From: Lysobacter panacisoli
GTDB taxonomy: Bacteria > Pseudomonadota > Gammaproteobacteria > Xanthomonadales > Xanthomonadaceae
Direction of reading: 5' to 3'
DNA length: 64,000 nt
Assembly (NCBI RefSeq): GCF_009765165.1
Contig: NZ_VLNU01000001.1
Location: 806,001 to 870,000 of the forward strand
The translations under genes and the position numbers were made by a program. Below are positions 1-64,000 of this stretch, one piece after another (the first letter of the stretch is position 1; every line of letters begins with the position of its first letter). The notes below the pieces were generated by a model. That model made no database searches. It saw only the letters and a list, made by a program, of their open reading frames with translations, and was not told the DNA's origin.

Positions 1-1127
1 ACGCAGTTGAACGCGGTGTCGCCGGGCGTCGTGCATACCCAGCCAGCCGCCGCCGTCGTGGACTGGATGATGAATCCGGCCGGCATTGGGTCGCTGAAAT
101 TCACCGCCGCCGCGGGGCTTGGACCGTTGTTGGTGACGGTCAACTCGAACGTGATGAGCTGCCCCGGCAGCGCGGGAACAGGTGCGGCTGTCTTGGTCAT
201 CTGCAGATCCGCACCGGCCGCCACCGTGACCGTCGCGCTGCCGGTGTTGTTGCCGGGATTCGGATCGGGCGTGCCGTTGGCGGTGACTGTTGCCGTATTC
301 ACCAGGTCGCCGCTTGCGGCGGTGACCGTCGCGCGGAATGTGTACGTCGCGCTGGCGCCGACCGCGAGTGGGCCTGCGAAGGTGCCGTTCTGTGCGTTGA
401 AGGTCCAACCCGTGCCCGATGCGCTGCCCGGTACGAATGTCGTGCCGGCGGGCAGCACGTCGTTGACGGCGAAATTGCTCGACGGACTCGGGCCGTTGTT
501 GACGACGGTGACGGTGTAGGTGACTTCGGTGCCCGCGACCACCGGGTTCGGCGACGCTGTCTTCGTCAGTGCGAGATCGCCCGCATCGATCAGCGTGGTG
601 TTCTGCGAGACGACGTTGTCGCCGACGTTGGTGTCGCCGGCGAAGAACGGATCGCTCGGCGGCAACGTATTCAGCGGCGTCGTCGCCGGCGGCAGCGGCG
701 CATGGCCGATGGCGGCGGTGGTGACCACGGTGCCGGGTGCGAGCCCCGCGGTGCTCACCTGCAATTGGAAGGTGGTAGGCGTCGGTGGATCGGTGCCGGT
801 CACGCTGCCCAGGCTGCACACCACGCGTGTGCTAACCACCGGATCGACCGAGCAGTTCGCGGGCAGGTTCACCGCAGTCGCACCGGGCGGCAGATCGAAC
901 AGCACGAACGTGTCGTCGACCGTGTCCAGATCGCTGTTGAGGACGGTCACCTCATAGGTGATCACGCCACCGGCCGGCGTCGGATCGGAGCCGGTGTCGG
1001 AGAACTCGGACACCTGCAGGTTCGCCGCATGCGACGGCGCCGCCCAGCCTGCGAGGACGAAGAGCAGCACGAACAACGCAAACGCGAACGCACGCCTCGT
1101 GTGCCCGAACGGCCGTGAACGTTCCAT
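1..1127 (-). CDS. DUF11-repeat secreted surface protein (3' end cut by window)
   Basis: Reading starts at an ATG at 1127 and is still open at base 1, so only the first 375 or so residues are seen. Residues 1-34 form a clear signal peptide (basic start, hydrophobic FALFVLLFVLAGW, then APSHA). After it come immunoglobulin-like DUF11 units of roughly 110-125 residues, each with the hallmark pattern LxxTKTAxPxPxxxG...YTVTVxNNGPS near residues 165-220 and again near 290-340. The family covers bacterial cell-surface or cell-wall adhesin-type proteins; the ligand is unknown. The gene stands alone, transcribed leftwards. A short AGAG sequence is the only ribosome site seen. Function beyond a surface or secreted repeat protein cannot be stated. 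Confidence 0.75.
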   Translation of the reverse strand, partial: MERSRPFGHTRRAFAFALFVLLFVLAGWAAPSHAANLQVSEFSDTGSDPTPAGGVITYEVTVLNSDLDTVDDTFVLFDLPPGATAVNLPANCSVDPVVSTRVVCSLGSVTGTDPPTPTTFQLQVSTAGLAPGTVVTTAAIGHAPLPPATTPLNTLPPSDPFFAGDTNVGDNVVSQNTTLIDAGDLALTKTASPNPVVAGTEVTYTVTVVNNGPSPSSNFAVNDVLPAGTTFVPGSASGTGWTFNAQNGTFAGPLAVGASATYTFRATVTAASGDLVNTATVTANGTPDPNPGNNTGSATVTVAAGADLQMTKTAAPVPALPGQLITFELTVTNNGPSPAAAVNFSDPMPAGFIIQSTTAAAGWVCTTPGDTAFNC

Positions 1128-1510
1128 CGCTCTGCGACTGCCCGGACAGACGTACGACTTCATCAAGCCCACGCCAGTCGAGCATCGACGTTCACGTTTC
1201 CGTGACACCGATGCGCGGTTATGGCCGTCTCGGCCTCGCCCCTGACGACGCCGGAATTTAGCCGTTGTTCACGATTTCTCGTTAGATACCAATCGCGTCG
1301 TGAACGAACTGTTCACGACTTTCCAACGATATCTCTAGGTCTTCGCGCGCATGCACCGCTGAATGGATCGCAGCGCGTCTCCCCGCATGCGAGGTTCGAT
1401 GCGTTACTCAGGTTCCACTCGGCGCGGAATACACACGCGCGCGAAATCGGCCCTCGCGTGAGGTTGCGGCCCGCGCATGCGCACAGGCCGCAACGTGTCG
1501 AACGTCGAGC
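1128..1510. other. Intergenic region with a candidate operator
   Basis: There is no convincing gene in these 383 bases. They hold the upstream region of the DUF11 gene and several copies of GTTCACG, including a perfect 9-bp inverted repeat (GTCGTGAAC, 5-base spacer, GTTCACGAC) at 1297-1319 and a lone half-site at 1267-1274. This looks like a dimeric regulator site, but no regulator gene lies nearby. Confidence 0.4.
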
Positions 1511-3049
1511 TCACGAGCCCGACGACGCGTCCTTCATCTTCTCCAGCACCCGATCGAGACTGAAGCTGGCCGCCTTCTGCCGAGGCGGGAATTCCTTGAA
1601 GGTCATCAGGAACTCCTGGACGATCGCCTGCGCGGGCACCAGCAGGTAGATGTGCCTGAACATCCAGTCGTAGAACGTGTTCGAGGTGATCTCGGCACGC
1701 TCATATGGATCCATCCGCAGGTTGAAGATATAGGGCGTGCGCAGCACCACGAACGGCTCCTGCCAGATCTTGAGCGTGCCTGGCACGCGCTGCTCCATGA
1801 ACAGCATCTTCCAGTTGTCGTAGCGCAACGCCGCGACATCGCCTTCGTCGGTGAAGTAGATGAACCCGGGACGCGGGCTCTTCGCTTCTTTCCCCGTCAA
1901 ATACGGCAGCAGGTTGTAACCATCGAGGTGGACCTTGAAGGTCTTGCCGCCGATCTTCAGCCCCTTCTTGAGTTTCTCCTTGACGTCAGGGTCGCCCGCG
2001 ATGGCAAGGATGGTGGGGAACCAGTCGAGGTGACTGACGATCTCGTTCGACTCCGAGCCCGCCTCGATCCTGCCCGGGAAGCGCACCATGCACGGAATGC
2101 GATACGCGCCTTCCCAGCTCGAGTTCTTCTCGTTGCGGAACGGCGTCGTGCCCGCATCGGGCCAGGTGTTCATGTGCGGCCCGTTGTCGGTGCTGTACTG
2201 CACGAACGTGTTGTCTGCGATCCCGAGTTCGTCGAGCAGGTCGAGCATCTCGCCGATGCACTTGTCGTGGTCGATCATCACGTCGTGGTACTCGGACTGC
2301 CAGCGACCGGACTGTCCACGGCTCTCCGGCTTCACGTGCGTCCAGGCGTGCATGTGCGAGGTGTTGAACCATACGAAGAACGGCTCGCCAGCCTCGTGCG
2401 CGGCCTTGATGAACTTCTTCGCCGCGGCCATGAACTCGTCATCGCAGGTTTCCATGCGCTTGCGCGTGAGCGGACCGGTGTTCTCGATCTTCTGCCCACC
2501 CTTTCCGTCCGCCCAGCAATGCAGCACACCGCGCGGGCCGTACTTCTTCTTGAAGTCGGGGAAGTCCTTCGCGTTCGGATAGTCGACTTCTTCCGGTTCT
2601 TCTTCGGCATTGAGGTGGTAGAGATTGCCGAAGAACTCATCGAACCCGTGCATGGTCGGCAGGTGTTCGTCGCGATCGCCGAGGTGGTTCTTGCCGAACT
2701 GGCCGGTGCGGTAGCCAAGCGGTTTTAGCGCCTCGGCGACCGTGATGTCCTCGGCCTTGAGGCCCAGGTCCGCGCCGGGCAGGCCGACCTTGGTCAGGCC
2801 GGTGCGCAGTCCGCACTGGCCGGTGATGAACGACGCGCGTCCCGCGGTGCAACTCTGCTCCGCGTAGGAATCGGTGAAGATCATCCCTTCCTTGGCGATC
2901 CGGTCGATGTTGGGCGTTCGATAGCCCATCAACCCCTTGGTATAGCAACTCAGGTTCGCCTGGCCGATGTCGTCGCCCCACATCACCAGGATATTCGGGC
3001 GCTCCGCACCGCCCTTCTTGCCTTCGGTCTTCTTCGATGCAGCTGCCAT
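1511..3049 (-). CDS. Arylsulfatase, family S1 type
   Basis: A 512-residue sulfatase that would hydrolyse a sulfate ester; the substrate is unknown. The start at 3049 is chosen because GGAGG lies six bases upstream; longer readings have no such site. The N-terminal metal-binding aspartates are in WGDDIGQ (residues 24-30). The formylglycine signature is C67-T-A-G-R71, with cysteine, so it needs formylglycine-generating enzyme for activation; the alanine at the usual proline position fits the looser C-x-A/P-x-R form. There is no signal peptide: residues 1-17 are lysine-rich and hydrophilic, so the enzyme looks cytoplasmic or leaves by an unrecognised route. It is divergent from the DUF202 gene, with about 250 bases between. 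The only formylglycine-enzyme-like gene in the window is nirV, which belongs to the nirK operon. Confidence 0.88.
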   Translation of the reverse strand: MAAASKKTEGKKGGAERPNILVMWGDDIGQANLSCYTKGLMGYRTPNIDRIAKEGMIFTDSYAEQSCTAGRASFITGQCGLRTGLTKVGLPGADLGLKAEDITVAEALKPLGYRTGQFGKNHLGDRDEHLPTMHGFDEFFGNLYHLNAEEEPEEVDYPNAKDFPDFKKKYGPRGVLHCWADGKGGQKIENTGPLTRKRMETCDDEFMAAAKKFIKAAHEAGEPFFVWFNTSHMHAWTHVKPESRGQSGRWQSEYHDVMIDHDKCIGEMLDLLDELGIADNTFVQYSTDNGPHMNTWPDAGTTPFRNEKNSSWEGAYRIPCMVRFPGRIEAGSESNEIVSHLDWFPTILAIAGDPDVKEKLKKGLKIGGKTFKVHLDGYNLLPYLTGKEAKSPRPGFIYFTDEGDVAALRYDNWKMLFMEQRVPGTLKIWQEPFVVLRTPYIFNLRMDPYERAEITSNTFYDWMFRHIYLLVPAQAIVQEFLMTFKEFPPRQKAASFSLDRVLEKMKDASSGS

Positions 3050-3301
3050 TTCGGGCCTCCAGGCCTCGGGGAGAACCATGAACATCGAATTCGTCGCCCC
3101 CCGGCGAACAGGCGTTAATGGTCCGTCCAGCGAAGTAAAACGACGGTGAAGCGCCCGCGTGAAAGCAGTGTGAGTGGATGAAGGCGATCGACCGACTAAA
3201 TAGTCGCGCGTGAGCGGCGATGGCGTTTCTCTTCCGCCGGATGGCCGCGATGACCCATGCACTGAATGTGATCGCCATCTTTGGCGAATGGAGGTCGTCC
3301 C

Positions 3302-3766
3302 ATGTCAACGCAGGATCCCACCGTCGTCTCACCGTTGAGCAACCCGTCGACCGAACTTGCGGCGCGTCGCACCGGCATGGCGTTCCAGCGAACACGGCTG
3401 GCTGCCGATCGCACCTTGATGGCGGTGATCCGCACCTCGCTGTCGCTGATCAGCTTCGGCTTCACGATCCACAAGGCGTTCGAGCGCCTGAAGGACATGA
3501 AGGTCATCGATCACGCCGCGTCGGCGCGGAACTTCGGCCTGTCGCTGGTCGTGATCGGAATGCTGGTTCTGATCATGGGGATCATCTACCACGCCTGGTT
3601 CATGGCCGCGCTGCGCAAGCAACGCGGCGTGCTGGGCAGTTCCGGCCTGATCCACGGTGAAACACCGTTCCCGCCGTCGATGACGCTGGTCGCCGCGGTG
3701 CTGATCCTCGTGCTCGGGCTGGCGACATCGATCAGCATGGTCTACCACATCGGTCCGTACACCTGA
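3302..3766 (+). CDS. DUF202 family membrane protein
   Basis: A 154-residue inner membrane protein. The start at 3302 has GGAGG five to ten bases upstream. The N-terminal part carries the DUF202 pattern RTGMAFQRTRLAADRTLMAVIRT, followed by three hydrophobic segments at about residues 44-62, 85-108 and 128-148. DUF202 proteins are small membrane proteins of unknown role (YidH-like). The sequence gives no catalytic motif. It is followed after about 108 bases by another membrane protein gene on the same strand, which may be cotranscribed. Confidence 0.8.
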   Translation: MSTQDPTVVSPLSNPSTELAARRTGMAFQRTRLAADRTLMAVIRTSLSLISFGFTIHKAFERLKDMKVIDHAASARNFGLSLVVIGMLVLIMGIIYHAWFMAALRKQRGVLGSSGLIHGETPFPPSMTLVAAVLILVLGLATSISMVYHIGPYT

Positions 3767-3874
3767 CATCCACGCAGCGCAGCGCATGGAAGGCATGCGG
3801 TCGGATGGTGCCATCCGGCGGATTGAGCGGCGCCGCACAACCTGCCATCGACATTCAACGCTGGAGAGCGCGAC

Positions 3875-4660
3875 ATGGGATTCGGTGCTGGCCTGGAGAA
3901 CGCGCCGCTGTGGCTGCTGGGATTGCTGCTCTTCGGGGGAATGCTGCTGGCCCGGGAAGCGGGGAGCTTCCTGCATGACCGCCGTGGATCGACGGACACG
4001 GAGGCACGCAAGGACAGTGACGCGTTCGCCATGACGTCCGTTCTCGGCCTGCTCGCGCTGCTGATCGGCTTCACCTTCTCCATCGCATTGTCGCGGTACG
4101 AGTCGCGACGCGAACTGGTGGTCAAGGAAGCCAATGCGATCGGTACGACGTGGCTCCGGATGCAACTGCTCGACGCGCCCGAGCGGTCGCGAATGGAAGA
4201 CCTGCTGCGACGGTACGTGGATACCCGCATCGCCTTCGGCGCGGCGGCCTCGCCACAGGCGGAAGTCGAGCAGTACCAGCGGGCCGCGACATTGCAGAAT
4301 GAACTGTGGGTCGGCCTGATGGCCGCGATCGCACCGTTCCGCGATACTCCGCGCGCGTCGCTGCTCGTCACCACGACGAACGAGTCCATCGACCTGGCGG
4401 CCGAACGCTTCGCCACGCGTCAGGCGCACATTCCGCCCAGGATCATGCGGATGCTGGTGCTCTTCGCATTGCTCGCAGCGGGAATGGTCGGCTACGAGCG
4501 TGGACATCAACGCCGGGCGACGACGCTCCTGTTCCTCCTGCTGACACTTGCCGCATCGCTGGTCGTCGACCTGGATCGCCCATCGACCGGCATGATCAAC
4601 GTTCCGCAGGACCCGATGCTGGACCTGCGCGCTTCGATGCAACCGGGTGTCGCGTCGTAA
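3875..4660 (+). CDS. DUF4239 bestrophin-like membrane protein
   Basis: A 261-residue membrane protein with two hydrophobic segments near the N-terminus (about 10-28 and 52-72) and two near the C-terminus (about 190-207 and 216-234), flanking a soluble helical middle. The stretch SRYESRRELVVKEANAIGTT after TM2 is the characteristic DUF4239 segment; this family is distantly related to bestrophin-type channels, and its function is not established. A GGAGAG site precedes the ATG. The gene follows the DUF202 gene and converges on the small CCGGC gene. Confidence 0.75.
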   Translation: MGFGAGLENAPLWLLGLLLFGGMLLAREAGSFLHDRRGSTDTEARKDSDAFAMTSVLGLLALLIGFTFSIALSRYESRRELVVKEANAIGTTWLRMQLLDAPERSRMEDLLRRYVDTRIAFGAAASPQAEVEQYQRAATLQNELWVGLMAAIAPFRDTPRASLLVTTTNESIDLAAERFATRQAHIPPRIMRMLVLFALLAAGMVGYERGHQRRATTLLFLLLTLAASLVVDLDRPSTGMINVPQDPMLDLRASMQPGVAS

Positions 4661-4695
4661 ACCCTGGGTCAGCGGAGGGCGCTGGCCAGCCCGCC

Positions 4696-4929
4696 CTACC
4701 CGCTACATCCACCGCAGCACACCGACGGAAGCTGGCGGACCTGCGCAGGCTCCACGCGCTGTCCCGACAATAGCAGCAGCACGACGAGGGTCCGCGCGTC
4801 GAATGCGCCAGCGATGCGCAACCGGCCCGCATCCTCGTCCACCAGCGCGGCCGGGTCGACCGTGCGCAGCGTTTCGTCGATGCGGCCCAGATCCGTCGCC
4901 GGTCCGTCCAGTTCCACGATGAATTCCAT
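4696..4929 (-). CDS. Small protein with C-terminal CCGGCSG metal-site-like tail (paralogue 1)
   Basis: A 77-residue protein starting at 4929, where GGAGG lies four bases before the ATG. I do not recognise the family. Predicted strands and helices (strand IVELDG, helix around 14-24, strands around 29-43, helix around 47-56) would suit a small ferredoxin-like alpha/beta fold, ending in CCGGCSG. It is clearly related to the product at 13634-13876: both share LRxxDPxAxV, then GxLxI, then an LLxxxG stretch and the CCGGCxG tail. The gene starts 20 bases after the PLP decarboxylase stop and probably shares its FNR-box promoter. The three cysteines suggest metal (copper or iron) binding; that is inference only. 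Confidence 0.75.
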   Translation of the reverse strand: MEFIVELDGPATDLGRIDETLRTVDPAALVDEDAGRLRIAGAFDARTLVVLLLLSGQRVEPAQVRQLPSVCCGGCSG

Positions 4930-4949
4930 GAATCCTCCAGTCGGTAGCG

Positions 4950-6917
4950 TCACGAAGCCCGCGCGAGCGTGCGGATGCGCGAGGCCAGATAGTCGAAATA
5001 GCGATCGATGTAGCTGATGCCGTTGTGCGCATCGATCAGGTAGGGATTCATCAGCGTGTGGCGCAGGATCACCACGTGGTCGTCACCCGCGCCCATCGTT
5101 TCCGGGTCGAGGTCCAGCGCTGCAAGGATCCGCGCGAGACGCTCCTGCCCCAGCGATGCAGGACGCAACGTCGTCATCGAACCGAAGAATTCCTTCACCT
5201 GCAACGGGCGCGATGGATCGCAGCGCAGATCGTCGTGCAGCGTGCGCACGAAGCGGTTGGCGCGTCCTATATCACGGTTGCCAGCGAGGTTCAGCGCAAG
5301 GCAGACGAGGTTGCTGTCGGGCTCGAACGGCACGCATACGCGTGCGACGTCGGACAACTCGGACGCCACGCGTTCGGCGCCGCGACGGAACGCTTCGGCA
5401 GCGGCGACGGTCTGGCGCGGGAGCTGGCCGAAGCGCGCGTGGTCCAGAGGCAACACCTGGTGCATGACGTAGACCGCCGCCGCCGATGCGCCGGCCTTCG
5501 ATCCTTCCGGGATGTACTGGCCGAGCTGGCGGAAGCGAGTCATGTAGTCCTCCGCCTCCAGCCCGTTGAACACGTAGTCCGCTTCTTCCGACAGCAGCGT
5601 CATCGCACGGTTGTCGCGGCACACGAACGCGCCCGCGCCATACGGCAGGTAGCCCAGCTTGTGCGGATCGACCGTGACCGAATCGGTCCGGCCCACCGCG
5701 GCGAACGCGGCGTGCACGCATTCGCTCGGGAATGACTGCAGTCCCTGCGCCACTTCCGCGCGCGAACGAAGACTGCCGTCCGGATTGCGGAACATAGTCG
5801 CCAGATAGCCGCCCCATGCCGCGTCCACGTGGACGCTGAAGCCCAGGCCCTGCGCCTGGGAGCGATCGCGCGCGGCAACGATGCGGTCGATCGGATCGAT
5901 CATTCCGTGTTCGGTCGTGCCGAGCACACCCACCGCCATCAGCACCGGCTGGCGCGTGCGGCGGCATTCGTCGAGCGCTTCGTCGAGCGCGTCGGCATCC
6001 AGGCGCATGTCGCGCTCCGGCAGCAGCGAGAGCTGCGCGCGACCGAGGCCGAGCAGCTTCAGGCCCTTGCTCCACGAGTAGTGTGCGGTGACCGGTGCGT
6101 ACACGCGCGGTACGCGCAGCGTCGGATGGCGCGAGAAGAATCCGGTGAGCCCGAGCGTCTCGATGCGCTCGGCCTGCACGCGCGAACGCCAACGCTGCGC
6201 CTCCTCGGGCGAGAGCGTCGCCAGCCAGCGCTGCCAGCCTTCGACCAGCGCAATGCCCGGCGCGACGCCGACGTTGAACGCCTGCCAGTCGTCCGCGAGT
6301 CCGCGTACGTCCTCGATCGCCACGCCGACGCCCGCGGCGCGCAGCGCGACCGGGAACGCCTTCAACGCCAGTGCCAGGCGCAGCGCCTGGTAGTTCGCGA
6401 CGGTGCCGCCGGAGGTGAGATGACCGAACGCGCATCCGGGCACATCCGGATCGGCCGGGTAACCGAGCATCCGCGCGAGTTGCAGGCCGACCTTCACTTC
6501 CAGCTCGACCGTGACGGGTGCGGCGTCCTCGCAGACGTTGTTGGGGTTGTAGGGCAACGTCAGCAGTTGCGCGGCCAGCCCCGGCAGCAACAGGTCCGAG
6601 GCCATGTGGCCGATATAGCGCGGGCTGTGGAACGGCACCGAACGCTTGAGCGCGGCCGACAGCGAATGCAGCTCACGGCGCATGTTCGCTTCAAGCGCCT
6701 GGTAGGCGGGATGCTGCGCGGCCGCGGTCGGGATCGCCGGCGGATCCTCGGGATGGAAGTTGCGCCGCCAGTACACGTGGTCGCGCAGGAACTCCACCAC
6801 CAGCTTCTCCAGCAGCGTGTCGTTCTCGCCGTAGGGGCCGAGGAAGCACGCGTGCAGCGCTTCGGGCGACAGCACCGGCGTGGCGGGCGGAGGGGGGCTG
6901 GAACGGAAGGTGTCCAC
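4950..6917 (-). CDS. Pyridoxal-phosphate group II decarboxylase
   Basis: A 655-residue PLP enzyme of the aromatic-L-amino-acid/glutamate decarboxylase fold. The PLP lysine is K420 in T-V-D-P-H-K-L-G, and the cofactor-nitrogen aspartate is D365 in H-V-D-A-A-W-G-G. SGGTVANYQALR (169-180) is the phosphate-binding part. It is longer than typical 450-550-residue members owing to N- and C-terminal extensions. The substrate cannot be read from sequence; tyrosine, glutamate or aspartate are possible. Start is a GTG at 6917. An FNR-type box and a -10 sequence (TAGGCT) lie just upstream, overlapping the end of the cysteine-synthase-like gene, so expression under low oxygen is expected. The CCGGC small-protein gene follows. 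Confidence 0.85.
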   Translation of the reverse strand: MDTFRSSPPPPATPVLSPEALHACFLGPYGENDTLLEKLVVEFLRDHVYWRRNFHPEDPPAIPTAAAQHPAYQALEANMRRELHSLSAALKRSVPFHSPRYIGHMASDLLLPGLAAQLLTLPYNPNNVCEDAAPVTVELEVKVGLQLARMLGYPADPDVPGCAFGHLTSGGTVANYQALRLALALKAFPVALRAAGVGVAIEDVRGLADDWQAFNVGVAPGIALVEGWQRWLATLSPEEAQRWRSRVQAERIETLGLTGFFSRHPTLRVPRVYAPVTAHYSWSKGLKLLGLGRAQLSLLPERDMRLDADALDEALDECRRTRQPVLMAVGVLGTTEHGMIDPIDRIVAARDRSQAQGLGFSVHVDAAWGGYLATMFRNPDGSLRSRAEVAQGLQSFPSECVHAAFAAVGRTDSVTVDPHKLGYLPYGAGAFVCRDNRAMTLLSEEADYVFNGLEAEDYMTRFRQLGQYIPEGSKAGASAAAVYVMHQVLPLDHARFGQLPRQTVAAAEAFRRGAERVASELSDVARVCVPFEPDSNLVCLALNLAGNRDIGRANRFVRTLHDDLRCDPSRPLQVKEFFGSMTTLRPASLGQERLARILAALDLDPETMGAGDDHVVILRHTLMNPYLIDAHNGISYIDRYFDYLASRIRTLARAS

Positions 6918-6944
6918 GCGGGCATCCGGATGAGCGATGCGTCC

Positions 6945-6985
6945 AGCCTAGGCAACGGCCGTCCGGACGCGCTGATCCAGATCAA
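6945..6985 (-). promoter_or_regulatory. FNR-box promoter of the PLP decarboxylase
   Basis: CTGAT-ccag-ATCAA at 6972-6985 (read on the plus strand) is one mismatch from the FNR consensus. A -10 sequence TAGGCT lies at 6950-6945 on the minus strand. Box centre to predicted start is about 41 bp, giving a leader of about 20 bases before the GTG. Confidence 0.65.
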
Positions 6986-8154
6986 GTCGGAGAGCGCGGG
7001 AAGGCTCCATCGCGTTCACGGCCGAACGCGGGCGCGGTCGGCCCGTCGAAACGCGTGCCGTCGGCCTGCACCAGCGGGATATCGATGGCTTCGCCCTGCA
7101 ACGCGCGTGCGAGCGTCGCGTCGGCGGCGTCGGTGTCGATACCGTGGCGCGCGTACCAGTCGGGGTTGTAGTAGCTGTGGCCGTAACGTTCGCCGCCATC
7201 GCACAGGATGGTGACGATGGAGCCGCCCTGCCCGGCCGCGTGCAACGCCCACGCGCAGCGCAGCACGCCGACGAAGTTGGTGCCGGTGGATCCGCCGACG
7301 CGTCGCCCGAGACGCTGGCTGACGTGGCGCATCGCTGCCAGGCTGAGGGCGTCGGGCACCTTGGCCATCGCGTCGATGCAGGTCGGGATGAAGCTCGGCT
7401 CCGGTCGCGGGCGGCCGATGCCTTCGATGCGCGAGGTGCCGGCGCAGCCCGCCGACGCGAGGCCTGCGCCGCAACTGGCGGCGTAATGGTCGAAGAACGC
7501 CGAATGTTCCGGATCGACGCAGAGCGTGCGGGTTTCGTGGCAGCGATAACGCAGGTAGCGCCCCAGTGTCGCCGCGGTGCCGCCCGTGCCGGCCCCACAC
7601 ACGATCCACGCCGGCTCCGGATGCGGCTCCAGCGCCATCTGCCGGAAGATCGATTCGGCGATGTTGTTGTTGGCGCGCCAGTCGGTCGCACGTTCGGCGT
7701 AGGTGAACTGGTCCATGAAATGGCCGCCCGTCGTGCGCGCCAGTTCGCGCGCCTGCGCGTCGATGCTGCCGGCGTCGTCCACGAGATGGCAGGAACCACC
7801 GTAGAACTCGATCGCGGCGATCTTCTCCGGCGAGGTGTGCTTGGGCATCACCGCGATGAAAGGCAGGCCGAGCAGTCGCGCGAAGTACGCCTCGGACACG
7901 GCCGTCGATCCGCTCGACGCTTCGATCACCGTGCTGCCCGCGTGCAGCCAGCCGTTGGCCAGCGCGTACAGGAACAGCGAGCGCGCGAGCCGGTGCTTCA
8001 GGCTGCCGGTCGGATGGCTCGACTCGTCCTTGAAATAGACGTGGATGCCCGGATACGCGGGCATCGCGAACGGAATCAGGTGGGTGTCGGCGGAACGGTT
8101 GAAGTCCGCCTCGATCCGCGCCACCGCGGAAGACACCCAGTCACGACGGATCAT
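6982..8154 (-). CDS. PLP-dependent cysteine-synthase-family enzyme
   Basis: A 390-residue fold-type II PLP enzyme related to cysteine synthase and cystathionine beta-synthase. The PLP lysine is K53 in TGSLKHR, followed by the substrate loop ASSGSTAVSEAY and the glycine loop GAGTGGT that grips the PLP phosphate. It is about 70 residues longer than CysK and has a divergent C-terminus, so the reaction is uncertain. I start at the ATG 8154; an upstream GTG at 8190 lies inside the azurin terminator hairpin and would add 12 basic residues. It sits between azurin and the decarboxylase on the same strand. Confidence 0.8.
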   Translation of the reverse strand: MIRRDWVSSAVARIEADFNRSADTHLIPFAMPAYPGIHVYFKDESSHPTGSLKHRLARSLFLYALANGWLHAGSTVIEASSGSTAVSEAYFARLLGLPFIAVMPKHTSPEKIAAIEFYGGSCHLVDDAGSIDAQARELARTTGGHFMDQFTYAERATDWRANNNIAESIFRQMALEPHPEPAWIVCGAGTGGTAATLGRYLRYRCHETRTLCVDPEHSAFFDHYAASCGAGLASAGCAGTSRIEGIGRPRPEPSFIPTCIDAMAKVPDALSLAAMRHVSQRLGRRVGGSTGTNFVGVLRCAWALHAAGQGGSIVTILCDGGERYGHSYYNPDWYARHGIDTDAADATLARALQGEAIDIPLVQADGTRFDGPTAPAFGRERDGAFPRSPT

Positions 8155-8179
8155 GCGCGGCACTCGCTTGCGAGGGATC

Positions 8180-8205
8180 GGGTCGCCCACCTGTGCAGGC
8201 GACCC
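8180..8205 (-). terminator. Stem-loop after azurin
   Basis: GGGTCGCC at 8180-8187 pairs with GGCGACCC at 8198-8205 (8-bp perfect stem, 10-base loop), immediately after the azurin stop. No U-tract is obvious, so it may be a weak terminator or an mRNA 3' stabiliser. Confidence 0.5.
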
Positions 8206-8214
8206 GTGTACGGC

Positions 8215-8673
8215 TTACTTGGTGACGACGACCTTGCCCTTCATCAGCATCGAATGGCCGGGGAAGCTGCAGTAGAACGAGTAGTCGCCGCCGGCGGTGA
8301 GCTTCTTGCCGGGGAAGGTCGCGGTGGCCTTCTCGCCGCCGCCGACGATCTTGGTGGCAGCGATGACGCGCGCGTCGCCCTTGGGCACGTAGTTGTTCGG
8401 CAGGCCGGCCTTGACGCCATCGCGCACCACGCCGTCGAGGTCCTTGGTCGCGCTGATCACGACGTTATGGCCCATTGCCGCGGCCGGCATCTTGCCCGTG
8501 TGCGCGAACTGGATCGTGATGGTCGGGCACGAGGCCGAAACGCTGACCTCCTTGACGTCGAACTTCATCGCATCATCGCCCTTCACGGCGATGGTGCAGT
8601 TGTTGGCGGCCTGGGCGTGGCCGGCGGCGGCGATCAGGCCGAGCGCCAGCAGCGAGGTGGACAGGAACTTCAT
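8215..8673 (-). CDS. azu: Azurin (periplasmic blue copper electron carrier)
   Basis: A 152-residue precursor with a 22-residue signal peptide ending AGHAQA. AAGGAG lies upstream of the ATG. All type 1 copper ligands are present: H69 in M-G-H-N-V-V, then C135, H140 and M142 in F-Y-C-S-F-P-G-H-S-M. C26 and C49 match the conserved azurin disulfide. Azurin carries single electrons in the periplasm, here most probably to the copper nitrite reductase, since the gene lies in the same direction after nirK, nirV and the SCO gene. A stem-loop follows the stop. Confidence 0.95.
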   Translation of the reverse strand: MKFLSTSLLALGLIAAAGHAQAANNCTIAVKGDDAMKFDVKEVSVSASCPTITIQFAHTGKMPAAAMGHNVVISATKDLDGVVRDGVKAGLPNNYVPKGDARVIAATKIVGGGEKATATFPGKKLTAGGDYSFYCSFPGHSMLMKGKVVVTK

Positions 8674-8725
8674 GGCAACTCCTTGGGGATGGATGGTGGT
8701 TACGTAGAGCGGGATTGGCGGACGG

Positions 8726-9307
8726 TCAGTTTGGCGCCGCCAGGTGTTCACGCACCGTGGAGACGAAGGCGGGATCGGGCTGCAGCCCGTCGACCTCGCT
8801 GCGCGCGACGATACGGCCGTCGCGGTCGAGCAGGATCAGCACGCTGGTATGGTTGAAGCTGCCATCCGGCTGCGCGCGGTAGCGCACGCCAAGCGCGGAG
8901 GCGAGCGTCCTGACGTCGCGGGCTTCGGGACGCAGCAGGTGCCAGCGAGCATTGTCGAGGCGGTGCTGCTGCGAAACCTCGGCCAACGCCGCGGGCGTAT
9001 CGCGCGCGGGGTCGATGCTGACGACGGCGAAATCGAGTGCGGACTGCTGGTCTTGCGGAAGCTGCTTCTGCAGTGCCTTGCCGCTGGCGATGATCAGCGG
9101 GCACATCAAGTGGCAGTTGGTGTAGAACATCGACACCACCACCGGCTTGCCGCGCAGATCCTGCCACGCGAGCACGCGTCCGGACTGGTCGGTCATCGAT
9201 GCCGGGAGGTTGTAGACCGAATCGCCCGGGAGGGCCGGACCGGCGGTGGCCGTCGCCGCGAGCAGCAGCGACAGCGAGAGGAGGAATCCTTGCAACACAC
9301 GTCTCAT
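8726..9307 (-). CDS. SCO1/SenC-family copper chaperone
   Basis: A 193-residue thioredoxin-fold protein with an N-terminal signal or anchor (LLSLSLLLAATATAG). The copper site is complete: C65 and C69 in T-N-C-H-L-M-C-P plus H153 in F-N-H-T-S. SCO proteins deliver copper to, or reduce, copper sites; in this position the client is plausibly NirK or azurin rather than an oxidase CuA site, since cbb3 oxidases lack CuA. The ATG overlaps the nirV stop codon (ATGA), so the two are translationally coupled. Confidence 0.9.
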   Translation of the reverse strand: MRRVLQGFLLSLSLLLAATATAGPALPGDSVYNLPASMTDQSGRVLAWQDLRGKPVVVSMFYTNCHLMCPLIIASGKALQKQLPQDQQSALDFAVVSIDPARDTPAALAEVSQQHRLDNARWHLLRPEARDVRTLASALGVRYRAQPDGSFNHTSVLILLDRDGRIVARSEVDGLQPDPAFVSTVREHLAAPN

Positions 9308-10065
9308 GGCGAACTCCGCACGCAACGGAAACCCAGGTTGCCCAGCGTGCTGCGCGGCTCCATCGCCGACAGCAGGGCGACCCGCTTGAGGACGGCGTAG
9401 TCGTCGCTGTTGGCGAACGACAGGCCGGAAGCGCCACAGAACTGCAGACGATCGCCGTCGTTGGAGCCGCGCTTGTCGGCATTGCCGAGCAGGCTGGCGT
9501 AGTCGCCGACCCACTCCCACGCCGTACCGTGCAGCCCGCGCACGCCGTATGCGTTCGCCGGCGAGTCCACGCGGGCGTCCACCGCACGCGGCGTGCCGTC
9601 GTCGAACAGTCGCGCGCGCCATGACGAATCACCGCGCGCGTCGCGGCGGGTGGCATCCGCCGCGGCCACGTATTCCCATTCGGCCCAGTCGGGCAACCGC
9701 GCGTCGATGCTGTTGCAGTACGCATCGGCGGCGAACCAGCTCACCTGCGTCACCGGCGCGTCGGGATCGACATCCGATCCCGCCGCGTCGGCAGAATGCC
9801 AGTGCGCGAGGTACGCACGGTCCGCCACCAGCGACGGCACGCGATCGCGCCGCCACTGCGGTTGCTCACGCACGAAGCGCTCGTACTCGCGCACCGTCAC
9901 CGGCCGCCGCGACATGGCGAATCCGGTGACGGTGCGCGGGCCGTCGCCCGCGTCGGAGCGCACGGTGGAGCGGAACTCCCCACCCGGCACTTCGACGAAG
10001 TCGGCCTGCGTCGTAGGCGACGAGGTGCCCATCAACGCGAACCACACGACGGCTGCGGCGAACAT
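9304..10065 (-). CDS. nirV: NirV-like formylglycine-generating-enzyme-fold protein
   Basis: A 253-residue secreted protein of the SUMF1/FGE-sulfatase fold: VPGGEF near residue 26, RPVTVREYERFV, PVTQVSWFAADAYC, RLPDWAEWEYVA, and the C-terminal GNLGFRCV. It has an N-terminal hydrophobic segment. Genes of this type next to copper nitrite reductase genes are called nirV; their exact role is unsettled. It starts 19 bases after nirK and overlaps the SCO gene, so it is part of the nirK operon. Whether it could also activate the arylsulfatase at 1511-3049 is unlikely, because it appears to be exported. Confidence 0.85.
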   Translation of the reverse strand: MFAAAVVWFALMGTSSPTTQADFVEVPGGEFRSTVRSDAGDGPRTVTGFAMSRRPVTVREYERFVREQPQWRRDRVPSLVADRAYLAHWHSADAAGSDVDPDAPVTQVSWFAADAYCNSIDARLPDWAEWEYVAAADATRRDARGDSSWRARLFDDGTPRAVDARVDSPANAYGVRGLHGTAWEWVGDYASLLGNADKRGSNDGDRLQFCGASGLSFANSDDYAVLKRVALLSAMEPRSTLGNLGFRCVRSSP

Positions 10066-10084
10066 GCGATCGCCCTCCTGTTAC

Positions 10085-11164
10085 TCAGTGACCCTTGGCC
10101 TTGGCCTTGGCGCCGGCCGGCTCGGGGTACTCGCCTTCGGACTGCTGGCCGCTGTAGATCGCCGGGTTCTTGTCGCCCGTGACCTTCAGGATGCCCAGCG
10201 TGCCCTTGTGGAACGTGCGGAAGATGCTGTGGTCGACCAGCACGAAGTTGCCCGGCACGTCGGCCTTGAACTCGACGATGGCCGAACCGCCCGCCGGCAC
10301 CAGCGTGGTCTGCACGTTCTCCTGGTACTTCGAGCCGCCTTCGGTGTAGACCTTGTCGAAGATCTCGCCGATGACGTGGAAGCTGGACACCAGGTTCGGG
10401 CCGCCGTTGCCGACGTACATGCGGATCGTCTCGCCGGCCTTCGCCTGCAGCGCGTTGTCGCCCGTCAGTGCGCCTTCCGAACCGTTGAAGACGACGTAGG
10501 TCGGATGCTCGTCGATCGCCTTCTCCAGGCTGAAGGGCTGCAGGCCCGGCTCGCCGTGCTTGCCTTCGGTGTAGAAGTCGCCCTGCATGACGTAGAACTC
10601 CTTGTCCACCTTCGGCAGGCCTTCCGGCGGCTCGACCAGGATCAGGCCGTACATGCCATTGGCGATGTGCATGCCGACCGGCGGGGTCGCGCAGTGGTAG
10701 ACGTACAGACCCGGGTTCAGCGCCTTGAAGGTGAACTGCGTCTGGTGGCCCGGCAGCGTGAAGGTTGCTTCGGCGCCGCCGCCCTGGCCGCTGACCGCGT
10801 GCAGGTCGATGTTGTGCGGCATGTGCGAGTCGTGCGCGTTCTTCAGCTTGAACTCGACCGTGTCGCCCTGGCGCACACGGATGAAGCTGCCCGGCACGGT
10901 GCCGCCGAACGTCCAGAAGTTGTAGGTGACGCCGTCGGCCAGGCGCATTTCCTTCTCGATCACTTCCAGCTCGACCAGCACCTTCGCCGGTGCGTTGCGG
11001 TTGGTCGGCGGCGGCACCATCGGCGGCGCGGTCAGGACCGCGTTGATGGTCTGGGTGGGCGCGCCGGATGCGTCGTGGGCCGCGGCGCCGACGACGACGG
11101 GCGCGCCGATGCCGAGTGCGACTGCAAGCGCGTACTGCAACAGATTGCGTGATGCGCGAATCAT
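10085..11164 (-). CDS. nirK: Copper-containing nitrite reductase (NO-forming)
   Basis: A 359-residue two-cupredoxin-domain enzyme that reduces nitrite to nitric oxide in the periplasm. An N-terminal signal peptide ends near residue 28. Type 1 copper ligands: H117, C158, H166 and M171. Type 2 ligands: H122, H157 and a histidine in V-S-S-F-H-V-I-G of domain two. Catalytic D120 sits in H-N-I-D-L-H. The C-terminus has a lysine/alanine-rich tail of about 10 residues. It is the first gene of nirK-nirV-SCO-azurin. Its promoter carries an FNR-type box and it is divergent from the copper receptor gene. Confidence 0.97.
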
Positions 11165-11206
11165 GGGATCGCTTACCTTGAAGAAGGCCTGTTGGCCGTT
11201 GGGCGC

Positions 11207-11248
11207 ACGTTAGGCTTCGCCAACCTGACCGGCCTTGACCTACGTCAA
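11207..11248 (-). promoter_or_regulatory. FNR-box promoter of nirK
   Basis: TTGAC-ctac-GTCAA at 11235-11248 is a perfect inverted repeat close to the FNR consensus. TAACGT at 11212-11207 fits a -10 element. The start site is predicted near 11200, 41.5 bp from the box centre, with a leader of about 36 bases. Confidence 0.8.
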
Positions 11249-11294
11249 GCGTTTTCGGAGTGTCCGCACGCTGTCGGAAACGGCACGCTCCAAT

Positions 11295-11336
11295 TTGATC
11301 AGGATCATTTTTCAGGGCGTTTCCGGGGAACAGACT
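11295..11336 (+). promoter_or_regulatory. FNR-box promoter of the TonB copper receptor
   Basis: TTGAT-cagg-ATCAT at 11295-11308 is one mismatch from FNR consensus. CAGACT at 11331-11336 is a plausible -10. This predicts a start near 11343 and a leader of about 58 bases. It is 46 bp from the nirK box, so one 236-base region drives both directions. Confidence 0.65.
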
Positions 11337-11400
11337 TCGCCGCAATCGCTGATGCGACTAAGTCGCCAGCACCGGTTTTTCCAGAAACCTGCGGTGTCCC

Positions 11401-13497
11401 ATGCCTGCTTCCACCACGATCCATCCCCACCGGAGCGCACCTGTCGTGCGCCCGCTTGCGCTCGCGCTATCCCTGTTCGTCGCGGGCACCTGCGCGGCGA
11501 ACGAAAGCGCACACGCGCACGACGACTCTATGCACGACCCCGTCACGCTCGACACGCTCGTCGTCACCGACGTCATGCCGACGCTGGCGATGACCTTCGT
11601 CACCAACACCAAGCTGCCGCGCCAGCCAGTGCCGGCCAGCGACGGCGCCGATTACCTGCGCACGGTGCCCGGCTTCACCTCGATCCGCAGCGGCGGCACC
11701 AATGGCGATCCGGTCTTGCGCGGCATGTTCGGATCGCGCCTGAACCTGCTCACCGACGGCGGCCACATGCAGGGCGCATGTCCGGCGCGCATGGACAATT
11801 CGCTGTCCTACGTTTCGCCGGAAACCTACGACCGGCTCGAAGTGATCAAGGGACCGCAGACGGTGCTGTGGGGACCGGGCGCGTCGGCGGGCACGGTGCG
11901 TTTCGAGCGCGACATTCCGTTCTTCGATGCGCCAGGCATGCAGTTCAACGGCAGCCTCACGGGCGGCAGCTTCGATCGCAACGACCAGGTGATCGATACC
12001 GCCGTCGGCAATGCGGATGTCTATGCGCGCCTGACCGCCAACCGCTCCGAATCCGACGACTACCGCGACGGCAACGGCGAGCGCGTGCCGTCGGCGTGGG
12101 AGAAGTGGAATACCGACGTCGCGTTCGGTTGGACGCCGGATGCCGACACGCTGGTGGAAGTCGGCGCCGGCACCGGCGACGGCGAGGCGCGTTATGCAGG
12201 TCGCGGCATGGACGGCGCGCAGTTCGATCGCACCAGCTATGGCGTGCGCGCGGAGCGTCGCAACATCGGCGAAGTGTTCGACAAGATAGAAGCACGTCTC
12301 TACTACAACGACGTCGATCACGTAATGGACAACTACACACTGCGCGATCCCGATCCGAACGGCAGCATGCCGATGCCGATGGCGAGCAACGTCGCCCAGC
12401 GCACGACCGGTGGCCGCATCGCCGCGACGTGGAAGACCGAGGCATGGGACCTGCAGGCCGGCATCGACCAGCGCGACAGTCGTCATCGCCAGCGAAGCGC
12501 GATGGGCCGCGACGTCTACCTGTCGAAGCCGTGGACGACCGACGCGCGCTTCGACAACGTTGGCGTGTTCGCGGAACTCGGGTGGAATCTTGCCGAGCGC
12601 CAGCGCCTCGTCAGTGGCCTGCGCGTGGATCGCGCGGGTGCGACGGACGAACGCGCGAGGACCGGCGGGATGATGCCGCGCCCGAATCCAACGGCCGGCC
12701 AGACGCGCCACGAAACGCTGCCGTCGGGACTCGTGCGCTGGGAAGTGCAGCCGAAGGACTCCGCGATCATGTGGCACTTCGGCCTCGGCCACGTGCAGCG
12801 CATGCCCGACTACTGGGAGCTGTTCTCGCCGGGCAGCGGCCCGACGGGCTCGCTCAACGCCTTCTCCGCGATCGAACCCGAACGCACCACCCAGCTCGAC
12901 GTCGGCATGCACTACCGCGCCGGACGCTGGGATGCGTGGGCCAGCCTGTACGCGGGACGCATCCAGGACTACATCCTGTTCAAGTATTCGCGCGGCATGA
13001 TGGGTTCGACGACGCAGGCCTACAACGCCGACGCCGACATCCGCGGCGGCGAAGTCGGCGCGGAGTTCCGCCCGAAGGAGAACTGGAAGTTCGGCGGCAC
13101 GCTCGCATACGCCTGGGGTGAACTCGACGACGGTGGCGCGCTGCCGCAGACACCGCCGCTGGAAGCGCGCCTGACCGCGTCGTACGACAACAAGCGCTGG
13201 TCGGCGGGCGCGCTGCTGCGCGCGGTGTCGGAGCAGGATCGCGTCAATCCCGGTTACGGCAACGTGGTCGGTCAGGACCTCGGTCCAAGCGCGGGCTTCG
13301 CGACGTTCTCGATCAACGGCGGCTATCGCTTCACGCCGCGCCTGAGCCTCGCGGCGGGCATCGACAACATCTTCGACCGCGCCTATGCCGAGCACCTGAA
13401 CCTCGCCGGCAACAGTGCATTCGGTTATCCGGCCGACCCGGTGCGCATCAACGAGCCCGGCCGCAGCGCGTGGCTGAAGCTCAACTACAAGTACTGA
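11401..13497 (+). CDS. TonB-dependent copper receptor (OprC/NosA type)
   Basis: A 698-residue outer membrane receptor. After a signal peptide (ALALSLFVAGTCAANESA) comes a His/Asp/Met-rich stretch (AHAHDDSMH) and the TonB box-like TLDTLVVT, then the plug domain (LPRQPVPASDGADYLRTVPG, EVIKGPQTVLWGPGASAG) and a 22-strand barrel ending in aromatic tyrosine (KLNYKY). Plug wording matches the OprC/NosA copper family, which imports copper and in Pseudomonas is linked to anaerobic denitrification. It is divergent from nirK with its own FNR-type box, so copper import is coupled to demand by NirK and azurin. Confidence 0.88.
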   Translation: MPASTTIHPHRSAPVVRPLALALSLFVAGTCAANESAHAHDDSMHDPVTLDTLVVTDVMPTLAMTFVTNTKLPRQPVPASDGADYLRTVPGFTSIRSGGTNGDPVLRGMFGSRLNLLTDGGHMQGACPARMDNSLSYVSPETYDRLEVIKGPQTVLWGPGASAGTVRFERDIPFFDAPGMQFNGSLTGGSFDRNDQVIDTAVGNADVYARLTANRSESDDYRDGNGERVPSAWEKWNTDVAFGWTPDADTLVEVGAGTGDGEARYAGRGMDGAQFDRTSYGVRAERRNIGEVFDKIEARLYYNDVDHVMDNYTLRDPDPNGSMPMPMASNVAQRTTGGRIAATWKTEAWDLQAGIDQRDSRHRQRSAMGRDVYLSKPWTTDARFDNVGVFAELGWNLAERQRLVSGLRVDRAGATDERARTGGMMPRPNPTAGQTRHETLPSGLVRWEVQPKDSAIMWHFGLGHVQRMPDYWELFSPGSGPTGSLNAFSAIEPERTTQLDVGMHYRAGRWDAWASLYAGRIQDYILFKYSRGMMGSTTQAYNADADIRGGEVGAEFRPKENWKFGGTLAYAWGELDDGGALPQTPPLEARLTASYDNKRWSAGALLRAVSEQDRVNPGYGNVVGQDLGPSAGFATFSINGGYRFTPRLSLAAGIDNIFDRAYAEHLNLAGNSAFGYPADPVRINEPGRSAWLKLNYKY

Positions 13498-13538
13498 GCG
13501 CACGACTCCGCGGTGCGCGTCGTCGATCTGCCCTGCCC

Positions 13539-13580
13539 TTGACGTGAGTCAAGGGCAACCGCGCCGGCGCTGCCTAGCCT
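13539..13580 (+). promoter_or_regulatory. FNR-box promoter of the CCGGC-ubiD-ubiU-ubiV unit
   Basis: TTGAC-gtga-GTCAA at 13539-13552 is a perfect inverted repeat. TAGCCT at 13575-13580 is a good -10. The predicted start is 13587, exactly 41.5 bp from the box centre, with a leader of about 47 bases. Confidence 0.8.
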
Positions 13581-13633
13581 GAGCATGTCACGGAGCGCAC
13601 CGGCGCGCTCCGTTTTCCTCAGGAACATATCCG

Positions 13634-13876
13634 ATGATCTCCGCGACGAATCCGAACCTCCAGACCGAACGCGAACTCCTGCTCACCCGCGCCCTGCGCA
13701 ACGCCGATCCGGAAGCGGAGGTCAGCATCGACCACGAAACCGGCCAGCTCAGCATTTCCACCGTGCTCGGCGAGGGTGAGGTGATGGAACTCCTGGCAGG
13801 CCTGGGCGTCGATGCGGCACCGATTCCCGCCGCACATGGCGAAGGCGGCAATTGCTGCGGCGGTTGCGGCGGTTGA
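13634..13876 (+). CDS. Small protein with C-terminal CCGGCGG metal-site-like tail (paralogue 2)
   Basis: An 80-residue protein, first gene after an FNR-type promoter. I do not recognise the family. It shares LRxxDPxAxV (residues 26-34), GQLSI (41-45) and the CCGGCGG end (74-80) with the 77-residue product at 4696-4929, with only a few gaps over the last 60 residues. The tail is preceded by a flexible Pro/Ala/His/Gly stretch. AGGA is found upstream of the ATG. The UbiD-like gene starts 20 bases downstream. Its placement at the head of an oxygen-independent ubiquinone operon and its cysteines suggest metal or Fe-S related work, but this is inference. Confidence 0.75.
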
Positions 13877-13895
13877 TTCGCACCCGTCCGCCACG

Positions 13896-15389
13896 ATGCG
13901 TTTCCACGACCTGCGCCAGTTCCTCGGCTGCCTGTCCGACCACGGTCAGCTGCTGGAGATCGACGCCCCCATCGATCCCGAGCTGGAAAGCACCGCACTG
14001 AGCCTGCGCGCCTTGCGTGCACAGGGGCCTGCGCTGCTGATGCACAACGCCAGCGGCTCGACGCATCCGCTGCTGGGCAATCTGTTCGGCCATCGCTCGC
14101 GGATCGAACTCGCGCTGGGCGAGCGGCCGCTGTCGTCGCTGCGCGAACTCGGCGAACTCCTCGCTGCGATCAAGGAGCCGCGCTGGCCTTCCAGCGTGCG
14201 CGACGCGTTGTCGAGCTGGCCAGAGCTGGCGCAGCTTGCGCACGTCGCGCCGCGTGCGTGCGATGACGCGGCATTCAACGAAGAAGTACTCGAAGGCGAA
14301 GCCGTCGACCTGCGTCGCCTGCCGATCCAGCGCTGCTGGCCGGAAGACATCGACCGCCTTATCACCTTCGGTCTGGTGATCACGCGCGGCACGCGCCAGC
14401 CGCGCCAGAACGTGGCGATCTATCGCCAGCAGCCCATCGGTCGCAACCGCGTGATCATGCGCTGGCTCGCGCATCGCGGTGGCGCACAGGATTACGCGAG
14501 CTGGCAGGCGATGCATCCGGATCGTCCGTTCCCCGTGCTGGTCGCGATTGGTGCGGACCCGGCGACGATGCTCGCGGCCGTCGCGCCGGTCCCGGACACG
14601 TTGTCGGAGTACGAGTTCGCCGGCCTGCTGCGTGGTGCGCGTTCGCGCGTATGGCACAGCGCGCTGACTGGTCTCGATGCGCCGGCCGGCGCGGAGATCG
14701 TGCTCGAAGGCTTCATCCATCCGGGCGACACCGCGCTGGAAGGACCATTCGGCGACCACACCGGCTACTACAACGCCCAGGCGCATTTCCCGGTGCTCAC
14801 CGTCGAGCGCATGCGCCTGCGCCGCAATGCGATCTACCACGGCAGCTACATGGGCCGCGCGCCGTTCGACGAGCCATCCGTGCTGTCGATGGCGCTCAAC
14901 GACCTGTTCGTGCCGATCCTGCGCAAGGTGTTCCCGGAGATCGAGGACTTCTACCTGCCACCGGAAGCGTGCTCGTACCGCGTCGCCATCGTCAGCATCC
15001 GCAAGCAGTACGCGGGCCATGCGCGGCGCGTGATGCTCGGCGTGTGGTCGTACCTGCGCCAGTTCACGTACACCAAGTTCGTGATCGTCACCGACGAGGA
15101 CATCAACGTGCGCGACTGGAGCGAGGTGATCTGGGCGGTGTCCACGCGCGTGGATCCGGCGCGCGACAGCGTGCTGATCGAGAACACGCCGATCGACTAC
15201 CTCGACTTCGCCAGTCCGACCTCGGGGCTGGGTTCCAAGCTCGGCCTGGATGCCACGCGCAAGTGGGCCGGCGAGAGCGACCGCGAATGGGGTCGTCCGA
15301 TCACCCTCGATCCGCAAGTGGAACGACGCGTGGATGCGATCTGGGAGCAGGTGTGCCGTGCGCGCGAGGAGCCGCCGCCCGGAATCTGA
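13896..15389 (+). CDS. UbiD-family decarboxylase
   Basis: A 497-residue member of the prenylated-FMN-dependent UbiD family, whose archetype removes the carboxyl group of 3-polyprenyl-4-hydroxybenzoate in ubiquinone synthesis. The conserved [11 protein letters not shown] segment (about residues 283-293) is present. I start at ATG 13896 because the homologous N-terminus ([11 protein letters not shown]) begins there; the earlier ATG at 13812 lies inside the CCGGC gene. The gene is directly followed by ubiU and ubiV, so it is probably a UbiD dedicated to the O2-independent pathway. UbiX, which makes the cofactor, is not in the window. Confidence 0.88.
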
Positions 15390-15429
15390 CGCTGGACGGT
15401 TCGGCCCTTCCCTTCCACGGATTCCTTCC

Positions 15430-16428
15430 ATGCAACTGGTCTGTCCCGCCGGCAATCTGCCGGCCCTTCGCACCGCCATCGACGCGGGTGCGGATGCGGT
15501 CTATCTCGGCTTCCGCGACCAGACGAACGCGCGCGCGTTCCCTGGCCTGAACTTCGACGACGGCGAGATCCGCCAGGGCATCGCCTATGCGCATGCGCGC
15601 GGCCGCCAGGTGTATGTCGCCCTGAACACCTATCCCGACAGCGCGCGCCTGTCGCACTGGCAACGCGCAGTAGATCAAGCCGCGGAGCTGGGCGTGGACG
15701 CGATCATCGCCGCCGAGATGGGCGTGCTCGACTATGCGTGCCGCACCCATCCGTCGCTGCCGCGCCATCTGTCGGTGCAGGGATCGGCGACGACAGCCCC
15801 GGCATTGCGCTATGCGCACGAGCGCTTCGGCATCGCCCGCGCGGTGCTGCCGCGCGTGCTCTCAGTGCAGCAGGTCGAACGACTGTGCGCGAACGCACCG
15901 GTACCGCTGGAAGTGTTCGCGTTCGGCAGCCTGTGCATCATGGTCGAGGGTCGCTGCCAGCTTTCGAGCTACGTCACCGGCGCGTCGCCGAACCGCCACG
16001 GCGTGTGCTCGCCGGCGCGCTTCGTGCGCTGGGAAGAGCACGACGACGGCCGCCGCAGCGTGCGACTGAACGACGTGCTGATCGACCGTTTCGACCCGGC
16101 CGAACCTGCCGCCTATCCAACCGTCTGCAAGGGACGCTTCGGCGTCGCCGGCGAAGTCTTCCACGCGCTGGAAGAACCCACCAGCCTCAACACGCTCGAC
16201 CTTCTGCCTCGACTGGCGCAGGCAGGCGTGGCGGCGTTGAAGATCGAGGGCCGCCAGCGTGGCGCGGCCTACGTCGACGCGGTGACGCGTACCTGGCGCG
16301 CGGCGATCGACCGGCATCGTGTCGCGCCGGAAGCATGGCGTGCGCAACCCGCCTGGCACACGACGCTGGCCGCGCATGCGGAAGGCCACCAGACCACCCT
16401 CGGCCCCTACCACCGCGAGTGGCACTGA
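15430..16428 (+). CDS. ubiU: UbiU, O2-independent ubiquinone hydroxylation protein (U32 family)
   Basis: A 332-residue U32 peptidase-family protein. In E. coli UbiU and UbiV form a 4Fe-4S complex needed for ring hydroxylation in ubiquinone synthesis without O2. The four cluster cysteines are present at C169, C176, C193 and C233, matching E. coli 169/176/193/232. The start MQLVCPAGN is the family start. ubiV begins one base after the stop. Upstream are the UbiD-like gene and an FNR-type promoter, so anaerobic expression is expected. Confidence 0.95.
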   Translation: MQLVCPAGNLPALRTAIDAGADAVYLGFRDQTNARAFPGLNFDDGEIRQGIAYAHARGRQVYVALNTYPDSARLSHWQRAVDQAAELGVDAIIAAEMGVLDYACRTHPSLPRHLSVQGSATTAPALRYAHERFGIARAVLPRVLSVQQVERLCANAPVPLEVFAFGSLCIMVEGRCQLSSYVTGASPNRHGVCSPARFVRWEEHDDGRRSVRLNDVLIDRFDPAEPAAYPTVCKGRFGVAGEVFHALEEPTSLNTLDLLPRLAQAGVAALKIEGRQRGAAYVDAVTRTWRAAIDRHRVAPEAWRAQPAWHTTLAAHAEGHQTTLGPYHREWH

Positions 16429-16429
16429 C

Positions 16430-17311
16430 ATGCAGTTGAGCCTCGGACCCCTGCAGTACTTCTGGCCGCGCGAACGCACGCTGGCCTTCTACCGCGAAGC
16501 GGCGGCGTGGCCGCTGCATTCGATCTACCTCGGCGAAACCGTGTGCAGCAAGCGCCGCGAGCTGCGCACGCGCGACTGGATCGCGCTGGCGGAGGAATTG
16601 TCCACGAGCGGCAAGCAGGTCGTGCTGTCGTCGCTGGCGCTGATCGAGGCCGAATCCGAACTGAGCGCATTGCAGCGTCTGGTCGATGACGGTCGCTTCT
16701 GGATCGAGGCCAACGACCTGTCGGCGGTGCAACTGTGCCGCGAACGCCGCGTGCCCTTCGTCGCCGGCCCCAGCCTCAACGTCTACAACCACGACGCGCT
16801 GGCGATGCTGATCGAGGACGGCCTGCGGCGCTGGGTGCCGGGCGTCGAGCAGGGCCACGCGCTGATCGGCGAACTGCTGTCGGCGCTGGAGGCTCGCGGC
16901 ACCGCGCGTCCCGAGGTCGAGGTGATCGCGTGGGGTCGGCTGCCGCTCTCCTATTCGGCGCGCTGCTTCACCGCGCGCGCGGCGGACGTGAGCAAGGACC
17001 AGTGCGGCTTCCGTTGCATCGACCATCCCGACGGCCTGCCCCTGACCACGCGCGATGGCCGACCGTTCCTGCGCATCAACGGCATCCAGGTGCAAGGCGA
17101 GGAGACCATCGACCTGCTGCCGGAGCTGCCACGTCTGCGCGAACTCGGCGTCGACCTACTCCGGTTGTATCCGCAGGCGGAAGGCATGGATGGGATCGTA
17201 GAGCATGCGGCACGGGCGCTCGCGGCGGACACGCCCGTGGATGCACTCGGCGCACGCAACGGCTACTGGCACGGCGAACCCGGCATGAGCGGGATCGCAC
17301 GCGACGCGTGA
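16430..17311 (+). CDS. ubiV: UbiV, O2-independent ubiquinone hydroxylation protein (U32 family)
   Basis: A 293-residue partner of UbiU. Its 4Fe-4S cysteines are C39, C179, C192 and C196, matching the E. coli spacing (39/180/193/197). The opening MQLSLGPLQYFWPR is typical of UbiV. It starts one base after the ubiU stop, so the two are coupled. Its stop lies two bases from the nadB stop on the opposite strand, so the plus-strand ubiD-ubiU-ubiV unit and the minus-strand ubiT-nadA-nadB unit converge here. Confidence 0.95.
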   Translation: MQLSLGPLQYFWPRERTLAFYREAAAWPLHSIYLGETVCSKRRELRTRDWIALAEELSTSGKQVVLSSLALIEAESELSALQRLVDDGRFWIEANDLSAVQLCRERRVPFVAGPSLNVYNHDALAMLIEDGLRRWVPGVEQGHALIGELLSALEARGTARPEVEVIAWGRLPLSYSARCFTARAADVSKDQCGFRCIDHPDGLPLTTRDGRPFLRINGIQVQGEETIDLLPELPRLRELGVDLLRLYPQAEGMDGIVEHAARALAADTPVDALGARNGYWHGEPGMSGIARDA

Positions 17312-17313
17312 AG

Positions 17314-18711
17314 TCAGCCGTCCTCGCGCCAGTGCGCACCGAGGCTGCGCGAGCGTCGCAGCGCCGAGGCCAGCAGGCGCTGCGCCACGGTCGTTTCCCA
17401 GCCGGAACCGGCCATCTCGTCGATATGCGCGCATGCATCACGCAGCGCTTCCGCATTGCGAACCGGTCCGGCCGCGTTCCACAGGATCTCGCGCAAGCGT
17501 GCGAGGGCCGGCGGCGCAAGTGCCGATCCCGGTTCCGCGGTGATCGTCGCGCCGGCGGTCGATGCGGCGTGGCGAAGACGCAGGTGCCGTCCGGTGCGAC
17601 GCCCGCAGACCACGCCCTCCAGCAGCGAGTTGCTCGCAAGCCGGTTCGCGCCGTGCAGGCCATTGCACGCGACTTCGCCGACTGCGTACAGGTTGGTTAC
17701 CGACGTGCGCCCCAGGGGATCGGTCGCGAGCCCGCCCATGTGGAAGTGCGCGGCGGCCGCGATCGGGATCCGATCGTGGCGTGGGTCCACGCCATGCTCG
17801 CGGCATGAGGCCAGCACCGTCGGGAACGCGTGCGTCCATCCGTCGGGCAGCGACGTCGCGTCCAGCCATACCGGCCCATCGCGTCCGGCTTCCCAGACGC
17901 GACGGGCCACGATGTCGCGCGGCGCGAGGTCGCCGAGCGGATGGCGGCCTTGCATCAGCGCATCGCCGCGATGATCCAGCAGGCGCGCGCCGGCGCCGCG
18001 CAGGGCTTCGGTGATCAGCGGCAGCCGCGTCTGCGTGCCGTCGAACGCAGTCGGATGGAACTGGACGAATTCCAGATCACGCGTGCGTGCGCCGGCGGCG
18101 AGCCCGAGCGCGATTCCGGAGCCGCGACTGGACCCGGGATTGGTCGTGCGCGCGTACAACGCGCCGATTCCGCCCGTGGCCAGCACGACCGCATCGGCGT
18201 CGATCTCCTCCACGTGACCGTGGCCATTGCGTACGCGAACGCCGACGACCATCCCGTCCGCCATCAACAGCGCTTCCACTTCGGTGTTCTCGCGCCACTG
18301 GACGTGCGCGGCGTCATGCACGCGCTCGCGCAGCGCGACGACCGCGCGCTCGCCGGTGCGGTCCCCACCCGCGTGGACGATGCGCGACCGTCCATGACCG
18401 CCCTCGCGGCCCAGCGCGTGCTCGCCACGGGCGGTTCGATCGAACGCCAGGCCATTCGATTCCAGCCAGGCGATGGCCTCGCGCGCCTGCACCAGCACGT
18501 TCCAGACGATCGTCGCGTCGTTGTGGTGCGCGCCGGCGGTGAGCGTATCGGCGACGTGCGCGCGCACGTTGTCCTCATGTCCGAGTGCGGCGGCGATGCC
18601 GCCCTGTGCCAAGCGGCTGGCGTTGAGTCCGCCGGCGTCCAGCAGCACCACTTCGCGCGGCGCGGCCGACAGTGCGGTGCTGAGTCCCGCGATCCCGGCG
18701 CCGACCACCAC
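17314..18711 (-). CDS. nadB: L-aspartate oxidase
   Basis: A 465-residue FAD protein that oxidises L-aspartate to iminoaspartate, the first step of NAD synthesis; it can use fumarate in place of O2. The FAD motif VVGAGIAGLS is at the very N-terminus, with SRLAQGGIAAAL, TGGIGALYA, EFVQFHPTA and GLHGANRLASNSLLEG downstream. It is about 70 residues shorter than E. coli NadB, mainly at the C-terminus. No ATG is in frame near the expected start; I use GTG 18711, 17 bases beyond the nadA stop and without a clear ribosome site, so translation may depend on nadA. The start is uncertain. Confidence 0.85.
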   Translation of the reverse strand: MVVGAGIAGLSTALSAAPREVVLLDAGGLNASRLAQGGIAAALGHEDNVRAHVADTLTAGAHHNDATIVWNVLVQAREAIAWLESNGLAFDRTARGEHALGREGGHGRSRIVHAGGDRTGERAVVALRERVHDAAHVQWRENTEVEALLMADGMVVGVRVRNGHGHVEEIDADAVVLATGGIGALYARTTNPGSSRGSGIALGLAAGARTRDLEFVQFHPTAFDGTQTRLPLITEALRGAGARLLDHRGDALMQGRHPLGDLAPRDIVARRVWEAGRDGPVWLDATSLPDGWTHAFPTVLASCREHGVDPRHDRIPIAAAAHFHMGGLATDPLGRTSVTNLYAVGEVACNGLHGANRLASNSLLEGVVCGRRTGRHLRLRHAASTAGATITAEPGSALAPPALARLREILWNAAGPVRNAEALRDACAHIDEMAGSGWETTVAQRLLASALRRSRSLGAHWREDG

Positions 18712-18728
18712 GATCGGCGCGGTGCGTC

Positions 18729-19748
18729 TTAAACGGGATCGCGCCGCCCGACCTGCAGCATGCGTTCCAGCGCCAGGCGCGCGCGTCGCGCCACCTCCGT
18801 CGGTACCGTCACTTCGTGCTTCAGGTGCAGCAGGCAGTCGTGGATGTTCGGCAGCGTGATCCGCTTCATGTGCGGGCACAGGTTGCATGGCTTGATGAAC
18901 TCGATGTCGGGGAACTCGGCGCGCAGGTTGTCGGCCATCGAACATTCGGTGATCAGCGCGACGCGCTGCGGCCGCTCCCGCGCGAGCCAGCGACCCATCG
19001 CCGTGGTGGACCCGACGAAGTCGGCTTCGGCCTGCACTTCGGGTGGACACTCCGGGTGCGCGACGAGCATCGCGTCGAAGCGCTCGCGCGCGTGCCGCGC
19101 CTGCGGCACGGTGAACTGTTCGTGCACTTCGCAGCGGCCATCCCAGAGCACCAGCTCGACGTCCGTCTGCGCGGCGACGTGGGCGCCGAGGAAACGGTCC
19201 GGCAGGAAGATCACCTTGTCCGCGCCCATCGCCTGCACCACCTGCACCGCGTTGGCGCTGGTGCAGCAGGCGTCGGACTCGGCCTTCACCGCGGCCGACG
19301 TGTTGACGTAGCTCACCACCGGTGCGCCAGGATGCTGCGCGCGCAGCGCACGCACGTCCGCGGCCGTGATGGAGGACGCCAGCGAGCAGCCGGCCTCCAG
19401 ATCGGGAATCAGCACCGTGCGATCGGGCGCGAGGATCTTCGCCGTCTCGGCCATGAAGTGGACGCCGCACAACACGATCAGGCCAGCGTCGCAATCGGCG
19501 GCGGCCTGCGCGAGCGCGAGCGAATCGCCAGTGACGTCGGCCACGCCGTGGAAGATCTCCGGCGACTGGTAGCTGTGCGCCATGATCACCGCGCCGCGTT
19601 CGCGCTTGAGCCGCTCGATCGCATCGATCCACGGCAGGTGCAGCGGCCATTCCAGGCACGGCAGCAGCGGCTCGAGACGCGCGCCGAGCTCGGCGTAGCG
19701 GTCTTCCAGGTCCTCGCTCCAGCGCGGCGCGAACGATGTGGACGGCAT
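18729..19748 (-). CDS. nadA: Quinolinate synthase
   Basis: A 339-residue enzyme that condenses iminoaspartate with dihydroxyacetone phosphate to quinolinate, using an oxygen-sensitive 4Fe-4S cluster. Family segments include AHSYQSPEIFHGVAD, CGVHFMAETAKIL, the S-D-A-C-C-T-S-A-N segment and C-N-L-C-P-H-M near the C-terminus; these hold the cluster cysteines. It starts 9 bases after ubiT and is followed by nadB, so the unit is ubiT-nadA-nadB, apparently led by one FNR-type promoter. Confidence 0.96.
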   Translation of the reverse strand: MPSTSFAPRWSEDLEDRYAELGARLEPLLPCLEWPLHLPWIDAIERLKRERGAVIMAHSYQSPEIFHGVADVTGDSLALAQAAADCDAGLIVLCGVHFMAETAKILAPDRTVLIPDLEAGCSLASSITAADVRALRAQHPGAPVVSYVNTSAAVKAESDACCTSANAVQVVQAMGADKVIFLPDRFLGAHVAAQTDVELVLWDGRCEVHEQFTVPQARHARERFDAMLVAHPECPPEVQAEADFVGSTTAMGRWLARERPQRVALITECSMADNLRAEFPDIEFIKPCNLCPHMKRITLPNIHDCLLHLKHEVTVPTEVARRARLALERMLQVGRRDPV

Positions 19749-19757
19749 CCGGATTCC

Positions 19758-20600
19758 TCAGGCGTGTGCGGTGGCGTGGACGGCGCGCGCCGCGCGCATG
19801 CCGCGTGCGGTGCGATGCAGGACGATGCGCAGCCCCAGCGGCAGCGATTCCCACGGCAGGCGATCGAGCAGGTTGCGTACCGTGAGGCCGAGCTCGACGT
19901 CGCCGGTGAGCATCAGCCGGCGCTGGAAGAACAGCGTGTCCGCGTCCTCGAGCCGGCTCGCCAGCAGCATCAGGTCGGTGGCGGTGCCGCGCACGACGGC
20001 CTCGGCCGCGCCACGACTGCGGCGCACGCGACCTGTGTCGACTTCCAGCACCCACGACAAGCCCAGGTCGGTCACCTCGATGCCGATGCGGCGGTGCTCG
20101 ACGGTCTGCAGCCAGTCGCCCTGCATGCTCGCGAGCAGCGCCTTCGACAGGACGCGTTCGGCCGCGCCGTCGAGCAGCGCCGACGGAACCAGCGCGAGCG
20201 GCGCACGCCATCGGCGCGGCGGCGGGAGCAGGCGCAACAGGCGCGTGGTGCGACTCGCATCGCCCTCGCCCTGCGTCCACGTCGATGCCGGTTCCGCACG
20301 CGCACGCGACGCCTGCTGCTGGCAGGCATCGCCGATCAGCGTGTCGACGAGACGGTGCGCGGATGCCACCGGGATGCGCAGGCGCGTCGCCATGCGTTCG
20401 GCACGCTCATGGACCTGCGCTTCGCGATCGTGGTCGTGGACAGGGGCGTCCATCGCGTTCTTCGCCGGTCCTGCGGCGGACACGAGGCGGCGTCGCGCCG
20501 CGAGCAGCACGATCATCGCGTCGTCGACGCGATCGATGCCGAAACGCGCGCCGGACAGGACGCGACGGGCCAGGCGGGGTCGGGTGTTCTGCGGTTGCAT
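19758..20600 (-). CDS. ubiT: Chorismate mutase (AroQ) - UbiT (SCP2) fusion
   Basis: A 280-residue two-domain protein. Residues 18-96 are an AroQ-type chorismate mutase. Against E. coli P-protein (R11, R28, K39, D48, R51, E52, Q88) every catalytic residue is present in register: R19, R36, K47, D56, R59, E60, Q96. Residues about 120-270 are a UbiT SCP2 lipid-binding domain (LMLLASRLEDADTLFFQRRL, then LTGDVELGLTVRN), the accessory factor of O2-independent ubiquinone synthesis. Start is ATG 20600; ATG 20612 in the same frame is possible. An FNR-type promoter lies upstream, overlapping the end of the 12-TM gene. The fusion puts a chorismate-consuming enzyme on a ubiquinone pathway protein. Confidence 0.88.
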   Translation of the reverse strand: MQPQNTRPRLARRVLSGARFGIDRVDDAMIVLLAARRRLVSAAGPAKNAMDAPVHDHDREAQVHERAERMATRLRIPVASAHRLVDTLIGDACQQQASRARAEPASTWTQGEGDASRTTRLLRLLPPPRRWRAPLALVPSALLDGAAERVLSKALLASMQGDWLQTVEHRRIGIEVTDLGLSWVLEVDTGRVRRSRGAAEAVVRGTATDLMLLASRLEDADTLFFQRRLMLTGDVELGLTVRNLLDRLPWESLPLGLRIVLHRTARGMRAARAVHATAHA

Positions 20601-20632
20601 GCGGTTTCCCATCGTCGATGGTCGGGCGCCAG

Positions 20633-20674
20633 ATGCTAGGTGCGCGCCGCCGCGCTGCCATTGACCTGCGTCAA
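20633..20674 (-). promoter_or_regulatory. FNR-box promoter of ubiT-nadA-nadB
   Basis: TTGAC-ctgc-GTCAA at 20661-20674, with -10 TAGCAT at 20638-20633 on the minus strand. The predicted start is 20626, 41.5 bp from the box centre. The box overlaps the last codons and stop (20673-20671) of the upstream gene. Confidence 0.8.
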
Positions 20675-21924
20675 TCCGGGGCCAGCTCGGCGGCATGGCG
20701 CCGCATCCGGCGATGGCAATGGCACAGCGTGATGAGCGTCGCGGCGTGCGCGAGGGCCAGCGCCACACCAGCGACCGCCTGTCCTTCCTGCGTCCATACG
20801 GCGGTCGCGAGCACCGCCGATGCGACCACGTGCGCGCCGAACACGCGCCGCTTCGCGCGTTCTGGCATCAACCGGCCCACGCCGGGGACCTGGCGGCCGC
20901 GCGGCACGTCGCGGCGCAGCTGGATCCATGCCAGGAACGCGGCGATCTCCAGCAGCATTGCGGCCACCAGCATCGGCAGCCCGATGCCGAGCGCGAGCAC
21001 GCCGATGCGCACGGCGCGCAGGGGGTCGTCCTGCGGCCACCACAACAACAGCGCCGCCGCGACAGCGAGCACGCTGGCGCCGGTCGCCCACCCCGCGATC
21101 AGCGCGTGATTGCGTCGATGGCGCGCGCGCAGCTGCGTCCACAGCGACGCGAGCGCGAACACCCACACCGCTGCCGCCACGACCATCGCCAGCCATGCGT
21201 CGTCGCCCTGCATGCGTGCGATTCCGCCGGCCACCAGCCCGACGAGGACGCTCGTCAGCCATGCCGCCACGCCGCGCGGCGGCAGCGCACGCGCGCCCTG
21301 CAGCATCGGCATCGTCACCGAGCCGACGGCGACGATCAGCGCGAGCGTCCAGCCAACGGTACCGAACGCGGCGTGCGTGTCGACCACGCGATCGAGCGCG
21401 ATGCGAAGTTCACCGCCGAGGGTGAGCACCGCGGCCACACCGAGTACGGCCGTGGCGACCAGCCCGGCCAGCGCGATGCCGATCGCAGCACGCAGCCATC
21501 GCGTACCGGCGCCCTTCGCCAGCGCGCGTGCGGCGAGGATCGCGAACACCAGCAGCGACCCTGCCACCAGGCATCCGGCGAGATGCAGCGCGACCATGTT
21601 CAGGCCCGACATCCCGTACGCGAACAGCATCAACCCGACGTTGAACGCGGCATGCAGCAACGGGAACAGGCGGCGATGATCGAACGGGCTCATCACCGCG
21701 ACCGGCAGGAACTGCGTAAGCGCGCCCAGCATGGCGTTGCCCAGCACGCCAAGTGCGACGAGATGCACCAGCACCACCGTCGGAGGCGACCAGCGCGACG
21801 CGAGTGCGGTCTCGCCATGCCATGCCAGCCACGCGCCGGCGACCACGCCCCACGCCGGGGCGCTCGCGAGGAATCGCATCGGCACGCTGGGCGACGGCGC
21901 CTGCGTGAGTGCAAGGCCGCTCAA
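20671..21924 (-). CDS. 12-TM integral membrane protein, distantly NnrS/heme-copper-oxidase-like
   Basis: A 417-residue, almost wholly hydrophobic protein with about 12 predicted membrane helices. I recognise no named family. Helices carry conserved-looking histidines (VLVHLVALGVLGNAMLGALTQFLPV; VALHLAG; DTHAAFGTVGW) in a style reminiscent of NnrS and oxidase subunit I, so heme or copper binding is possible. The C-terminus has a CHCHRRMRRH cluster. Its ATG overlaps the DUF2249 stop, and it ends the run nnrS, sirB2-like, 46-aa gene, DUF2249, this gene. It probably serves NO handling or low-oxygen respiration, by context only. Confidence 0.7.
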   Translation of the reverse strand: MSGLALTQAPSPSVPMRFLASAPAWGVVAGAWLAWHGETALASRWSPPTVVLVHLVALGVLGNAMLGALTQFLPVAVMSPFDHRRLFPLLHAAFNVGLMLFAYGMSGLNMVALHLAGCLVAGSLLVFAILAARALAKGAGTRWLRAAIGIALAGLVATAVLGVAAVLTLGGELRIALDRVVDTHAAFGTVGWTLALIVAVGSVTMPMLQGARALPPRGVAAWLTSVLVGLVAGGIARMQGDDAWLAMVVAAAVWVFALASLWTQLRARHRRNHALIAGWATGASVLAVAAALLLWWPQDDPLRAVRIGVLALGIGLPMLVAAMLLEIAAFLAWIQLRRDVPRGRQVPGVGRLMPERAKRRVFGAHVVASAVLATAVWTQEGQAVAGVALALAHAATLITLCHCHRRMRRHAAELAPD

Positions 21925-22172
21925 ACGTCCGCATCTCCGTCGAGGATCGACGCATGGTCGGCGCGCACGATGCGCACGCGGTAGCCACGATCAGCGGGCG
22001 CGACCGCTACCGCATACCCGTCGGCGTCCAGCATCGCCAGCAACGGCGCGGGATACAGCGGCGTGAATGCCTCCAGGCAGGCATCGCCGGGTAGCACAGC
22101 GAGCGCGTCGAGGATGCGTTGCATCGGCTCCGGCGGCGCGAGCTCGCGCAGGTCGAGGCTGGTATGCGGCAT
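21921..22172 (-). CDS. DUF2249 domain protein (copy 1)
   Basis: An 83-residue protein made of one DUF2249 domain: LDLRELAPPEPMQRILDAL, then PLYPAPLLAMLDADGY, then YRVRIVR. DUF2249 resembles the TusA/SirA-like fold but lacks its key cysteine here (the one cysteine is in GDACLEA). Function is unknown; such genes often lie by nitrate or NO metabolism genes. I start at ATG 22172; a GTG six bases earlier is also in frame. It overlaps the next gene by four bases (ATGA), so both are coupled. Confidence 0.75.
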   Translation of the reverse strand: MPHTSLDLRELAPPEPMQRILDALAVLPGDACLEAFTPLYPAPLLAMLDADGYAVAVAPADRGYRVRIVRADHASILDGDADV

Positions 22173-22185
22173 CAGCACGACGGAC

Positions 22186-22326
22186 TCACACGTCCTGTTC
22201 GAGGTCCGCGTCGTATTCGTCGTGCGCGTCGGCGGCGGTGGTGCTCAGGCCCGCCGCGTCGAAGGATTCGGCGACCATCGCGAAGGCGGCCGTGCCGGGT
22301 TCGATCGAGTCGTTCCAGAAGTTCAT
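22186..22326 (-). CDS. 46-residue acidic small protein
   Basis: An open frame of 46 residues starting MNFWNDSIEPG and ending DADLEQDV, strongly acidic with no cysteine and no membrane segment. It begins 3 bases after the SirB2-like gene stop and ends 13 bases before the DUF2249 start, so it fits tightly in the nnrS operon. I do not recognise it. The tight packing is the main support; a GGGA sequence lies upstream of the ATG. Confidence 0.5.
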   Translation of the reverse strand: MNFWNDSIEPGTAAFAMVAESFDAAGLSTTAADAHDEYDADLEQDV

Positions 22327-22329
22327 AGG

Positions 22330-22728
22330 TCATCCCAACAGGTAGAACAGGCCCAGCGGGTTGTGCGCACGGGCGATGAAGTAGATCTGCGCGAACACCA
22401 GCAGCGCGGCGGCGAACGCGATGGCGCGCGTCCGCGGCGTGCGGCCGCGCCGCAATGCGAACACGCCGAGCACGATGTACACGACCACCAACGCGACCTT
22501 CACCGTGAGCCAGCCGTTGGCGAAGAGCTCCTTCGGCAGGATCGTCAGCAGCATCATCGCCGCGGTCAGCAGGACCGTATCGACGGTGTAGCTGAAGTAG
22601 CGCACCGGAGCGGCCATCGGCCAGCGCATGCCGACCAGCAGGCCACCGCCGCGCAGCAGGAACAGGCTGCCGCTGCAGGCGATTGCGAGGATGTGGACAA
22701 GCTTGATCTGCGGGTAGAACTCGAGCAT
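22330..22728 (-). CDS. SirB2-family membrane protein
   Basis: A 132-residue protein with four membrane segments. YPQIKLVHILAIACSGSLFLLRG is the SirB2 N-terminal pattern. The family is named from Salmonella SirB, but its biochemical role is not known. Start is ATG 22728 (a GTG one codon earlier is possible). It follows nnrS by 37 bases; that gap holds three near copies of TCAACCG. It precedes the small acidic gene by 3 bases. Confidence 0.8.
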   Translation of the reverse strand: MLEFYPQIKLVHILAIACSGSLFLLRGGGLLVGMRWPMAAPVRYFSYTVDTVLLTAAMMLLTILPKELFANGWLTVKVALVVVYIVLGVFALRRGRTPRTRAIAFAAALLVFAQIYFIARAHNPLGLFYLLG

Positions 22729-22765
22729 CACTATCTCAACCGTGCTGTATCAACCGTGTGTTGTC

Positions 22766-23995
22766 TCAACCGGGCTTTCCGTCGGCGCGCGGGGTCAGGT
22801 AGATCCAGCCCAGGCGCGACACCCACGGCAGGAACGCAACCAGCCAGCCGATCGCCGCGACGGCATGCCATGCGTAGGCGTCGGGTGCGATCTCGGCCGC
22901 GATACGAAGCACGGCTACGATCTGCACGGCGACGAACGCGAACCACGCGATCGGGTACATCGCCAGCGGACGGCCGGAGTGACCCTGCGTCACACGCGTC
23001 ACCATCGCGATCAGCAGGCTGCCGAAGAATCCGATGAACAAGGCATGCGCGGGCGCGCGACCCAGCTGGAAGCCGCCGTCCATCGCATAGATCGCACTCT
23101 GCAGCGAATACAGCGCGAAGGTGATCGGCAGCCATGCCGTGCCGATGAACAGCACCGCCAGGATCCCCGGCATGCGCTTGCGCGGCCACCAGTGCCACAG
23201 CGCGAGCAGCGACAGCGCAAGCAGGGGAACGTCGACCAGCCACAGCCATGCATACGCGTGCGACAGCTCCAGCAGCAGGTGCGCGAACAGCAGCGCCCAC
23301 GCGGCACCGAGCCACCACATCGGTCGCCACGCGCGATAGCCCGGCACCACGTTGGCGGCGAAGAACGGGAACATGCGGTGCGCGACGGTCAGGTACACCG
23401 GCAGCAGCAGGCCGACCGTGCCGAGCTTGATGCTCAGCATCGCCAGCACCGGCGATCCGCCCAGCACGAATGCGAGGAACGCGAGCAGCCCGGCCCAGCC
23501 CAGCACCAGCGCAAGGAAGCACGAACGCGCGTGCCAGGTCGTGCCTTCTTCCTGCAGCAGCAGGCGACCGAGGAAGAACAGACCCGTCGTCCAGCCCGCC
23601 GCGGCCATCAGCACGCCGATGAGGACGCCGACTTCCAGTCCGCAGGCGCCGAGCAGGAGCGCAAGCTGTCCGCCCATCAGGCCGGCGCCTATCGGCACGT
23701 AGTGCCAGCGTTCCAGCGAAGGTAGGCCCATCCAGCGCGGGAAGACGGTGAGCAGGAATCCGAAGATGAAACTCGGCAGCACCAGGTACTGCATGATGAA
23801 GGCGTGCAGCCAGCCGGCCGGCACGCTCACCTGGGGCGCGGACAGCAGTCCCGGCCAGCGCGTGGACACCAGCCACACCGCCCACCACAGCATCGCCAGC
23901 AACACGTTTCCCGCGCCGATGAAGAACATCAGCCGGTGCGGGGCCTGCATGAGGTGGCGCGCGGAAGCGCCGGGGGGTTCGGTGGCCTGGAGCAT
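22766..23995 (-). CDS. nnrS: NnrS family heme-copper membrane protein
   Basis: A 409-residue, 12-helix membrane protein. Family marks include FGFLLTVFPRWMGLP (about 63-77), LTVAHRMFPFF (about 190) and HALFIGFFGSLLIAMVTRVTQGHSG (about 290-314) with conserved histidines. NnrS proteins are linked to tolerance of nitric oxide in denitrifiers and pathogens. The ATG at 23995 is the first base of the mRNA predicted from the FNR-type promoter, so the message may be leaderless; a downstream ATG at 23950 has a GGAAG upstream and is an alternative. It heads a five-gene operon. Confidence 0.9.
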   Translation of the reverse strand: MLQATEPPGASARHLMQAPHRLMFFIGAGNVLLAMLWWAVWLVSTRWPGLLSAPQVSVPAGWLHAFIMQYLVLPSFIFGFLLTVFPRWMGLPSLERWHYVPIGAGLMGGQLALLLGACGLEVGVLIGVLMAAAGWTTGLFFLGRLLLQEEGTTWHARSCFLALVLGWAGLLAFLAFVLGGSPVLAMLSIKLGTVGLLLPVYLTVAHRMFPFFAANVVPGYRAWRPMWWLGAAWALLFAHLLLELSHAYAWLWLVDVPLLALSLLALWHWWPRKRMPGILAVLFIGTAWLPITFALYSLQSAIYAMDGGFQLGRAPAHALFIGFFGSLLIAMVTRVTQGHSGRPLAMYPIAWFAFVAVQIVAVLRIAAEIAPDAYAWHAVAAIGWLVAFLPWVSRLGWIYLTPRADGKPG

Positions 23996-24001
23996 GCGGG
24001 C

Positions 24002-24043
24002 AGTGTCGTCCTGGCCCTGTGTAGGCGCCTTGACACATGTCAC
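24002..24043 (-). promoter_or_regulatory. FNR-box promoter of nnrS
   Basis: TTGAC-acat-GTCAC at 24030-24043 (plus strand) has one mismatch from symmetry. GACACT at 24007-24002 fits the -10. The predicted start is 23995, the A of the nnrS ATG. Confidence 0.6.
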
Positions 24044-24052
24044 CCGCGCCAA

Positions 24053-24082
24053 AGAAAACGCCCGGCCGTTTCCGGCCGGGCG
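24053..24082 (-). terminator. Rho-independent terminator of qnorB
   Basis: A 10-bp perfect stem (CGCCCGGCCG, loop of four, CGGCCGGGCG) at 24059-24082, followed on the minus strand by TTTTC. It lies 28 bases after the qnorB stop. Confidence 0.85.
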
Positions 24083-24109
24083 TTGCAGGGCCCTATGGGG
24101 GAGGGACGA

Positions 24110-26380
24110 TCAGGCCTTGCTGGGCAGTGCGTCGGTCGCCTCGACACGCTTGGGCGCCACCCACAGGCGGAACACGAACCAGGCCAGCGCCACCGCACCG
24201 ACGCTGAAGATCGTGTCGGACGGCACGCGCATCCACACCAGCAGGTCCACGATCGGCTGCTGCATGAACTCGGCCGAACGCGCGTACCAGTAACCGTGGT
24301 CGAGCGCCGCCTTCAGCTGGAGGATGCCCAGCGGAAGCAGGGTGAACAGCGCCATGCCGGCCAGGCCGATGTTGAAGGCCCAGAAGCTGGTGCGCAGCAC
24401 CTTCTCGTTCCACTGCACGTCCGGCTTCAGGCCGCGCAGGCAGAACAGCATCAGGCCGATGCCGAGCATGCCGTACACGCCGAACAGCGCGGTGTGGCCG
24501 TGGGTCGGAGTCAGGTTCAGGCCCTGCATGTAGTACAGCGACAGCGGCGGGTTGATGAGGAAGCCGAACAGGCCCGCACCGACCAGGTTCCAGAACGCCA
24601 CCGCGATGAAGAACATGATCGGCCAGCGGTAACGCTGCATCCACGGCGTCGCCTTGCCCATCTTGTAGCTGTGGTAGGCCTCGAAACCGACGTACGCCAG
24701 CGGCACCACTTCCAGCGCGGAGAAGCTGGCGCCCAGCGCGATGACCGCGGTCGGCGTGCCGGTGAAGTACAGGTGGTGCAACGTGCCGAGCACGCCGCCA
24801 GCCATGAACACGATGGTCGCGAACAGCACCGCGATCGTCGCGGTGCGCACCTGCAGCAGGCCCAGACGGGTGAACAGGAACGACATCACCGCCACGGCGA
24901 AGACCTCGAAGAAGCCTTCCACCCACAGGTGCACGACCCACCAGCGCCAGTACTCGATCATCGACAACGAGGTGTGCTCGCCCCACATCAGGCCGGCCGC
25001 GTAGAACAGGCCGATCGCAACGGTGGACAGGAACAGCAGCACCACGATCGAGCGCGACTCGCCGCCGTTGCGGATCGCCGGCCACAGCGCGCGACCGACC
25101 AGCGTCAGCCACAGGCCCAGGCCGATGAACAGGAACCACTGCCAGAAGCGACCGAGGTCGACGTATTCCCAGCCCTGGTGACCGAACCAGAAGTTGTGCT
25201 CCAGGCCGAGCTTCTGCATCACCGCGAACCACTGTCCGGCGAACGCACCGACCACGATGACCAGCAAGCACACCCACAGCAGGTTCACGCCCAGCCGCTG
25301 GAACTTCGGCTCATGGCCGGAGATCGCTGGGCCGATGTAGAGGCCCATGCCCAGCCACGCGGTGGCGATCCACAACACCGCCAGCTGCGTGTGCCAGGTG
25401 CGCGTGAGCGCATACGGCAGCACATCGGACAGCGCGAATCCGTACGCCTCCTGACCCTCGACCTGGTAGTGCGCGGTGATCGCGCCGAGCAGGATCTGGG
25501 TGAGGAACAGCGCGATCACCACCCAGAAATACTTGGCGGTGGCCTTCATCGACGGTGTGACCTTGATCGACGCCAGCGGATCGGTCTTCGGCAGCGCCGG
25601 CGCGAGTTCCTCGCCGTGGTTGACCGCGTAGTGCCAGCCGAGCAGGCCGATGCCGGCGATCAGGAACAGCACGCTGAACACCGTCCACACGAACGCGGCC
25701 GTGGTGGGCTTGTTGCCGACCACGGAGTCCGCGGGCCAGTTGGCCGTGTACGTGATGTCCGAACCCGGCCGCTGCGTCACCGCGGCCCAGGACGTCCACC
25801 AGTAGAACGCGGTGAGCTTCTTGCGATGTTCCGCATCGGGAACCGTGTCGTTGCGCATCGCGTACGCTTCGCGCAGCTCGGCGGTCGCCGGATCGTTGCC
25901 GAACAGACTCTCGTAGTGCTTCGCGACTTCGCCGATCGCAGCGACGCGATCGGCGTCGATACGGATCGTCTGCGTCTGGGCGTCGTAAGTGTTGGGACGC
26001 AGCAGCGCCTGCACGCGCGCCTGGTAGGCGGCCTGCTGGTCCGCACCGAGGCTGGCGTAGTCCTTGGCGCCGGCCTCACGCGCCCAACCGTCCATGACGG
26101 CAACGGCTTCGCGGTGCAGCCAGTCGGCGCTCCAGTCCGGCGCGACGTAACCGCCGTGGCCCCAGATCGAACCGAGCTGCTGGCCGCCGATCGACTGCCA
26201 TACCTGGCGTCCGGTCTCGATGTCCTTTCGCGTGAAGACGACTTCGCCGGTGGGACCGACGACCTGTTCGGGCATCGGTGGCGACTGGCGGTGGATCTCG
26301 CTGCCGACCCAGAGCAGGACGGCGAACGATGCGATGAGCAGGACCGCCAAGCCTGCCCATAGCTTGCGGGTGGAATTCAT
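24110..26380 (-). CDS. norB: Quinol-dependent nitric oxide reductase
   Basis: A 756-residue single-subunit qNorB, which reduces NO to N2O with electrons from quinol. Its length and N-terminal periplasmic extension (about residues 30-210, with WQSIGGQQLGSIWGHGGYVAPDWSADWLHRE) separate it from cytochrome-c-dependent NorB. Heme-copper core marks include TRTWHTQLAVLWIATAW, VVHLWVEGFFEVFAV with the FeB glutamates, LGTLHHLYFTG and THGHTALFGVYG. AGGAG precedes the ATG. It has an FNR-type promoter and a strong terminator, so it is monocistronic. It removes the NO made by NirK. Confidence 0.96.
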   Translation of the reverse strand: MNSTRKLWAGLAVLLIASFAVLLWVGSEIHRQSPPMPEQVVGPTGEVVFTRKDIETGRQVWQSIGGQQLGSIWGHGGYVAPDWSADWLHREAVAVMDGWAREAGAKDYASLGADQQAAYQARVQALLRPNTYDAQTQTIRIDADRVAAIGEVAKHYESLFGNDPATAELREAYAMRNDTVPDAEHRKKLTAFYWWTSWAAVTQRPGSDITYTANWPADSVVGNKPTTAAFVWTVFSVLFLIAGIGLLGWHYAVNHGEELAPALPKTDPLASIKVTPSMKATAKYFWVVIALFLTQILLGAITAHYQVEGQEAYGFALSDVLPYALTRTWHTQLAVLWIATAWLGMGLYIGPAISGHEPKFQRLGVNLLWVCLLVIVVGAFAGQWFAVMQKLGLEHNFWFGHQGWEYVDLGRFWQWFLFIGLGLWLTLVGRALWPAIRNGGESRSIVVLLFLSTVAIGLFYAAGLMWGEHTSLSMIEYWRWWVVHLWVEGFFEVFAVAVMSFLFTRLGLLQVRTATIAVLFATIVFMAGGVLGTLHHLYFTGTPTAVIALGASFSALEVVPLAYVGFEAYHSYKMGKATPWMQRYRWPIMFFIAVAFWNLVGAGLFGFLINPPLSLYYMQGLNLTPTHGHTALFGVYGMLGIGLMLFCLRGLKPDVQWNEKVLRTSFWAFNIGLAGMALFTLLPLGILQLKAALDHGYWYARSAEFMQQPIVDLLVWMRVPSDTIFSVGAVALAWFVFRLWVAPKRVEATDALPSKA

Positions 26381-26407
26381 GTCTGCGCTCCTATGGATAG
26401 CGCGGGC

Positions 26408-26449
26408 ATCTTCCGGCCGTGGCAGGCACCTGCCCATGACGCAGGTCAA
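26408..26449 (-). promoter_or_regulatory. FNR-box promoter of qnorB
   Basis: ATGAC-gcag-GTCAA at 26436-26449, one mismatch from FNR symmetry. GAAGAT at 26413-26408 is a plausible -10. Predicted start 26401, leader about 21 bases. Confidence 0.65.
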
Positions 26450-26477
26450 GCGCAGGGGTGTTGCGCATCGCGCCGCC

Positions 26478-27233
26478 TTAGTGGCGCAGCACGACCAGCG
26501 CGAGCGATTCCAGGCGCTGCATGTCGAGGATCTCGACGTCGCGCAGCTTGATCGACACCAGGCCCTCGCGCTCGAAGCGACGCAGCACGCGGCTGACCGT
26601 CTCCGGCGCCTGGCGCAGGTAGTTGGCGATGTCGGTGCGCGACATCGTGAGCTGGAAACGGCGCGGCGAGAAACCGCGCGCAGCGAGTCGTCGCGACAGG
26701 CCGATCAGGAACGCCGCCATGCGCTGGTCGGCGGAATGATCGCCCGCGAACAGCGAGGCGACACCGATGTCGCGGCTCATCAGCTTGAACAGGTGGCGCT
26801 GCAGGTTCGGCAGGCGCGTGGCCAGCATCGCGATGCGCGGGAACGAGAAGCGGCACAGCATCACCGTGTCGAGCGCCACCGCGTTGCACGGATAGCGGTC
26901 GTCGTGGATCGCGTTGAGCCCGATCACCTCGCCCGGCAGGTGGAAACCCAGCACCTGTTCGTGGCCGTTGGGATCGATCATGTAGGTCTTGACGGTACCG
27001 GCACGCACCGCGGCGATGGCACTGAACTCATCGCCTTCGCGGAACACGTGCTCGCCCGGGCGCAGTGGGCCGACGTGCTCGACCAGCACGTGCAGGTCCA
27101 TCAGCGCGCTCTTGTCCATGCCCTCGGACAGGCAGGCCTGCGAGAACGCGCAGGTGGAACAGAACGTCAGCGAGTCGCCGTCGTCGGCGATGATCGAAGG
27201 GTTCGTACGTGGAAAGACAACGCCGGAACTCAT
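26478..27233 (-). CDS. fnr: FNR-type oxygen-sensing transcription regulator 1
   Basis: A 251-residue CRP/FNR-family activator. C25, C28, C34 and C127 match E. coli FNR C20/C23/C29/C122 with one constant offset, so it should bind an oxygen-labile 4Fe-4S cluster. The recognition helix carries E-T-V-S-R, the E..SR set that reads TTGAT half-sites. It starts 14 bases after hemN1 and is probably cotranscribed with it, under the FNR-type box upstream of hemN1, making a self-reinforcing loop. Its targets are likely the twelve FNR-type boxes of this window. Confidence 0.92.
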   Translation of the reverse strand: MSSGVVFPRTNPSIIADDGDSLTFCSTCAFSQACLSEGMDKSALMDLHVLVEHVGPLRPGEHVFREGDEFSAIAAVRAGTVKTYMIDPNGHEQVLGFHLPGEVIGLNAIHDDRYPCNAVALDTVMLCRFSFPRIAMLATRLPNLQRHLFKLMSRDIGVASLFAGDHSADQRMAAFLIGLSRRLAARGFSPRRFQLTMSRTDIANYLRQAPETVSRVLRRFEREGLVSIKLRDVEILDMQRLESLALVVLRH

Positions 27234-27246
27234 GCCGCGGTTCGCA

Positions 27247-28647
27247 TCAGACGGTTCGTGAGAACTGTACCGGCGTCGTCCCCGCTTGCGGGGCGAGGTA
27301 GCGATCGAAACACGCCGCAAGCACGCGCAGGAGCAATCGCCCTCGCGAGGTGGCACGGATCGTTCGCGCGGACAGTTCCACCAGTCCGTCCTCCTGCAAC
27401 GCCTTCAATTGCTGCAAAGACTGCGCGAAATAGTCGCAGAAGTCCATGACATGCCGACGCTCGGTCATGGCGATGTCGATCTCGCCGTGGCACATGAGCT
27501 GCTGGATCACGTCCGCCCGGATCACGTCGTCCGAGTCCATCTGCATGCCGCGCCACACCGGCAGGCGCCCTTCGTCGATGGCGCGTTCCCAGCTCGGCAG
27601 ATCACGCGGATTCTGGCTGAAAGTATTGCCGACATGGCTGATTGCGCTCACGCCGAGGCCGACCAGGTCGCTGTCGGCGCAGGTCGTGTAGCCCATGAAG
27701 TTGCGGTGCAGGTCGCCGCGCGCCTGCGCGCGGGCGAGGTCGTCCTCCGGCAAGGCGAAGTGATCCATGCCGATGTAGACATAGCCGGCCTCGCCCAGGC
27801 GCTCGATCGCCCGCTGCAGCAGCCCCAGCTTGACCTGTGGCGTGGGCAGGTCCTCGGCGCGGATCTGCTGCTGCGCGCGGAACAGGTTCGGCAGGTGCGC
27901 GTAGCTGTAGATCGCCAGCCGGTCCGGACGCGCATCGAGGGTGATGTCGAGCGTGCGGTCGAAACCTTCCAGCGTCTGCAGCGGCAGACCGTAGATCAGG
28001 TCGACATTGACCGAGCGCAGGCCGTAGGTACGGCAGGCATCGATGATGTCCAGCGTCTGCTCGACGCTTTGCACGCGGTTCACCGCACGCTGCACGGTCG
28101 GGTCGAAATCCTGCACGCCCAGGCTGGCGCGGTCGAAACCGGCCTGCGCCAGCGCGCGCACGTAGTCGCGGTCGATGAAGCGCGGGTCGAGCTCGATCGA
28201 GCACTCGCGCTTGCCATCGCGTGCCGGCGGGAAATGGCGATGGATCACGTCCACCGCTTCGGCAAGCTGGTCGGCGGAGAGGAAGTTCGGCGTACCGCCG
28301 CCGAAGTGCAGCTGCACCAGTTCGCGATCGCGATCGAACAGCGTCGAGGCCATCGCGATCTCGCGATAGAGACGGTTCAGGTACACCTCGCCGCGCGTGG
28401 TGTCGCGCGTGATGATTCGGTTGCAGCCGCAGTAGAAGCACGGGCTCATGCAGAACGGCACGTGCACGTACATCGACAGTGGGCGCGGGATCGGATCGCC
28501 GTTGGTCGCCGCCGCGGCTTCGCGCAGTTGCGCCTCGCCGAAGCCGGCGGCGAACTGCGGCGCGGTCGGATACGAGGTGTAGCGCGGCCCGGGCCGGTCG
28601 TATCGGCCGAGCAGATCCGGGTCGAAAAGGATGGGCGAGATGGGCAT
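27247..28647 (-). CDS. hemN: Oxygen-independent coproporphyrinogen III oxidase (copy 1)
   Basis: A 466-residue radical-SAM enzyme that decarboxylates coproporphyrinogen III in heme synthesis without O2. The cluster cysteines are C66-x3-C70-x2-C73, with the adjacent C75 typical of HemN. RYDRPGPRYTSYPTAPQF is the family N-terminus; its position supports the ATG at 28647. No ribosome site precedes that ATG, and the FNR-type promoter predicts transcription starting one base before it. A close paralogue is at 36738-38129. fnr1 follows in the same unit. Confidence 0.95.
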   Translation of the reverse strand: MPISPILFDPDLLGRYDRPGPRYTSYPTAPQFAAGFGEAQLREAAAATNGDPIPRPLSMYVHVPFCMSPCFYCGCNRIITRDTTRGEVYLNRLYREIAMASTLFDRDRELVQLHFGGGTPNFLSADQLAEAVDVIHRHFPPARDGKRECSIELDPRFIDRDYVRALAQAGFDRASLGVQDFDPTVQRAVNRVQSVEQTLDIIDACRTYGLRSVNVDLIYGLPLQTLEGFDRTLDITLDARPDRLAIYSYAHLPNLFRAQQQIRAEDLPTPQVKLGLLQRAIERLGEAGYVYIGMDHFALPEDDLARAQARGDLHRNFMGYTTCADSDLVGLGVSAISHVGNTFSQNPRDLPSWERAIDEGRLPVWRGMQMDSDDVIRADVIQQLMCHGEIDIAMTERRHVMDFCDYFAQSLQQLKALQEDGLVELSARTIRATSRGRLLLRVLAACFDRYLAPQAGTTPVQFSRTV

Positions 28648-28654
28648 GGGAACG

Positions 28655-28696
28655 ATGGTCCGCGCCCGGCGCAGAAGTCGCCTTGATCTTCGTCAA
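28655..28696 (-). promoter_or_regulatory. FNR-box promoter of hemN copy 1
   Basis: TTGAT-cttc-GTCAA at 28683-28696. GACCAT at 28660-28655 is a plausible -10. Predicted start 28648, one base before the ATG, so the message would be nearly leaderless. Confidence 0.7.
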
Positions 28697-28786
28697 AGGG
28701 AATGCGAGGCGCGCCCGCGCGATGGGCCCGGGAGGCCCTGCAGCCCGCTTCAGCGACTTCACGCTGCGTGTCGATCGCGCACGCAC

Positions 28787-28829
28787 TTGATCTGCGTCAT
28801 GTCGGGTTCGGGTTGCTGAACGCGATGCT
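28787..28829 (+). promoter_or_regulatory. FNR-type box before the CopD-like gene
   Basis: TTGAT-ctgc-GTCAT at 28787-28800, one mismatch. GATGCT at 28824-28829 is a weak -10. Predicted start near 28835, upstream of the ATG chosen for the next gene. Confidence 0.5.
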
Positions 28830-28881
28830 TCGCGTCGCCGGATTCGACGCCGACGCGGGCCATCCCGGGCGCGCCGACGCC

Positions 28882-29343
28882 ATGCGCCGACCGGCCATCG
28901 CCATGCCCTACTACGTCGTGCTCGTGATCCACCTCCTGTGTGCCTTCGTCTTCGTCGGCACGGTCTTCTTCGAGGTGCTGGTCCTGCATGCGGTGCGACG
29001 GCATGTGCCGCGGGACGCCTTCGCCCAGGTCGAGCGCGGTATCGGCGAGCGTGCGCGCCGCCTGATGCCCTGGGTCCTGTTGCTGCTTTACGGCGCCGGC
29101 ATCGCGCTGGCCTGGCACTACCGCGCTGCGCTGGCGCATCCGTTCGGCAGCCCGTTCGCGACGATGCTCACGCTGAAGATCGTTCTCGCGACCAGCGTGT
29201 TCCTGCACTTCCTCCATGCCATGCGATTGCGACGGACGCGACGCCTCACCGGTGCGCGCTCGCGTCGCCTGCACCTGAGCGTGTTCGTGCATGTCGTCGC
29301 GATCGTGCTGCTCGCCAAGGGTCTGTTCCATGTGACCTGGTAG
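28882..29343 (+). CDS. CopD-like four-TM membrane protein
   Basis: A 153-residue membrane protein with four hydrophobic helices (VVLVIHLLCAFVFVGTVFFEVLV first). Histidines in helices 1, 3 and 4 (VIHLL, FLHFLHAM, VFVHVVAI) recall CopD and cytochrome b-like four-helix proteins, so heme or copper binding is possible. ATG 28882 fits the predicted transcript; 28903 and 28825 are alternatives. It precedes the AlgE-like porin by 68 bases on the same strand. Confidence 0.65.
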   Translation: MRRPAIAMPYYVVLVIHLLCAFVFVGTVFFEVLVLHAVRRHVPRDAFAQVERGIGERARRLMPWVLLLLYGAGIALAWHYRAALAHPFGSPFATMLTLKIVLATSVFLHFLHAMRLRRTRRLTGARSRRLHLSVFVHVVAIVLLAKGLFHVTW

Positions 29344-29411
29344 CCGCCGCCGACCGGCGCGGCCCTGCACGCGAACGCCCCACCTCTTTTCTCCAACCTC
29401 AGGTCATCTCC

Positions 29412-30653
29412 ATGCGTACCGTTTCCTCCGTGTGCCGCGCTGCACTCGCGGCTTCCATCCTTGCATCGCTGGCGTCGCCCGCATTCGCCGATACCGGTTC
29501 CGACGGCTGGATCAAGCCGGTCTTCGACGCGCGCTACCGCTTCGAGCACGTCGATCCCGACAACGCGCTGCACGACGCCGACGCCAACACGCTGCGCACG
29601 CGACTGGGCCTGGAGACGCGTCCTCTGGCCGGCTGGTCCGCGCATGTCGAGATCGACAACGTCAGCCATCTCGGTGCCGAGGATTTCAACAGCACGCGCA
29701 ACGGCAACACCAACTACGCCGTCGTCGCCGATCCGGATGGCACGGCGTTCAACCAGGCGTGGCTCAAGTGGGCCGGCAAGCACGGCGGCGCCACCGCGGG
29801 TCGGCAACGGGTGAACTTCGACAACCAGCGCTTCGTCGGCGGGTCGGCGTGGCGGCAGAACGAGCAGACCTTCGACGGCGTGCAGTTGCAGTTCTCACCG
29901 TTCGACACGCTGACCGCGACGTACCTGTGGATCGATCAGGTCAACACGGTGTTCGGCCCGTCCGATGGACGCGCCAATCGCAGCAACCTGGCGACGCTTG
30001 AAGGCGACAGTCACCTGCTCAACGTCCAGTACCGGCCGTCGAAGGCGCTGTCGCTCACCGCGTACCAGTACCGCCTCGACTTCGACAACGCGGCGGTGAC
30101 TCCGACCGCACCGCTGGGCACGCTCTCCACCGTTACCACCGGCCTGCGTGCGCAGGGCGCCGTGCGCGCCTTCAGCTACGCGGCCGAGTACGCGCGGCAG
30201 ACCGACCACGCAGGTAATCCGTGGGATCTCGACAGCCGCTACGCGCTGCTCGAACTGGGCTGGAAGGCTGGGCCGGTGCAGTTCAAGGCTGGCGAGGAAC
30301 GACTCGGCGCAGGCAGCGGCACCGGCAATCGCGCGTTCCAGACACCGCTGGCGACCAAGCATGCATTCCAGGGCTGGGCGGATCTGTTCCTGACCACCCC
30401 GGCCGACGGCATCCGCGATCGCTACGCCGGCCTGTCGTCCGCGCTGTTCGGCGGCACTGTCCAAGCCTGGGTCCACGACTTCGACGGCGATCGCGGCCCG
30501 AGCCTTGGACGCGAAGTCGACCTGTCCTACCAGAGGCCGCTGCCGTGGTCGAAGAAGTTCACGGGACTGGTGAAGCTCGCCAGTTACCACGCCGACGACG
30601 CCCGCACCGTGGACACCGACAAGGCCTGGCTGCAACTCCAGTACACCTACTGA
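29412..30653 (+). CDS. AlgE-family (alginate export type) outer membrane porin
   Basis: A 413-residue precursor with a 26-residue signal peptide ending SPAFA. The mature part has the alternating pattern of an 18-strand barrel, with WIKPVFDARYRFEHV at the start and terminal QLQYTY. The family includes alginate exporters and also anion or small-substrate porins; no alginate genes lie nearby, so a nitrite/nitrate or general porin role under low oxygen is a better guess. It follows the CopD-like gene and its FNR-type box. Confidence 0.75.
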   Translation: MRTVSSVCRAALAASILASLASPAFADTGSDGWIKPVFDARYRFEHVDPDNALHDADANTLRTRLGLETRPLAGWSAHVEIDNVSHLGAEDFNSTRNGNTNYAVVADPDGTAFNQAWLKWAGKHGGATAGRQRVNFDNQRFVGGSAWRQNEQTFDGVQLQFSPFDTLTATYLWIDQVNTVFGPSDGRANRSNLATLEGDSHLLNVQYRPSKALSLTAYQYRLDFDNAAVTPTAPLGTLSTVTTGLRAQGAVRAFSYAAEYARQTDHAGNPWDLDSRYALLELGWKAGPVQFKAGEERLGAGSGTGNRAFQTPLATKHAFQGWADLFLTTPADGIRDRYAGLSSALFGGTVQAWVHDFDGDRGPSLGREVDLSYQRPLPWSKKFTGLVKLASYHADDARTVDTDKAWLQLQYTY

Positions 30654-30685
30654 CACCCGGACCGACCGGCACGCCCGCCCCTCGA

Positions 30686-30699
30686 TTGATCTGGGTCAG
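30686..30699 (+). promoter_or_regulatory. FNR-type box before DUF2249 copy 2
   Basis: TTGAT-ctgg-GTCAG, one mismatch from FNR symmetry, 56 bases before the ATG. No good -10 is at the usual distance, so this is a weaker call than the others. Confidence 0.5.
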
Positions 30700-30754
30700 G
30701 GCGTGCCCTCGGCCGGCATGCGCGAATGCGCGCACTCCACCCGAGGAATCCACG

Positions 30755-30994
30755 ATGAGCCTCTACCCCTTCGATGCCCGCGGTATCAGCAAGCGCTTCC
30801 GCCATGCCTCGATCTTCGGCGCGCTTGACGCGATGACGTCCGGCGAGACCATGCGGTTCTTCAACGACCACGACCCGATCCCGTTGCTGCGCCAGATCGA
30901 GCAGCGTTACGGCGAAAGCGTGCGCGTGGAATACCAGCAGCGCGAGACCGGCGTGGTCATCATCGACTTCACGGTGACCGCCAGCGCGGCGTGA
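30755..30994 (+). CDS. DUF2249 domain protein (copy 2)
   Basis: A 79-residue single-domain protein with the DUF2249 marks FDARGISKRFRHASIFGALDAM and FFNDHDPIPLLRQIEQRYG. GAGGAA precedes the ATG. No cysteine is present. The function is unknown. An FNR-type box upstream and a second DUF2249 gene in the nnrS operon suggest a role in low-oxygen or nitrogen-oxide metabolism. Confidence 0.8.
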   Translation: MSLYPFDARGISKRFRHASIFGALDAMTSGETMRFFNDHDPIPLLRQIEQRYGESVRVEYQQRETGVVIIDFTVTASAA

Positions 30995-31007
30995 TCGCAC
31001 GGTCGAT

Positions 31008-31490
31008 TCAGGCCGACGGCTCCCAGACCATGTAGACGTCGGCACGCGCGTAATGCGAGCCCGGACGCGGTGCCGGATGGTGGCGGAAGCCGACGCTTTC
31101 GTACAAGGCCAGCGCCGGGCCGAGCTTGGTGCTGGATTCGAGGAACAGTTCGGTGCCGCCACGCGCGCGGAATACGTCGATCGCGCCGTCCATGAGCTTG
31201 CGACCCACGCCGAGGCCGCGCGCTTCCGGCGCGACGACCATCTTGGTGAGCTCGAACACGCCATCCGATTCGAGCTTCAGCGCGACGGTGCCGATGGCGT
31301 GGTCGTGATCGTCGATCGCGAACAGCACGTGGCCGCCACTGGCGATGATGTGGCGCTCCGGATCGCCGAGCACTTCGCGATCGATCGGCTCGACGGTGAA
31401 CCAGCGTTCGAGCCATTCGAGGTTGAGGCGCTCGAAATCCTCGCGCCAGCGGGGTGCGTACTCGACGATGCGGACGGAAGCCTGGGTCAT
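31008..31490 (-). CDS. GNAT-family N-acetyltransferase
   Basis: A 160-residue acyl-CoA-dependent acetyltransferase. The acetyl-CoA loop is R-G-L-G-V-G-R-K-L (about residues 92-100), and YESVGFRHHP near the C-terminus is typical of the fold. The substrate is unknown. It converges on the DUF2249 gene and is separated from the next minus-strand gene by a terminator-like stem-loop. Confidence 0.85.
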   Translation of the reverse strand: MTQASVRIVEYAPRWREDFERLNLEWLERWFTVEPIDREVLGDPERHIIASGGHVLFAIDDHDHAIGTVALKLESDGVFELTKMVVAPEARGLGVGRKLMDGAIDVFRARGGTELFLESSTKLGPALALYESVGFRHHPAPRPGSHYARADVYMVWEPSA

Positions 31491-31528
31491 GCCCGCGATG
31501 ATAAGCGGTGACATACGGCCCAACGAAG

Positions 31529-31548
31529 ACGGCGGCCGAAGCCGCCGT
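31529..31548 (-). terminator. Stem-loop terminator
   Basis: ACGGCGGC, loop CGAA, GCCGCCGT: an 8-bp perfect stem, 20 bases after the stop of the secreted protein gene at 31569. The sequence after it on the minus strand is TCTTCGTTG. Confidence 0.6.
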
Positions 31549-31568
31549 TCGTGCACCGCATCGATGCC

Positions 31569-32228
31569 TCAGTCCTTCTTGCCGCCCTTGTTGCCCTGGT
31601 TGCCCTTGCCCTGGTTGGGCTGGACGCCCTTCGGCTTCGCGGACTGACCGTTGGACTTGGCCTTGGCCTGCTGGCCCTGGGGCGTGGCCTTCTTCGCGCC
31701 CGCGTTGCTGTTTCCCTGCGGACCCTTGCCGCGACCGGGGAAATCGCGCTGCAGTTCCGCATCGAGGGTGATGTCGCGCCCCCAGCGGTCGTAGCTGGGC
31801 ACGAAGCCCTTCTTCAAGCGATGGAATTCCGGCGAACCCGGCTTGATGCCGAGGTTCTTCGCCACCGCGCCCCAGCCCTGCGCATGGTCGCGTTCCCAGA
31901 CATCGACGACGTAGCGACACGGACGACCGATGATCGAGGCGAGGGCGCACGCGAAATACACATCGCCCGGCGCCCACTGCCTGTCGACCAGCAGGTCGCT
32001 GACCAGATCCCGCGGCGCGCCGTAGTAGCGCACCATCTCGTCGACGAAGGGATCGCGATAGCGCCCACCGTAGCGGTTGACGTCGGACAGCCAGGTGTCG
32101 ACCCAGACGTCGCCGCTGCGTGGGTTCCATCCGAAGGTGTAGTCCTGCGCCGAAGCCGTGCCGCCGATGCCCAGTGTCGCGGCCGCGGCGACCACCAACG
32201 CGCCGATCCTCGCCTGCCAGGTCCGCAT
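31569..32228 (-). CDS. Secreted protein with a Lys/Gln/Gly-rich tail
   Basis: A 219-residue protein with a signal peptide (ALVVAAAATLGIGGTASA). GGGAG precedes the ATG. The middle has a conserved-looking globular part (WVDTWLSDVNRYGGRYRDPFVDEMVRYYGAPRDLV, then CALASIIGRPC with a likely disulfide pair). The last 55 residues are low complexity, rich in Lys, Gln, Gly, Pro and Asn. No function is recognised. Confidence 0.75.
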   Translation of the reverse strand: MRTWQARIGALVVAAAATLGIGGTASAQDYTFGWNPRSGDVWVDTWLSDVNRYGGRYRDPFVDEMVRYYGAPRDLVSDLLVDRQWAPGDVYFACALASIIGRPCRYVVDVWERDHAQGWGAVAKNLGIKPGSPEFHRLKKGFVPSYDRWGRDITLDAELQRDFPGRGKGPQGNSNAGAKKATPQGQQAKAKSNGQSAKPKGVQPNQGKGNQGNKGGKKD

Positions 32229-32261
32229 GAGTCCGTCTCCCGTGTTCACGTCATGCCCGCA

Positions 32262-32747
32262 TCAATCGTCGTCGCGCCAGTCGCGGCCGCGCCGGTCATC
32301 GTAGCGGCGGTCGTCATGGCGACGATCGTCGTGGCGGCGATCATAGCCGTCGTACCGCACGTAGCGGTCGCGGTAGTAGCGGCGATCGTCGTAGCGATGA
32401 TCGTAGCGGGCGTCGTAGTACTGGGTGACGCACTTGCCGTGGTGGTTGCACTTGCCGCGGCCGGGCTTGTTCCAATGACCGTAGGCGTTGCCGTACGGCG
32501 GGCCCGCGCGATGGACGTGGCGATAGTAGGTGGGACGGCCGCGATAGTCGTGGACCACGACCAGGCGGTCGCGATAGCCGTGGTCGTAGCGGTAGTACGG
32601 ATAGCCGGAGTGGTAGATCACGTCGGCGATGTCGACGATGACGCGCACCAGATCGTCGGCGCGCGCGGGCGCGGGCGCCATTGCGGCCACGCCGAGACCG
32701 GCGGCCAGCATCATCGGTGCGAACCATCGGGTCATTACGGTGGCCAT
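32262..32747 (-). CDS. Secreted Arg/Asp/Tyr-rich low-complexity protein
   Basis: A 161-residue protein with a signal peptide ending PAPARA and a GGGAG site before the ATG. After a conserved-looking segment (VDIADVIYHSGYPYYRYDHGYRDRLVV) and a CNHHGKC pair, the final 55 residues are repeats of RYDDRR/RHDDRR type. It is 33 bases upstream of the previous gene and probably cotranscribed. Charge repeats suggest an envelope or polyanion/cation contact role; nothing specific is known. Confidence 0.7.
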   Translation of the reverse strand: MATVMTRWFAPMMLAAGLGVAAMAPAPARADDLVRVIVDIADVIYHSGYPYYRYDHGYRDRLVVVHDYRGRPTYYRHVHRAGPPYGNAYGHWNKPGRGKCNHHGKCVTQYYDARYDHRYDDRRYYRDRYVRYDGYDRRHDDRRHDDRRYDDRRGRDWRDDD

Positions 32748-32871
32748 TTCGTTGCTCCCTGATGGCCCGCACCCCGCGGGCCGTGGAAGCACGATGCGAC
32801 CGGCCGCGTGAATCATTTTTTAATCCAGCGGGATCGTCCCGGTGCCGCTTATCCGCCGTTGGGGATCGCGT

Positions 32872-33591
32872 TCAGCCTGGGCGGCCGGCCAGCTCGCGCA
32901 ACGCCGCCGGCAGCTCGTGCGCGCTGCCGATGCGGCGCAGGCGCGGGGCGGATTCGGCGACTTCGGCCTCGTTCTCGTGGGCCCAGGTGGTGTGGTACGG
33001 AACGTGGATGCCCCACCCGCCCAGTTCCAGCACGGGCGCGATGTCCGAGCGCAGCGAATTGCCCACCATCGCGAAGCGTTCGGCCGGCAGGTCGAACTCC
33101 TCGAGCAGGCGCGCATAGGTCGACACGTCCTTCTCGCTGACGATCTCGATGCGGCGGAACAGGTCGGCGAACCCGCATTGGCGCACCTTGGCCTCCTGGT
33201 GGAACAGGTCGCCCTTGGTGATCAGCACGACGTCGAAGTCCGCGGCGACGGCCTCCACCGCTTCGCGTACGCCCGGCAGCAGTTCGACCGGGTGCCGCAA
33301 CAGGTCCTTGCCGAGCTGGACGATGCGATGCACGTCGCGGGCTTCGATCTTCTGCGCGGTGATGTCCACCGCCGCCTCGATCATCGACAGCACCATGCCC
33401 TTCACGCCGTAGCCGAACAGCGCGATGTTGCGCTTCTCGACCTCGTACAGGCGCTCGTGCACGCGCGCGTCGCGCAGGTCCGCGTAGGCGCCGACGATGC
33501 GTTCGAATTCGAGCTGGGCTTCGTCGAAGTAGTCCTGGCTGCGCCAGAGGGTGTCGTCGGCATCGAAGCCGACCAGGGTGATTTCGCTCAT
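32872..33591 (-). CDS. HAD-family hydrolase
   Basis: A 239-residue haloacid-dehalogenase-fold phosphatase. Motif I is DADDT in VGFDADDTLW (nucleophile D10), motif II LITKGD, motif III the lysine region near SEKDVS, motif IV MVGNSLRSDI. The substrate is unknown. An ATG two codons upstream (33597) is also possible. A multi-hairpin repeat lies just upstream. Confidence 0.85.
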   Translation of the reverse strand: MSEITLVGFDADDTLWRSQDYFDEAQLEFERIVGAYADLRDARVHERLYEVEKRNIALFGYGVKGMVLSMIEAAVDITAQKIEARDVHRIVQLGKDLLRHPVELLPGVREAVEAVAADFDVVLITKGDLFHQEAKVRQCGFADLFRRIEIVSEKDVSTYARLLEEFDLPAERFAMVGNSLRSDIAPVLELGGWGIHVPYHTTWAHENEAEVAESAPRLRRIGSAHELPAALRELAGRPG

Positions 33592-33630
33592 GCGCATAGT
33601 TTAAGGGCGCGGTTGGCCTGGCGTGCTTTT

Positions 33631-33752
33631 CCTTCTCCCCTTGTGGGAGAAGGTGGCGCGAAGCGCCGGAAGAGGGGGCGCGCGTAGCACGTGCCATACC
33701 CCTCCCCCTGGCTCGCTTCGCGAGCCTGTCCCTCTCCCGCAAGGGGAGAGGG
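33631..33752. repeat. Multi-hairpin intergenic repeat element
   Basis: About 122 bases with four palindromes in a row: CCTTCTCCCC/TGGGAGAAGG (33631-33653), GGCGC/GCGCC (33655-33667), GGCTCG/CGAGCC (33710-33726) and CCCTCTCCC/GGGGAGAGGG (33730-33752). The outer arms resemble each other in opposite strands. This layout is common between genes of Xanthomonas/Lysobacter-type genomes and suggests a mobilised repeat; only one copy is in the window. Confidence 0.6.
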
Positions 33753-33763
33753 CTCACACCCTG

Positions 33764-33793
33764 AAAAGAAAGGGGCGGCTCAAAGGCCGCCCC
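33764..33793 (-). terminator. Terminator of the EF-hand gene
   Basis: GGGGCGGC/GCCGCCCC stem at 33772-33793 followed on the minus strand by a T-rich stretch (TTTCTTTTC). It lies 40 bases after the EF-hand stop. Confidence 0.8.
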
Positions 33794-33832
33794 GAAGCGC
33801 ATTCGTTCCGTGGTGATGCCGTCGTGCTGCTA

Positions 33833-34177
33833 TCAGCGCTTGCCGCCGCTGTTTCCCGAGCCGCCCTGCGCCTTGGCGACATAGGACTTGTATTCGTCGG
33901 CGGTCAGCGCGCCGTCGGCGTCCGCATCGGCCTGCTCGAACACCTTGCTCAGCGCCGGCACCGTCGAGGCTTCGTTCTTGCTCAGGCTGCCGTTCTTGTC
34001 GACGTCGACGTCGGCCCAGCTCTTCTTCTGCGGGGCCGCGGTGTCGGCGGTGGCCGGCGATGCAGCCGCCGGATCCTGCGTGGCGGTCGGGCTCGCGGTC
34101 TGCGCGAAGGCGAGCGGCGCGGACAGGGCGGCCACGAGGCCCACGATGATCAGCGGCTTGCGGGACTGGATGCTCAT
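33833..34177 (-). CDS. Secreted EF-hand calcium-binding protein
   Basis: A 114-residue protein with a signal peptide ending PLAFA. AGGAG precedes the ATG. It has two canonical EF-hand loops: D58-V-D60-K-N62-G-S64...E69 and D84-A-D86-A-D88-G...E95. A Thr/Ala/Pro linker of about 25 residues precedes them and a Gly/Ser tail follows. It is likely a periplasmic or surface calcium binder of unknown partner. It ends in a clear terminator. Confidence 0.85.
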   Translation of the reverse strand: MSIQSRKPLIIVGLVAALSAPLAFAQTASPTATQDPAAASPATADTAAPQKKSWADVDVDKNGSLSKNEASTVPALSKVFEQADADADGALTADEYKSYVAKAQGGSGNSGGKR

Positions 34178-34470
34178 GCGGTGTCTCCTGGAGTGGAAAG
34201 AGTTCTGCGCGGATAGGCCGGTGGCGTGCCGCACGAAGCCACCTTGCCGCGCGACGCATGAACGCCCCAGCGGTCGCGGGAGTTAATCCAACGTTCTCTT
34301 AACCAGCACGCGGGCGATTGCGTCTAGACGAAACCGCTTTCAGTGATGCGTGGCGCGCCGCAACGTGACGCAGTGCAGACTTCGCAACCGCCTCGCGCGG
34401 TGATCGCGACTGAACGGAACACAACCTTCACCCCATCGCGGTCAACGCGCGTCGCGTCGATGCATTTTCC

Positions 34471-34659
34471 TCACGCCTCGTCTTCGGCGGCGACATGGAC
34501 TTCCACGCCGCCGTCGTCTTCCACGTGCACGGACACATTGATCGGCCGGCAGCAGACGTGGCAATCCTCGATGTAGCGCTGCGTCCCCGCGGAATCGTCC
34601 ACCAGCAACGTGATGGTCTCGCCGCAGTAGGGGCACTGCACGTCGATCGCGGGAAGCAT
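34471..34659 (-). CDS. CPXCG-motif cysteine-rich small protein
   Basis: A 62-residue protein with QCPYCG (C9, C12) and a second pair in EDCHVCCRP (C33, C36, C37), which form a zinc-ribbon-like site. The family is known only as CPXCG-motif cysteine-rich protein. It starts 5 bases after the upstream lipoprotein stop and is cotranscribed with it. Confidence 0.85.
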   Translation of the reverse strand: MLPAIDVQCPYCGETITLLVDDSAGTQRYIEDCHVCCRPINVSVHVEDDGGVEVHVAAEDEA

Positions 34660-34664
34660 GGCGG

Positions 34665-35180
34665 CTACGGCTTGGCTTTCGGCAGCGTCTGGTCCGCGGC
34701 CGGCACCAGCGATATCTCCACCGGCGTGCCCGGATTGTGGCTGAGCAGGCGGAACTGCCCCGCATCCAGCGCGAGGATGTCGGTGGGATACGAGACGCCT
34801 TCCTCCACCATCGTCAGCGCGCCGTTCTCCAACGACCACTTGCCGTGCATCGGCGTGCCGTTGGGCGAATCGATCACCAGCGTGCCGCCGGAGAGGAAGG
34901 TGTACGTCGTGCCGGGTTCGGCCGAGGACGACGCGCTGACCTGCCACACGCGATCGACGAACGCGGACGGTTCGACGACCGGCTTCTCCGCCGTCGGCAT
35001 CGGCTCTTCGGGCGCCGGCACATCGGTGGAACGCGCCGGTTGTCCGGAGGTATCCGCCGTCACCGTCGCGGGCGTTTCCGCTGCGGGTTCGGCGGGCGGC
35101 GCGGCCTTCTGGCAGGACGCCAGCACCAGTATTCCCAGCAGCGCGACGACAGGCAGGATGGACCGGTTCGCAATGCGCAT
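34665..35180 (-). CDS. Lipoprotein, unknown function
   Basis: A 171-residue protein with a lipobox L-A-S-C23 after a hydrophobic signal, so it is a lipid-anchored envelope protein. A Pro/Ala/Glu-rich linker runs to about residue 70, followed by a small beta-rich domain (VWQVSASSSAEPGTTYTFLSGGTLVIDSPNG) reminiscent of META/lipocalin-type folds. GAGGAG precedes the ATG. It is cotranscribed with the CPXCG gene. Confidence 0.75.
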   Translation of the reverse strand: MRIANRSILPVVALLGILVLASCQKAAPPAEPAAETPATVTADTSGQPARSTDVPAPEEPMPTAEKPVVEPSAFVDRVWQVSASSSAEPGTTYTFLSGGTLVIDSPNGTPMHGKWSLENGALTMVEEGVSYPTDILALDAGQFRLLSHNPGTPVEISLVPAADQTLPKAKP

Positions 35181-35334
35181 CGCACACACTCCTCGCTCGT
35201 GTTGCGCGCACCTTAGCACCGTCGTGCGAAGGCGCGTTTCATCACGTCGCGGTCACTGTCGCGGGGCAAAGCTGTCGCGCGTGTATGTCGGTATTCCGGC
35301 GCCGCGGAATGCTCCGGCGATGGCAGGAGGAACG

Positions 35335-35832
35335 ATGAAGATCCGCCATGTATTCAGCACTCCCAACCTCGATGCCGCGCAGTCGGTGATGAACGCCGCG
35401 CGCGGCGCGGGCGTGAACGACGACGACATCCTGCTCGTCGCGCGCTCGGACATCGAGCTGGAGGAAATCCCGAACGATCGCAAGGAAGCCGACACCGACC
35501 TGCTGCCGGCAGCATTGCGTGGCGCCGGTTATGGCGGCGCCGCGGGATTGCTGGCGGGCTTGGCGGCGGTGGTGATCACACCGATCGGACTGACCCTGGC
35601 GGGCGCCGCTGCAGCGGCAGTCGCGGGCGCACTGGTGGGCTGCTGGGCGTCGGCGCTGATTGGCTCGGCATTGCCCGATCCGATCCGGCGCAAGTTCGAC
35701 GACGAGATCCAGGCGGGTCGCATCCTGGTGGTGCTCGACGGCGACAAGCCGTTCCTCGACGGCATCGAACCGTCGCTCGTCGCCGCGGGCGCGACGCCGC
35801 TGCCTTACGAATCGACCAAGGCGATGGCCTGA
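35335..35832 (+). CDS. Glycine-zipper membrane-associated protein
   Basis: A 165-residue protein; GGAGG lies four bases before the ATG. It has an N-terminal alpha/beta part (HVFSTPNLDAAQSVMNAARGAGV), a central Gly/Ala-rich hydrophobic stretch (about 62-112) and a C-terminal part with a second ferredoxin-like half. This is the layout of DUF1269-like stress proteins; the assignment is tentative. Confidence 0.7.
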   Translation: MKIRHVFSTPNLDAAQSVMNAARGAGVNDDDILLVARSDIELEEIPNDRKEADTDLLPAALRGAGYGGAAGLLAGLAAVVITPIGLTLAGAAAAAVAGALVGCWASALIGSALPDPIRRKFDDEIQAGRILVVLDGDKPFLDGIEPSLVAAGATPLPYESTKAMA

Positions 35833-35836
35833 CGCG

Positions 35837-36637
35837 TCACGGCGACGCGGCGGTCTTCGCCACTGGCGGCAACGGCGTCATGCCGAGCGCATCGCGGTAA
35901 CGTCCGTAGAGCGTGCGCACCTTCGCCACGTACTCCTGCGTTTCCTGGTACGGCGGCACGCCCCCGTATCGTGCGACCGCGCCGATACCGGCGTTGTACG
36001 CGGCGGCCGTGAGCGTGAGGTCGTTGCCGTAGCGCCGCAGGAGCGAACGCAGGTGACGCGCACCGGCCATGATCGATTCGCGGTCGGAGAACGGATCGAC
36101 CACGCCGTACTCGCGACTGGTCTGCGGCATCAGCTGCATCACGCCCTGCGCGCCCTTGGGCGACACGGCGTTCGCATCGAACCCGCTCTCGGCGTGCGCG
36201 ATCGCGCGCAGCCAGGCTTCATCGACGCCGGTCGCTTTGGCGGCGGCGCGGAACTGTTTCGGGAATGCGTCCAGGCGCGGCGGTCCTACGTTGCCCAGGC
36301 CTGCGTGCGCGGGTTCGCCCGGCGGCGCGGGCACGGTGAAGGACAGCACCTTCACCGAACCGGGCAGCTTGCGCGTGCCGTACACCACCTTGCCGTCCTG
36401 CACGCGCTCGTACAGCACGCCGCTGACGGCTTCGCCGGTACCGAACAGGTTGGGCACGCGCGCGGCGTTGTCGTCGATTTCCTTCGCCCGGCAGCGCGAT
36501 CCGGGCTCCGGCGCTGTGGACAGGCTGACCGTGCCGTCGCGCACGCATCGATAGACCTTGCGCGCGTCCGCCTGCCCGGGGGCGAGCAGTGCCACCGAGG
36601 CCAGCAGGACGACCATCGCGGGCGCTGTCCGGGCCAT
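35837..36637 (-). CDS. Lytic transglycosylase (SLT family)
   Basis: A 266-residue secreted enzyme that cleaves peptidoglycan glycan chains. A signal peptide ends GQADA. The SLT domain spans about residues 135-245; catalytic E150 is in AIAHAES, followed by GAQGVMQLMP and AAYNAG, the three family blocks. An N-terminal domain (residues 27-60) has a cysteine pair (C31, C49). It converges with the previous gene, stops 4 bases apart. Confidence 0.92.
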   Translation of the reverse strand: MARTAPAMVVLLASVALLAPGQADARKVYRCVRDGTVSLSTAPEPGSRCRAKEIDDNAARVPNLFGTGEAVSGVLYERVQDGKVVYGTRKLPGSVKVLSFTVPAPPGEPAHAGLGNVGPPRLDAFPKQFRAAAKATGVDEAWLRAIAHAESGFDANAVSPKGAQGVMQLMPQTSREYGVVDPFSDRESIMAGARHLRSLLRRYGNDLTLTAAAYNAGIGAVARYGGVPPYQETQEYVAKVRTLYGRYRDALGMTPLPPVAKTAASP

Positions 36638-36690
36638 TCGCCGGATTCTAGGCCCGCGTGGCGGATGAATGCGCGATACCCCCGTCGCGC

Positions 36691-36731
36691 TTGATCGAGG
36701 TCAAAGCGGCCTCGCGCGCGCCGGCTAGCCT
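36691..36731 (+). promoter_or_regulatory. FNR-box promoter of hemN copy 2
   Basis: TTGAT-cgag-GTCAA at 36691-36704 and -10 TAGCCT at 36726-36731. The predicted start is 36738, the A of the hemN ATG, so the mRNA is expected to be leaderless. Confidence 0.75.
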
Positions 36732-36737
36732 GCCCGG

Positions 36738-38129
36738 ATGCCGATCCTGCCGCCCTTCCCGACCGAACTGCTGCGTCGCTACGACCGACCGGGGCCGCGT
36801 TACACCTCGTACCCGACCGCGCCCCAGTTCAGCGAGTCCTTCGGCGTCCCGCAGCTGATGGAAGCGGCGCACCAGAGCAACGGCGATCCGATCCCGCCGC
36901 GCCTGTCGCTGTACGTGCACGTGCCGTTCTGCGCCAATCCGTGCTTCTACTGCGGCTGCAACCGGGTGATCACGCGCGATCGCAGCCGCAGCGGCCCCTA
37001 CCGCAACCGGCTGGGTCGCGAGATCGGCATGATGTCTGGCCTGTTCGATCCGGACCGCGAAGTCGTGCAGCTGCATTTCGGTGGCGGCACGCCGAACTTC
37101 CTCACCCCCGCGCAGCTGGCAGACACGCTGCGCGACCTGCGCGACCACTTCCGCTTCAGCGATGCCGCCAACCGCGACATCTCCATCGAACTGGATCCAC
37201 GCGAACTCACCCCCGACGACATCGCCGAACTGGTCGCGGCAGGCTTCAACCGCGCCAGCCTGGGTGTGCAGGATTTCGACCTCGCCGTGCAGCAGGCGGT
37301 CAACCGCGAGCAGGACGTCGGCGCGACGCTGGCGGTCCTCGATGCATGCCATCGCCACGGCATGCGCTCGGTCAACGTCGATCTCATCTACGGCCTGCCC
37401 CAGCAGACGCTGGAAGGTTTCGCGCACACGCTGGACACCGTCATCGGCGCCCGCCCGCAACGCCTCGCGGTCTACAGTTACGCGCACCTGCCCGAGCTGT
37501 TCCGCCCGCAACGGCAGATCCGCGCGGAGGACCTGCCCTCGCCGGAAATGAAACTCGAGCTGCTGCAACTGGCGATCCAGCGCCTGACCGCCGCCGGCTA
37601 CGTGCACATCGGCATGGATCATTTCGCGCTGCCCGACGACGAACTCGCGATGGCGCAATCGCGCGGCGGGCTGCACCGCAACTTCATGGGCTACACCACG
37701 CATGCCGACTGCGACCTGATCGGCCTGGGCGTCAGCGCGATCAGCCGGATCGGCGACAGCTACAGCCAGAACGTGCGCGACCTCACCGCGTGGGAACAGG
37801 CCATCGACGCGCCGCGCCTGCCGGTGTGGCGCGGCATGCGACTGAGCGCCGACGACCAGCTGCGCTCGGACGTGATCCAGCGCCTGATGTGCCAGGGCGA
37901 AGTGCCGATCGACGCGATCGAGCGTGCGCACGGCATCGATTTCTCGCAGTACTTCGCCGACAGCCTGCGCCGCCTGGAACCGTTGCAGGACGACGGGCTG
38001 GTGTGGATCGAACCCGAACGCATCGTCGCCACGCCGGAAGGCCGCCTGCTGCTGCGCGTCATCGCGATGTGCTTCGACGCCTACCTGCCGCGCGTGTCGG
38101 CGCCGGCACGCTACTCGCGCACTGTCTGA
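36738..38129 (+). CDS. hemN: Oxygen-independent coproporphyrinogen III oxidase (copy 2)
   Basis: A 463-residue paralogue of the product at 27247-28647, with the same N-terminal block (YDRPGPRYTSYPTAPQF) and radical-SAM cysteines C65-x3-C69-x2-C72 plus C74. The two copies are similar throughout, so they arose by duplication or separate acquisition of one family. The ATG coincides with the predicted transcription start, with no ribosome site. Its last 19 bases overlap the 3' end of the convergent MocR gene. Confidence 0.95.
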   Translation: MPILPPFPTELLRRYDRPGPRYTSYPTAPQFSESFGVPQLMEAAHQSNGDPIPPRLSLYVHVPFCANPCFYCGCNRVITRDRSRSGPYRNRLGREIGMMSGLFDPDREVVQLHFGGGTPNFLTPAQLADTLRDLRDHFRFSDAANRDISIELDPRELTPDDIAELVAAGFNRASLGVQDFDLAVQQAVNREQDVGATLAVLDACHRHGMRSVNVDLIYGLPQQTLEGFAHTLDTVIGARPQRLAVYSYAHLPELFRPQRQIRAEDLPSPEMKLELLQLAIQRLTAAGYVHIGMDHFALPDDELAMAQSRGGLHRNFMGYTTHADCDLIGLGVSAISRIGDSYSQNVRDLTAWEQAIDAPRLPVWRGMRLSADDQLRSDVIQRLMCQGEVPIDAIERAHGIDFSQYFADSLRRLEPLQDDGLVWIEPERIVATPEGRLLLRVIAMCFDAYLPRVSAPARYSRTV

Positions 38130-39538
38130 GCCTCGGCCGCCAGCGCGCCAAGCGTGCGCAGCGCCTGTTCGGCGCGCGCATCGAAAGGATGGCCGTAATT
38201 GAGGCGCAGGCAGCGCGCGAAGCCACGGCTCGCGGAGAAGATCGGTCCCGGCGCGATGCTGATGCCGTGGCGTGCCGCGCGACGCTGCACTTCGAGCGAA
38301 TCGATGCCCTCGGGAAGTTCGATCCAGGCGAAGTAGCCGCCGCCGGCGCGCGTCACCCGCGTGCCGGGCGGGAAATCGCGCGCCACCGCCGCGATGTACT
38401 GCGCCTGCTGTTCCGCCAGCGCCGCGCGCAGGCGTCGCAGGTGGCGGTCGTAGCCGCCGCGCTGCAGGTAACGGCTGATCGCGTGTTGCGCCGGCACGTT
38501 GGTGTTGAGCGTGGTGGTGAGTTTGTTGCGCGCGATGGTGTCGCGGAATCGTCCCGCCGCGACCCAGCCGATGCGGTAGCCCGGCGCCAGGCACTTGGAG
38601 AACGACGAGCAGTGCATCACCAGCCCGTTGCGGTCGAACGCCTTGGCTGGCGGCGGACGCTTGGGACCGAAGTGCAGCTCGGCGTAGACATCGTCCTCGA
38701 TCAGCGGGATCCCGTGCTCCGCGAGCAGTTCCACCACGGCCTGCTTGGCGGTGTCGGGCATGGTCGCGCCGAGCGGATTGTGGAAGGTCGGCATCAGCCA
38801 GCACGCGCGCGGCGCATGACGGACGATCGCGCGCTCCAGCGCCTCCGGATCGACGCCGTCGCGCGGATGGGTCGGCACTTCGATCGCGCGCAGGCCGTTG
38901 CGTTCCAGCGATTGCAGTACCGCGTAGAAGCACGGCGATTCCACCAGCACCGCGTCGCCCGGACGCGTCGCCGCGCCAATCGACAGGGTCAGCGCCTCCA
39001 GCGCACCGTTGGTGATTACGATTTCCTCGGCCGGCACGTCGATGCCGTCGATCAGGTAGCGCTGGCTGATCTGCCGGCGCAGTTCGCCCAAACCGGGAGT
39101 CAGATCGTCGACCGTGCTCCACGGGTCCAGTTCCGGCGCGGCGGATGCGAGCGCGCGCCCGAGCTTGGCCATCGGGAACAGCAATGGACTGGGGAAAGCC
39201 GAACCGAACGGCACCCGGTCGCGCTGCATCGCCGACTGCAGGACCTGGAACACCAGCTCGCTGACGTCGACCTCGCGCGAGTCGCCATCCGGCCAGGAGG
39301 AGGCTTCCGGCTCCGGCGGCAGGCGCGGCGACTGGCGGGCGACGTAGTAGCCGGACCGCGCGCGCGACTCGATCACCCCGCGCGCTTCCAACAAGTAATA
39401 GGCCTGGAACACGGTCGAGGGACTGAGCCGGCGGGCGGCGCAGGTCTGGCGCACCGAGGGCAACCGCTCGCCGGGCCGGAATACCCCGGCCTGGATCGAG
39501 CGGGCCAGCTCCTCGGCCAGGGCTTCGTAGCGCTTCAT
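38111..39538 (-). CDS. MocR-family transcription regulator (GntR HTH + aminotransferase-like)
   Basis: A 475-residue regulator. Residues 1-75 are a winged GntR HTH (LPSVRQTCAARRLSPSTVFQAYYLLEARG), then a linker, then a fold-type I aminotransferase domain (about 110-470) with ITNGALEAL, PTFHNPLG and the PLP lysine in SSFSKCLAPGYRIGW. It probably senses a metabolite via PLP. ATG 39538 is chosen. Two direct repeats of AACTGATAYGGT lie across its start and towards the divergent gene, as expected for MocR operators. Confidence 0.92.
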   Translation of the reverse strand: MKRYEALAEELARSIQAGVFRPGERLPSVRQTCAARRLSPSTVFQAYYLLEARGVIESRARSGYYVARQSPRLPPEPEASSWPDGDSREVDVSELVFQVLQSAMQRDRVPFGSAFPSPLLFPMAKLGRALASAAPELDPWSTVDDLTPGLGELRRQISQRYLIDGIDVPAEEIVITNGALEALTLSIGAATRPGDAVLVESPCFYAVLQSLERNGLRAIEVPTHPRDGVDPEALERAIVRHAPRACWLMPTFHNPLGATMPDTAKQAVVELLAEHGIPLIEDDVYAELHFGPKRPPPAKAFDRNGLVMHCSSFSKCLAPGYRIGWVAAGRFRDTIARNKLTTTLNTNVPAQHAISRYLQRGGYDRHLRRLRAALAEQQAQYIAAVARDFPPGTRVTRAGGGYFAWIELPEGIDSLEVQRRAARHGISIAPGPIFSASRGFARCLRLNYGHPFDARAEQALRTLGALAAEAQTVRE

Positions 39539-39542
39539 GAGC

Positions 39543-39594
39543 AACTGATACGGTTTTTCTGTCCGATTTCTGATTCTACTTGAACTGATATGGT
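39543..39594. promoter_or_regulatory. Predicted MocR operator (direct repeats)
   Basis: AACTGATACGGT at 39543-39554 and AACTGATATGGT at 39583-39594: 11 of 12 bases identical, same orientation, exactly 40 bp apart (about four helical turns). The first repeat is only 5 bases from the mocR ATG, so autoregulation is likely; the second lies 42 bases before the divergent gene. Confidence 0.65.
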
Positions 39595-39635
39595 CGCCCT
39601 AGACTGCGCCGGTTCCCAGCCGCATCGAGCGTCCC

Positions 39636-39971
39636 GTGTCCCCCGGCGTCCAGCTCAACCTCGCCCTGATCCTGTTCGCACCGTGGTTCGCGGTGCTGTC
39701 CGTGCTGTTCTGGAAGTACCCGAAGCAACCGCGCGGGCCGGTGCGGTTGCTGTTCGACGCGGCCGCCCTGGCGCTTTCCCTGGTGGCCGCGGCGGGCGGC
39801 GTCTACTGGGGAATGGCCCACGCGGACACCGGTTACGGGCCGATGTGGAAGCAGATCCTCGCCACGTCGGTGGGGTACGGCCTGTATCTGGGCGTTATGG
39901 CCATTGCGCTGCTGGTGCGCATGCGCTGGCTGTCGCGTCCGACCCCCTCCCCCGAACGGACCCTGCCATGA
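39636..39971 (+). CDS. Small three-TM membrane protein
   Basis: A 111-residue membrane protein starting at GTG 39636, with helices at about 8-25, 40-60 and 78-95. I recognise no family. It is divergent from MocR and overlaps the DUF2909 gene by four bases (ATGA), so the pair is a likely MocR target or an accessory of the cbb3 cluster that follows. Confidence 0.65.
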   Translation: MSPGVQLNLALILFAPWFAVLSVLFWKYPKQPRGPVRLLFDAAALALSLVAAAGGVYWGMAHADTGYGPMWKQILATSVGYGLYLGVMAIALLVRMRWLSRPTPSPERTLP

Positions 39972-40174
39972 AGACCCTGCTGGTCGTGGGTTTCCTGACC
40001 CTGATCGTCTACAACCTCGGCGCCGCGCTGTTCTACATGCTCACCGACCGCGGCGAGAGCAAGCGCGCGGTCAATGCCCTGACCCGCCGCATCGGACTGT
40101 CGATCCTGCTGATCGCCCTGGTCGGTGCGGGCATCGCCAGCGGCGTCATCCAACCCCACGCGGTGGGGACCTGA
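39968..40174 (+). CDS. DUF2909 twin-TM protein
   Basis: A 68-residue protein with two membrane helices around a basic loop (LTDRGESKRAVNALTRRIG), the DUF2909 layout. Such genes are often near cytochrome oxidase genes; the role is not known. It is coupled to the upstream gene and lies 135 bases before ccoN. Confidence 0.8.
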   Translation: MKTLLVVGFLTLIVYNLGAALFYMLTDRGESKRAVNALTRRIGLSILLIALVGAGIASGVIQPHAVGT

Positions 40175-40227
40175 CCGGCGCGGCCGGCGATGGCCGCCGC
40201 GAGCGTTTTTCCGCCATAGGCAGGGAC

Positions 40228-40269
40228 TTGATCTAGATCAAGCGCCCTGCTTCGACGCGTTCCTAGTAT
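40228..40269 (+). promoter_or_regulatory. FNR-box promoter of the ccoNOQP cluster
   Basis: TTGAT-ctag-ATCAA at 40228-40241 is a perfect FNR palindrome. -10 TAGTAT at 40264-40269. The predicted start is 40276, exactly 41.5 bp from the box centre; leader 33 bases. Confidence 0.9.
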
Positions 40270-40308
40270 CCCGCCCGACCCGGCCGCTGGCGCAGGGGGT
40301 GCCCAAAA

Positions 40309-41748
40309 ATGCAAACAACTCCAGAAACCTATAACGACAAGATCGTGCGCCAGTTCACCGCGATGACGGTGGTTTGGGGCATCGTCGGCATGGCGGTCGG
40401 CGTGTTCATCGCCGCCCAGCTGTACTGGCCGGCGCTTAACTTCGACATCCCTTGGCTCAGTTACGGCCGTCTGCGGCCGCTGCACACCAACGCGGTGATC
40501 TTCGCGTTCGGTGGCTGCGCCCTGTTCGCCACCAGCTACCACGTGGTCCAGCGCACCTGCCACGTGCGCCTGGCCTTCAACAAGCTGGCGGCCTTCACGT
40601 TCTGGGGTTGGCAGGCGGTGATCGTCGCCGCGGCCATCACCCTGCCGCTGGGCCTGACCCAGGGCAAGGAATACGCCGAGCTCGAATGGCCGATCGACCT
40701 GCTGATCACGGCGGTCTGGGTGTCCTACGCGGTGGTGTTCTTCGGGACGATCGTGAAACGGCGCGTGAAGCACATCTACGTCGCCAACTGGTTCTACGGC
40801 TCGTTCATCATCACCATCGCGCTGCTGCACATCGTCAACAACCTCTCGATCCCGGTCGGACCGTTCAAGTCCTACTCGTTGTACACCGGCGCGGTCGATG
40901 CGATGGCGCAGTGGTGGTACGGGCACAACGCGGTCGGCTTCTTCCTGACCGCCGGCTTCCTGGGAATGATGTATTACTTCGTGCCCAAGCAGGCCGGACG
41001 CCCGGTGTACTCGTACCGGCTGTCGATCGTGCACTTCTGGGCGCTGATCGCGGTGTACATGTGGGCCGGTCCGCACCACCTGCAGTACACGGCGCTGCCC
41101 GACTGGGCGCAGTCGCTGGGCATGGTGTTCTCGCTGGTGCTGCTGGCCCCGAGCTGGGGCGGCGCGATCAACGGCATCCTGACCCTCTCCGGCGCGTGGG
41201 ACAAACTGCGCACCGACCCGATCCTGAAGTTCCTGATCGTCGCCGTTTCCTTCTACATGATCGCCACCTTCGAGGGGCCGATGATGTCGATCAAGACGGT
41301 CAACTCGCTGTCGCACTACACCGACTGGACCGTCGGCCACGTCCATGCCGGCGCACTCGGCTGGGTGGCGATGATCTCCATCGGCGCGGTGTACTCACTG
41401 CTGCCGCGACTGCTCGGCCAGGAGCGGATGTTCTCGGTGAAGGCGATCGACCTGCACTTCTGGCTGCACACCGTGGGCGTGGTGTTCTACATCGCCTCGA
41501 TGTGGATCGCCGGCGTCATGCAGGGCCTGATGTGGCGCGCCACCAACGCCGACGGCACGCTGACATACAGCTTCGTCGAAGCCCTCAACGCGACGTATCC
41601 GTACTACCTGGGCCGCCTGGCCGGTGGACTGATCGTGCTGGCGGGCATGTTCGTGATGGCCTGGAACGTCGTCCGCACCTGGCAACAGGTACGCGACCTC
41701 GCCCCGACTCCGGTGATGCCGCCGGATGCCGCCAGCGCACACGCCTGA
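40309..41748 (+). CDS. ccoN: cbb3-type cytochrome c oxidase subunit I
   Basis: The 479-residue catalytic subunit of the high-affinity cbb3 oxidase, with 12 membrane helices. Heme and CuB ligands appear in [16 protein letters not shown] (low-spin heme), [19 protein letters not shown] and [11 protein letters not shown], with LHFWLHTVG near helix X. The length matches the family. It heads ccoN-O-Q-P, with a strong FNR promoter, so the oxidase is induced when oxygen falls. It pumps protons while reducing O2. Confidence 0.98.
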
Positions 41749-41758
41749 GGTCGACGAC

Positions 41759-42373
41759 ATGAGCCATTCACACGAAAAGATCGAAACCAACGTCGGCCTC
41801 ATGGCCGTGCTGATCGCGGTGGCCGTCTCCTTCGGCGGCCTCGCGGAAATCGTCCCGCTGATGCACCAGGCCGAGGCCATCGAGCCGCTGCCCGGCGTGA
41901 AGCCCTACCCCGCGCTGGAACTGGCGGGCCGCGACGTCTACGTCCGCGAAGGCTGCTACAACTGCCACTCGCAGATGGTGCGCACGCTGCGCTTCGAGAC
42001 CGAGCGTTACGGCCACTACTCGCTGGCCGGCGAATCGGTTTACGACCGCCCGTTCCAGTGGGGCAGCAAGCGCACCGGTCCGGACCTCGCCCGCGTCGGC
42101 GGCCGCTACTCCGACGACTGGCATCGCGTGCATCTGCACAACCCACGCGACGTGGTGCCCGAGTCGAACATGCCCGGCTTCCCGTGGCTGTCGGAGAACA
42201 AGGTCGACGGCGCGCAGGTCGAACACCGCATGCGCGCACTGAAGAGCATCGGCGACCCGTACACCGACAAGGACATCGCCGGCGCGCAGGCCGCGGTCGA
42301 CGGCAAGACCGAACTCGACGCCGTCGTCGCCTACCTGCAGGGACTCGGCCGCCACGCGCCGAGGGGAGGCTGA
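41759..42373 (+). CDS. ccoO: cbb3 oxidase mono-heme cytochrome c subunit II
   Basis: A 204-residue membrane-anchored cytochrome c. One N-terminal helix (about 12-32) precedes the heme site C66-Y-N-C69-H70 (EGCYNCHSQ); the axial methionine is probably in [10 protein letters not shown]. It begins 10 bases after ccoN. It passes electrons from CcoP to CcoN. Confidence 0.97.
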
Positions 42374-42374
42374 C

Positions 42375-42518
42375 ATGGTCTCCGGAATCGTGACCGCAAC
42401 GCTGCTGGTGCTGTTCCTGGCCGGCTGGATCTGGGCCTGGAGCCCGAAGCGAAAGAAAGAATTCGACGCGGCAGCACGCCTGCCGCTCGAGGGTGATCAG
42501 AAGGAGACGAAGCGATGA
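42375..42518 (+). CDS. ccoQ: cbb3 oxidase small subunit CcoQ
   Basis: A 47-residue single-helix protein (VSGIVTATLLVLFLAGWIWAW then a basic KRKKEFDAAARLPLEG tail), the usual CcoQ/FixQ form that stabilises the oxidase. It starts one base after ccoO and overlaps ccoP by four bases (ATGA). Confidence 0.9.
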   Translation: MVSGIVTATLLVLFLAGWIWAWSPKRKKEFDAAARLPLEGDQKETKR

Positions 42519-43447
42519 GCCCGGGCTGGTCGTGGTACGTGATCGTGATAGTCGCGATCAACATCTTGGGTTGCGTCTGGCTGCTGTGGTGGACAGGTAA
42601 ACGTCGTCCGGGCGATCCGGCTCCGACCGACACCAGCCACATCTGGGACGGCGACCTCACCGAGTACAACAAGCCGATGCCGAAGTGGTGGATCAACCTC
42701 TTCTACATCACCATCGTCTTCGCGATCGGTTACCTGGTCTATTACCCGGGCCTGGGCGCTGTCGCGGGCGTGGGCAAGTGGACCTCCGCCGGCGAGCACG
42801 CCGCCGACAAGGCACGCGACGACGCCAAGCTCGAGCAGACCTTCGCGCCGTACGCTGGCAAGTCGATCGACGTGATCGCACGCGATCCGAAGGCCGTGAC
42901 GCTGGGCCGCTCGATCTTCAACAACACCTGCGCCACCTGCCACGGCTCCGCCGCGAAGGGTGCGATCGGCTACCCGAACCTGACCGACGACATCTGGCAC
43001 TGGGGCGGCACGCCCGACCGCGTCCTGCAGACCGTGCTGGATGGCCGTGAAGGCGTGATGCCCGAATGGGGCAAGGTGCTGACCGGCATGGGCGGCGACA
43101 ATGCTGTCGATTACGTGGTCGCCTACGTCCGCACGCTGTCCGATCCGTCGACGATGCAGAACAACTACATGGCCGCGCAGGGCAAACCGCTCTACGACGG
43201 CGTGTGCGTGGCGTGCCACGGCATCGACGGCAAGGGCAACCAGGAACTCGGCGCGCCGGACCTGACCGACAACTACTGGCTGTACGGCAACACCAGCGAG
43301 AGCATGCGCCAGACGATCAACAGCGGACGCCACGGCTCGATGCCGGCGCACCGCCAGATCCTCGGCGAAACCCGTGCGCGCCTGGCCGCCGCTTATGTAT
43401 GGTCGTTGTCCCACCCTGACGGGAAGCCTCCAACCGCTACGCGATGA
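42515..43447 (+). CDS. ccoP: cbb3 oxidase di-heme cytochrome c subunit III
   Basis: A 310-residue subunit with two N-terminal helices and two cytochrome c domains: C139-A-T-C142-H143 and C231-V-A-C234-H235. It takes electrons from soluble cytochrome c or azurin and feeds CcoO. It overlaps ccoQ and the next gene by ATGA, so the cluster is tightly coupled. Confidence 0.97.
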   Translation: MSPGWSWYVIVIVAINILGCVWLLWWTGKRRPGDPAPTDTSHIWDGDLTEYNKPMPKWWINLFYITIVFAIGYLVYYPGLGAVAGVGKWTSAGEHAADKARDDAKLEQTFAPYAGKSIDVIARDPKAVTLGRSIFNNTCATCHGSAAKGAIGYPNLTDDIWHWGGTPDRVLQTVLDGREGVMPEWGKVLTGMGGDNAVDYVVAYVRTLSDPSTMQNNYMAAQGKPLYDGVCVACHGIDGKGNQELGAPDLTDNYWLYGNTSESMRQTINSGRHGSMPAHRQILGETRARLAAAYVWSLSHPDGKPPTATR

Positions 43448-43740
43448 ATACGCCGATCCCGACGCGATTCGACTACCCGCCCCGACCGCTGTCCCAGCGG
43501 CTCGGGGCGATCCTTTGGCCGAGCTTCTTCTCCGCCTGCGTGGCGACGATGGTGTTCTTCGCCTTCGTCGACCCGCTCGCCCTGCGCGACATGACGTTTC
43601 CCGAGTTGCCGATGACGCGCACGCTCGGATACAGCGTGGGCTTCTTCATGTTCTGGCTGGCGACCGCCGCATCCAGTGCGTTCACCTGGATCCTGCTCCG
43701 CCCCTCCAGCCGCTATAACCGGCCGCTGCGGCCGGAGTGA
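43444..43740 (+). CDS. Two-TM protein between ccoP and ccoG
   Basis: A 98-residue membrane protein with two helices (about 20-45 and 60-86), starting on the ccoP stop (ATGA). I do not recognise a family. Its place inside the coupled oxidase cluster suggests an accessory or lineage-specific subunit role in cbb3 assembly or stability. Confidence 0.75.
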   Translation: MNTPIPTRFDYPPRPLSQRLGAILWPSFFSACVATMVFFAFVDPLALRDMTFPELPMTRTLGYSVGFFMFWLATAASSAFTWILLRPSSRYNRPLRPE

Positions 43741-43756
43741 TCCCGAGTCCCATGCA

Positions 43757-45310
43757 ATGAGCAAGAAAATCGCGATCGATCTGGTCGACGACGGCGGCAA
43801 CGCGCTTTACGTCAGCGAACGCAAGATCTACCCCCGAAGCGTGCAGGGCCGGTTCCAGACATGGCGCACGATCGCGGTCGTGGTCCTGCTGGGCATGTTC
43901 TACGTGTTCCCGTGGCTGCGCTGGGACGGCCGCCAGGCGGTGCTGTTCGACCTGCCCGCGCGCAAGTTCTACGTGTTCGGCCTGAACTTCTGGCCGCAGG
44001 ACTTCGTGTTCCTGGCGATGCTGCTGATCATCGCCGGCCTGGCGCTGTTCTTCTTCACCGCGCTGGCCGGACGCCTGTGGTGCGGCTACGCCTGCCCGCA
44101 GACGGTGTGGACGGAAGTGTTCCTGTGGATGGAGCAGTGGACCGAGGGCGACCGCAACGCGCGGATGAAGCTCGACGCGGCCCCGTGGAGTCGCGAAAAG
44201 GTGCTCCGCAAGGGCGGCAAACACCTGCTGTGGCTGGTGTTCGCGCTATGGACGGGCTTCACCTTCGTCGGTTTCTTCACCCCGATCACCGACCTCGCCG
44301 CGCGCACGCCGCTGATCGGCAATCCGCCCGGCTGGGGCGGCTGGGAAACCTTCTGGGTGCTGTTCTACGCGCTGGCGACCTGGGGCAATGCGGGCTTCCT
44401 GCGCGAGCAGGTGTGCAAGTACATGTGCCCGTACGCACGCTTCCAGAGCGCGATGTTCGATCGCAACACGATGATCATCGCCTACGATCCGATGCGTGGC
44501 GAACCGCGTGGCCCGCGCAAGCGCGGGCTGGAGAGCGTGCTGCAGCGCGCGCGCGGACTGATCGACGTGCAGGCCGCTTACGACTACGTGTTCCGCGCCG
44601 CGCATTTCGCCAACGCCACCGCCGCTCAGGCCGCCGGCACGACCGCCGTCACCGACGTCGGGCTTAAGGCCGAGCCGCTGCCGAAGTTCTCGCCCGAGGA
44701 ACTGGGCGACTGCATCGACTGCACGATCTGCGTGCAGGTCTGCCCGACCGGCATCGACATCCGCAATGGCCTGCAGTACGAGTGCATCGCTTGCGGCGCA
44801 TGCATCGATGCCTGCGACCAGGTGATGGACAAGATGGGCTACCCGCGTGGCCTGATCCGCTACGCCACGCAGAACGCGATCGACGGCAAGTCGACGCGCG
44901 TGTTGCGTCCGCGCGTGTTCGTGTACGGCTTCCTGCTGCTGGCGCTGTGCGGCGCGTGGGCGTGGGGCGTGGTGAACCGCAGCCCGCTGATCGCCGAAGT
45001 GCTGCGCGACCGCAATGCGCTGTACCGCGAGACCGCCGATGCGCGCATCGAGAACACCTACACGCTCAAACTGGTCAACAAGGACGTGGCGGCGCACACC
45101 TTCCGCATCCGCGTGCAGGCCGGCCCCGACATCACGCTGCCCGGCGGCGAGCTGACCGTGCAGACGCCGGCGGAAGAAGTGGCGAACGTGCCGATCGTGC
45201 TGTCGGCCCCCGCTTCGACCACTGGCAAGCATCCGGTTACCTTCCGCGTGGAGCGCAGCGACGGCGCTGCGTCCGCGGACGTCGCCTCCAACTTCTTCGG
45301 ACCGATGTAA
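43757..45310 (+). CDS. ccoG: cbb3 assembly ferredoxin-type protein CcoG
   Basis: A 517-residue membrane protein with five or more helices, two 4Fe-4S motifs (C-I-D-C-T-I-C-V-Q-V-C-P and C-I-A-C-G-A-C-I-D-A-C-D) and a C-terminal immunoglobulin-like periplasmic domain. CcoG is reported to act in copper handling (cupric reduction) for cbb3 assembly. The region before the clusters (ATAAQAAGTTAVTDVG) looks like an insertion relative to common homologues. Its stop overlaps the ccoH start by one base. Confidence 0.95.
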   Translation: MSKKIAIDLVDDGGNALYVSERKIYPRSVQGRFQTWRTIAVVVLLGMFYVFPWLRWDGRQAVLFDLPARKFYVFGLNFWPQDFVFLAMLLIIAGLALFFFTALAGRLWCGYACPQTVWTEVFLWMEQWTEGDRNARMKLDAAPWSREKVLRKGGKHLLWLVFALWTGFTFVGFFTPITDLAARTPLIGNPPGWGGWETFWVLFYALATWGNAGFLREQVCKYMCPYARFQSAMFDRNTMIIAYDPMRGEPRGPRKRGLESVLQRARGLIDVQAAYDYVFRAAHFANATAAQAAGTTAVTDVGLKAEPLPKFSPEELGDCIDCTICVQVCPTGIDIRNGLQYECIACGACIDACDQVMDKMGYPRGLIRYATQNAIDGKSTRVLRPRVFVYGFLLLALCGAWAWGVVNRSPLIAEVLRDRNALYRETADARIENTYTLKLVNKDVAAHTFRIRVQAGPDITLPGGELTVQTPAEEVANVPIVLSAPASTTGKHPVTFRVERSDGAASADVASNFFGPM

Positions 45311-45819
45311 TGCTCGATCGCAGTTTTCTTCGTACTCCCGTGGCCTGGCTGGTGGTGTTGCTGCCACTGGCCTCGGTGATCGCCGGTGTCGGCCTGGTCG
45401 TGATCGCCGTGCGCAGCGGCAGCAGCGACGCGGTGATCGACACCGTGCAGCGCACGGCGCAGATCCAGGTCACTGAACTCGGCCCGGACGAACGCGCACG
45501 CGCGCTCAAGCTCTCCGCGGTGCTTCGCGTCGACGGCAAGAGCAAGGGCGTGGAGCTGTTGCCGGTCGGCGATGGGCTTGCCGGCCTCGAACGCGACCGC
45601 GCGCTGACGCTGGTGCTCTCGCATCCAAGCGAAGCCGCGCAGGACCGCACTCTGCAACTGCAGCCGTCCGAGCTGGGCTGGCACGTCGCCGCGGAGTTGC
45701 CGCTCGACCATGACTGGCTGCTGCAACTCGCACCGGCGGACGGCGCCTGGCGCATCCGCGGTCGCCTGCATGCGGGCCAGCTTGCCGCACACCTGGGGCC
45801 CGCCGTCGGCGGAGAATGA
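45310..45819 (+). CDS. ccoH: cbb3 assembly protein CcoH (FixH family)
   Basis: A 169-residue protein with one N-terminal helix (about 12-34) and a periplasmic beta-rich domain, the FixH/CcoH form. CcoH stays bound to the cbb3 oxidase and is needed for assembly. The start overlaps the ccoG stop and the stop overlaps ccoI (ATGA). Confidence 0.88.
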   Translation: MLDRSFLRTPVAWLVVLLPLASVIAGVGLVVIAVRSGSSDAVIDTVQRTAQIQVTELGPDERARALKLSAVLRVDGKSKGVELLPVGDGLAGLERDRALTLVLSHPSEAAQDRTLQLQPSELGWHVAAELPLDHDWLLQLAPADGAWRIRGRLHAGQLAAHLGPAVGGE

Positions 45820-48230
45820 CCGTCATGGCCGTGGCCGCCTCCCTCGCCGCTTCCAGCACCGCGTCCCGCGCGGATTGCGCCCATTGCGGGGCCACGCTCG
45901 CGGGCGACGCGGTGGCCCAGGGGAACGAAGCGTTCTGCTGCAGCGGCTGCGCTGCCGCCGCCACCTGGATCCACCAGGCCGCGCTCGACGACTACTACCA
46001 GCTGCGCACCGTGCCCGCAGGCCGCGTGGATCCGGCCAGCGCCGATTTCGGTGCGTGGGATCGTGATGTCGTGCTCGCCGAGCACAGCCGCATCGTGCCG
46101 GGCGGACGCGAGATCACCGTGCTTACCGACGCCATGCGCTGCGCCGCCTGCGCCTGGCTGATCGACCGCGCCTTGCGCCGCCATCCGGGCGTGCTCGATG
46201 CGGGTGCCAACGCGGTCACCGGTCGCGTCGTGATTGCCTGGGATCCCGCCCGCGTGACGCTCTCGACGCTCATGTCGCGCCTCAACGCACTCGGCTATCG
46301 CCCGTGGCTCGCCACCGGCGAAGCGCGCGAGCAGGCCAAGCGCAAGGAACGCCGCCGCTGGCTGCTGCGGCTGGGTGTGGCCGGGCTCGGCGCGGTCCAG
46401 GCGATGATGTTCGCCGAAGCGCTGTATCTGGACACCGCGCAGCAGATGCCGATCGCCACGCGCGATTTCTTCCGCTGGATCACCTTCCTCGTGTCGACAC
46501 CGGTGGTGTTCTACGCCGGCTGGCCGTTCCTGGAAGGCATGTGGAACGAGCTGCGCGGCCGTCGCATCGGGATGGACACGCTGATCGCCGGTTCCACCCT
46601 GCTCGCCTACTTCGCCAGCGTCGTGGAGACCGTGCGCGGCGGCGTGCATGTCTGGTACGACGCGGCGGTGATGTTCGTGCTGTTGCTGCTGGTCGCGCGC
46701 ATGTTCGAGCAGCGCGCACGTGGCATCGCCAGCGCGCAGGTCGATGCGCTCGCACGCGCGCGCCCCGCGCTGGCCACGCGCGAGGATCGCGAAGGTCGCC
46801 CCCAGCAGATCCCGGTCGGCGAACTCCTTGTCGGCGATGTCGTCCGCGTCGCCGCGGGCGAAGCGGTACCGGCCGACGGCATCCTGCTCGATGCGTCCTC
46901 GTCGTTCGACGAAGCCCTGATCACCGGCGAATCCGCACCGGTGCGCCGCGAACCCGGCGATCAGGCGCTCGCCGGAAGCATCTGTCGCGAGCAGTCCGCG
47001 CGCCTGCGCCTCACCCGCATCGGCGCCGACACGCGCCTTTCCGAACTCACCCGCCTGGTCGAACACGCGCAGGGTTCGCGCCCCCAGCTCGCGCGTGCGG
47101 CCGAGCGCGTCGCCGGCGGCTTCCTCGTCGTGCTGCTGTTGTGCGCCGTCGCGACGTGGGCGTGGTGGCGCGCGCACGATCCGGCACGCGCATTCGAAGT
47201 GACCCTCGCGCTGCTGGTCGTGAGCTGCCCGTGCGCGCTTTCGCTGGCGATTCCGACCGCGCTCACCGTCGCCCACGGCACGCTCGCGCGGATGGGCGTG
47301 CTCGGCCTGCGCGGCGATGCGCTGTCGACCCTGGCGCGCGTGGACCGGGTGATCCTCGACAAGACCGGCACACTCAGCAGCGGAGGTCCGCAACTGGATT
47401 CGGCGCAGGCGTTCGAGGGATTCGAGACCGATGCCGCGCTCGCCATCGCCGCGGCGCTGGAACGCGACAGCACGCACCCGCTCGCGCAGGCCTTCACCGG
47501 CATCGACACGCCGCACGTCGCGCAGCAGGTGCGCACCGTCCCTGGACAGGGCATCGAAGGTCGCATCGATGGGCAGGAATGGCGACTGGGCCGTGCGGAT
47601 TTCGCGGCCGGCGATGCCGATGACGGTGCGCTCTGGCTCGGCCACGGCGGCCGGGCCGTCGCGCGGTTCACCGTGCGCGAAGCGCTGCGCGACGACGCGC
47701 GCGAAGCGGTGTCCGCATTGCGCGAGGCCGGCCTGAAGGTCGAACTTTGCAGCGGCGACGCGTCCGTCGCGGTCGCGCGCTTCGCGCGACAGGTCGGCAT
47801 CGACGACGCGCACGCGCGGCAGACGCCGGAACAGAAGCTGGCGCTGGTGCGTGAGCGTCAGGCACAGGGCGACGTCGTGGTGATGGTCGGCGACGGCCTC
47901 AACGATGCACCGGTGCTTGCCGGCGCGGACGCCTCGCTGGCGATGGCCGAAGGCGCGACGCTGGCGCAGCGCGCCGCGGATTTCGTCGTGACCAGCCCGT
48001 CGCTGCTGCGCATTCCGCAGGCGATCGACCTAGCCCGCCGCGCGCAGCGCGTTGTGCGGCAGAATCTGGCCTGGGCGCTGGGCTACAACCTGCTGGCGAT
48101 CCCGCTGGCGGCGACCGGGCACGTCACGCCTTGGATCGCGGCACTCGGCATGGCCGGCTCGTCGCTGCTGGTCACCCTCAACGCACTGCGCCTCGGGCGT
48201 GGCGCGACGACTTCGCGGAGGCGCGCATGA
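45816..48230 (+). CDS. ccoI: Copper-exporting P1B-type ATPase CcoI (FixI)
   Basis: An 804-residue copper pump that loads copper for cbb3 assembly. N-terminal cysteines C21/C24 and C41/C42/C45 precede an HMA domain with C109-A-A-C112. Eight helices carry the transport motif S-C-P-C-A-L-S. The ATPase motifs DKTGT (phosphorylated Asp), TGES and GDGLNDAP are intact. It overlaps ccoS by ATGA. Confidence 0.97.
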   Translation: MTVMAVAASLAASSTASRADCAHCGATLAGDAVAQGNEAFCCSGCAAAATWIHQAALDDYYQLRTVPAGRVDPASADFGAWDRDVVLAEHSRIVPGGREITVLTDAMRCAACAWLIDRALRRHPGVLDAGANAVTGRVVIAWDPARVTLSTLMSRLNALGYRPWLATGEAREQAKRKERRRWLLRLGVAGLGAVQAMMFAEALYLDTAQQMPIATRDFFRWITFLVSTPVVFYAGWPFLEGMWNELRGRRIGMDTLIAGSTLLAYFASVVETVRGGVHVWYDAAVMFVLLLLVARMFEQRARGIASAQVDALARARPALATREDREGRPQQIPVGELLVGDVVRVAAGEAVPADGILLDASSSFDEALITGESAPVRREPGDQALAGSICREQSARLRLTRIGADTRLSELTRLVEHAQGSRPQLARAAERVAGGFLVVLLLCAVATWAWWRAHDPARAFEVTLALLVVSCPCALSLAIPTALTVAHGTLARMGVLGLRGDALSTLARVDRVILDKTGTLSSGGPQLDSAQAFEGFETDAALAIAAALERDSTHPLAQAFTGIDTPHVAQQVRTVPGQGIEGRIDGQEWRLGRADFAAGDADDGALWLGHGGRAVARFTVREALRDDAREAVSALREAGLKVELCSGDASVAVARFARQVGIDDAHARQTPEQKLALVRERQAQGDVVVMVGDGLNDAPVLAGADASLAMAEGATLAQRAADFVVTSPSLLRIPQAIDLARRAQRVVRQNLAWALGYNLLAIPLAATGHVTPWIAALGMAGSSLLVTLNALRLGRGATTSRRRA

Positions 48231-48409
48231 ACATCCTGCTCCTGCTCGTTCCCATCAGCATCGTGCTGCTCGGCATCGCGATCGGCGCGTTCGTGTGGGC
48301 GGTACGACGCGGCCAGTTCGACGACCTGGATACGCCGGCCATCGACATCCTGCGCGACGATCCCGCGCCGCTGCGCACGCAGGACGACGGCGATCGCGAT
48401 GCCGATTGA
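48227..48409 (+). CDS. ccoS: cbb3 assembly protein CcoS
   Basis: A 60-residue single-helix protein (MNILLLLVPISIVLLGIAIGAFVWAVRRGQFDDLDTPA is cut short here for length; positions 1-38), the typical CcoS form with the QFDDLDTP block after the helix. CcoS is needed to insert heme b and CuB into CcoN. It overlaps ccoI by four bases and the next gene by 11. Confidence 0.93.
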   Translation: MNILLLLVPISIVLLGIAIGAFVWAVRRGQFDDLDTPAIDILRDDPAPLRTQDDGDRDAD

Positions 48410-49118
48410 CTGGCTGACGCTCGGTGCGGCGGCGCTCAGCGGCCTGCTGGGCGGCGTGCACTGCGCGGCGATGTGCGGCGGCATCGCCAGCACGTTCTCC
48501 GCGAACGCGCGCAGTTCGGCCGCGCCCGCGATCGAAGCAAACCTCGGCCGCATCGGCGGCTACGTCATCGCCGGCGCGATCGCCGGCGGGCTCGGCCACG
48601 GCATCGTCTCGGTAGCGCGCATCGACGGACTCGCCACCGCGCTGCGCATGCTGGTCGGCGCGATCCTCGTCCTCGTCGCATTGCGCTTGTTCGACCGCAA
48701 GGGAAGGCTCGGTTTCCTAGGCCAGCCCGGCTCGCGTTTGTGGACCTGGCTGCGCCCGCTGCAACAGCGCCTGTTGCCGGCCGATACGCGCGCGCGCCGG
48801 CTAGGGCTTGCGGTGTTGTGGGGCTGGCTGCCGTGTGGGCTCAGTACGACCCTGCTAGCGGCGGCGTGGTTGCAGGCCGACGCGGTGCGCGGTGCGATGA
48901 CGATGGCGGCGTTCGGGCTCGGCACCCTGCCGGTCATGCTGCCGCTGACGTGGAGCGGCGCGCGCTTCGGGCGCTGGTTGCAGACGCGCTGGCGCCATGC
49001 GGGAGCGGCGATCGTTCTGGTCGCGGGCGTGATGACGATGACGGCGCCGTGGTTGATGCAGGTGCCGTTGATGCACTCGCTGCTCGGCGCACTGGGTTGC
49101 TTGCCGCCCACGGCGTGA
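48399..49118 (+). CDS. Sulfite exporter TauE/SafE-family (CcoS-linked) membrane protein
   Basis: A 239-residue membrane protein with six or so helices. GGVHCAAMCGGI (about 18-29) and LPCGLS (about 147) place paired cysteines as in DsbD-transmembrane-like proteins, which pass electrons or metals across the membrane. Such genes commonly follow ccoS. Its role in cbb3 maturation (copper or thiol transport) is a fair inference. Confidence 0.85.
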   Translation: MPIDWLTLGAAALSGLLGGVHCAAMCGGIASTFSANARSSAAPAIEANLGRIGGYVIAGAIAGGLGHGIVSVARIDGLATALRMLVGAILVLVALRLFDRKGRLGFLGQPGSRLWTWLRPLQQRLLPADTRARRLGLAVLWGWLPCGLSTTLLAAAWLQADAVRGAMTMAAFGLGTLPVMLPLTWSGARFGRWLQTRWRHAGAAIVLVAGVMTMTAPWLMQVPLMHSLLGALGCLPPTA

Positions 49119-49142
49119 GCAGGACTCCCGTCGGGCTTCGAC

Positions 49143-49928
49143 TCAGCGTGCGCGACGCGCGCGCGAGGACACTTCCTCGCTATCGGCCCCGTGCGCCAGG
49201 CGGATCAGTTCTTCGCCGTCGAGGATCTCGACGCGGCGACCATGCACCGCAATGACGTTGTCTTCCTGCAAGCGCGTGAATCCGCGGCTCACCGTTTCCA
49301 GCGCGAGGCCGAGGTAGCGCGCGATGTCCTCGCGGCTCATCGGCAGCCGGAACGCGAGTGGAGACTGGCCGATCTGGCGGAAACGCTCGCCGAGTCCGTG
49401 CAGGAACAGCGCAATGCGCTCGTTGGCCTGGCGACGCACCAGCATTTCCATGTGGTCGTGGTCGCGATTGAGGCTGTGGCCGATCACGCGCAGCAGCTGT
49501 TGCTGCAGGCTCGGCAACTGCGTGGCGATCACCGTCAGCTGGTCGAACGGAACATCGCACACGTTCGCCGCACCGAGCGCGATGGCTTCGCAGCGGTGCG
49601 CGCCTTCGCCCAGCGCATCCAGGCCGATCAGCTCGCCCGGCAGGTGGAATCCGACGACCTGCTCTTCGCCGTCCTCGCTGATGCTCACCGTCTTGAACGC
49701 GCCGTCGCGCGCGACGTACACCGAGGACAGCGGATCGCCGATGCGGAAGAGCCGTTCGCCGCGCTCGATCGTGCGGCGGCGACGCACGATATCGTCGAGC
49801 CGCTCCAGTTCGTGTGCCGTGATGCCTGCCGGGAGGCAGAGCTGCTGCAACGAACACTGAGAGCAACTGCGACGCAACCGCGCCAGGTCGAGGGGGCCGG
49901 AATCGTTCATCTGTGGACATTGTCGCAT
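49143..49928 (-). CDS. FNR-type oxygen-sensing transcription regulator 2
   Basis: A 261-residue CRP/FNR-family activator with a complete 4Fe-4S set: C22, C25, C31 and C124, again the E. coli FNR spacing. The recognition helix has E-T-V-S-R. It converges on the cco cluster, where an fnr/anr gene commonly lies. ATG 49928 is used; ATG 49910 in the same frame is equally possible, and neither has a good ribosome site. With fnr1 at 26478 it gives two FNR proteins that could compete for the same boxes. Confidence 0.9.
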   Translation of the reverse strand: MRQCPQMNDSGPLDLARLRRSCSQCSLQQLCLPAGITAHELERLDDIVRRRRTIERGERLFRIGDPLSSVYVARDGAFKTVSISEDGEEQVVGFHLPGELIGLDALGEGAHRCEAIALGAANVCDVPFDQLTVIATQLPSLQQQLLRVIGHSLNRDHDHMEMLVRRQANERIALFLHGLGERFRQIGQSPLAFRLPMSREDIARYLGLALETVSRGFTRLQEDNVIAVHGRRVEILDGEELIRLAHGADSEEVSSRARRAR

Positions 49929-50500
49929 GCGCCGCGTGCGGGCGCAGGCGGACTACTCCGAAAACGACGGGCAAGCGAAAGGCGGCCGGAGCCGCCTTTC
50001 GCGCCACACACCCGAAGTTCGCCCTCTCGCGGGGCGGTCCGGCCCGGCACCGAGGAACGTGGCACCGGACCGGTTTCGACTGTGCCGCAGCCTCGATGAA
50101 CCCACGCGTGACCATGCGCGTCACATCCACGCGGGATTAACCCCTTCTCGCGCGTTTTCTGCTTGTCCCGGGCGATCCGTGCACAACCGCACATCCGCGT
50201 TGCGATCCCGCGCGAACATGAACAACGTTCGCATTCGTTCATCCAGCGCATCGGAACCGTACGGTGTGCCCGCCTTCCGCCCGGCGAGTGCACACATTGC
50301 GCACAGTCGACGGCACTGCGCGCCGCACGGTTCCGCACGCGGGACAGAGCATCCCCGTAATCCGGTCTTTGATCCGCACGACTGGCGCCCATTTCATCCG
50401 TGCGGCGATGGCTGCCCAGACATTCCGTCAGGACCCATCGCGGACGCCACCGCTCCCTCCCCCTCTTTGCGGCGGTGTCGATGCAGGAGTCATCAAGACA
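49929..50500. other. Long intergenic region with one strong hairpin
   Basis: 572 bases without a convincing gene or tRNA. It contains a perfect 11-bp stem (GCGAAAGGCGG/CCGCCTTTCGC) at 49975-50002. No U-tract follows in the plus direction; a TTTT lies about 10 bases beyond it on the minus strand. The rest holds the promoter regions of FNR2 and the beta-barrel gene, for which I see no clear elements. Confidence 0.4.
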
Positions 50501-51034
50501 ATGAGCAAGAACAAGATGCTGTCCACTGCCCTGGTTGCCGTTCTCGCCGGTGCCGCCGCCTTCGGCGCGCAGGCGGCCGACAAGGGTTTCTACGCCGGTG
50601 CGGGCGTGGGCCAGTCCTACGTCGACGAGCGTAACTATGACGACGAAGACACCGCGTTCTCGTTGTTCGGCGGTTACCAGTTCAATCGCTACTTCGGCCT
50701 CGAGGCCGGCTACGCCGACTTCGGCAAGCTCGAGCCGCGCGGTGCGGGCGCCGAACTCGAAGCCAGCTCGGTCTACCTGACCGCGGTCGGCACGCTGCCG
50801 ATCACCGACAGCTTCTCCGCCTACGCGAAGGCCGGCTTCCAGCGCTGGGACCTCGACACCGCGATTCCGTCCGTCGTCGGCAACGACGACGACAGCGGCA
50901 CCGATCCGACCTACGGCGTCGGTGTGCAGTACCGCTTCACCGACCACCTCGCGCTGCGCGGCGAGTACAGCCGCTTCGAGATCGAAGACACCGACCTCGA
51001 CCTGGCGCAGCTGCAGGTCCGCTACGACTTCTGA
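50501..51034 (+). CDS. Small outer membrane beta-barrel protein
   Basis: A 177-residue precursor with a signal peptide ending GAQAA. The mature protein is an eight-strand barrel of the OmpA-N-terminal/porin-family type (FYAGAGVGQSYVD; FGLEAGYADFG; TYGVGVQYRF) ending in phenylalanine (VRYDF), the usual outer membrane signal. AGGAG lies upstream of the ATG. Function unknown. A stem-loop terminator follows. Confidence 0.82.
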   Translation: MSKNKMLSTALVAVLAGAAAFGAQAADKGFYAGAGVGQSYVDERNYDDEDTAFSLFGGYQFNRYFGLEAGYADFGKLEPRGAGAELEASSVYLTAVGTLPITDSFSAYAKAGFQRWDLDTAIPSVVGNDDDSGTDPTYGVGVQYRFTDHLALRGEYSRFEIEDTDLDLAQLQVRYDF

Positions 51035-51059
51035 TCGCAGCAGGCCTTGCGCAACACAC

Positions 51060-51085
51060 GAAGCCGCCGGCCCTCCGGCGGCTTC
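51060..51085 (+). terminator. Terminator of the beta-barrel gene
   Basis: GAAGCCGCCGG, loop CCCT, CCGGCGGCTTC: an 11-bp perfect stem 25 bases after the stop. Confidence 0.75.
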
Positions 51086-51150
51086 GTCGTAGCGTGGCGC
51101 GGGACCGCCATCTGCGGCACTCTCGGCAAGGGCCATGCCGGGAGCAGGGT

Positions 51151-52446
51151 TTGGACACACGGACTACGCCGTCCACCGACGCGCCGACCACGGTGCGAGC
51201 AGTCGGTCGATGGCAGATCGTCGGCCTTTCCATCAACGACGTCATCGGCAGCGGCATCTACCTGCTTCCCGCCGCAGCCGCCGCACTGCTCGGACCGGCA
51301 AGCCTGTGGGCGGTGCTGCTCGCGGGCGTGGCCGTCAGTCTGCTGGTGCTGTGCTACGCGCAGGCGGCGAGTTACTTCGACGCACCCGGCGGCGGGTATC
51401 TCTACGCGCGCGAGGCCTTTGGGCCGCTGATCGGATTCGAGGTCGGCTGGATGCTGCTGCTCACGCGCATCGCCACCGCGGCGGCGCTCGCCAACGGCCT
51501 GGCCGAGGCGGTCACGCACTTCTGGCCCGCGGCCGACACTGGCTGGGCACGCGTGTCCATCGTTGCGGGTTCCATCGGCTTGCTGGTCGCGATCAACATC
51601 CTCGGCGTGCGCGCCGCCGCGCGCACCGGCGCGCTGCTGGCGATAGGCAAGCTTCTACCGCTGCTTTTGTTCGTCGCGATCGGCGCATTCCACGTCGATG
51701 CCTCACTCGCCTCGCCGCTCGGCACGCCGCTGTCGATGCAATCACTGGGCGAGGCGGCGTTGCTGCTGCTGTTCGCCTATGCGGGTTTCGAGAACCTGCC
51801 GGCCGCGGCGGGCGAGTACCGCAATCCGCGGCGCGACGTTCCGTTCGCGCTGCTGACCATGATCGCCACCGTCACCACGGTGTACGTCAGCGTGCAGTGG
51901 GTCGCGCTCGGTACGCTGCCTGGCCTCGCCGCGTCGACGACGCCGCTCGCACAGGCGGCCGCGCGCTTCAGCGGCGAGACGCTCGCATTGCTGATGACGA
52001 TCGGCGCGAGCATCTCCATCCTCGGCACCAGCAGCAACACGGTGATGATGGCGCCGCGTTATCTGCTCGCGCTCGCGCATGACGGCTACGGGCCGCGCAC
52101 ACTCGCCGCGATCCATCCGCGCTTCCGCACGCCGGTCGTGGCGATCCTCGTCATCGGCGCGATCTCGCTCGCACTCGCGCTGTCGGGATCGTTCGTGCAA
52201 CTGGCGCTGTTGTCGGTGGTGTCGCGACTGTGCACCTATCTGGGCACGGCGGGCTCGGTGCTGGTGCTGCGCCGTCGCCACGGAGACCGCGCGGGCGCGC
52301 TGCGTCTGCCGGGCGGCCCGCTCATTCCCATCGCCGCCATCGTGCTGAGCCTGGGCCTGCTGGCCAGCGCGCAACCCGCGAACCTCATGGCGGCGGCCGT
52401 TGCGCTGCTGATCGGCGCGGTGGTGTTCCGCTTCAGGCGTCGCTGA
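51151..52446 (+). CDS. APC-family amino acid/polyamine permease
   Basis: A 431-residue, 12-helix transporter. IVGLSINDVIGSGIYLLP (helix 1, with the unwound GSGIY) is the APC family signature; GGGYLYAREAFGPLIGFEVGW and FAYAGFENLPAAAGEYRNPRRDVP also fit. The substrate is probably an amino acid. I choose a TTG start at 51151, because GGGAG lies six bases before it; an ATG at 51094 lacks a site. Confidence 0.85.
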   Translation: MDTRTTPSTDAPTTVRAVGRWQIVGLSINDVIGSGIYLLPAAAAALLGPASLWAVLLAGVAVSLLVLCYAQAASYFDAPGGGYLYAREAFGPLIGFEVGWMLLLTRIATAAALANGLAEAVTHFWPAADTGWARVSIVAGSIGLLVAINILGVRAAARTGALLAIGKLLPLLLFVAIGAFHVDASLASPLGTPLSMQSLGEAALLLLFAYAGFENLPAAAGEYRNPRRDVPFALLTMIATVTTVYVSVQWVALGTLPGLAASTTPLAQAAARFSGETLALLMTIGASISILGTSSNTVMMAPRYLLALAHDGYGPRTLAAIHPRFRTPVVAILVIGAISLALALSGSFVQLALLSVVSRLCTYLGTAGSVLVLRRRHGDRAGALRLPGGPLIPIAAIVLSLGLLASAQPANLMAAAVALLIGAVVFRFRRR

Positions 52447-52449
52447 CGG

Positions 52450-53262
52450 TCACGGCACGGTCGCCGGCATCTCCATAACCGGCATCTCCATCAGTTGCTG
52501 TTGCAGGTCGTAAAGGATCTCCGCATCGCCCGGCAGCCACTGCTCGTCTTCGTTACCGCGATAGTGGCGATGGAACGCGCGCAGTGCGGCCGCGGGATCG
52601 CGCAGGTCGTAACCGATCAACCGCATCGCAGCCCAAGGATCAAACCCCGACGGCACCGGCGCTGTCACCGCCCGCGGCCACAGCCCATAGCCCGCTTCGG
52701 CCAAACGCTTCCACGGGAACAGCGCACTGGGATCGCGCTTGCGCGTGGGCGCGATGTCGCCGTGACCGATCACGAGATGGCGCGGGATGTCGAGGCGACC
52801 GGTGATGTCATCGAGCAGGCGCAGCAGCGTGTCGATTTGCGCCTGGCTGAAGGGCTCGACGCCGTCGTTGTCGAGTTCGATGCCGATGGACGCGGAATTG
52901 AGATCGGCCACGCCGCCCCAGCGCGACGCACCCGCGTGCCACGCACGCTCGCTTTCGGCCACGAGCTGGTAGAGCCGGCCGTCGTCGCCGATCAGGTAGT
53001 GCGCGCTGACGCGCCCGGTGGGATTTCGCGTCTGCAGTGTGACCAGCGCCGCTTCAGCGCTCTCCATCTCGGTCTGGTGCAGCACGATCATCTGCGCGCT
53101 GCGTTGATCGTGGTTGGGCGATGGACGCCATTCCAGCGGACTGCACACTTGCGGCGGCGCGGTGGCGCAACCGCCCAGCGCAAGCGCTGCGATGCAGGCG
53201 CAGATGCGGACGATCCCAAGTGCGCGGTCGGGCTCGCGCAGGCCGTGGACACGGTTTGGCAT
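52450..53262 (-). CDS. AmiD-like N-acetylmuramoyl-L-alanine amidase lipoprotein
   Basis: A 270-residue lipoprotein (lipobox L-G-G-C near residue 32) with an amidase_2 domain. Zinc ligands are visible in IVLHQTEM and VIGHGDIAPTRKRDP, with AWHAG between. It cleaves the amide between muramic acid and the peptide, probably in cell wall recycling at the outer membrane. It converges with the permease gene, stops 3 bases apart. Confidence 0.88.
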   Translation of the reverse strand: MPNRVHGLREPDRALGIVRICACIAALALGGCATAPPQVCSPLEWRPSPNHDQRSAQMIVLHQTEMESAEAALVTLQTRNPTGRVSAHYLIGDDGRLYQLVAESERAWHAGASRWGGVADLNSASIGIELDNDGVEPFSQAQIDTLLRLLDDITGRLDIPRHLVIGHGDIAPTRKRDPSALFPWKRLAEAGYGLWPRAVTAPVPSGFDPWAAMRLIGYDLRDPAAALRAFHRHYRGNEDEQWLPGDAEILYDLQQQLMEMPVMEMPATVP

Positions 53263-53352
53263 GAAGACGGAATCCCTGTCCCTTACACGACGCCGGCATT
53301 GTTCCATACCGGCCGCCGTGTCGCCGTCACCGCGTCGCGACCGTGTCGCCGC

Positions 53353-53862
53353 TCAGTTCGGCCAGAGGTAGTCCTTCTTGCCCAGCGGCACGCCGGCCTG
53401 GCGCAGGATCGCGTAGCAGGTGGTGCAGTGGAAGAAGAAGTTCGGCAGCATGAAATCCGACAGGTACGCGGCTGCGCCTTCGAAACGCACGTCGCCGCGG
53501 CTTCCGGTGGTCATCGTGATCGCTCGCGCTTCGCTTGCGTCGAATGCGTCCGGCGCGACGGTGCCGATGTACTCGATGGCGCGGTCGATGCGCGCGTACA
53601 ACTGCGCGAAGCTGGTCTCGTCGTCCTCGAACTTCGGCGCTTCGACCGCCGCGAGCCGCGCGATGCTGTTCTTGGCCGTGTCGGTCGCGATCTGCACGTT
53701 GCGCAACAGCGGCAGCATGTCCTCGATCAGACGCGACTGCAGGAGCGTGTCCGGTGCGATGCCGGTCTCATGCGCGTGGCGTTCGCCGGCCTGCAGCACG
53801 TGGCGCAGATTGCGCAGAGCGCGCTGGACGGTGGGCACGGTGACCTGGTACGTGGACGGCAT
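53353..53862 (-). CDS. DUF1993 family protein
   Basis: A 169-residue cytoplasmic helical protein. The DUF1993 pattern is visible: TVQRALRNLRHVLQAGE, then LIEDMLPLLRNVQIATD, and the end PNFFFHCTTCYAILRQAGVPLGKKDYL. DUF1993 belongs to the DinB-like four-helix fold; the role is unknown. Confidence 0.85.
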   Translation of the reverse strand: MPSTYQVTVPTVQRALRNLRHVLQAGERHAHETGIAPDTLLQSRLIEDMLPLLRNVQIATDTAKNSIARLAAVEAPKFEDDETSFAQLYARIDRAIEYIGTVAPDAFDASEARAITMTTGSRGDVRFEGAAAYLSDFMLPNFFFHCTTCYAILRQAGVPLGKKDYLWPN

Positions 53863-54055
53863 CGGTGCGATTCCTGCGGGATTGGACGGGCCGCCAGCGT
53901 AACGTCGCATGTGCGTCCCGATTAGTCCGTTCGCAGGGGAAGCGCCGTCCCGTCGGCGGGCCAATCGTCGCAGCAGGAACAGGCGGAAGCGCTCAAGGCC
54001 GGCGGCGAGGCCGCCGGCGTGCGTTGGTTTCCGCGACGATCGATCCCCGCGCTCC

Positions 54056-54490
54056 TCAGCGCAGCCAACCCCGCGCGGCGGCGCGGCGCGCGTACGACAG
54101 CAGGAACAGCGCGATCGCCAGCAGCAAGACCGGCATCGCCAGGCCCGACGGGCCAAGCAGTCGCCAAGCCGGCGTGACCAGGAACGCGCCCAGGCACTGC
54201 ACCACCAGGCCGACCAGCGACAGCAGGAAGAACGTCGTCGCCCAGCGCTTCCTCAGCAGCAGCCCGATGGCACCGAGCACGCCGCCGATCACGGCCGCAC
54301 CGTAGGCGACCTGCATCCAGCCCGGCGTGGCGGCGAGGATCTCGCGATGTTCCGAAGGCATGGCCGCGACCTGTTCGGGCGTCGCCGCCATCGTCAGGCA
54401 GAACATCGTCAGTCCGATCAGGTTCCACAGCAGGGCGAGCACGGCGATGATCCAGTAACTGGTGGGGCGCGATGCGACCACGGTCGTCAT
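54056..54490 (-). CDS. Four-TM hypothetical membrane protein
   Basis: A 144-residue protein with four hydrophobic helices; GGAGAG precedes the ATG. The first helix (SYWIIAVLALLWNLIGLTMF) and the loop with PEQVAAMPSEHREIL are typical of a widespread uncharacterised proteobacterial family. No function is assigned. Confidence 0.75.
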   Translation of the reverse strand: MTTVVASRPTSYWIIAVLALLWNLIGLTMFCLTMAATPEQVAAMPSEHREILAATPGWMQVAYGAAVIGGVLGAIGLLLRKRWATTFFLLSLVGLVVQCLGAFLVTPAWRLLGPSGLAMPVLLLAIALFLLSYARRAAARGWLR

Positions 54491-54575
54491 GTCCACTCTC
54501 CGTCCGGGCGGGAATGCCCGGCGCCAGCCTACGTGCATGCCGCGATGCGGCATGGCGCGCGCCGACGGGCGGCGC

Positions 54576-55481
54576 TCAGCCCTTGCGGATGGCGTGCCCG
54601 CCGAACTCGTTGCGCATCGCCGCGAGCAGCTTGTCGGCGAAGGAATCGTCCTCGCGCGAGCGCAGGCGTTCGAGCAGCGACAGCGTGATCACCGGCGCGG
54701 ACACGTCGAGGTCGATGGCCTCGGCGACGGTCCAGCGCCCTTCGCCGGAATCGGCCACGAACGGCGCGATGCCATCGAGCGTCGGGTTGCGTTCGAGCGC
54801 GTTCGCGCTGAGGTCGAGCAGCCACGAACGCACGACGCTGCCGTGGCGCCAGATCTGCGCGAGCCGGCCCAGGTCGATGCCGAATTCCTGCTTGCGCTCG
54901 AGGATCGCGAAGCCCTCCGCGTAGGCCTGCATCATTCCGTATTCGATACCGTTGTGGACCATCTTGGCGAAATGGCCCGCGCCGCTAGGACCGACGCGAC
55001 CCCAGCCACGATCCGGCGCGGGCGCGAGCGCCTCGAACACAGGACGCAGGCGTTCGACCGGAATCTCGTCGCCGCCGATCATCAGGCTGTAGCCCTCGGC
55101 CAGTCCCCACACGCCGCCGCTGGTGCCGCAATCGACATAGCCGATGCCGTGTTCGGACAGCATCGCCGCACGGCGCATCGTGTCCTTGTAGAAGGAGTTG
55201 CCGCCGTCGACGACGATGTCGCCGCGCGACAGCTGCGGCAGCAGATCGGCGAGTGTGCGATCGACCGTCTCGCCGGCGGGCACCATCAGCCAGATCGCGC
55301 GCGTCGACTTCAGGCCGGCGACCAGCGCCGTCAGCGAATCGACCGCGTCGATACCGCGCTGCGATGCCTGTTCGCGCGCCTGCGGGCCGGGGTCGAACCC
55401 CACCACGCGATGCCCGTGCTTCACCAGGCGCTGCGCCATGTTGGCGCCCATGCGACCCAGTCCGACCATGCCCAGTTCCAT
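54576..55481 (-). CDS. gnd: 6-phosphogluconate dehydrogenase, decarboxylating (short form)
   Basis: A 301-residue NAD(P)-dependent enzyme making ribulose 5-phosphate and CO2. The nucleotide site is GMVGLGRMGANMAQRL at the N-terminus. DGGNSFYKDTMRR and VDCGTSGGVWGLAEGYSLM hold substrate contacts, and GPSGAGHFAKMVHNGIEYGMMQ carries the catalytic lysine. It is the short (about 300-residue) prokaryotic type rather than the 470-residue dimeric type. Confidence 0.93.
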   Translation of the reverse strand: MELGMVGLGRMGANMAQRLVKHGHRVVGFDPGPQAREQASQRGIDAVDSLTALVAGLKSTRAIWLMVPAGETVDRTLADLLPQLSRGDIVVDGGNSFYKDTMRRAAMLSEHGIGYVDCGTSGGVWGLAEGYSLMIGGDEIPVERLRPVFEALAPAPDRGWGRVGPSGAGHFAKMVHNGIEYGMMQAYAEGFAILERKQEFGIDLGRLAQIWRHGSVVRSWLLDLSANALERNPTLDGIAPFVADSGEGRWTVAEAIDLDVSAPVITLSLLERLRSREDDSFADKLLAAMRNEFGGHAIRKG

Positions 55482-55592
55482 GCCGACTCCGTTGCGTTCG
55501 CCATTGCGGCCGATCGCTACAGCATGGCGCAAGCGCGCGCGCAGTTCATCCCCCGCCGCGACGATGCTAAGGCGGCGTGAATCCGCTCGGGT

Positions 55593-56015
55593 TCACTTGT
55601 CGCAGCGGCCGAAGCGCGACTTCATCGCGGCCGCGCCAACCACTTTTTCCGCGGCGGGGACGTAGTCCTGCAACGGCACGTACAGTCCCTTGGGATCCTC
55701 GAACACGTATAGCGAGAAGTCGTCGCCGATGAACTCGACGCGATAGCCTTCCGGTACCGGCGAAGTCGGCGCGCCGCCGAAGCTGGTGTACGAATCCATG
55801 CGTACCGGCGTGCGCTGCTTGCGTGTGCCCAGGACGATCTCCAGCCCCTGCGCGGCGATGTGCACCTGCGGCGCGAACGCATCGCCGCAGGCCGGCGAGT
55901 ACGTGCCGCCGTACTGTTGCAGCGATTCCGGGCGCAGGTCCTGCGCGACCGCTGCGGCGGCGCCGGCCATCGCCAGCGCAAACAACAATGCCCTACCCGC
56001 CCGATGGTCGCGCAT
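55593..56015 (-). CDS. Secreted hypothetical protein
   Basis: A 140-residue precursor with a signal peptide ending AAAVA. The mature part has a cysteine pair (SPACGDAF and FGRCDK) likely forming a disulfide, and a beta-rich middle (IEVLG-type strand, YRVEFIGDDFSLYVFED). No family is recognised. Confidence 0.65.
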   Translation of the reverse strand: MRDHRAGRALLFALAMAGAAAAVAQDLRPESLQQYGGTYSPACGDAFAPQVHIAAQGLEIVLGTRKQRTPVRMDSYTSFGGAPTSPVPEGYRVEFIGDDFSLYVFEDPKGLYVPLQDYVPAAEKVVGAAAMKSRFGRCDK

Positions 56016-56075
56016 GGCTTCGCTCCGTTGCCTCGTGTCCGGAGCAACGCGGGCGCTGCCGCGCGGCGGCCAGCG

Positions 56076-56498
56076 TCAGTGCGTGGACGGCGCGGTGCCC
56101 GTGACGGCGGACGCTTCGAGCGCGCGCTCGCGACGCTCCTGTTCCAGCGCGGCGAGGTATTCGTCCAGGGTGTGGCCGAGCGCAGCGGCTTCGCGGCTGG
56201 CGTTGTTGAGCAGCGCGGGCGAGGCCTCCAGACGCAACTCGTGACCCGCACCGGCCTGCACCGCGACCACGTGCTTGAGCATCGCCAGCGCCATCGCGGC
56301 GCTCTCGCTGCGCGCGACCACCTGTGCGCCCAGTACCAGCAGCCATTCACCGTCGCGCCAGCCCACGCCGCCCACCGATGCATCCTGATCGTCGAGCAGC
56401 TGCGCGTGCGGCTGCATGGCCGCGCCGAGCCGGCGGATCGGCCGGGAAGGCTCCTTCTTCTTGCGCGCGTCGCGCTTGACCTTGGAATTGCGTGACAT
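56076..56498 (-). CDS. Hypothetical cytoplasmic protein
   Basis: A 140-residue protein with a very basic N-terminus (SRNSKVKRDARKKKEPSRPIRR) and a small alpha/beta domain (VGWRDGEWLLVLGAQVVARSESAAMALAMLKHVV). The basic start suggests nucleic acid or ribosome contact. No family name is certain. Confidence 0.65.
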   Translation of the reverse strand: MSRNSKVKRDARKKKEPSRPIRRLGAAMQPHAQLLDDQDASVGGVGWRDGEWLLVLGAQVVARSESAAMALAMLKHVVAVQAGAGHELRLEASPALLNNASREAAALGHTLDEYLAALEQERRERALEASAVTGTAPSTH

Positions 56499-56562
56499 GG
56501 GCCCCTGCCTGTACTGCGTCCGATGACGACATTCTAGGACGTCGACGCCGCCGGCCGCGTAT

Positions 56563-57108
56563 TCAGGGACGAAGCGGCGCCATGACCTTCAGTTCGCGCA
56601 GGTTGTAGCCCTTCGCGGCAGCGCGCGCCTTGATCCGCTGGAACAGCGCGCGGTTCATCTCCGGCTCGCGCGACAGTACCCACAAGTGGTCACGGTCCGG
56701 CCCGCCAACGACGGCCCAGTGGTACTCCGGATCCAGATCGATGACCCAGTAATCCGCCCAGACCATCGGCAGCCACGACAGCCAATCCGGCGCGAACCGC
56801 ACCTCCAGCGCGGCTGGTTTTCCGGCGACCGGACGCGCGATGCCTTCGGACACGTCGGTGGTGCCTTCCTTGGTACGGCATGCATTGCGCACCGTGACGT
56901 TGCCGTCGGCGCGCGGCGTGTAGGTCGCCGTGATGTCGCCCACGCACTGGCGCTGGAAGAACATCGGCAGGTGGGCGATCTCATGCCACTGGCCGCTGTA
57001 GCGCTTCAGGTCGAGCTCGGCGACCGGCGCGTTGACGGCATCCTGCGCGCGACCTGGCACGGCGAACGCGAGCAGCAGCGCCAACGCGCACATCCTTGGA
57101 TGCATCAT
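56563..57108 (-). CDS. Lipocalin family protein (Blc-like)
   Basis: A 181-residue secreted lipocalin. The signal peptide ends AVPGRAQ. The lipocalin start block DLKRYSGQWHEIAHLPMFFQ (about 33-52), then DYWVIDLDPEYHWAVVGGPDRDHLWVLSREP, matches bacterial Blc, which binds lipids at the outer membrane. No lipobox is seen, so it appears soluble in the periplasm. Confidence 0.9.
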   Translation of the reverse strand: MMHPRMCALALLLAFAVPGRAQDAVNAPVAELDLKRYSGQWHEIAHLPMFFQRQCVGDITATYTPRADGNVTVRNACRTKEGTTDVSEGIARPVAGKPAALEVRFAPDWLSWLPMVWADYWVIDLDPEYHWAVVGGPDRDHLWVLSREPEMNRALFQRIKARAAAKGYNLRELKVMAPLRP

Positions 57109-57171
57109 TCGCAGCTCCTTTCGGCCCAGAGCTGCAGCTTCACGGTGGCGCCGTCGCTTTGGCGTGATCGG

Positions 57172-57723
57172 TCAGGCGTCCGGAGCCAGCACACCACCGT
57201 AGCGGAACAACAGGCCGAACCACGGCAGCGTCACGGCCACATCGAACACATAACCGTCACGCGCATCGATGCGCTTTCCCGCTTGCACGCGCGGCAACAG
57301 CGCCAGCGGAATGCGCACACCGTGCAGCCACGCCGCGCGCGGATGCCATCGCCAGTCGCCATACGTCGTATCGACGGACAACGCGAGTCGCAATGGGCCG
57401 GTCGTTTCCAGCCAGTGTCCGCGTGGCCATGCGCCAACCGGAACAAAGCGCGACGTCATCGTTTGCGAAGCACCGAACAGGCGATCCCAGTGCAGGACAT
57501 CACCGTCCGACCGGATGTCCACGCGCAGCATCGTTTCGCCGGGTTCGACCGGAACGCCCATCCGTTGCGCGAAGCGTCGGCCGATCCGTCCGGCAAGACC
57601 GTGTCCGAACTCGATCGTCACCGGGCCACGCAACGTGCCGCCGCGCCGATGCAGCTCGCGCAGGGCCGGATGGAGCGTGTCGAATCCGTCGCCGAACCAG
57701 CGTTCCACCGCGTGCATGCGCAT
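57172..57723 (-). CDS. DUF4166 domain protein
   Basis: A 183-residue protein with the DUF4166 layout: DTLHPALRELHRRGGTLRG near the start, FAQRMGVPVEPGETMLRVDI in the middle, and a C-terminal VAVTLPWFGLLFRYGG. The domain is of unknown function. It lies alone between the lipocalin and monooxygenase genes, same strand. Confidence 0.75.
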   Translation of the reverse strand: MRMHAVERWFGDGFDTLHPALRELHRRGGTLRGPVTIEFGHGLAGRIGRRFAQRMGVPVEPGETMLRVDIRSDGDVLHWDRLFGASQTMTSRFVPVGAWPRGHWLETTGPLRLALSVDTTYGDWRWHPRAAWLHGVRIPLALLPRVQAGKRIDARDGYVFDVAVTLPWFGLLFRYGGVLAPDA

Positions 57724-57766
57724 CCCCCGAGCTCGCCGCCAGTGTGGCAGAAGGCGGGCGACGGGA

Positions 57767-58078
57767 TCAGTCGGCGGCCGTGTCGTCGACGACGTAGTGG
57801 ACGACGGTCGGCTCGAACTCGAGCAGGAACCCGTCGTCCTCCGGGTAGTACTTCGCCCGCTCCACGTCGCGACCCGCGAAGGCCTCTATCGAGGCCATCG
57901 ATTCCCAGTGCGTGAGGATCAGGAAATGGGTGATCCGCCCGGCCTGGCGATGCATCACGCTGACCGACCGGTTGCCGGGCGTGCCGCGGTAATCGGGCAC
58001 GGCCCGCTCGCGCAGGAACGCGAGGTAGGCATCGGCCTGCTCGGTCAGCGTGATCCCATGCCAGAGCCGGGCGATCAT
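57767..58078 (-). CDS. Antibiotic biosynthesis monooxygenase (ABM) domain protein
   Basis: A 103-residue protein of the dimeric alpha/beta-barrel ABM fold: MIARLWHG at the start, RERAVPDYRGTPGNRSVSVM, and THFLILTHWESMASIEAFAG. Members include quinol monooxygenases and heme-degrading enzymes; the substrate here is unknown. Confidence 0.85.
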   Translation of the reverse strand: MIARLWHGITLTEQADAYLAFLRERAVPDYRGTPGNRSVSVMHRQAGRITHFLILTHWESMASIEAFAGRDVERAKYYPEDDGFLLEFEPTVVHYVVDDTAAD

Positions 58079-58088
58079 CGCCACAGGT

Positions 58089-58298
58089 TCAGCGGAACGG
58101 CGACAGTGCGGTGGTGCCGCAGACCATCGAGACCGCGTGGCTATGGAAGCTGGAACGCGGCTTGCGCTCGCGCTTGGCGACACGTTCGCGTTCCTGCTCG
58201 CCTGCCTTCGCTTCCGCCTCTTCGCCTGCCAGCGAAACCGCCAGTTCGGGATCCTGGATGTAACCCTGCTGGAACAGCAATCCGGTGTAGATATTCAC
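58089..58298 (-). CDS. Small hypothetical protein, GTG start
   Basis: A 69-residue open frame starting at GTG 58298 with GGGAG six bases upstream. VNIYTGLLFQQGYIQD at the start is followed by a charged helix rich in Glu, Arg and Lys (about 22-48) and a short tail. It resembles uncharacterised small proteins of this lineage but I cannot name it. Confidence 0.6.
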   Translation of the reverse strand: MNIYTGLLFQQGYIQDPELAVSLAGEEAEAKAGEQERERVAKRERKPRSSFHSHAVSMVCGTTALSPFR

Positions 58299-58411
58299 GG
58301 CCGACTCCCTTTGCCACTTGAGTGGAAAGAAAGTTAGACCTGCAGGCGCCCGCGAAAAAGCGACGGTTTGGCAAGGCTCGCTTGAATGCGATTCAAGCCT
58401 CGGGCGACGAC

Positions 58412-58621
58412 TCACTCGTCCAGGGTGAACCCGATCTTCAGCGTCACCTGCCAATGCGCGACCTTGCCGTCCTCGACGTGCCCGCGTACGTCCTGTACGC
58501 AGAACCACTTGATGTTGCGCACCGTCTGCGAGGCGCGCTCGATCGCGCGCCGGATCGCATCGTCGCTGCTGGTCTTGGAGGAGCCGGTCAGTTCAAGGTG
58601 CTTGTAGACGTGTTCGCTCAT
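58412..58621 (-). CDS. Dodecin family flavin-binding protein
   Basis: A 69-residue protein, the right length for dodecin, which forms a 12-mer that stores flavin. VYKHLELTGSSKTSSDDAIRRAIERASQTVRN and WFCVQDVRGHVEDGKVAHWQVTLKIGF fit the fold; the family tryptophan that stacks on flavin is W39. CTCCGGTGG-type sequence precedes the start. Confidence 0.92.
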   Translation of the reverse strand: MSEHVYKHLELTGSSKTSSDDAIRRAIERASQTVRNIKWFCVQDVRGHVEDGKVAHWQVTLKIGFTLDE

Positions 58622-58809
58622 GATCGTTCTCCGGTGGAGGAACACGCGCCGTCCCCGGGGGCATCGTGTCGCCGGATCTTAAACCCGGCGCATAAGCGCG
58701 CCGTGATGCCGTCCGTCGGCATCGCGACGACCGGTCATCGATCCGGCATTTCCGCACGTCGCGCGCTTGCGTAATCTGGTGCCGTGAAGACTCGTGTCGG
58801 GGGGCACGA

Positions 58810-59553
58810 ATGGGGGCTGGCATCGCATGGGCGGTCGTCCTGGCTACGGCGTCGGTGACGCCGTCGACGCACTGGAACGTCACCGCACCGCCCGCCAACG
58901 CGGCCGAATGGCGCTGTGCCAACGAGTCGCGCAGCGACTGGACGGTCGGCATGGGTGCGCGCGGCGAGCTGCTGTTCGCCACGACACCCGCGCATCCGCC
59001 GGAACTCTCGCAGCCGCTGCCCGGCGGCGGACGACTGGTCGGCACGAACAAGGGCGAATGGGGCGGCACCGTCGCATGGGTGTCCGACTCCGGCGCGCAG
59101 CGGGTGGAGCTGCTCAACAAGCCGGTCGTCGCATTCGCGGCGTTCCGGGGCGAGGTGTTCATCGCCAGCGGTTCGAACATGTACGGTGAGCGCGGGGAGA
59201 TCCACCGCATGCATCGGCGCGGCGCAACGCGCTGGCAGATCGACAAGGTGCTGGACCTGGCGGAAGTCCCGAGCGCCGCCCTGCTCGAAGCGGATACGTG
59301 GACGCTGGTGACGAATCGCGGCGTGGTGCGCGTGGACCTGCGTACGCTGGCGACGTCGCGCCTGCACACGAACCTGCAGTGGGGCCAGGTGCATCCCGGC
59401 TCGGTCGTGCATCGTCAGGGCCGATGGTTCATCGGCGCGCGCAGCGCGGTGATCCGGTTGTCGCCGTTCAACGGCAGCTATCGCGAGGAATGGATGGTGC
59501 CGCCGTCGTGCGCGACGACGACGCCCGCCGGCACTTGCCACTGCAAGACTTGA
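58810..59553 (+). CDS. Hypothetical secreted or membrane-anchored repeat protein
   Basis: A 247-residue protein starting at ATG 58810, with a GGGGGG site five bases upstream. After a short hydrophobic start it has repeated beta-strand units (GELLFATTPA; GGTVAWVSDS; GEVFIASGSNMYGERG; RWFIGARSAVIRL) like a small beta-propeller. Cysteine-rich end (CATTTPAGTCHC). No family is recognised. Confidence 0.65.
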   Translation: MGAGIAWAVVLATASVTPSTHWNVTAPPANAAEWRCANESRSDWTVGMGARGELLFATTPAHPPELSQPLPGGGRLVGTNKGEWGGTVAWVSDSGAQRVELLNKPVVAFAAFRGEVFIASGSNMYGERGEIHRMHRRGATRWQIDKVLDLAEVPSAALLEADTWTLVTNRGVVRVDLRTLATSRLHTNLQWGQVHPGSVVHRQGRWFIGARSAVIRLSPFNGSYREEWMVPPSCATTTPAGTCHCKT

Positions 59554-59557
59554 CCGG

Positions 59558-60523
59558 CTAGCCGTGCGGCATCGCGTCGTCGGGCTCGGCGGCGATGCGC
59601 ACCGGCTCGACCGGCAACGAACCCGGCGCCGGTGCGCGAGGAATGCGTTCGGGCTCCACCGGCGCGTCGAGTTCGGTATTGATCACCACGATGCTGATGC
59701 GGCGGTTGATCGCGGCACGCGGATCCTTCTTGTCGAACGGCACCGACGCGGCCAGACCGACCACGCGCGAGACCTGCGCTTCTTCCAGTCCGCCCTCGAC
59801 CAGCGCGCGACGCGCGGCGTTGGCGCGTTCGGCGGAGAGTTCCCAGTTGCCGTAACCGCCGGCCGCGTGGAACGGAATCTCGTCGGTGTGGCCGCTCAAC
59901 GCGATGCGATGGTGGCCGTCGTTGAGCAGCTTGCCCAGTTCGCCGAGCAGCGTGTGTGCGTAGTCCTTCAGGCGCGCACTGGCGAGGTCGAACATCGGCC
60001 GGTTGAGGTGGTCGACGATCTGGATGCGCAAACCCTCCGGCGTGAGGTCGATCAGCAACTGGTCCTTGAATGGCGCCAGCGCCTGGCTGCGTTCCACCGC
60101 TTCCTCGAGTGTGCGCTTGAGCGCTTCGAGCCGGCGCGCCTCTTCCTCGCGCGCCGCCTGTTTTGCGGCCTGCGGCGTGATGCGCATCGGCTCGCGCGCG
60201 CCGAACTCGGCGCCGTGGCCGCCGGCGACGGCGACGGCGCTGGTGGTGGGAATCAGCCGGTCGGCCGCGCCACCGGGGCCGTTCGCACCGGGCGCGGGCT
60301 TGAGCGAGCGACCCGGCACTGCGCTGGGATTCTTGAAGTACTCGGAGATCGCCGCGCGCTGCTGCTTGTCGGCGACGCCGACGAGCCACATCACCAGGAA
60401 GAACGCCATCATCGCCGTGACGAAGTCCGCGTACGCCACCTTCCACGCGCCACCGTGATGGCCGCCCGCGACGCGCTTGATGCGTCGCAGGATGATGATC
60501 GGGCGATCCTTCGCGGTGGTCAT
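59558..60523 (-). CDS. motB: Flagellar motor stator protein MotB
   Basis: A 321-residue stator subunit. One N-terminal helix (about 30-50) carries the proton-channel aspartate D33 in YADFVTAMMAFFLVMW. A linker follows, then an OmpA-like peptidoglycan-binding domain (LSGHTDEIPF, WELSAERANAARRAL, NRRISIVV). It starts 3 bases after motA and forms the stator with it. The domain between helix and OmpA part is Gly/Ala-rich. Confidence 0.96.
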   Translation of the reverse strand: MTTAKDRPIIILRRIKRVAGGHHGGAWKVAYADFVTAMMAFFLVMWLVGVADKQQRAAISEYFKNPSAVPGRSLKPAPGANGPGGAADRLIPTTSAVAVAGGHGAEFGAREPMRITPQAAKQAAREEEARRLEALKRTLEEAVERSQALAPFKDQLLIDLTPEGLRIQIVDHLNRPMFDLASARLKDYAHTLLGELGKLLNDGHHRIALSGHTDEIPFHAAGGYGNWELSAERANAARRALVEGGLEEAQVSRVVGLAASVPFDKKDPRAAINRRISIVVINTELDAPVEPERIPRAPAPGSLPVEPVRIAAEPDDAMPHG

Positions 60524-60526
60524 GGG

Positions 60527-61381
60527 TCAGCGCTTGGCGCGCAGGTGCGCGTCGAGGTCGCTGAAGGCCGGCCGCATGTCGGAGAACAGCAGCTTGCGCG
60601 CGAATTCCACCGCGACGCTCGGCGAATAGCCGCGCAGGCTCGACACCAGCGCCATCTTGATGATCTCGAACGCCTTGGCTTCTTCCTGTGCGTGGTGATG
60701 CAACGCCGCCGCGAGCGGACCGACGAAGCCATAACCGAGCAAGATGCCGAGGAAGGTGCCGACCAGCGCGCCGGCGACGTGCTTTCCGATCTCCGCCGCT
60801 TCGCCACCGATCGAGGCCATCGTAATCACAATGCCAAGCACGGCCGCGACGATTCCGAAGCCCGGCAGCGAATCGGCGAGCACCTGCAGCGCATGCGCCG
60901 GCTCGCTGGCCTCCTTGCTGTGCGTCTCCAGTTCGACTTCCAGGACCTGTTCGAGTTCGTGCGGCTCGAAGTTGCCGCTGACCATCAGGCGCAGGCAGTC
61001 GGTAGTGAATTCCATCAGATGCTTGTCGGCCTGGAGCTTGGGATAGCGCGAGAACAGCTCGCTCGATGCGGGATCGTCGACGTCCCGCTCGATGCCCATC
61101 ATCCCTTCGCGGCGCGCCTTGTTCAGCACGTCGTACAGCATCGCGAGGATGTCGACGTAATCGCTCTTCTTGTAGTGCGAACCCTTGAGCAGCTTCGGGA
61201 CGCCCGAAGCGCAGGCCTTCACCACCTTCATCGGATTGGCGACCAGGAACGCGCCGAACGCGGCACCGCCGATGATGAGCAGCTCGTACGGTTGCCACAG
61301 CGCGCCGATCTTTCCGTGGGAAAGAACGAAGCCGCCCAGCACGCTGCCAAGCACGACGATGAAACCGATGATGATGAACAT
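60527..61381 (-). CDS. motA: Flagellar motor stator protein MotA
   Basis: A 284-residue proton-channel subunit with four helices (about 3-20, 28-48, 168-190, 200-220). RREGMMGIERDVDDP (about 90-105) is the cytoplasmic loop that meets the rotor, and PGFGIVAAVLGIVITM holds the conserved proline of helix 3. It heads the motA-motB pair. Confidence 0.96.
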   Translation of the reverse strand: MFIIIGFIVVLGSVLGGFVLSHGKIGALWQPYELLIIGGAAFGAFLVANPMKVVKACASGVPKLLKGSHYKKSDYVDILAMLYDVLNKARREGMMGIERDVDDPASSELFSRYPKLQADKHLMEFTTDCLRLMVSGNFEPHELEQVLEVELETHSKEASEPAHALQVLADSLPGFGIVAAVLGIVITMASIGGEAAEIGKHVAGALVGTFLGILLGYGFVGPLAAALHHHAQEEAKAFEIIKMALVSSLRGYSPSVAVEFARKLLFSDMRPAFSDLDAHLRAKR

Positions 61382-61581
61382 GTGGGGTCCCGATATACGA
61401 CAGGGTTATCGGCGCGACCGGCGGAACATTGAGCGCACGTGGCCAGCGTCTTCGTTCAGCTGTTTCACCGCGGCGTCATGTCCGCTGCGATCTCTTGCCT
61501 GCACCCAGGGAGCGGAGGCTGCCCCGGCCCCGGCGGATACCGGGGACCGGGGGAGCGTCTGGACCGTCCCACAGGATCGAC

Positions 61582-62319
61582 ATGAAGCGAATCGTGGTGG
61601 TCGTCGCGTTCATCCTCGCCTTCGCCGCGTTGACGGTCGGCGGCTCGATCTGGCACCGCTACCTGCGCACGCCGCCCCTCGCCCTAGAACCCCTGCCCTC
61701 GCACCTGATCGCGCTCGACACGCCCGCGGGGCGACGCCTGCTCGCGGAAAGCGACGCCGATGCCGATTACGATGCATTGCGGACAAACTTCGTCGCGCAG
61801 ACGCGTCGCGCGTACTGCGGCGTAGCGAGCGCGCTGGTCGCGCTCAATGCGTCGGGCGCATCGTTGGATCAGGAGAGCCTGTTCGCGGATGCGGACGTGG
61901 AACTGGATCCACTCAAGGTCAGTTTCGTCGGCATGTCGCTGCGCGAGTTCGGAGATCTTCTGCGTGCACATGGCGTCCATGCGACGGTCGTGCATGCCTC
62001 TTCCACCGATATCGACGGGTTCCGTCGCGCGGTGTCGTCGAACCTGCACCGCGAGGGCGATCTGCTGCTGGTCAACTACGAACGGGAACTGCTGGGGCAG
62101 AAGCGCATGGGCCACATCTCGCCCGTCGCCGCCTACGACGCGGACAGCGATCGCGTCCTGATCCTGGACGTCGCGGCACACCGCTACCCGCACGTATGGG
62201 TGACGATCGATACGCTGTGGGAAGCGATGAACGCGCCGGTCAATGAACAGACCACGCGCACTCGCGGGTACGTCACGGTCGCAGCGGACCCCCTTGCTGG
62301 CGAGCCCGCGCGTCGGTGA
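61582..62319 (+). CDS. Phytochelatin-synthase-like cysteine peptidase
   Basis: A 245-residue papain-fold protein with an N-terminal helix (about 4-22), probably a signal anchor. The catalytic triad is visible: C79 in RRAYCGVASAL, H178 in RMGHISPVAAYD and D196 in LILDVA. Bacterial members lack the C-terminal metal-sensing part and may hydrolyse glutathione rather than make phytochelatin. AGGA precedes the ATG. It is divergent from motA. Confidence 0.88.
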   Translation: MKRIVVVVAFILAFAALTVGGSIWHRYLRTPPLALEPLPSHLIALDTPAGRRLLAESDADADYDALRTNFVAQTRRAYCGVASALVALNASGASLDQESLFADADVELDPLKVSFVGMSLREFGDLLRAHGVHATVVHASSTDIDGFRRAVSSNLHREGDLLLVNYERELLGQKRMGHISPVAAYDADSDRVLILDVAAHRYPHVWVTIDTLWEAMNAPVNEQTTRTRGYVTVAADPLAGEPARR

Positions 62320-62608
62320 CAGCACGCGGCACTCTGCTGCGGATCTGGACAATCTGGCGCGAGTCATTGATCGGCAGCCTCGGCCTTCTGCTGCTCAGCA
62401 GCCTCACGACGGCCCGATTGTCCTCATCTGCCTTCCGTGATGTCGGGCGTCAAGGCGAACAATTCTTGCCGCGTACTTTGAACCTTGCGGGTCCTTCTTA
62501 CGGCGAAGATGCTGCAGGCTGCGCTGCCTCTCGTCCCGGCCATGCAGGCCGATCCGCATGGAGGCATCGTCGTCGGCCCCTCGGGGCGTAACAGAGGATG
62601 TGGTTGCC

Positions 62609-62866
62609 GTGAATTTCTTGATCTATCTGGTGGTGGGTGGTGTTGCGGGTTGGCTGGCGAGCATGTTGATGCGTCGGGACGCCTCGATGGGCATCGTGCT
62701 CAACATCGTGGTGGGCATCGTTGGCGGCTTCCTCGGTGGCTGGGCACTGCCGAAGGTGGGCCTGGTGTTCGGCAGCGGCTGGATTGGCTTCCTGATCACT
62801 GCCTTCATTGGTGCGGCGGTGCTGCTTCTCTTCATCAACCTGCTCACCCGCGGTCGCAGCCGGTGA
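62609..62866 (+). CDS. GlsB/YeaQ/YmgE-family membrane protein
   Basis: An 85-residue protein with three short Gly-rich helices (VVGGVAGWLASMLM; VVGIVGGFLGGWAL; ITAFIGAAVLLLFINLL), the layout of the YeaQ/YmgE stress-linked family. A GTG start at 62609 with GAGG upstream is chosen. Confidence 0.85.
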   Translation: MNFLIYLVVGGVAGWLASMLMRRDASMGIVLNIVVGIVGGFLGGWALPKVGLVFGSGWIGFLITAFIGAAVLLLFINLLTRGRSR

Positions 62867-62927
62867 CACATGCCCCGGTGCGCTGGTTCGCCGCGCACCG
62901 GTGGCTCCATGCCTCGGGATCACGTTC

Positions 62928-63302
62928 ATGAATGCAGGCAACAATGCCAAGGCGGCGCAGGCGGAATCGCACGATGCCGAGGCGAACGCTGCCTGGGGCA
63001 ACGTCCATAGCATCAGTCGCGCCGAGCGCGGCCCGGACGTAGCGACACTGTTGGCACCTGACGCAGAGCTCACATCCTCGCCACCGCGCCGTCCACACGC
63101 CGAGTACCGCATCGTCCGGGATCGCCACTGCGGTTACGAAGTGCAATATCGTCGCCGTTTCGCCTGGCTTCGAACTCCCTGGCTGCAATGCGGCCTCGCC
63201 GGTGGCATGGGCACCAACTCGCACGCCTCGCTTGAAGAGGCACGGGCCTTCGCCCTGTCGCATGCAAGCGCGGGTTGCGTCGAGTATCTGGGATTCCTGT
63301 AG
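62928..63302 (+). CDS. Hypothetical protein
   Basis: A 124-residue frame starting MNAGNNAKAAQAE, with a small C-terminal domain (YRIVRDRHCGYEVQYRRRFAWLRTPWLQCG) holding a repeated aromatic pattern. No good ribosome site and no recognised family; coding is plausible from length and composition only. Confidence 0.45.
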   Translation: MNAGNNAKAAQAESHDAEANAAWGNVHSISRAERGPDVATLLAPDAELTSSPPRRPHAEYRIVRDRHCGYEVQYRRRFAWLRTPWLQCGLAGGMGTNSHASLEEARAFALSHASAGCVEYLGFL

Positions 63303-63590
63303 GCCGCTCCTTCTCGCGAACGCTCATTCGCCGACTCCCGTCTGCGCAGTCACGCTGACACACTGCGCGCCGTGGTTCATCGCGATTCGTTTCTGCCAGG
63401 TAACCAGCAGCGATTTTCGCTTACTTGACAGCGCACGATCTCGGATTGTTCCGGGTGACGCGCCCCCTCTCTCGCCACGTATAAGGAAATCAGGACGACA
63501 TACGACCTGGTTGAAGCGCTTCGCTTTGGAGCCACCGAGGCCCCGGGCTGGTGCTCGACAGGAAATTCCACGCGATGGATTGGGAGGCGA
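63303..63590. other. Intergenic region upstream of the response regulator
   Basis: 288 bases with no gene supported. It has lower GC and more A/T-rich runs than most of the window and will hold the promoter of the regulator; I see no recognisable operator. Confidence 0.3.
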
Positions 63591-64000
63591 ATGAGCACTA
63601 CTGTCAGCAGGACCAGTGAGGCCGCGAATGGCAAGGCGTTCCGCGTCGTCCTGGCGGACGATCATCCAGTCGTCGCGAATGGCGTCAGGCTTTTGCTTGA
63701 GCAGAGTGGCTGCAAAGTCGTTGCCGTCGCCATGTCCACAGACAGTCTGCTGAGTGCGCTCGCCCGCACGACCTGCGACATCCTGGTGACCGACTTCAGC
63801 ATGCCGGGCGCCGAAGCCCTCGATGGTCTGTCGCTGCTGACCCTCTTGCGGAACCGGTGGCCCGTTCTCCCCATTGTCGTGCTCACTCAGGTTCAGAGTC
63901 CGGCTGTGTTGCGATCGATCGTGGGCTCTGGCGCCAACGCCGTCGTCAACAAGTCCGACCCTCTGTCCGAGTTGCTGCTGGCCGTGAACGCCGTGCTGCA
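63591..64000 (+). CDS. Response regulator receiver domain, NarL/RcsB type (3' end cut by window)
   Basis: The first 136 residues of a response regulator; GGAGG precedes the ATG. The acid pocket is D23-D24-H-P, the phosphorylated aspartate is in D-I-L-V-T-D-F-S-M-P-G, and the lysine is in VVNKSDP. The sequence matches receiver domains of the LuxR/NarL class; the output domain lies beyond the window. Confidence 0.85.
   Translation, partial: MSTTVSRTSEAANGKAFRVVLADDHPVVANGVRLLLEQSGCKVVAVAMSTDSLLSALARTTCDILVTDFSMPGAEALDGLSLLTLLRNRWPVLPIVVLTQVQSPAVLRSIVGSGANAVVNKSDPLSELLLAVNAVL

Follow-up and report, generated by a model that had tools for sequence, protein, structure and literature searches.

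Why a chorismate mutase (CM) should be joined to UbiT, a protein that the literature describes as required for anaerobic ubiquinone synthesis and proposes to bind the pathway intermediates, is the question raised by one gene in the window, the 64,000-nucleotide stretch of Lysobacter panacisoli DNA analysed here. The gene is a single open frame composed of the parts listed below; an in-frame ATG at 20615 is a possible alternative start.

19758..20600, minus strand: CM-UbiT fusion gene, 280 aa, ATG at 20600, stop at 19758
20313..20546, minus strand: AroQ CM domain, aa 19-96, with R19, R36, K47, D56, R59, E60 and Q96
20238..20312, minus strand: linker, aa 97-121
19815..20237, minus strand: UbiT (SCP2) part, aa 122-262

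Pfam placed CM_2 at residues 21-96 (45.4 bits, cut-off 27; E 9.3e-12) and SCP2 at residues 162-246 (53.1 bits, cut-off 21.3). The NCBIfam UbiT equivalog NF047962 scored 116.7 bits (cut-off 46.9) over residues 136-251, and ubiU and ubiV, both above the cut-offs of their own equivalogs, lie in the same locus. These matches confirm the UbiT identity that the earlier note had given to the remainder of the protein, and the CM_2 score removes the failed AroQ profile search that it had named as a possible refutation. The exact register that it had described with E. coli CM was also recovered, as residues 17-96 align without gaps on residues 9-88 of 1ecm, the N-domain of E. coli PheA. R19, R36, K47, D56, R59, E60 and Q96 thus correspond to R11, R28, K39, D48, R51, E52 and Q88, which form the polar active site of EcCM (PMC5526877). 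Identity to E. coli CM is 25 of 78 residues. The claim that all catalytic residues are intact holds for these seven polar ones and fails at S84, which is Ala92 in the window protein. The substitution is not decisive, because the B. subtilis CM_2 has Gly at this position (PMC5526877); among the 100 distinct fused CM domains described below, 97 carry A or G there. Many NCBIfam CM models matched the window protein, every listed one under its own cut-off, so that no named CM equivalog is reached and the domain appears to represent a divergent AroQ branch. It shares with the PheA N-domain the profile family, the ungapped register and the seven polar residues, and differs in the Ala at S84 and in its partner, which is prephenate dehydratase in PheA and a lipid carrier in CM-UbiT.

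The active site is conserved across the fused proteins. The 132 fused loci (repeats included) yielded 100 distinct CM domains, and 93 of these have all seven polar residues. By EcCM numbering, R11, R28, R51 and E52 were found in all 100 domains, K39 in 99, Q88 in 97 and D48 in 96; the seven deviants comprise four D48N and three changes at Q88, one of them together with K39R. Two deviants (G100 and G073) occur among 30 loci of the window's family, and both of these genomes carry another CM_2. The active-site columns rank within the top 11 of the 84 CM columns, for which the median conservation is 0.57.

The same collection disposes of a frameshift, two separate genes or an assembly artefact as the source of the fusion, which the earlier note had kept in view, since the frame is unbroken in all 132 loci with their 100 distinct CM domains. 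A sequence error is also incompatible with the recurrence of CM-UbiT in 30 of 31 UbiT-bearing genomes of the family and 32 of 68 of the order. A survey of UbiT homologues, as the earlier note had proposed, showed that the fusion is spread widely within a single clade. UbiT scored over its cut-off in 31 of 119 family genomes, and all 30 loci fetched were fused; the remaining genome (G104) has an unfused UbiT. For the order, UbiT was over the cut-off in 68 of 250 genomes, 32 fused and 36 not, the fusions being distributed over four families (f1, 16/16; f2, 11/12; f184, 4/4; f183, 1/1) with 0/35 in the others. The class sample held 99 UbiT-positive genomes; three of them belong to the family of the window and all three are fused, and none of the 90 examined among the other 96 is. 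The best 80 loci from 281 named relatives, a ranking that favours fused loci and is biased accordingly, all had the CM domain in the same frame and included Lysobacter, Dyella, Rhodanobacter, Frateuria, Pseudoxanthomonas, Arenimonas, Thermomonas, Stenotrophomonas, Luteimonas and records named Xanthomonas. In a tree of the UbiT part most fused proteins fell together, with the unfused UbiT of G104 and G644 nested among them, and these two have likely lost the CM domain. The tree has 142 columns, is weakly resolved and contains three poorly filled rows (L048, L050 and L053), so its five changes between fused and unfused states are a rough count.

What might a mutase do on a ubiquinone protein? 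The earlier note had found the pairing unexpected, viewing the mutase as a diversion of chorismate from 4-hydroxybenzoate, the ubiquinone precursor (PMC10470549). More likely, CM yields what is reported to be a co-substrate. UbiU/UbiV were shown to draw their oxygen from a donor that is not O2, and prephenate was named as a candidate for it (mBio 2023, PMC10470549); a 2024 review (PMC11574389, citing PNAS 2024, doi 10.1073/pnas.2321242121) states that the hydroxyl oxygen of anaerobic ubiquinone comes from prephenate, a recent result whose chemistry it treats as open. TrhP, a U32 relative of UbiU, requires prephenate as well (PMC6599085). A CM on UbiT therefore fits the pathway because CM makes prephenate, the reported oxygen donor of UbiU/UbiV. 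We regard it as probable, judging from sequence, that the CM domain is a catalyst serving O2-independent ubiquinone synthesis. In the mechanism that we propose, an Fnr-type regulator would switch on ubiU-ubiV and CM-UbiT at low O2. The N-terminal AroQ domain, probably a dimer like E. coli CM, would convert chorismate to prephenate, and the C-terminal SCP2/UbiT domain would carry the polyprenyl-benzene intermediates. UbiU/UbiV, encoded nearby, would then take the oxygen of prephenate and hydroxylate the intermediate held on UbiT. The fusion would supply prephenate at the place and time of demand, free of competition from PheA and TyrA. We infer here catalysis by the CM domain, the feeding of UbiU/UbiV and the value of local delivery.

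The surroundings of the window gene agree with a role in this pathway and contain the following features.

13539..13552, plus strand: perfect FNR-type box preceding ubiD-ubiU-ubiV
13812..15389, plus strand: ubiD-family decarboxylase gene with UbiD domains, directly before ubiU
15430..16428, plus strand: ubiU, 332 aa; NF047963 530.9 bits, cut-off 440
16430..17311, plus strand: ubiV, 293 aa; NF047965 350.6 bits, cut-off 275
20661..20674, minus strand: perfect FNR/DNR-type palindrome, TTGACCTGCGTCAA on the plus strand, preceding CM-UbiT

The genes nadB and nadA stand between ubiD-ubiU-ubiV (13812-17311) and CM-UbiT. The ubiD-family gene scored 463 bits with TIGR00148 (cut-off 244.85) and 702 bits with PRK10922, under the cut-off of 788, and the window UbiU reached 149.6 bits with the TrhP model. 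The centre of the palindrome at 20661-20674 lies about 67 nt before the ATG at 20600 and 52 nt before that at 20615. A TTGAY-N4-RTCAA box this close to the start marks CM-UbiT as a putative FNR-regulated gene. FNR-type boxes before ubiT and ubiU are general, being reported for 1362 of 1566 ubiTUV sets (PMC11707229). E. coli UbiT (YhbT) resembles the window protein in its SCP2 domain, its UbiT equivalog, its position near ubiU-ubiV and its FNR-type box (PMC6747719, PMC11707229); it differs in its length of 174 aa, which is mostly SCP2 as described in PMC6747719, and in lacking a CM domain there.

A separate line of evidence comes from ubiT genes that are not fused. We examined their surroundings in 187 genomes, of which the class sample gave 90, the order sample 36 and a phylum draw 61. 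As the contig permitted, 1.5 kb was taken on each side of ubiT for loci supplied by the genome search and up to 4 kb for loci that were fetched. In five of the 187 (L150, L162, L168, L190 and L212), all among the 90 class genomes, a stand-alone CM gene confirmed by Pfam directly adjoins ubiT. The five belong to five different families outside the fusion clade; four of the CM genes are divergent from ubiT and one follows it on the same strand. With an assumed 2800 genes and 1.1 CM per genome about 0.15 such cases would be expected (P ~5e-7). An FNR-type box lies between CM and ubiT or before the ubiT-CM pair in all five, perfect in four and with a mismatch in one; such a box with at most one mismatch is common at unfused ubiT anyway (70/122). 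The five CMs keep R11, R28, K39, R51 and E52, with D, E, A, S and S at D48, in an alignment that does not cover the Q88 position. Two genomes, G297 and G350, hold one CM_2 each, which by E-value is the one adjoining ubiT. A CM gene next to ubiT is nevertheless not common (5/90 in the class, 0/36 in the order and 0/61 in the phylum genomes). Some of the out-of-class loci may not be true ubiT, because 15 of the 20 that were fetched had no ubiU/ubiV match nearby. At the genome level within the class, CM_2 was found in 92 of 99 UbiT-positive versus 216 of 270 UbiT-negative genomes (p 0.0025, kinship and genome size ignored). The seven UbiT-positive genomes in which CM_2 was not found are G424 (99% complete), G428 (94%), G396 (99%; its UbiT match is marginal at 48.7 bits) and four that are under 90% complete. 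Three fused genomes present CM-containing frames that look TyrA-like by eye (L065:11447-12511, L074:11379-12464 and L070:6807-8180), directly beside ubiU at two loci and beside ubiT at one; CM genes therefore cluster here even more. The fusion and the separate CM-ubiT linkage in five families constitute independent genomic evidence for prephenate supply in the pathway.

Most fusion-bearing genomes of the family, the window's included, carry a second CM_2 and so have a source of prephenate besides the fusion. In six family genomes of 99-100% completeness (G003, G055, G076, G083, G107 and G109), CM-UbiT is the sole CM_2, and the fused CM thus appears to be the only AroQ CM of some strains. All six retain the seven polar residues in CM-UbiT, and chorismate synthase was found in all 18 genomes tested, these six among them. 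Prephenate dehydratase (PheA) was not found in the six, and a PF02153 search found no TyrA in them or in 11 other dehydratase-less genomes. This search detected TyrA in 5 of 8 dehydratase-bearing versus 0 of 17 dehydratase-less genomes (p 0.001), and because it finds TyrA in just 5 of 8, absence of TyrA from the six is likely, not proven. The five detected are supported by the NCBIfam prephenate dehydrogenase model (G000, G081 and G104) or by eye (G036 and G100). The PF02153 hits in G003, G021, G045, G066, G076, G083, G105 and G109 were set aside as matching beta-hydroxyacid dehydrogenase models, below cut-offs, and those in G026, G078 and G094 as showing the same other-dehydrogenase motif by eye. 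Other prephenate consumers were sought in 25 genomes. The U32 profile found one or two proteins in each of 12 UbiT-positive genomes and none in 13 without UbiT, and CmoA was over its cut-off in 0 of 25, with weak matches in 12. All U32 proteins of the six sole-CM genomes sit at the ubi locus, and TrhP, RlhA and CmoA were therefore rejected as prephenate consumers in these six. CM_2 occurs in 31 of 31 UbiT-positive family genomes, and the 11 CM_2-less genomes among the 119 all lack U32 and a UbiT over the cut-off. One further genome (G081:C3:57709-58375) has a PheA (CM-dehydratase) spread across three frames and apparently decayed; its CM-UbiT is intact and TyrA is present.

The foremost alternative is that the CM-like domain is a sensor, in which binding of chorismate or prephenate would let flux through the shikimate pathway switch UbiT or the anaerobic Ubi complex. 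The precedent is the CM-like domain of the DAHP synthases of B. subtilis and Listeria, which like that of CM-UbiT is an N-terminal AroQ domain with the active-site residues kept and yet mainly regulates the first shikimate step by binding chorismate or prephenate (PMC5526877). That all NCBIfam CM models fall below cut-off on the window protein would also suit a sensor. However, a profile built from 71 fused proteins (the window and 70 of the 80 named loci) matched the catalytic 1ecm best (5e-13), its other end matching a sterol carrier protein 2, and gave weaker matches to the CM domains of DAHP synthases (3.9e-7 for 2d8d and 1.7e-5 for 5j6f). A sensor also leaves unexplained why, in five families, a separate CM gene adjoins an unfused ubiT, and why there are sole-CM genomes without the usual prephenate users. 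We therefore consider this reading unlikely.

How the fusion may have arisen is indicated by the linker. In many fused genes the linker contains the peptide D-x-x-Q-G, and the DNA beneath it is an FNR-type box. In a set of 77 distinct fused genes (the window gene and 80 named loci, minus 4 near-duplicates), 42 had a linker box with at most one mismatch (e.g., L127, L079, L088 and L084); the same box was found in the CM part of 1/77 and the UbiT part of 0/77, and shuffled segments gave a mean of 0.24. The peptide motif occurs in 44 genes; the position ahead of its Q is occupied by D, G, N, H or R, and the codon there ends in T in 44/44, against a background of 21.8% (kinship ignored). The constraint on the linker thus looks to act at the DNA level, since the third base is invariant while the residue varies. 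The commonest distances from the centre of the box to an in-frame ATG downstream are 46 nt (26 genes), 31 nt (23) and 34 or 43 nt (13 each); for 68 unfused ubiT genes that have a box, the distance to the first such ATG is 41-45 nt in 18 and 60-69 nt in 21. Upstream sequence of 300 nt was available for 75 genes; among these the box was in the linker only in 31, upstream only in 22, in both places in 11 and in neither in 11, so that linker and upstream boxes tend to exclude each other (p 9e-4, starts assumed and kinship ignored). The presence of a box and an ATG inside the linker makes it seem that the CM-ubiT fusion runs through the old promoter of ubiT. The simplest reading is that a CM gene before ubiT grew through this promoter into one frame, and the linker promoter may still work in many lineages and yield UbiT alone under anoxia. 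The linker box hints at a route by which two genes can fuse across a promoter that is in use. The intragenic box was not found in the window gene, where the best match has 3 mismatches, and the window linker contains zero in-frame ATG or GTG and a single TTG, at codon 122. In the window UbiT is probably made solely as the fusion, because the box precedes the whole gene and the linker is without an ATG.

Such an origin lends some weight to a second alternative, that a house-keeping or spare CM for Phe/Tyr synthesis was joined to ubiT by chance read-through. The fusion does seem to cross the FNR-type promoter of ubiT itself in 42 of 77 genes, and PheA and TyrA of the window organism could consume the prephenate made by CM-UbiT. 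Against chance read-through stand the six fusion genomes in which neither dehydratase nor TyrA was found, the separate CM-ubiT adjacency in five families, and the window gene itself, whose box lies ahead of the fusion and whose linker lacks an ATG. We judge it improbable, slightly more so than a sensor. That the AroQ fold makes another chorismate product, such as 4-hydroxybenzoate, as a PchB-like lyase, is highly improbable. PchB is an isochorismate-pyruvate lyase and to our knowledge has no equivalent of E52, a residue kept in 100 of 100 fused domains. It does match the fused-protein profile (1.1e-5), but the isochorismate lyase model scores 17.7 on the window protein against a cut-off of 126, and an isochorismate lyase was rejected on this ground. 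4-Hydroxybenzoate being a ubiquinone precursor (PMC10470549) adds to the appeal of a lyase; its need both with and without O2 gives no reason for a link to UbiT. A CM domain that merely dimerises or places UbiT, with catalysis irrelevant, would make use of AroQ active sites being built from two monomers (PMC5526877), for which reason the domain would dimerise UbiT, but the active site is among the best conserved columns, which a scaffold would not require, and we give this reading almost no weight. Control of chorismate use and binding of another ligand by the mutase fold, both raised earlier, are minor rivals.

Returning to a catalyst of the ubiquinone pathway, we hold a more specific form of it tentatively, as a possibility: CM-UbiT may be a dedicated oxygen-donor module that makes prephenate on the lipid carrier and passes it directly to UbiU/UbiV, and in many relatives the intragenic FNR-type promoter may add UbiT alone. 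If true, an organic molecule would be synthesised at the complex purely for oxygen delivery, and a single gene would adjust the balance between the donor-making form and the plain carrier to the oxygen level. CM-UbiT also offers a natural single protein for the joint study of donor synthesis, carrier binding and hydroxylation. The UbiT-UbiU fusion of Zymomonas mobilis likewise unites two components of this anaerobic pathway (PMC6747719), there carrier and hydroxylase, in CM-UbiT carrier and presumed donor synthesis. TrhP and RlhA are U32 proteins related to UbiU whose RNA hydroxylation needs prephenate (PMC6599085); they differ in acting on RNA, and the U32 profile, run on 25 genomes, finds no additional member. 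The CM and UbiT parts are known, and their combination and its link to the oxygen donor appear new, a prior mention being possible. A literature search, with preprints, subscription papers, supplements and the PNAS 2024 paper outside its coverage, found no published report of CM-UbiT and, within the same coverage, no mention of chorismate mutase with UbiU/UbiV in papers from 2024 on; the main text of PMC11707229 contains neither 'fused' nor 'fusion'.

The window as a whole contains six perfect TTGAY-N4-RTCAA boxes versus 0.10 expected; besides the two at the ubi genes, those at 11235, 28683, 36691 and 40228 adjoin a TonB copper receptor gene, a HemN-like gene, hemN and ccoN. Two minus-strand frames after CM-UbiT (20671-21924 and 22766-24052) have the look of membrane proteins and are NnrS-like by eye only; the former had no Pfam or NCBIfam match and the latter no NCBIfam match. 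A NorB-type nitric oxide reductase gene also lies beyond CM-UbiT, as does a candidate reader of the boxes.

26478..27356, minus strand: Fnr-like regulator gene, candidate reader of the FNR-type boxes; PRK11161 199.9 bits, under the cut-off of 228
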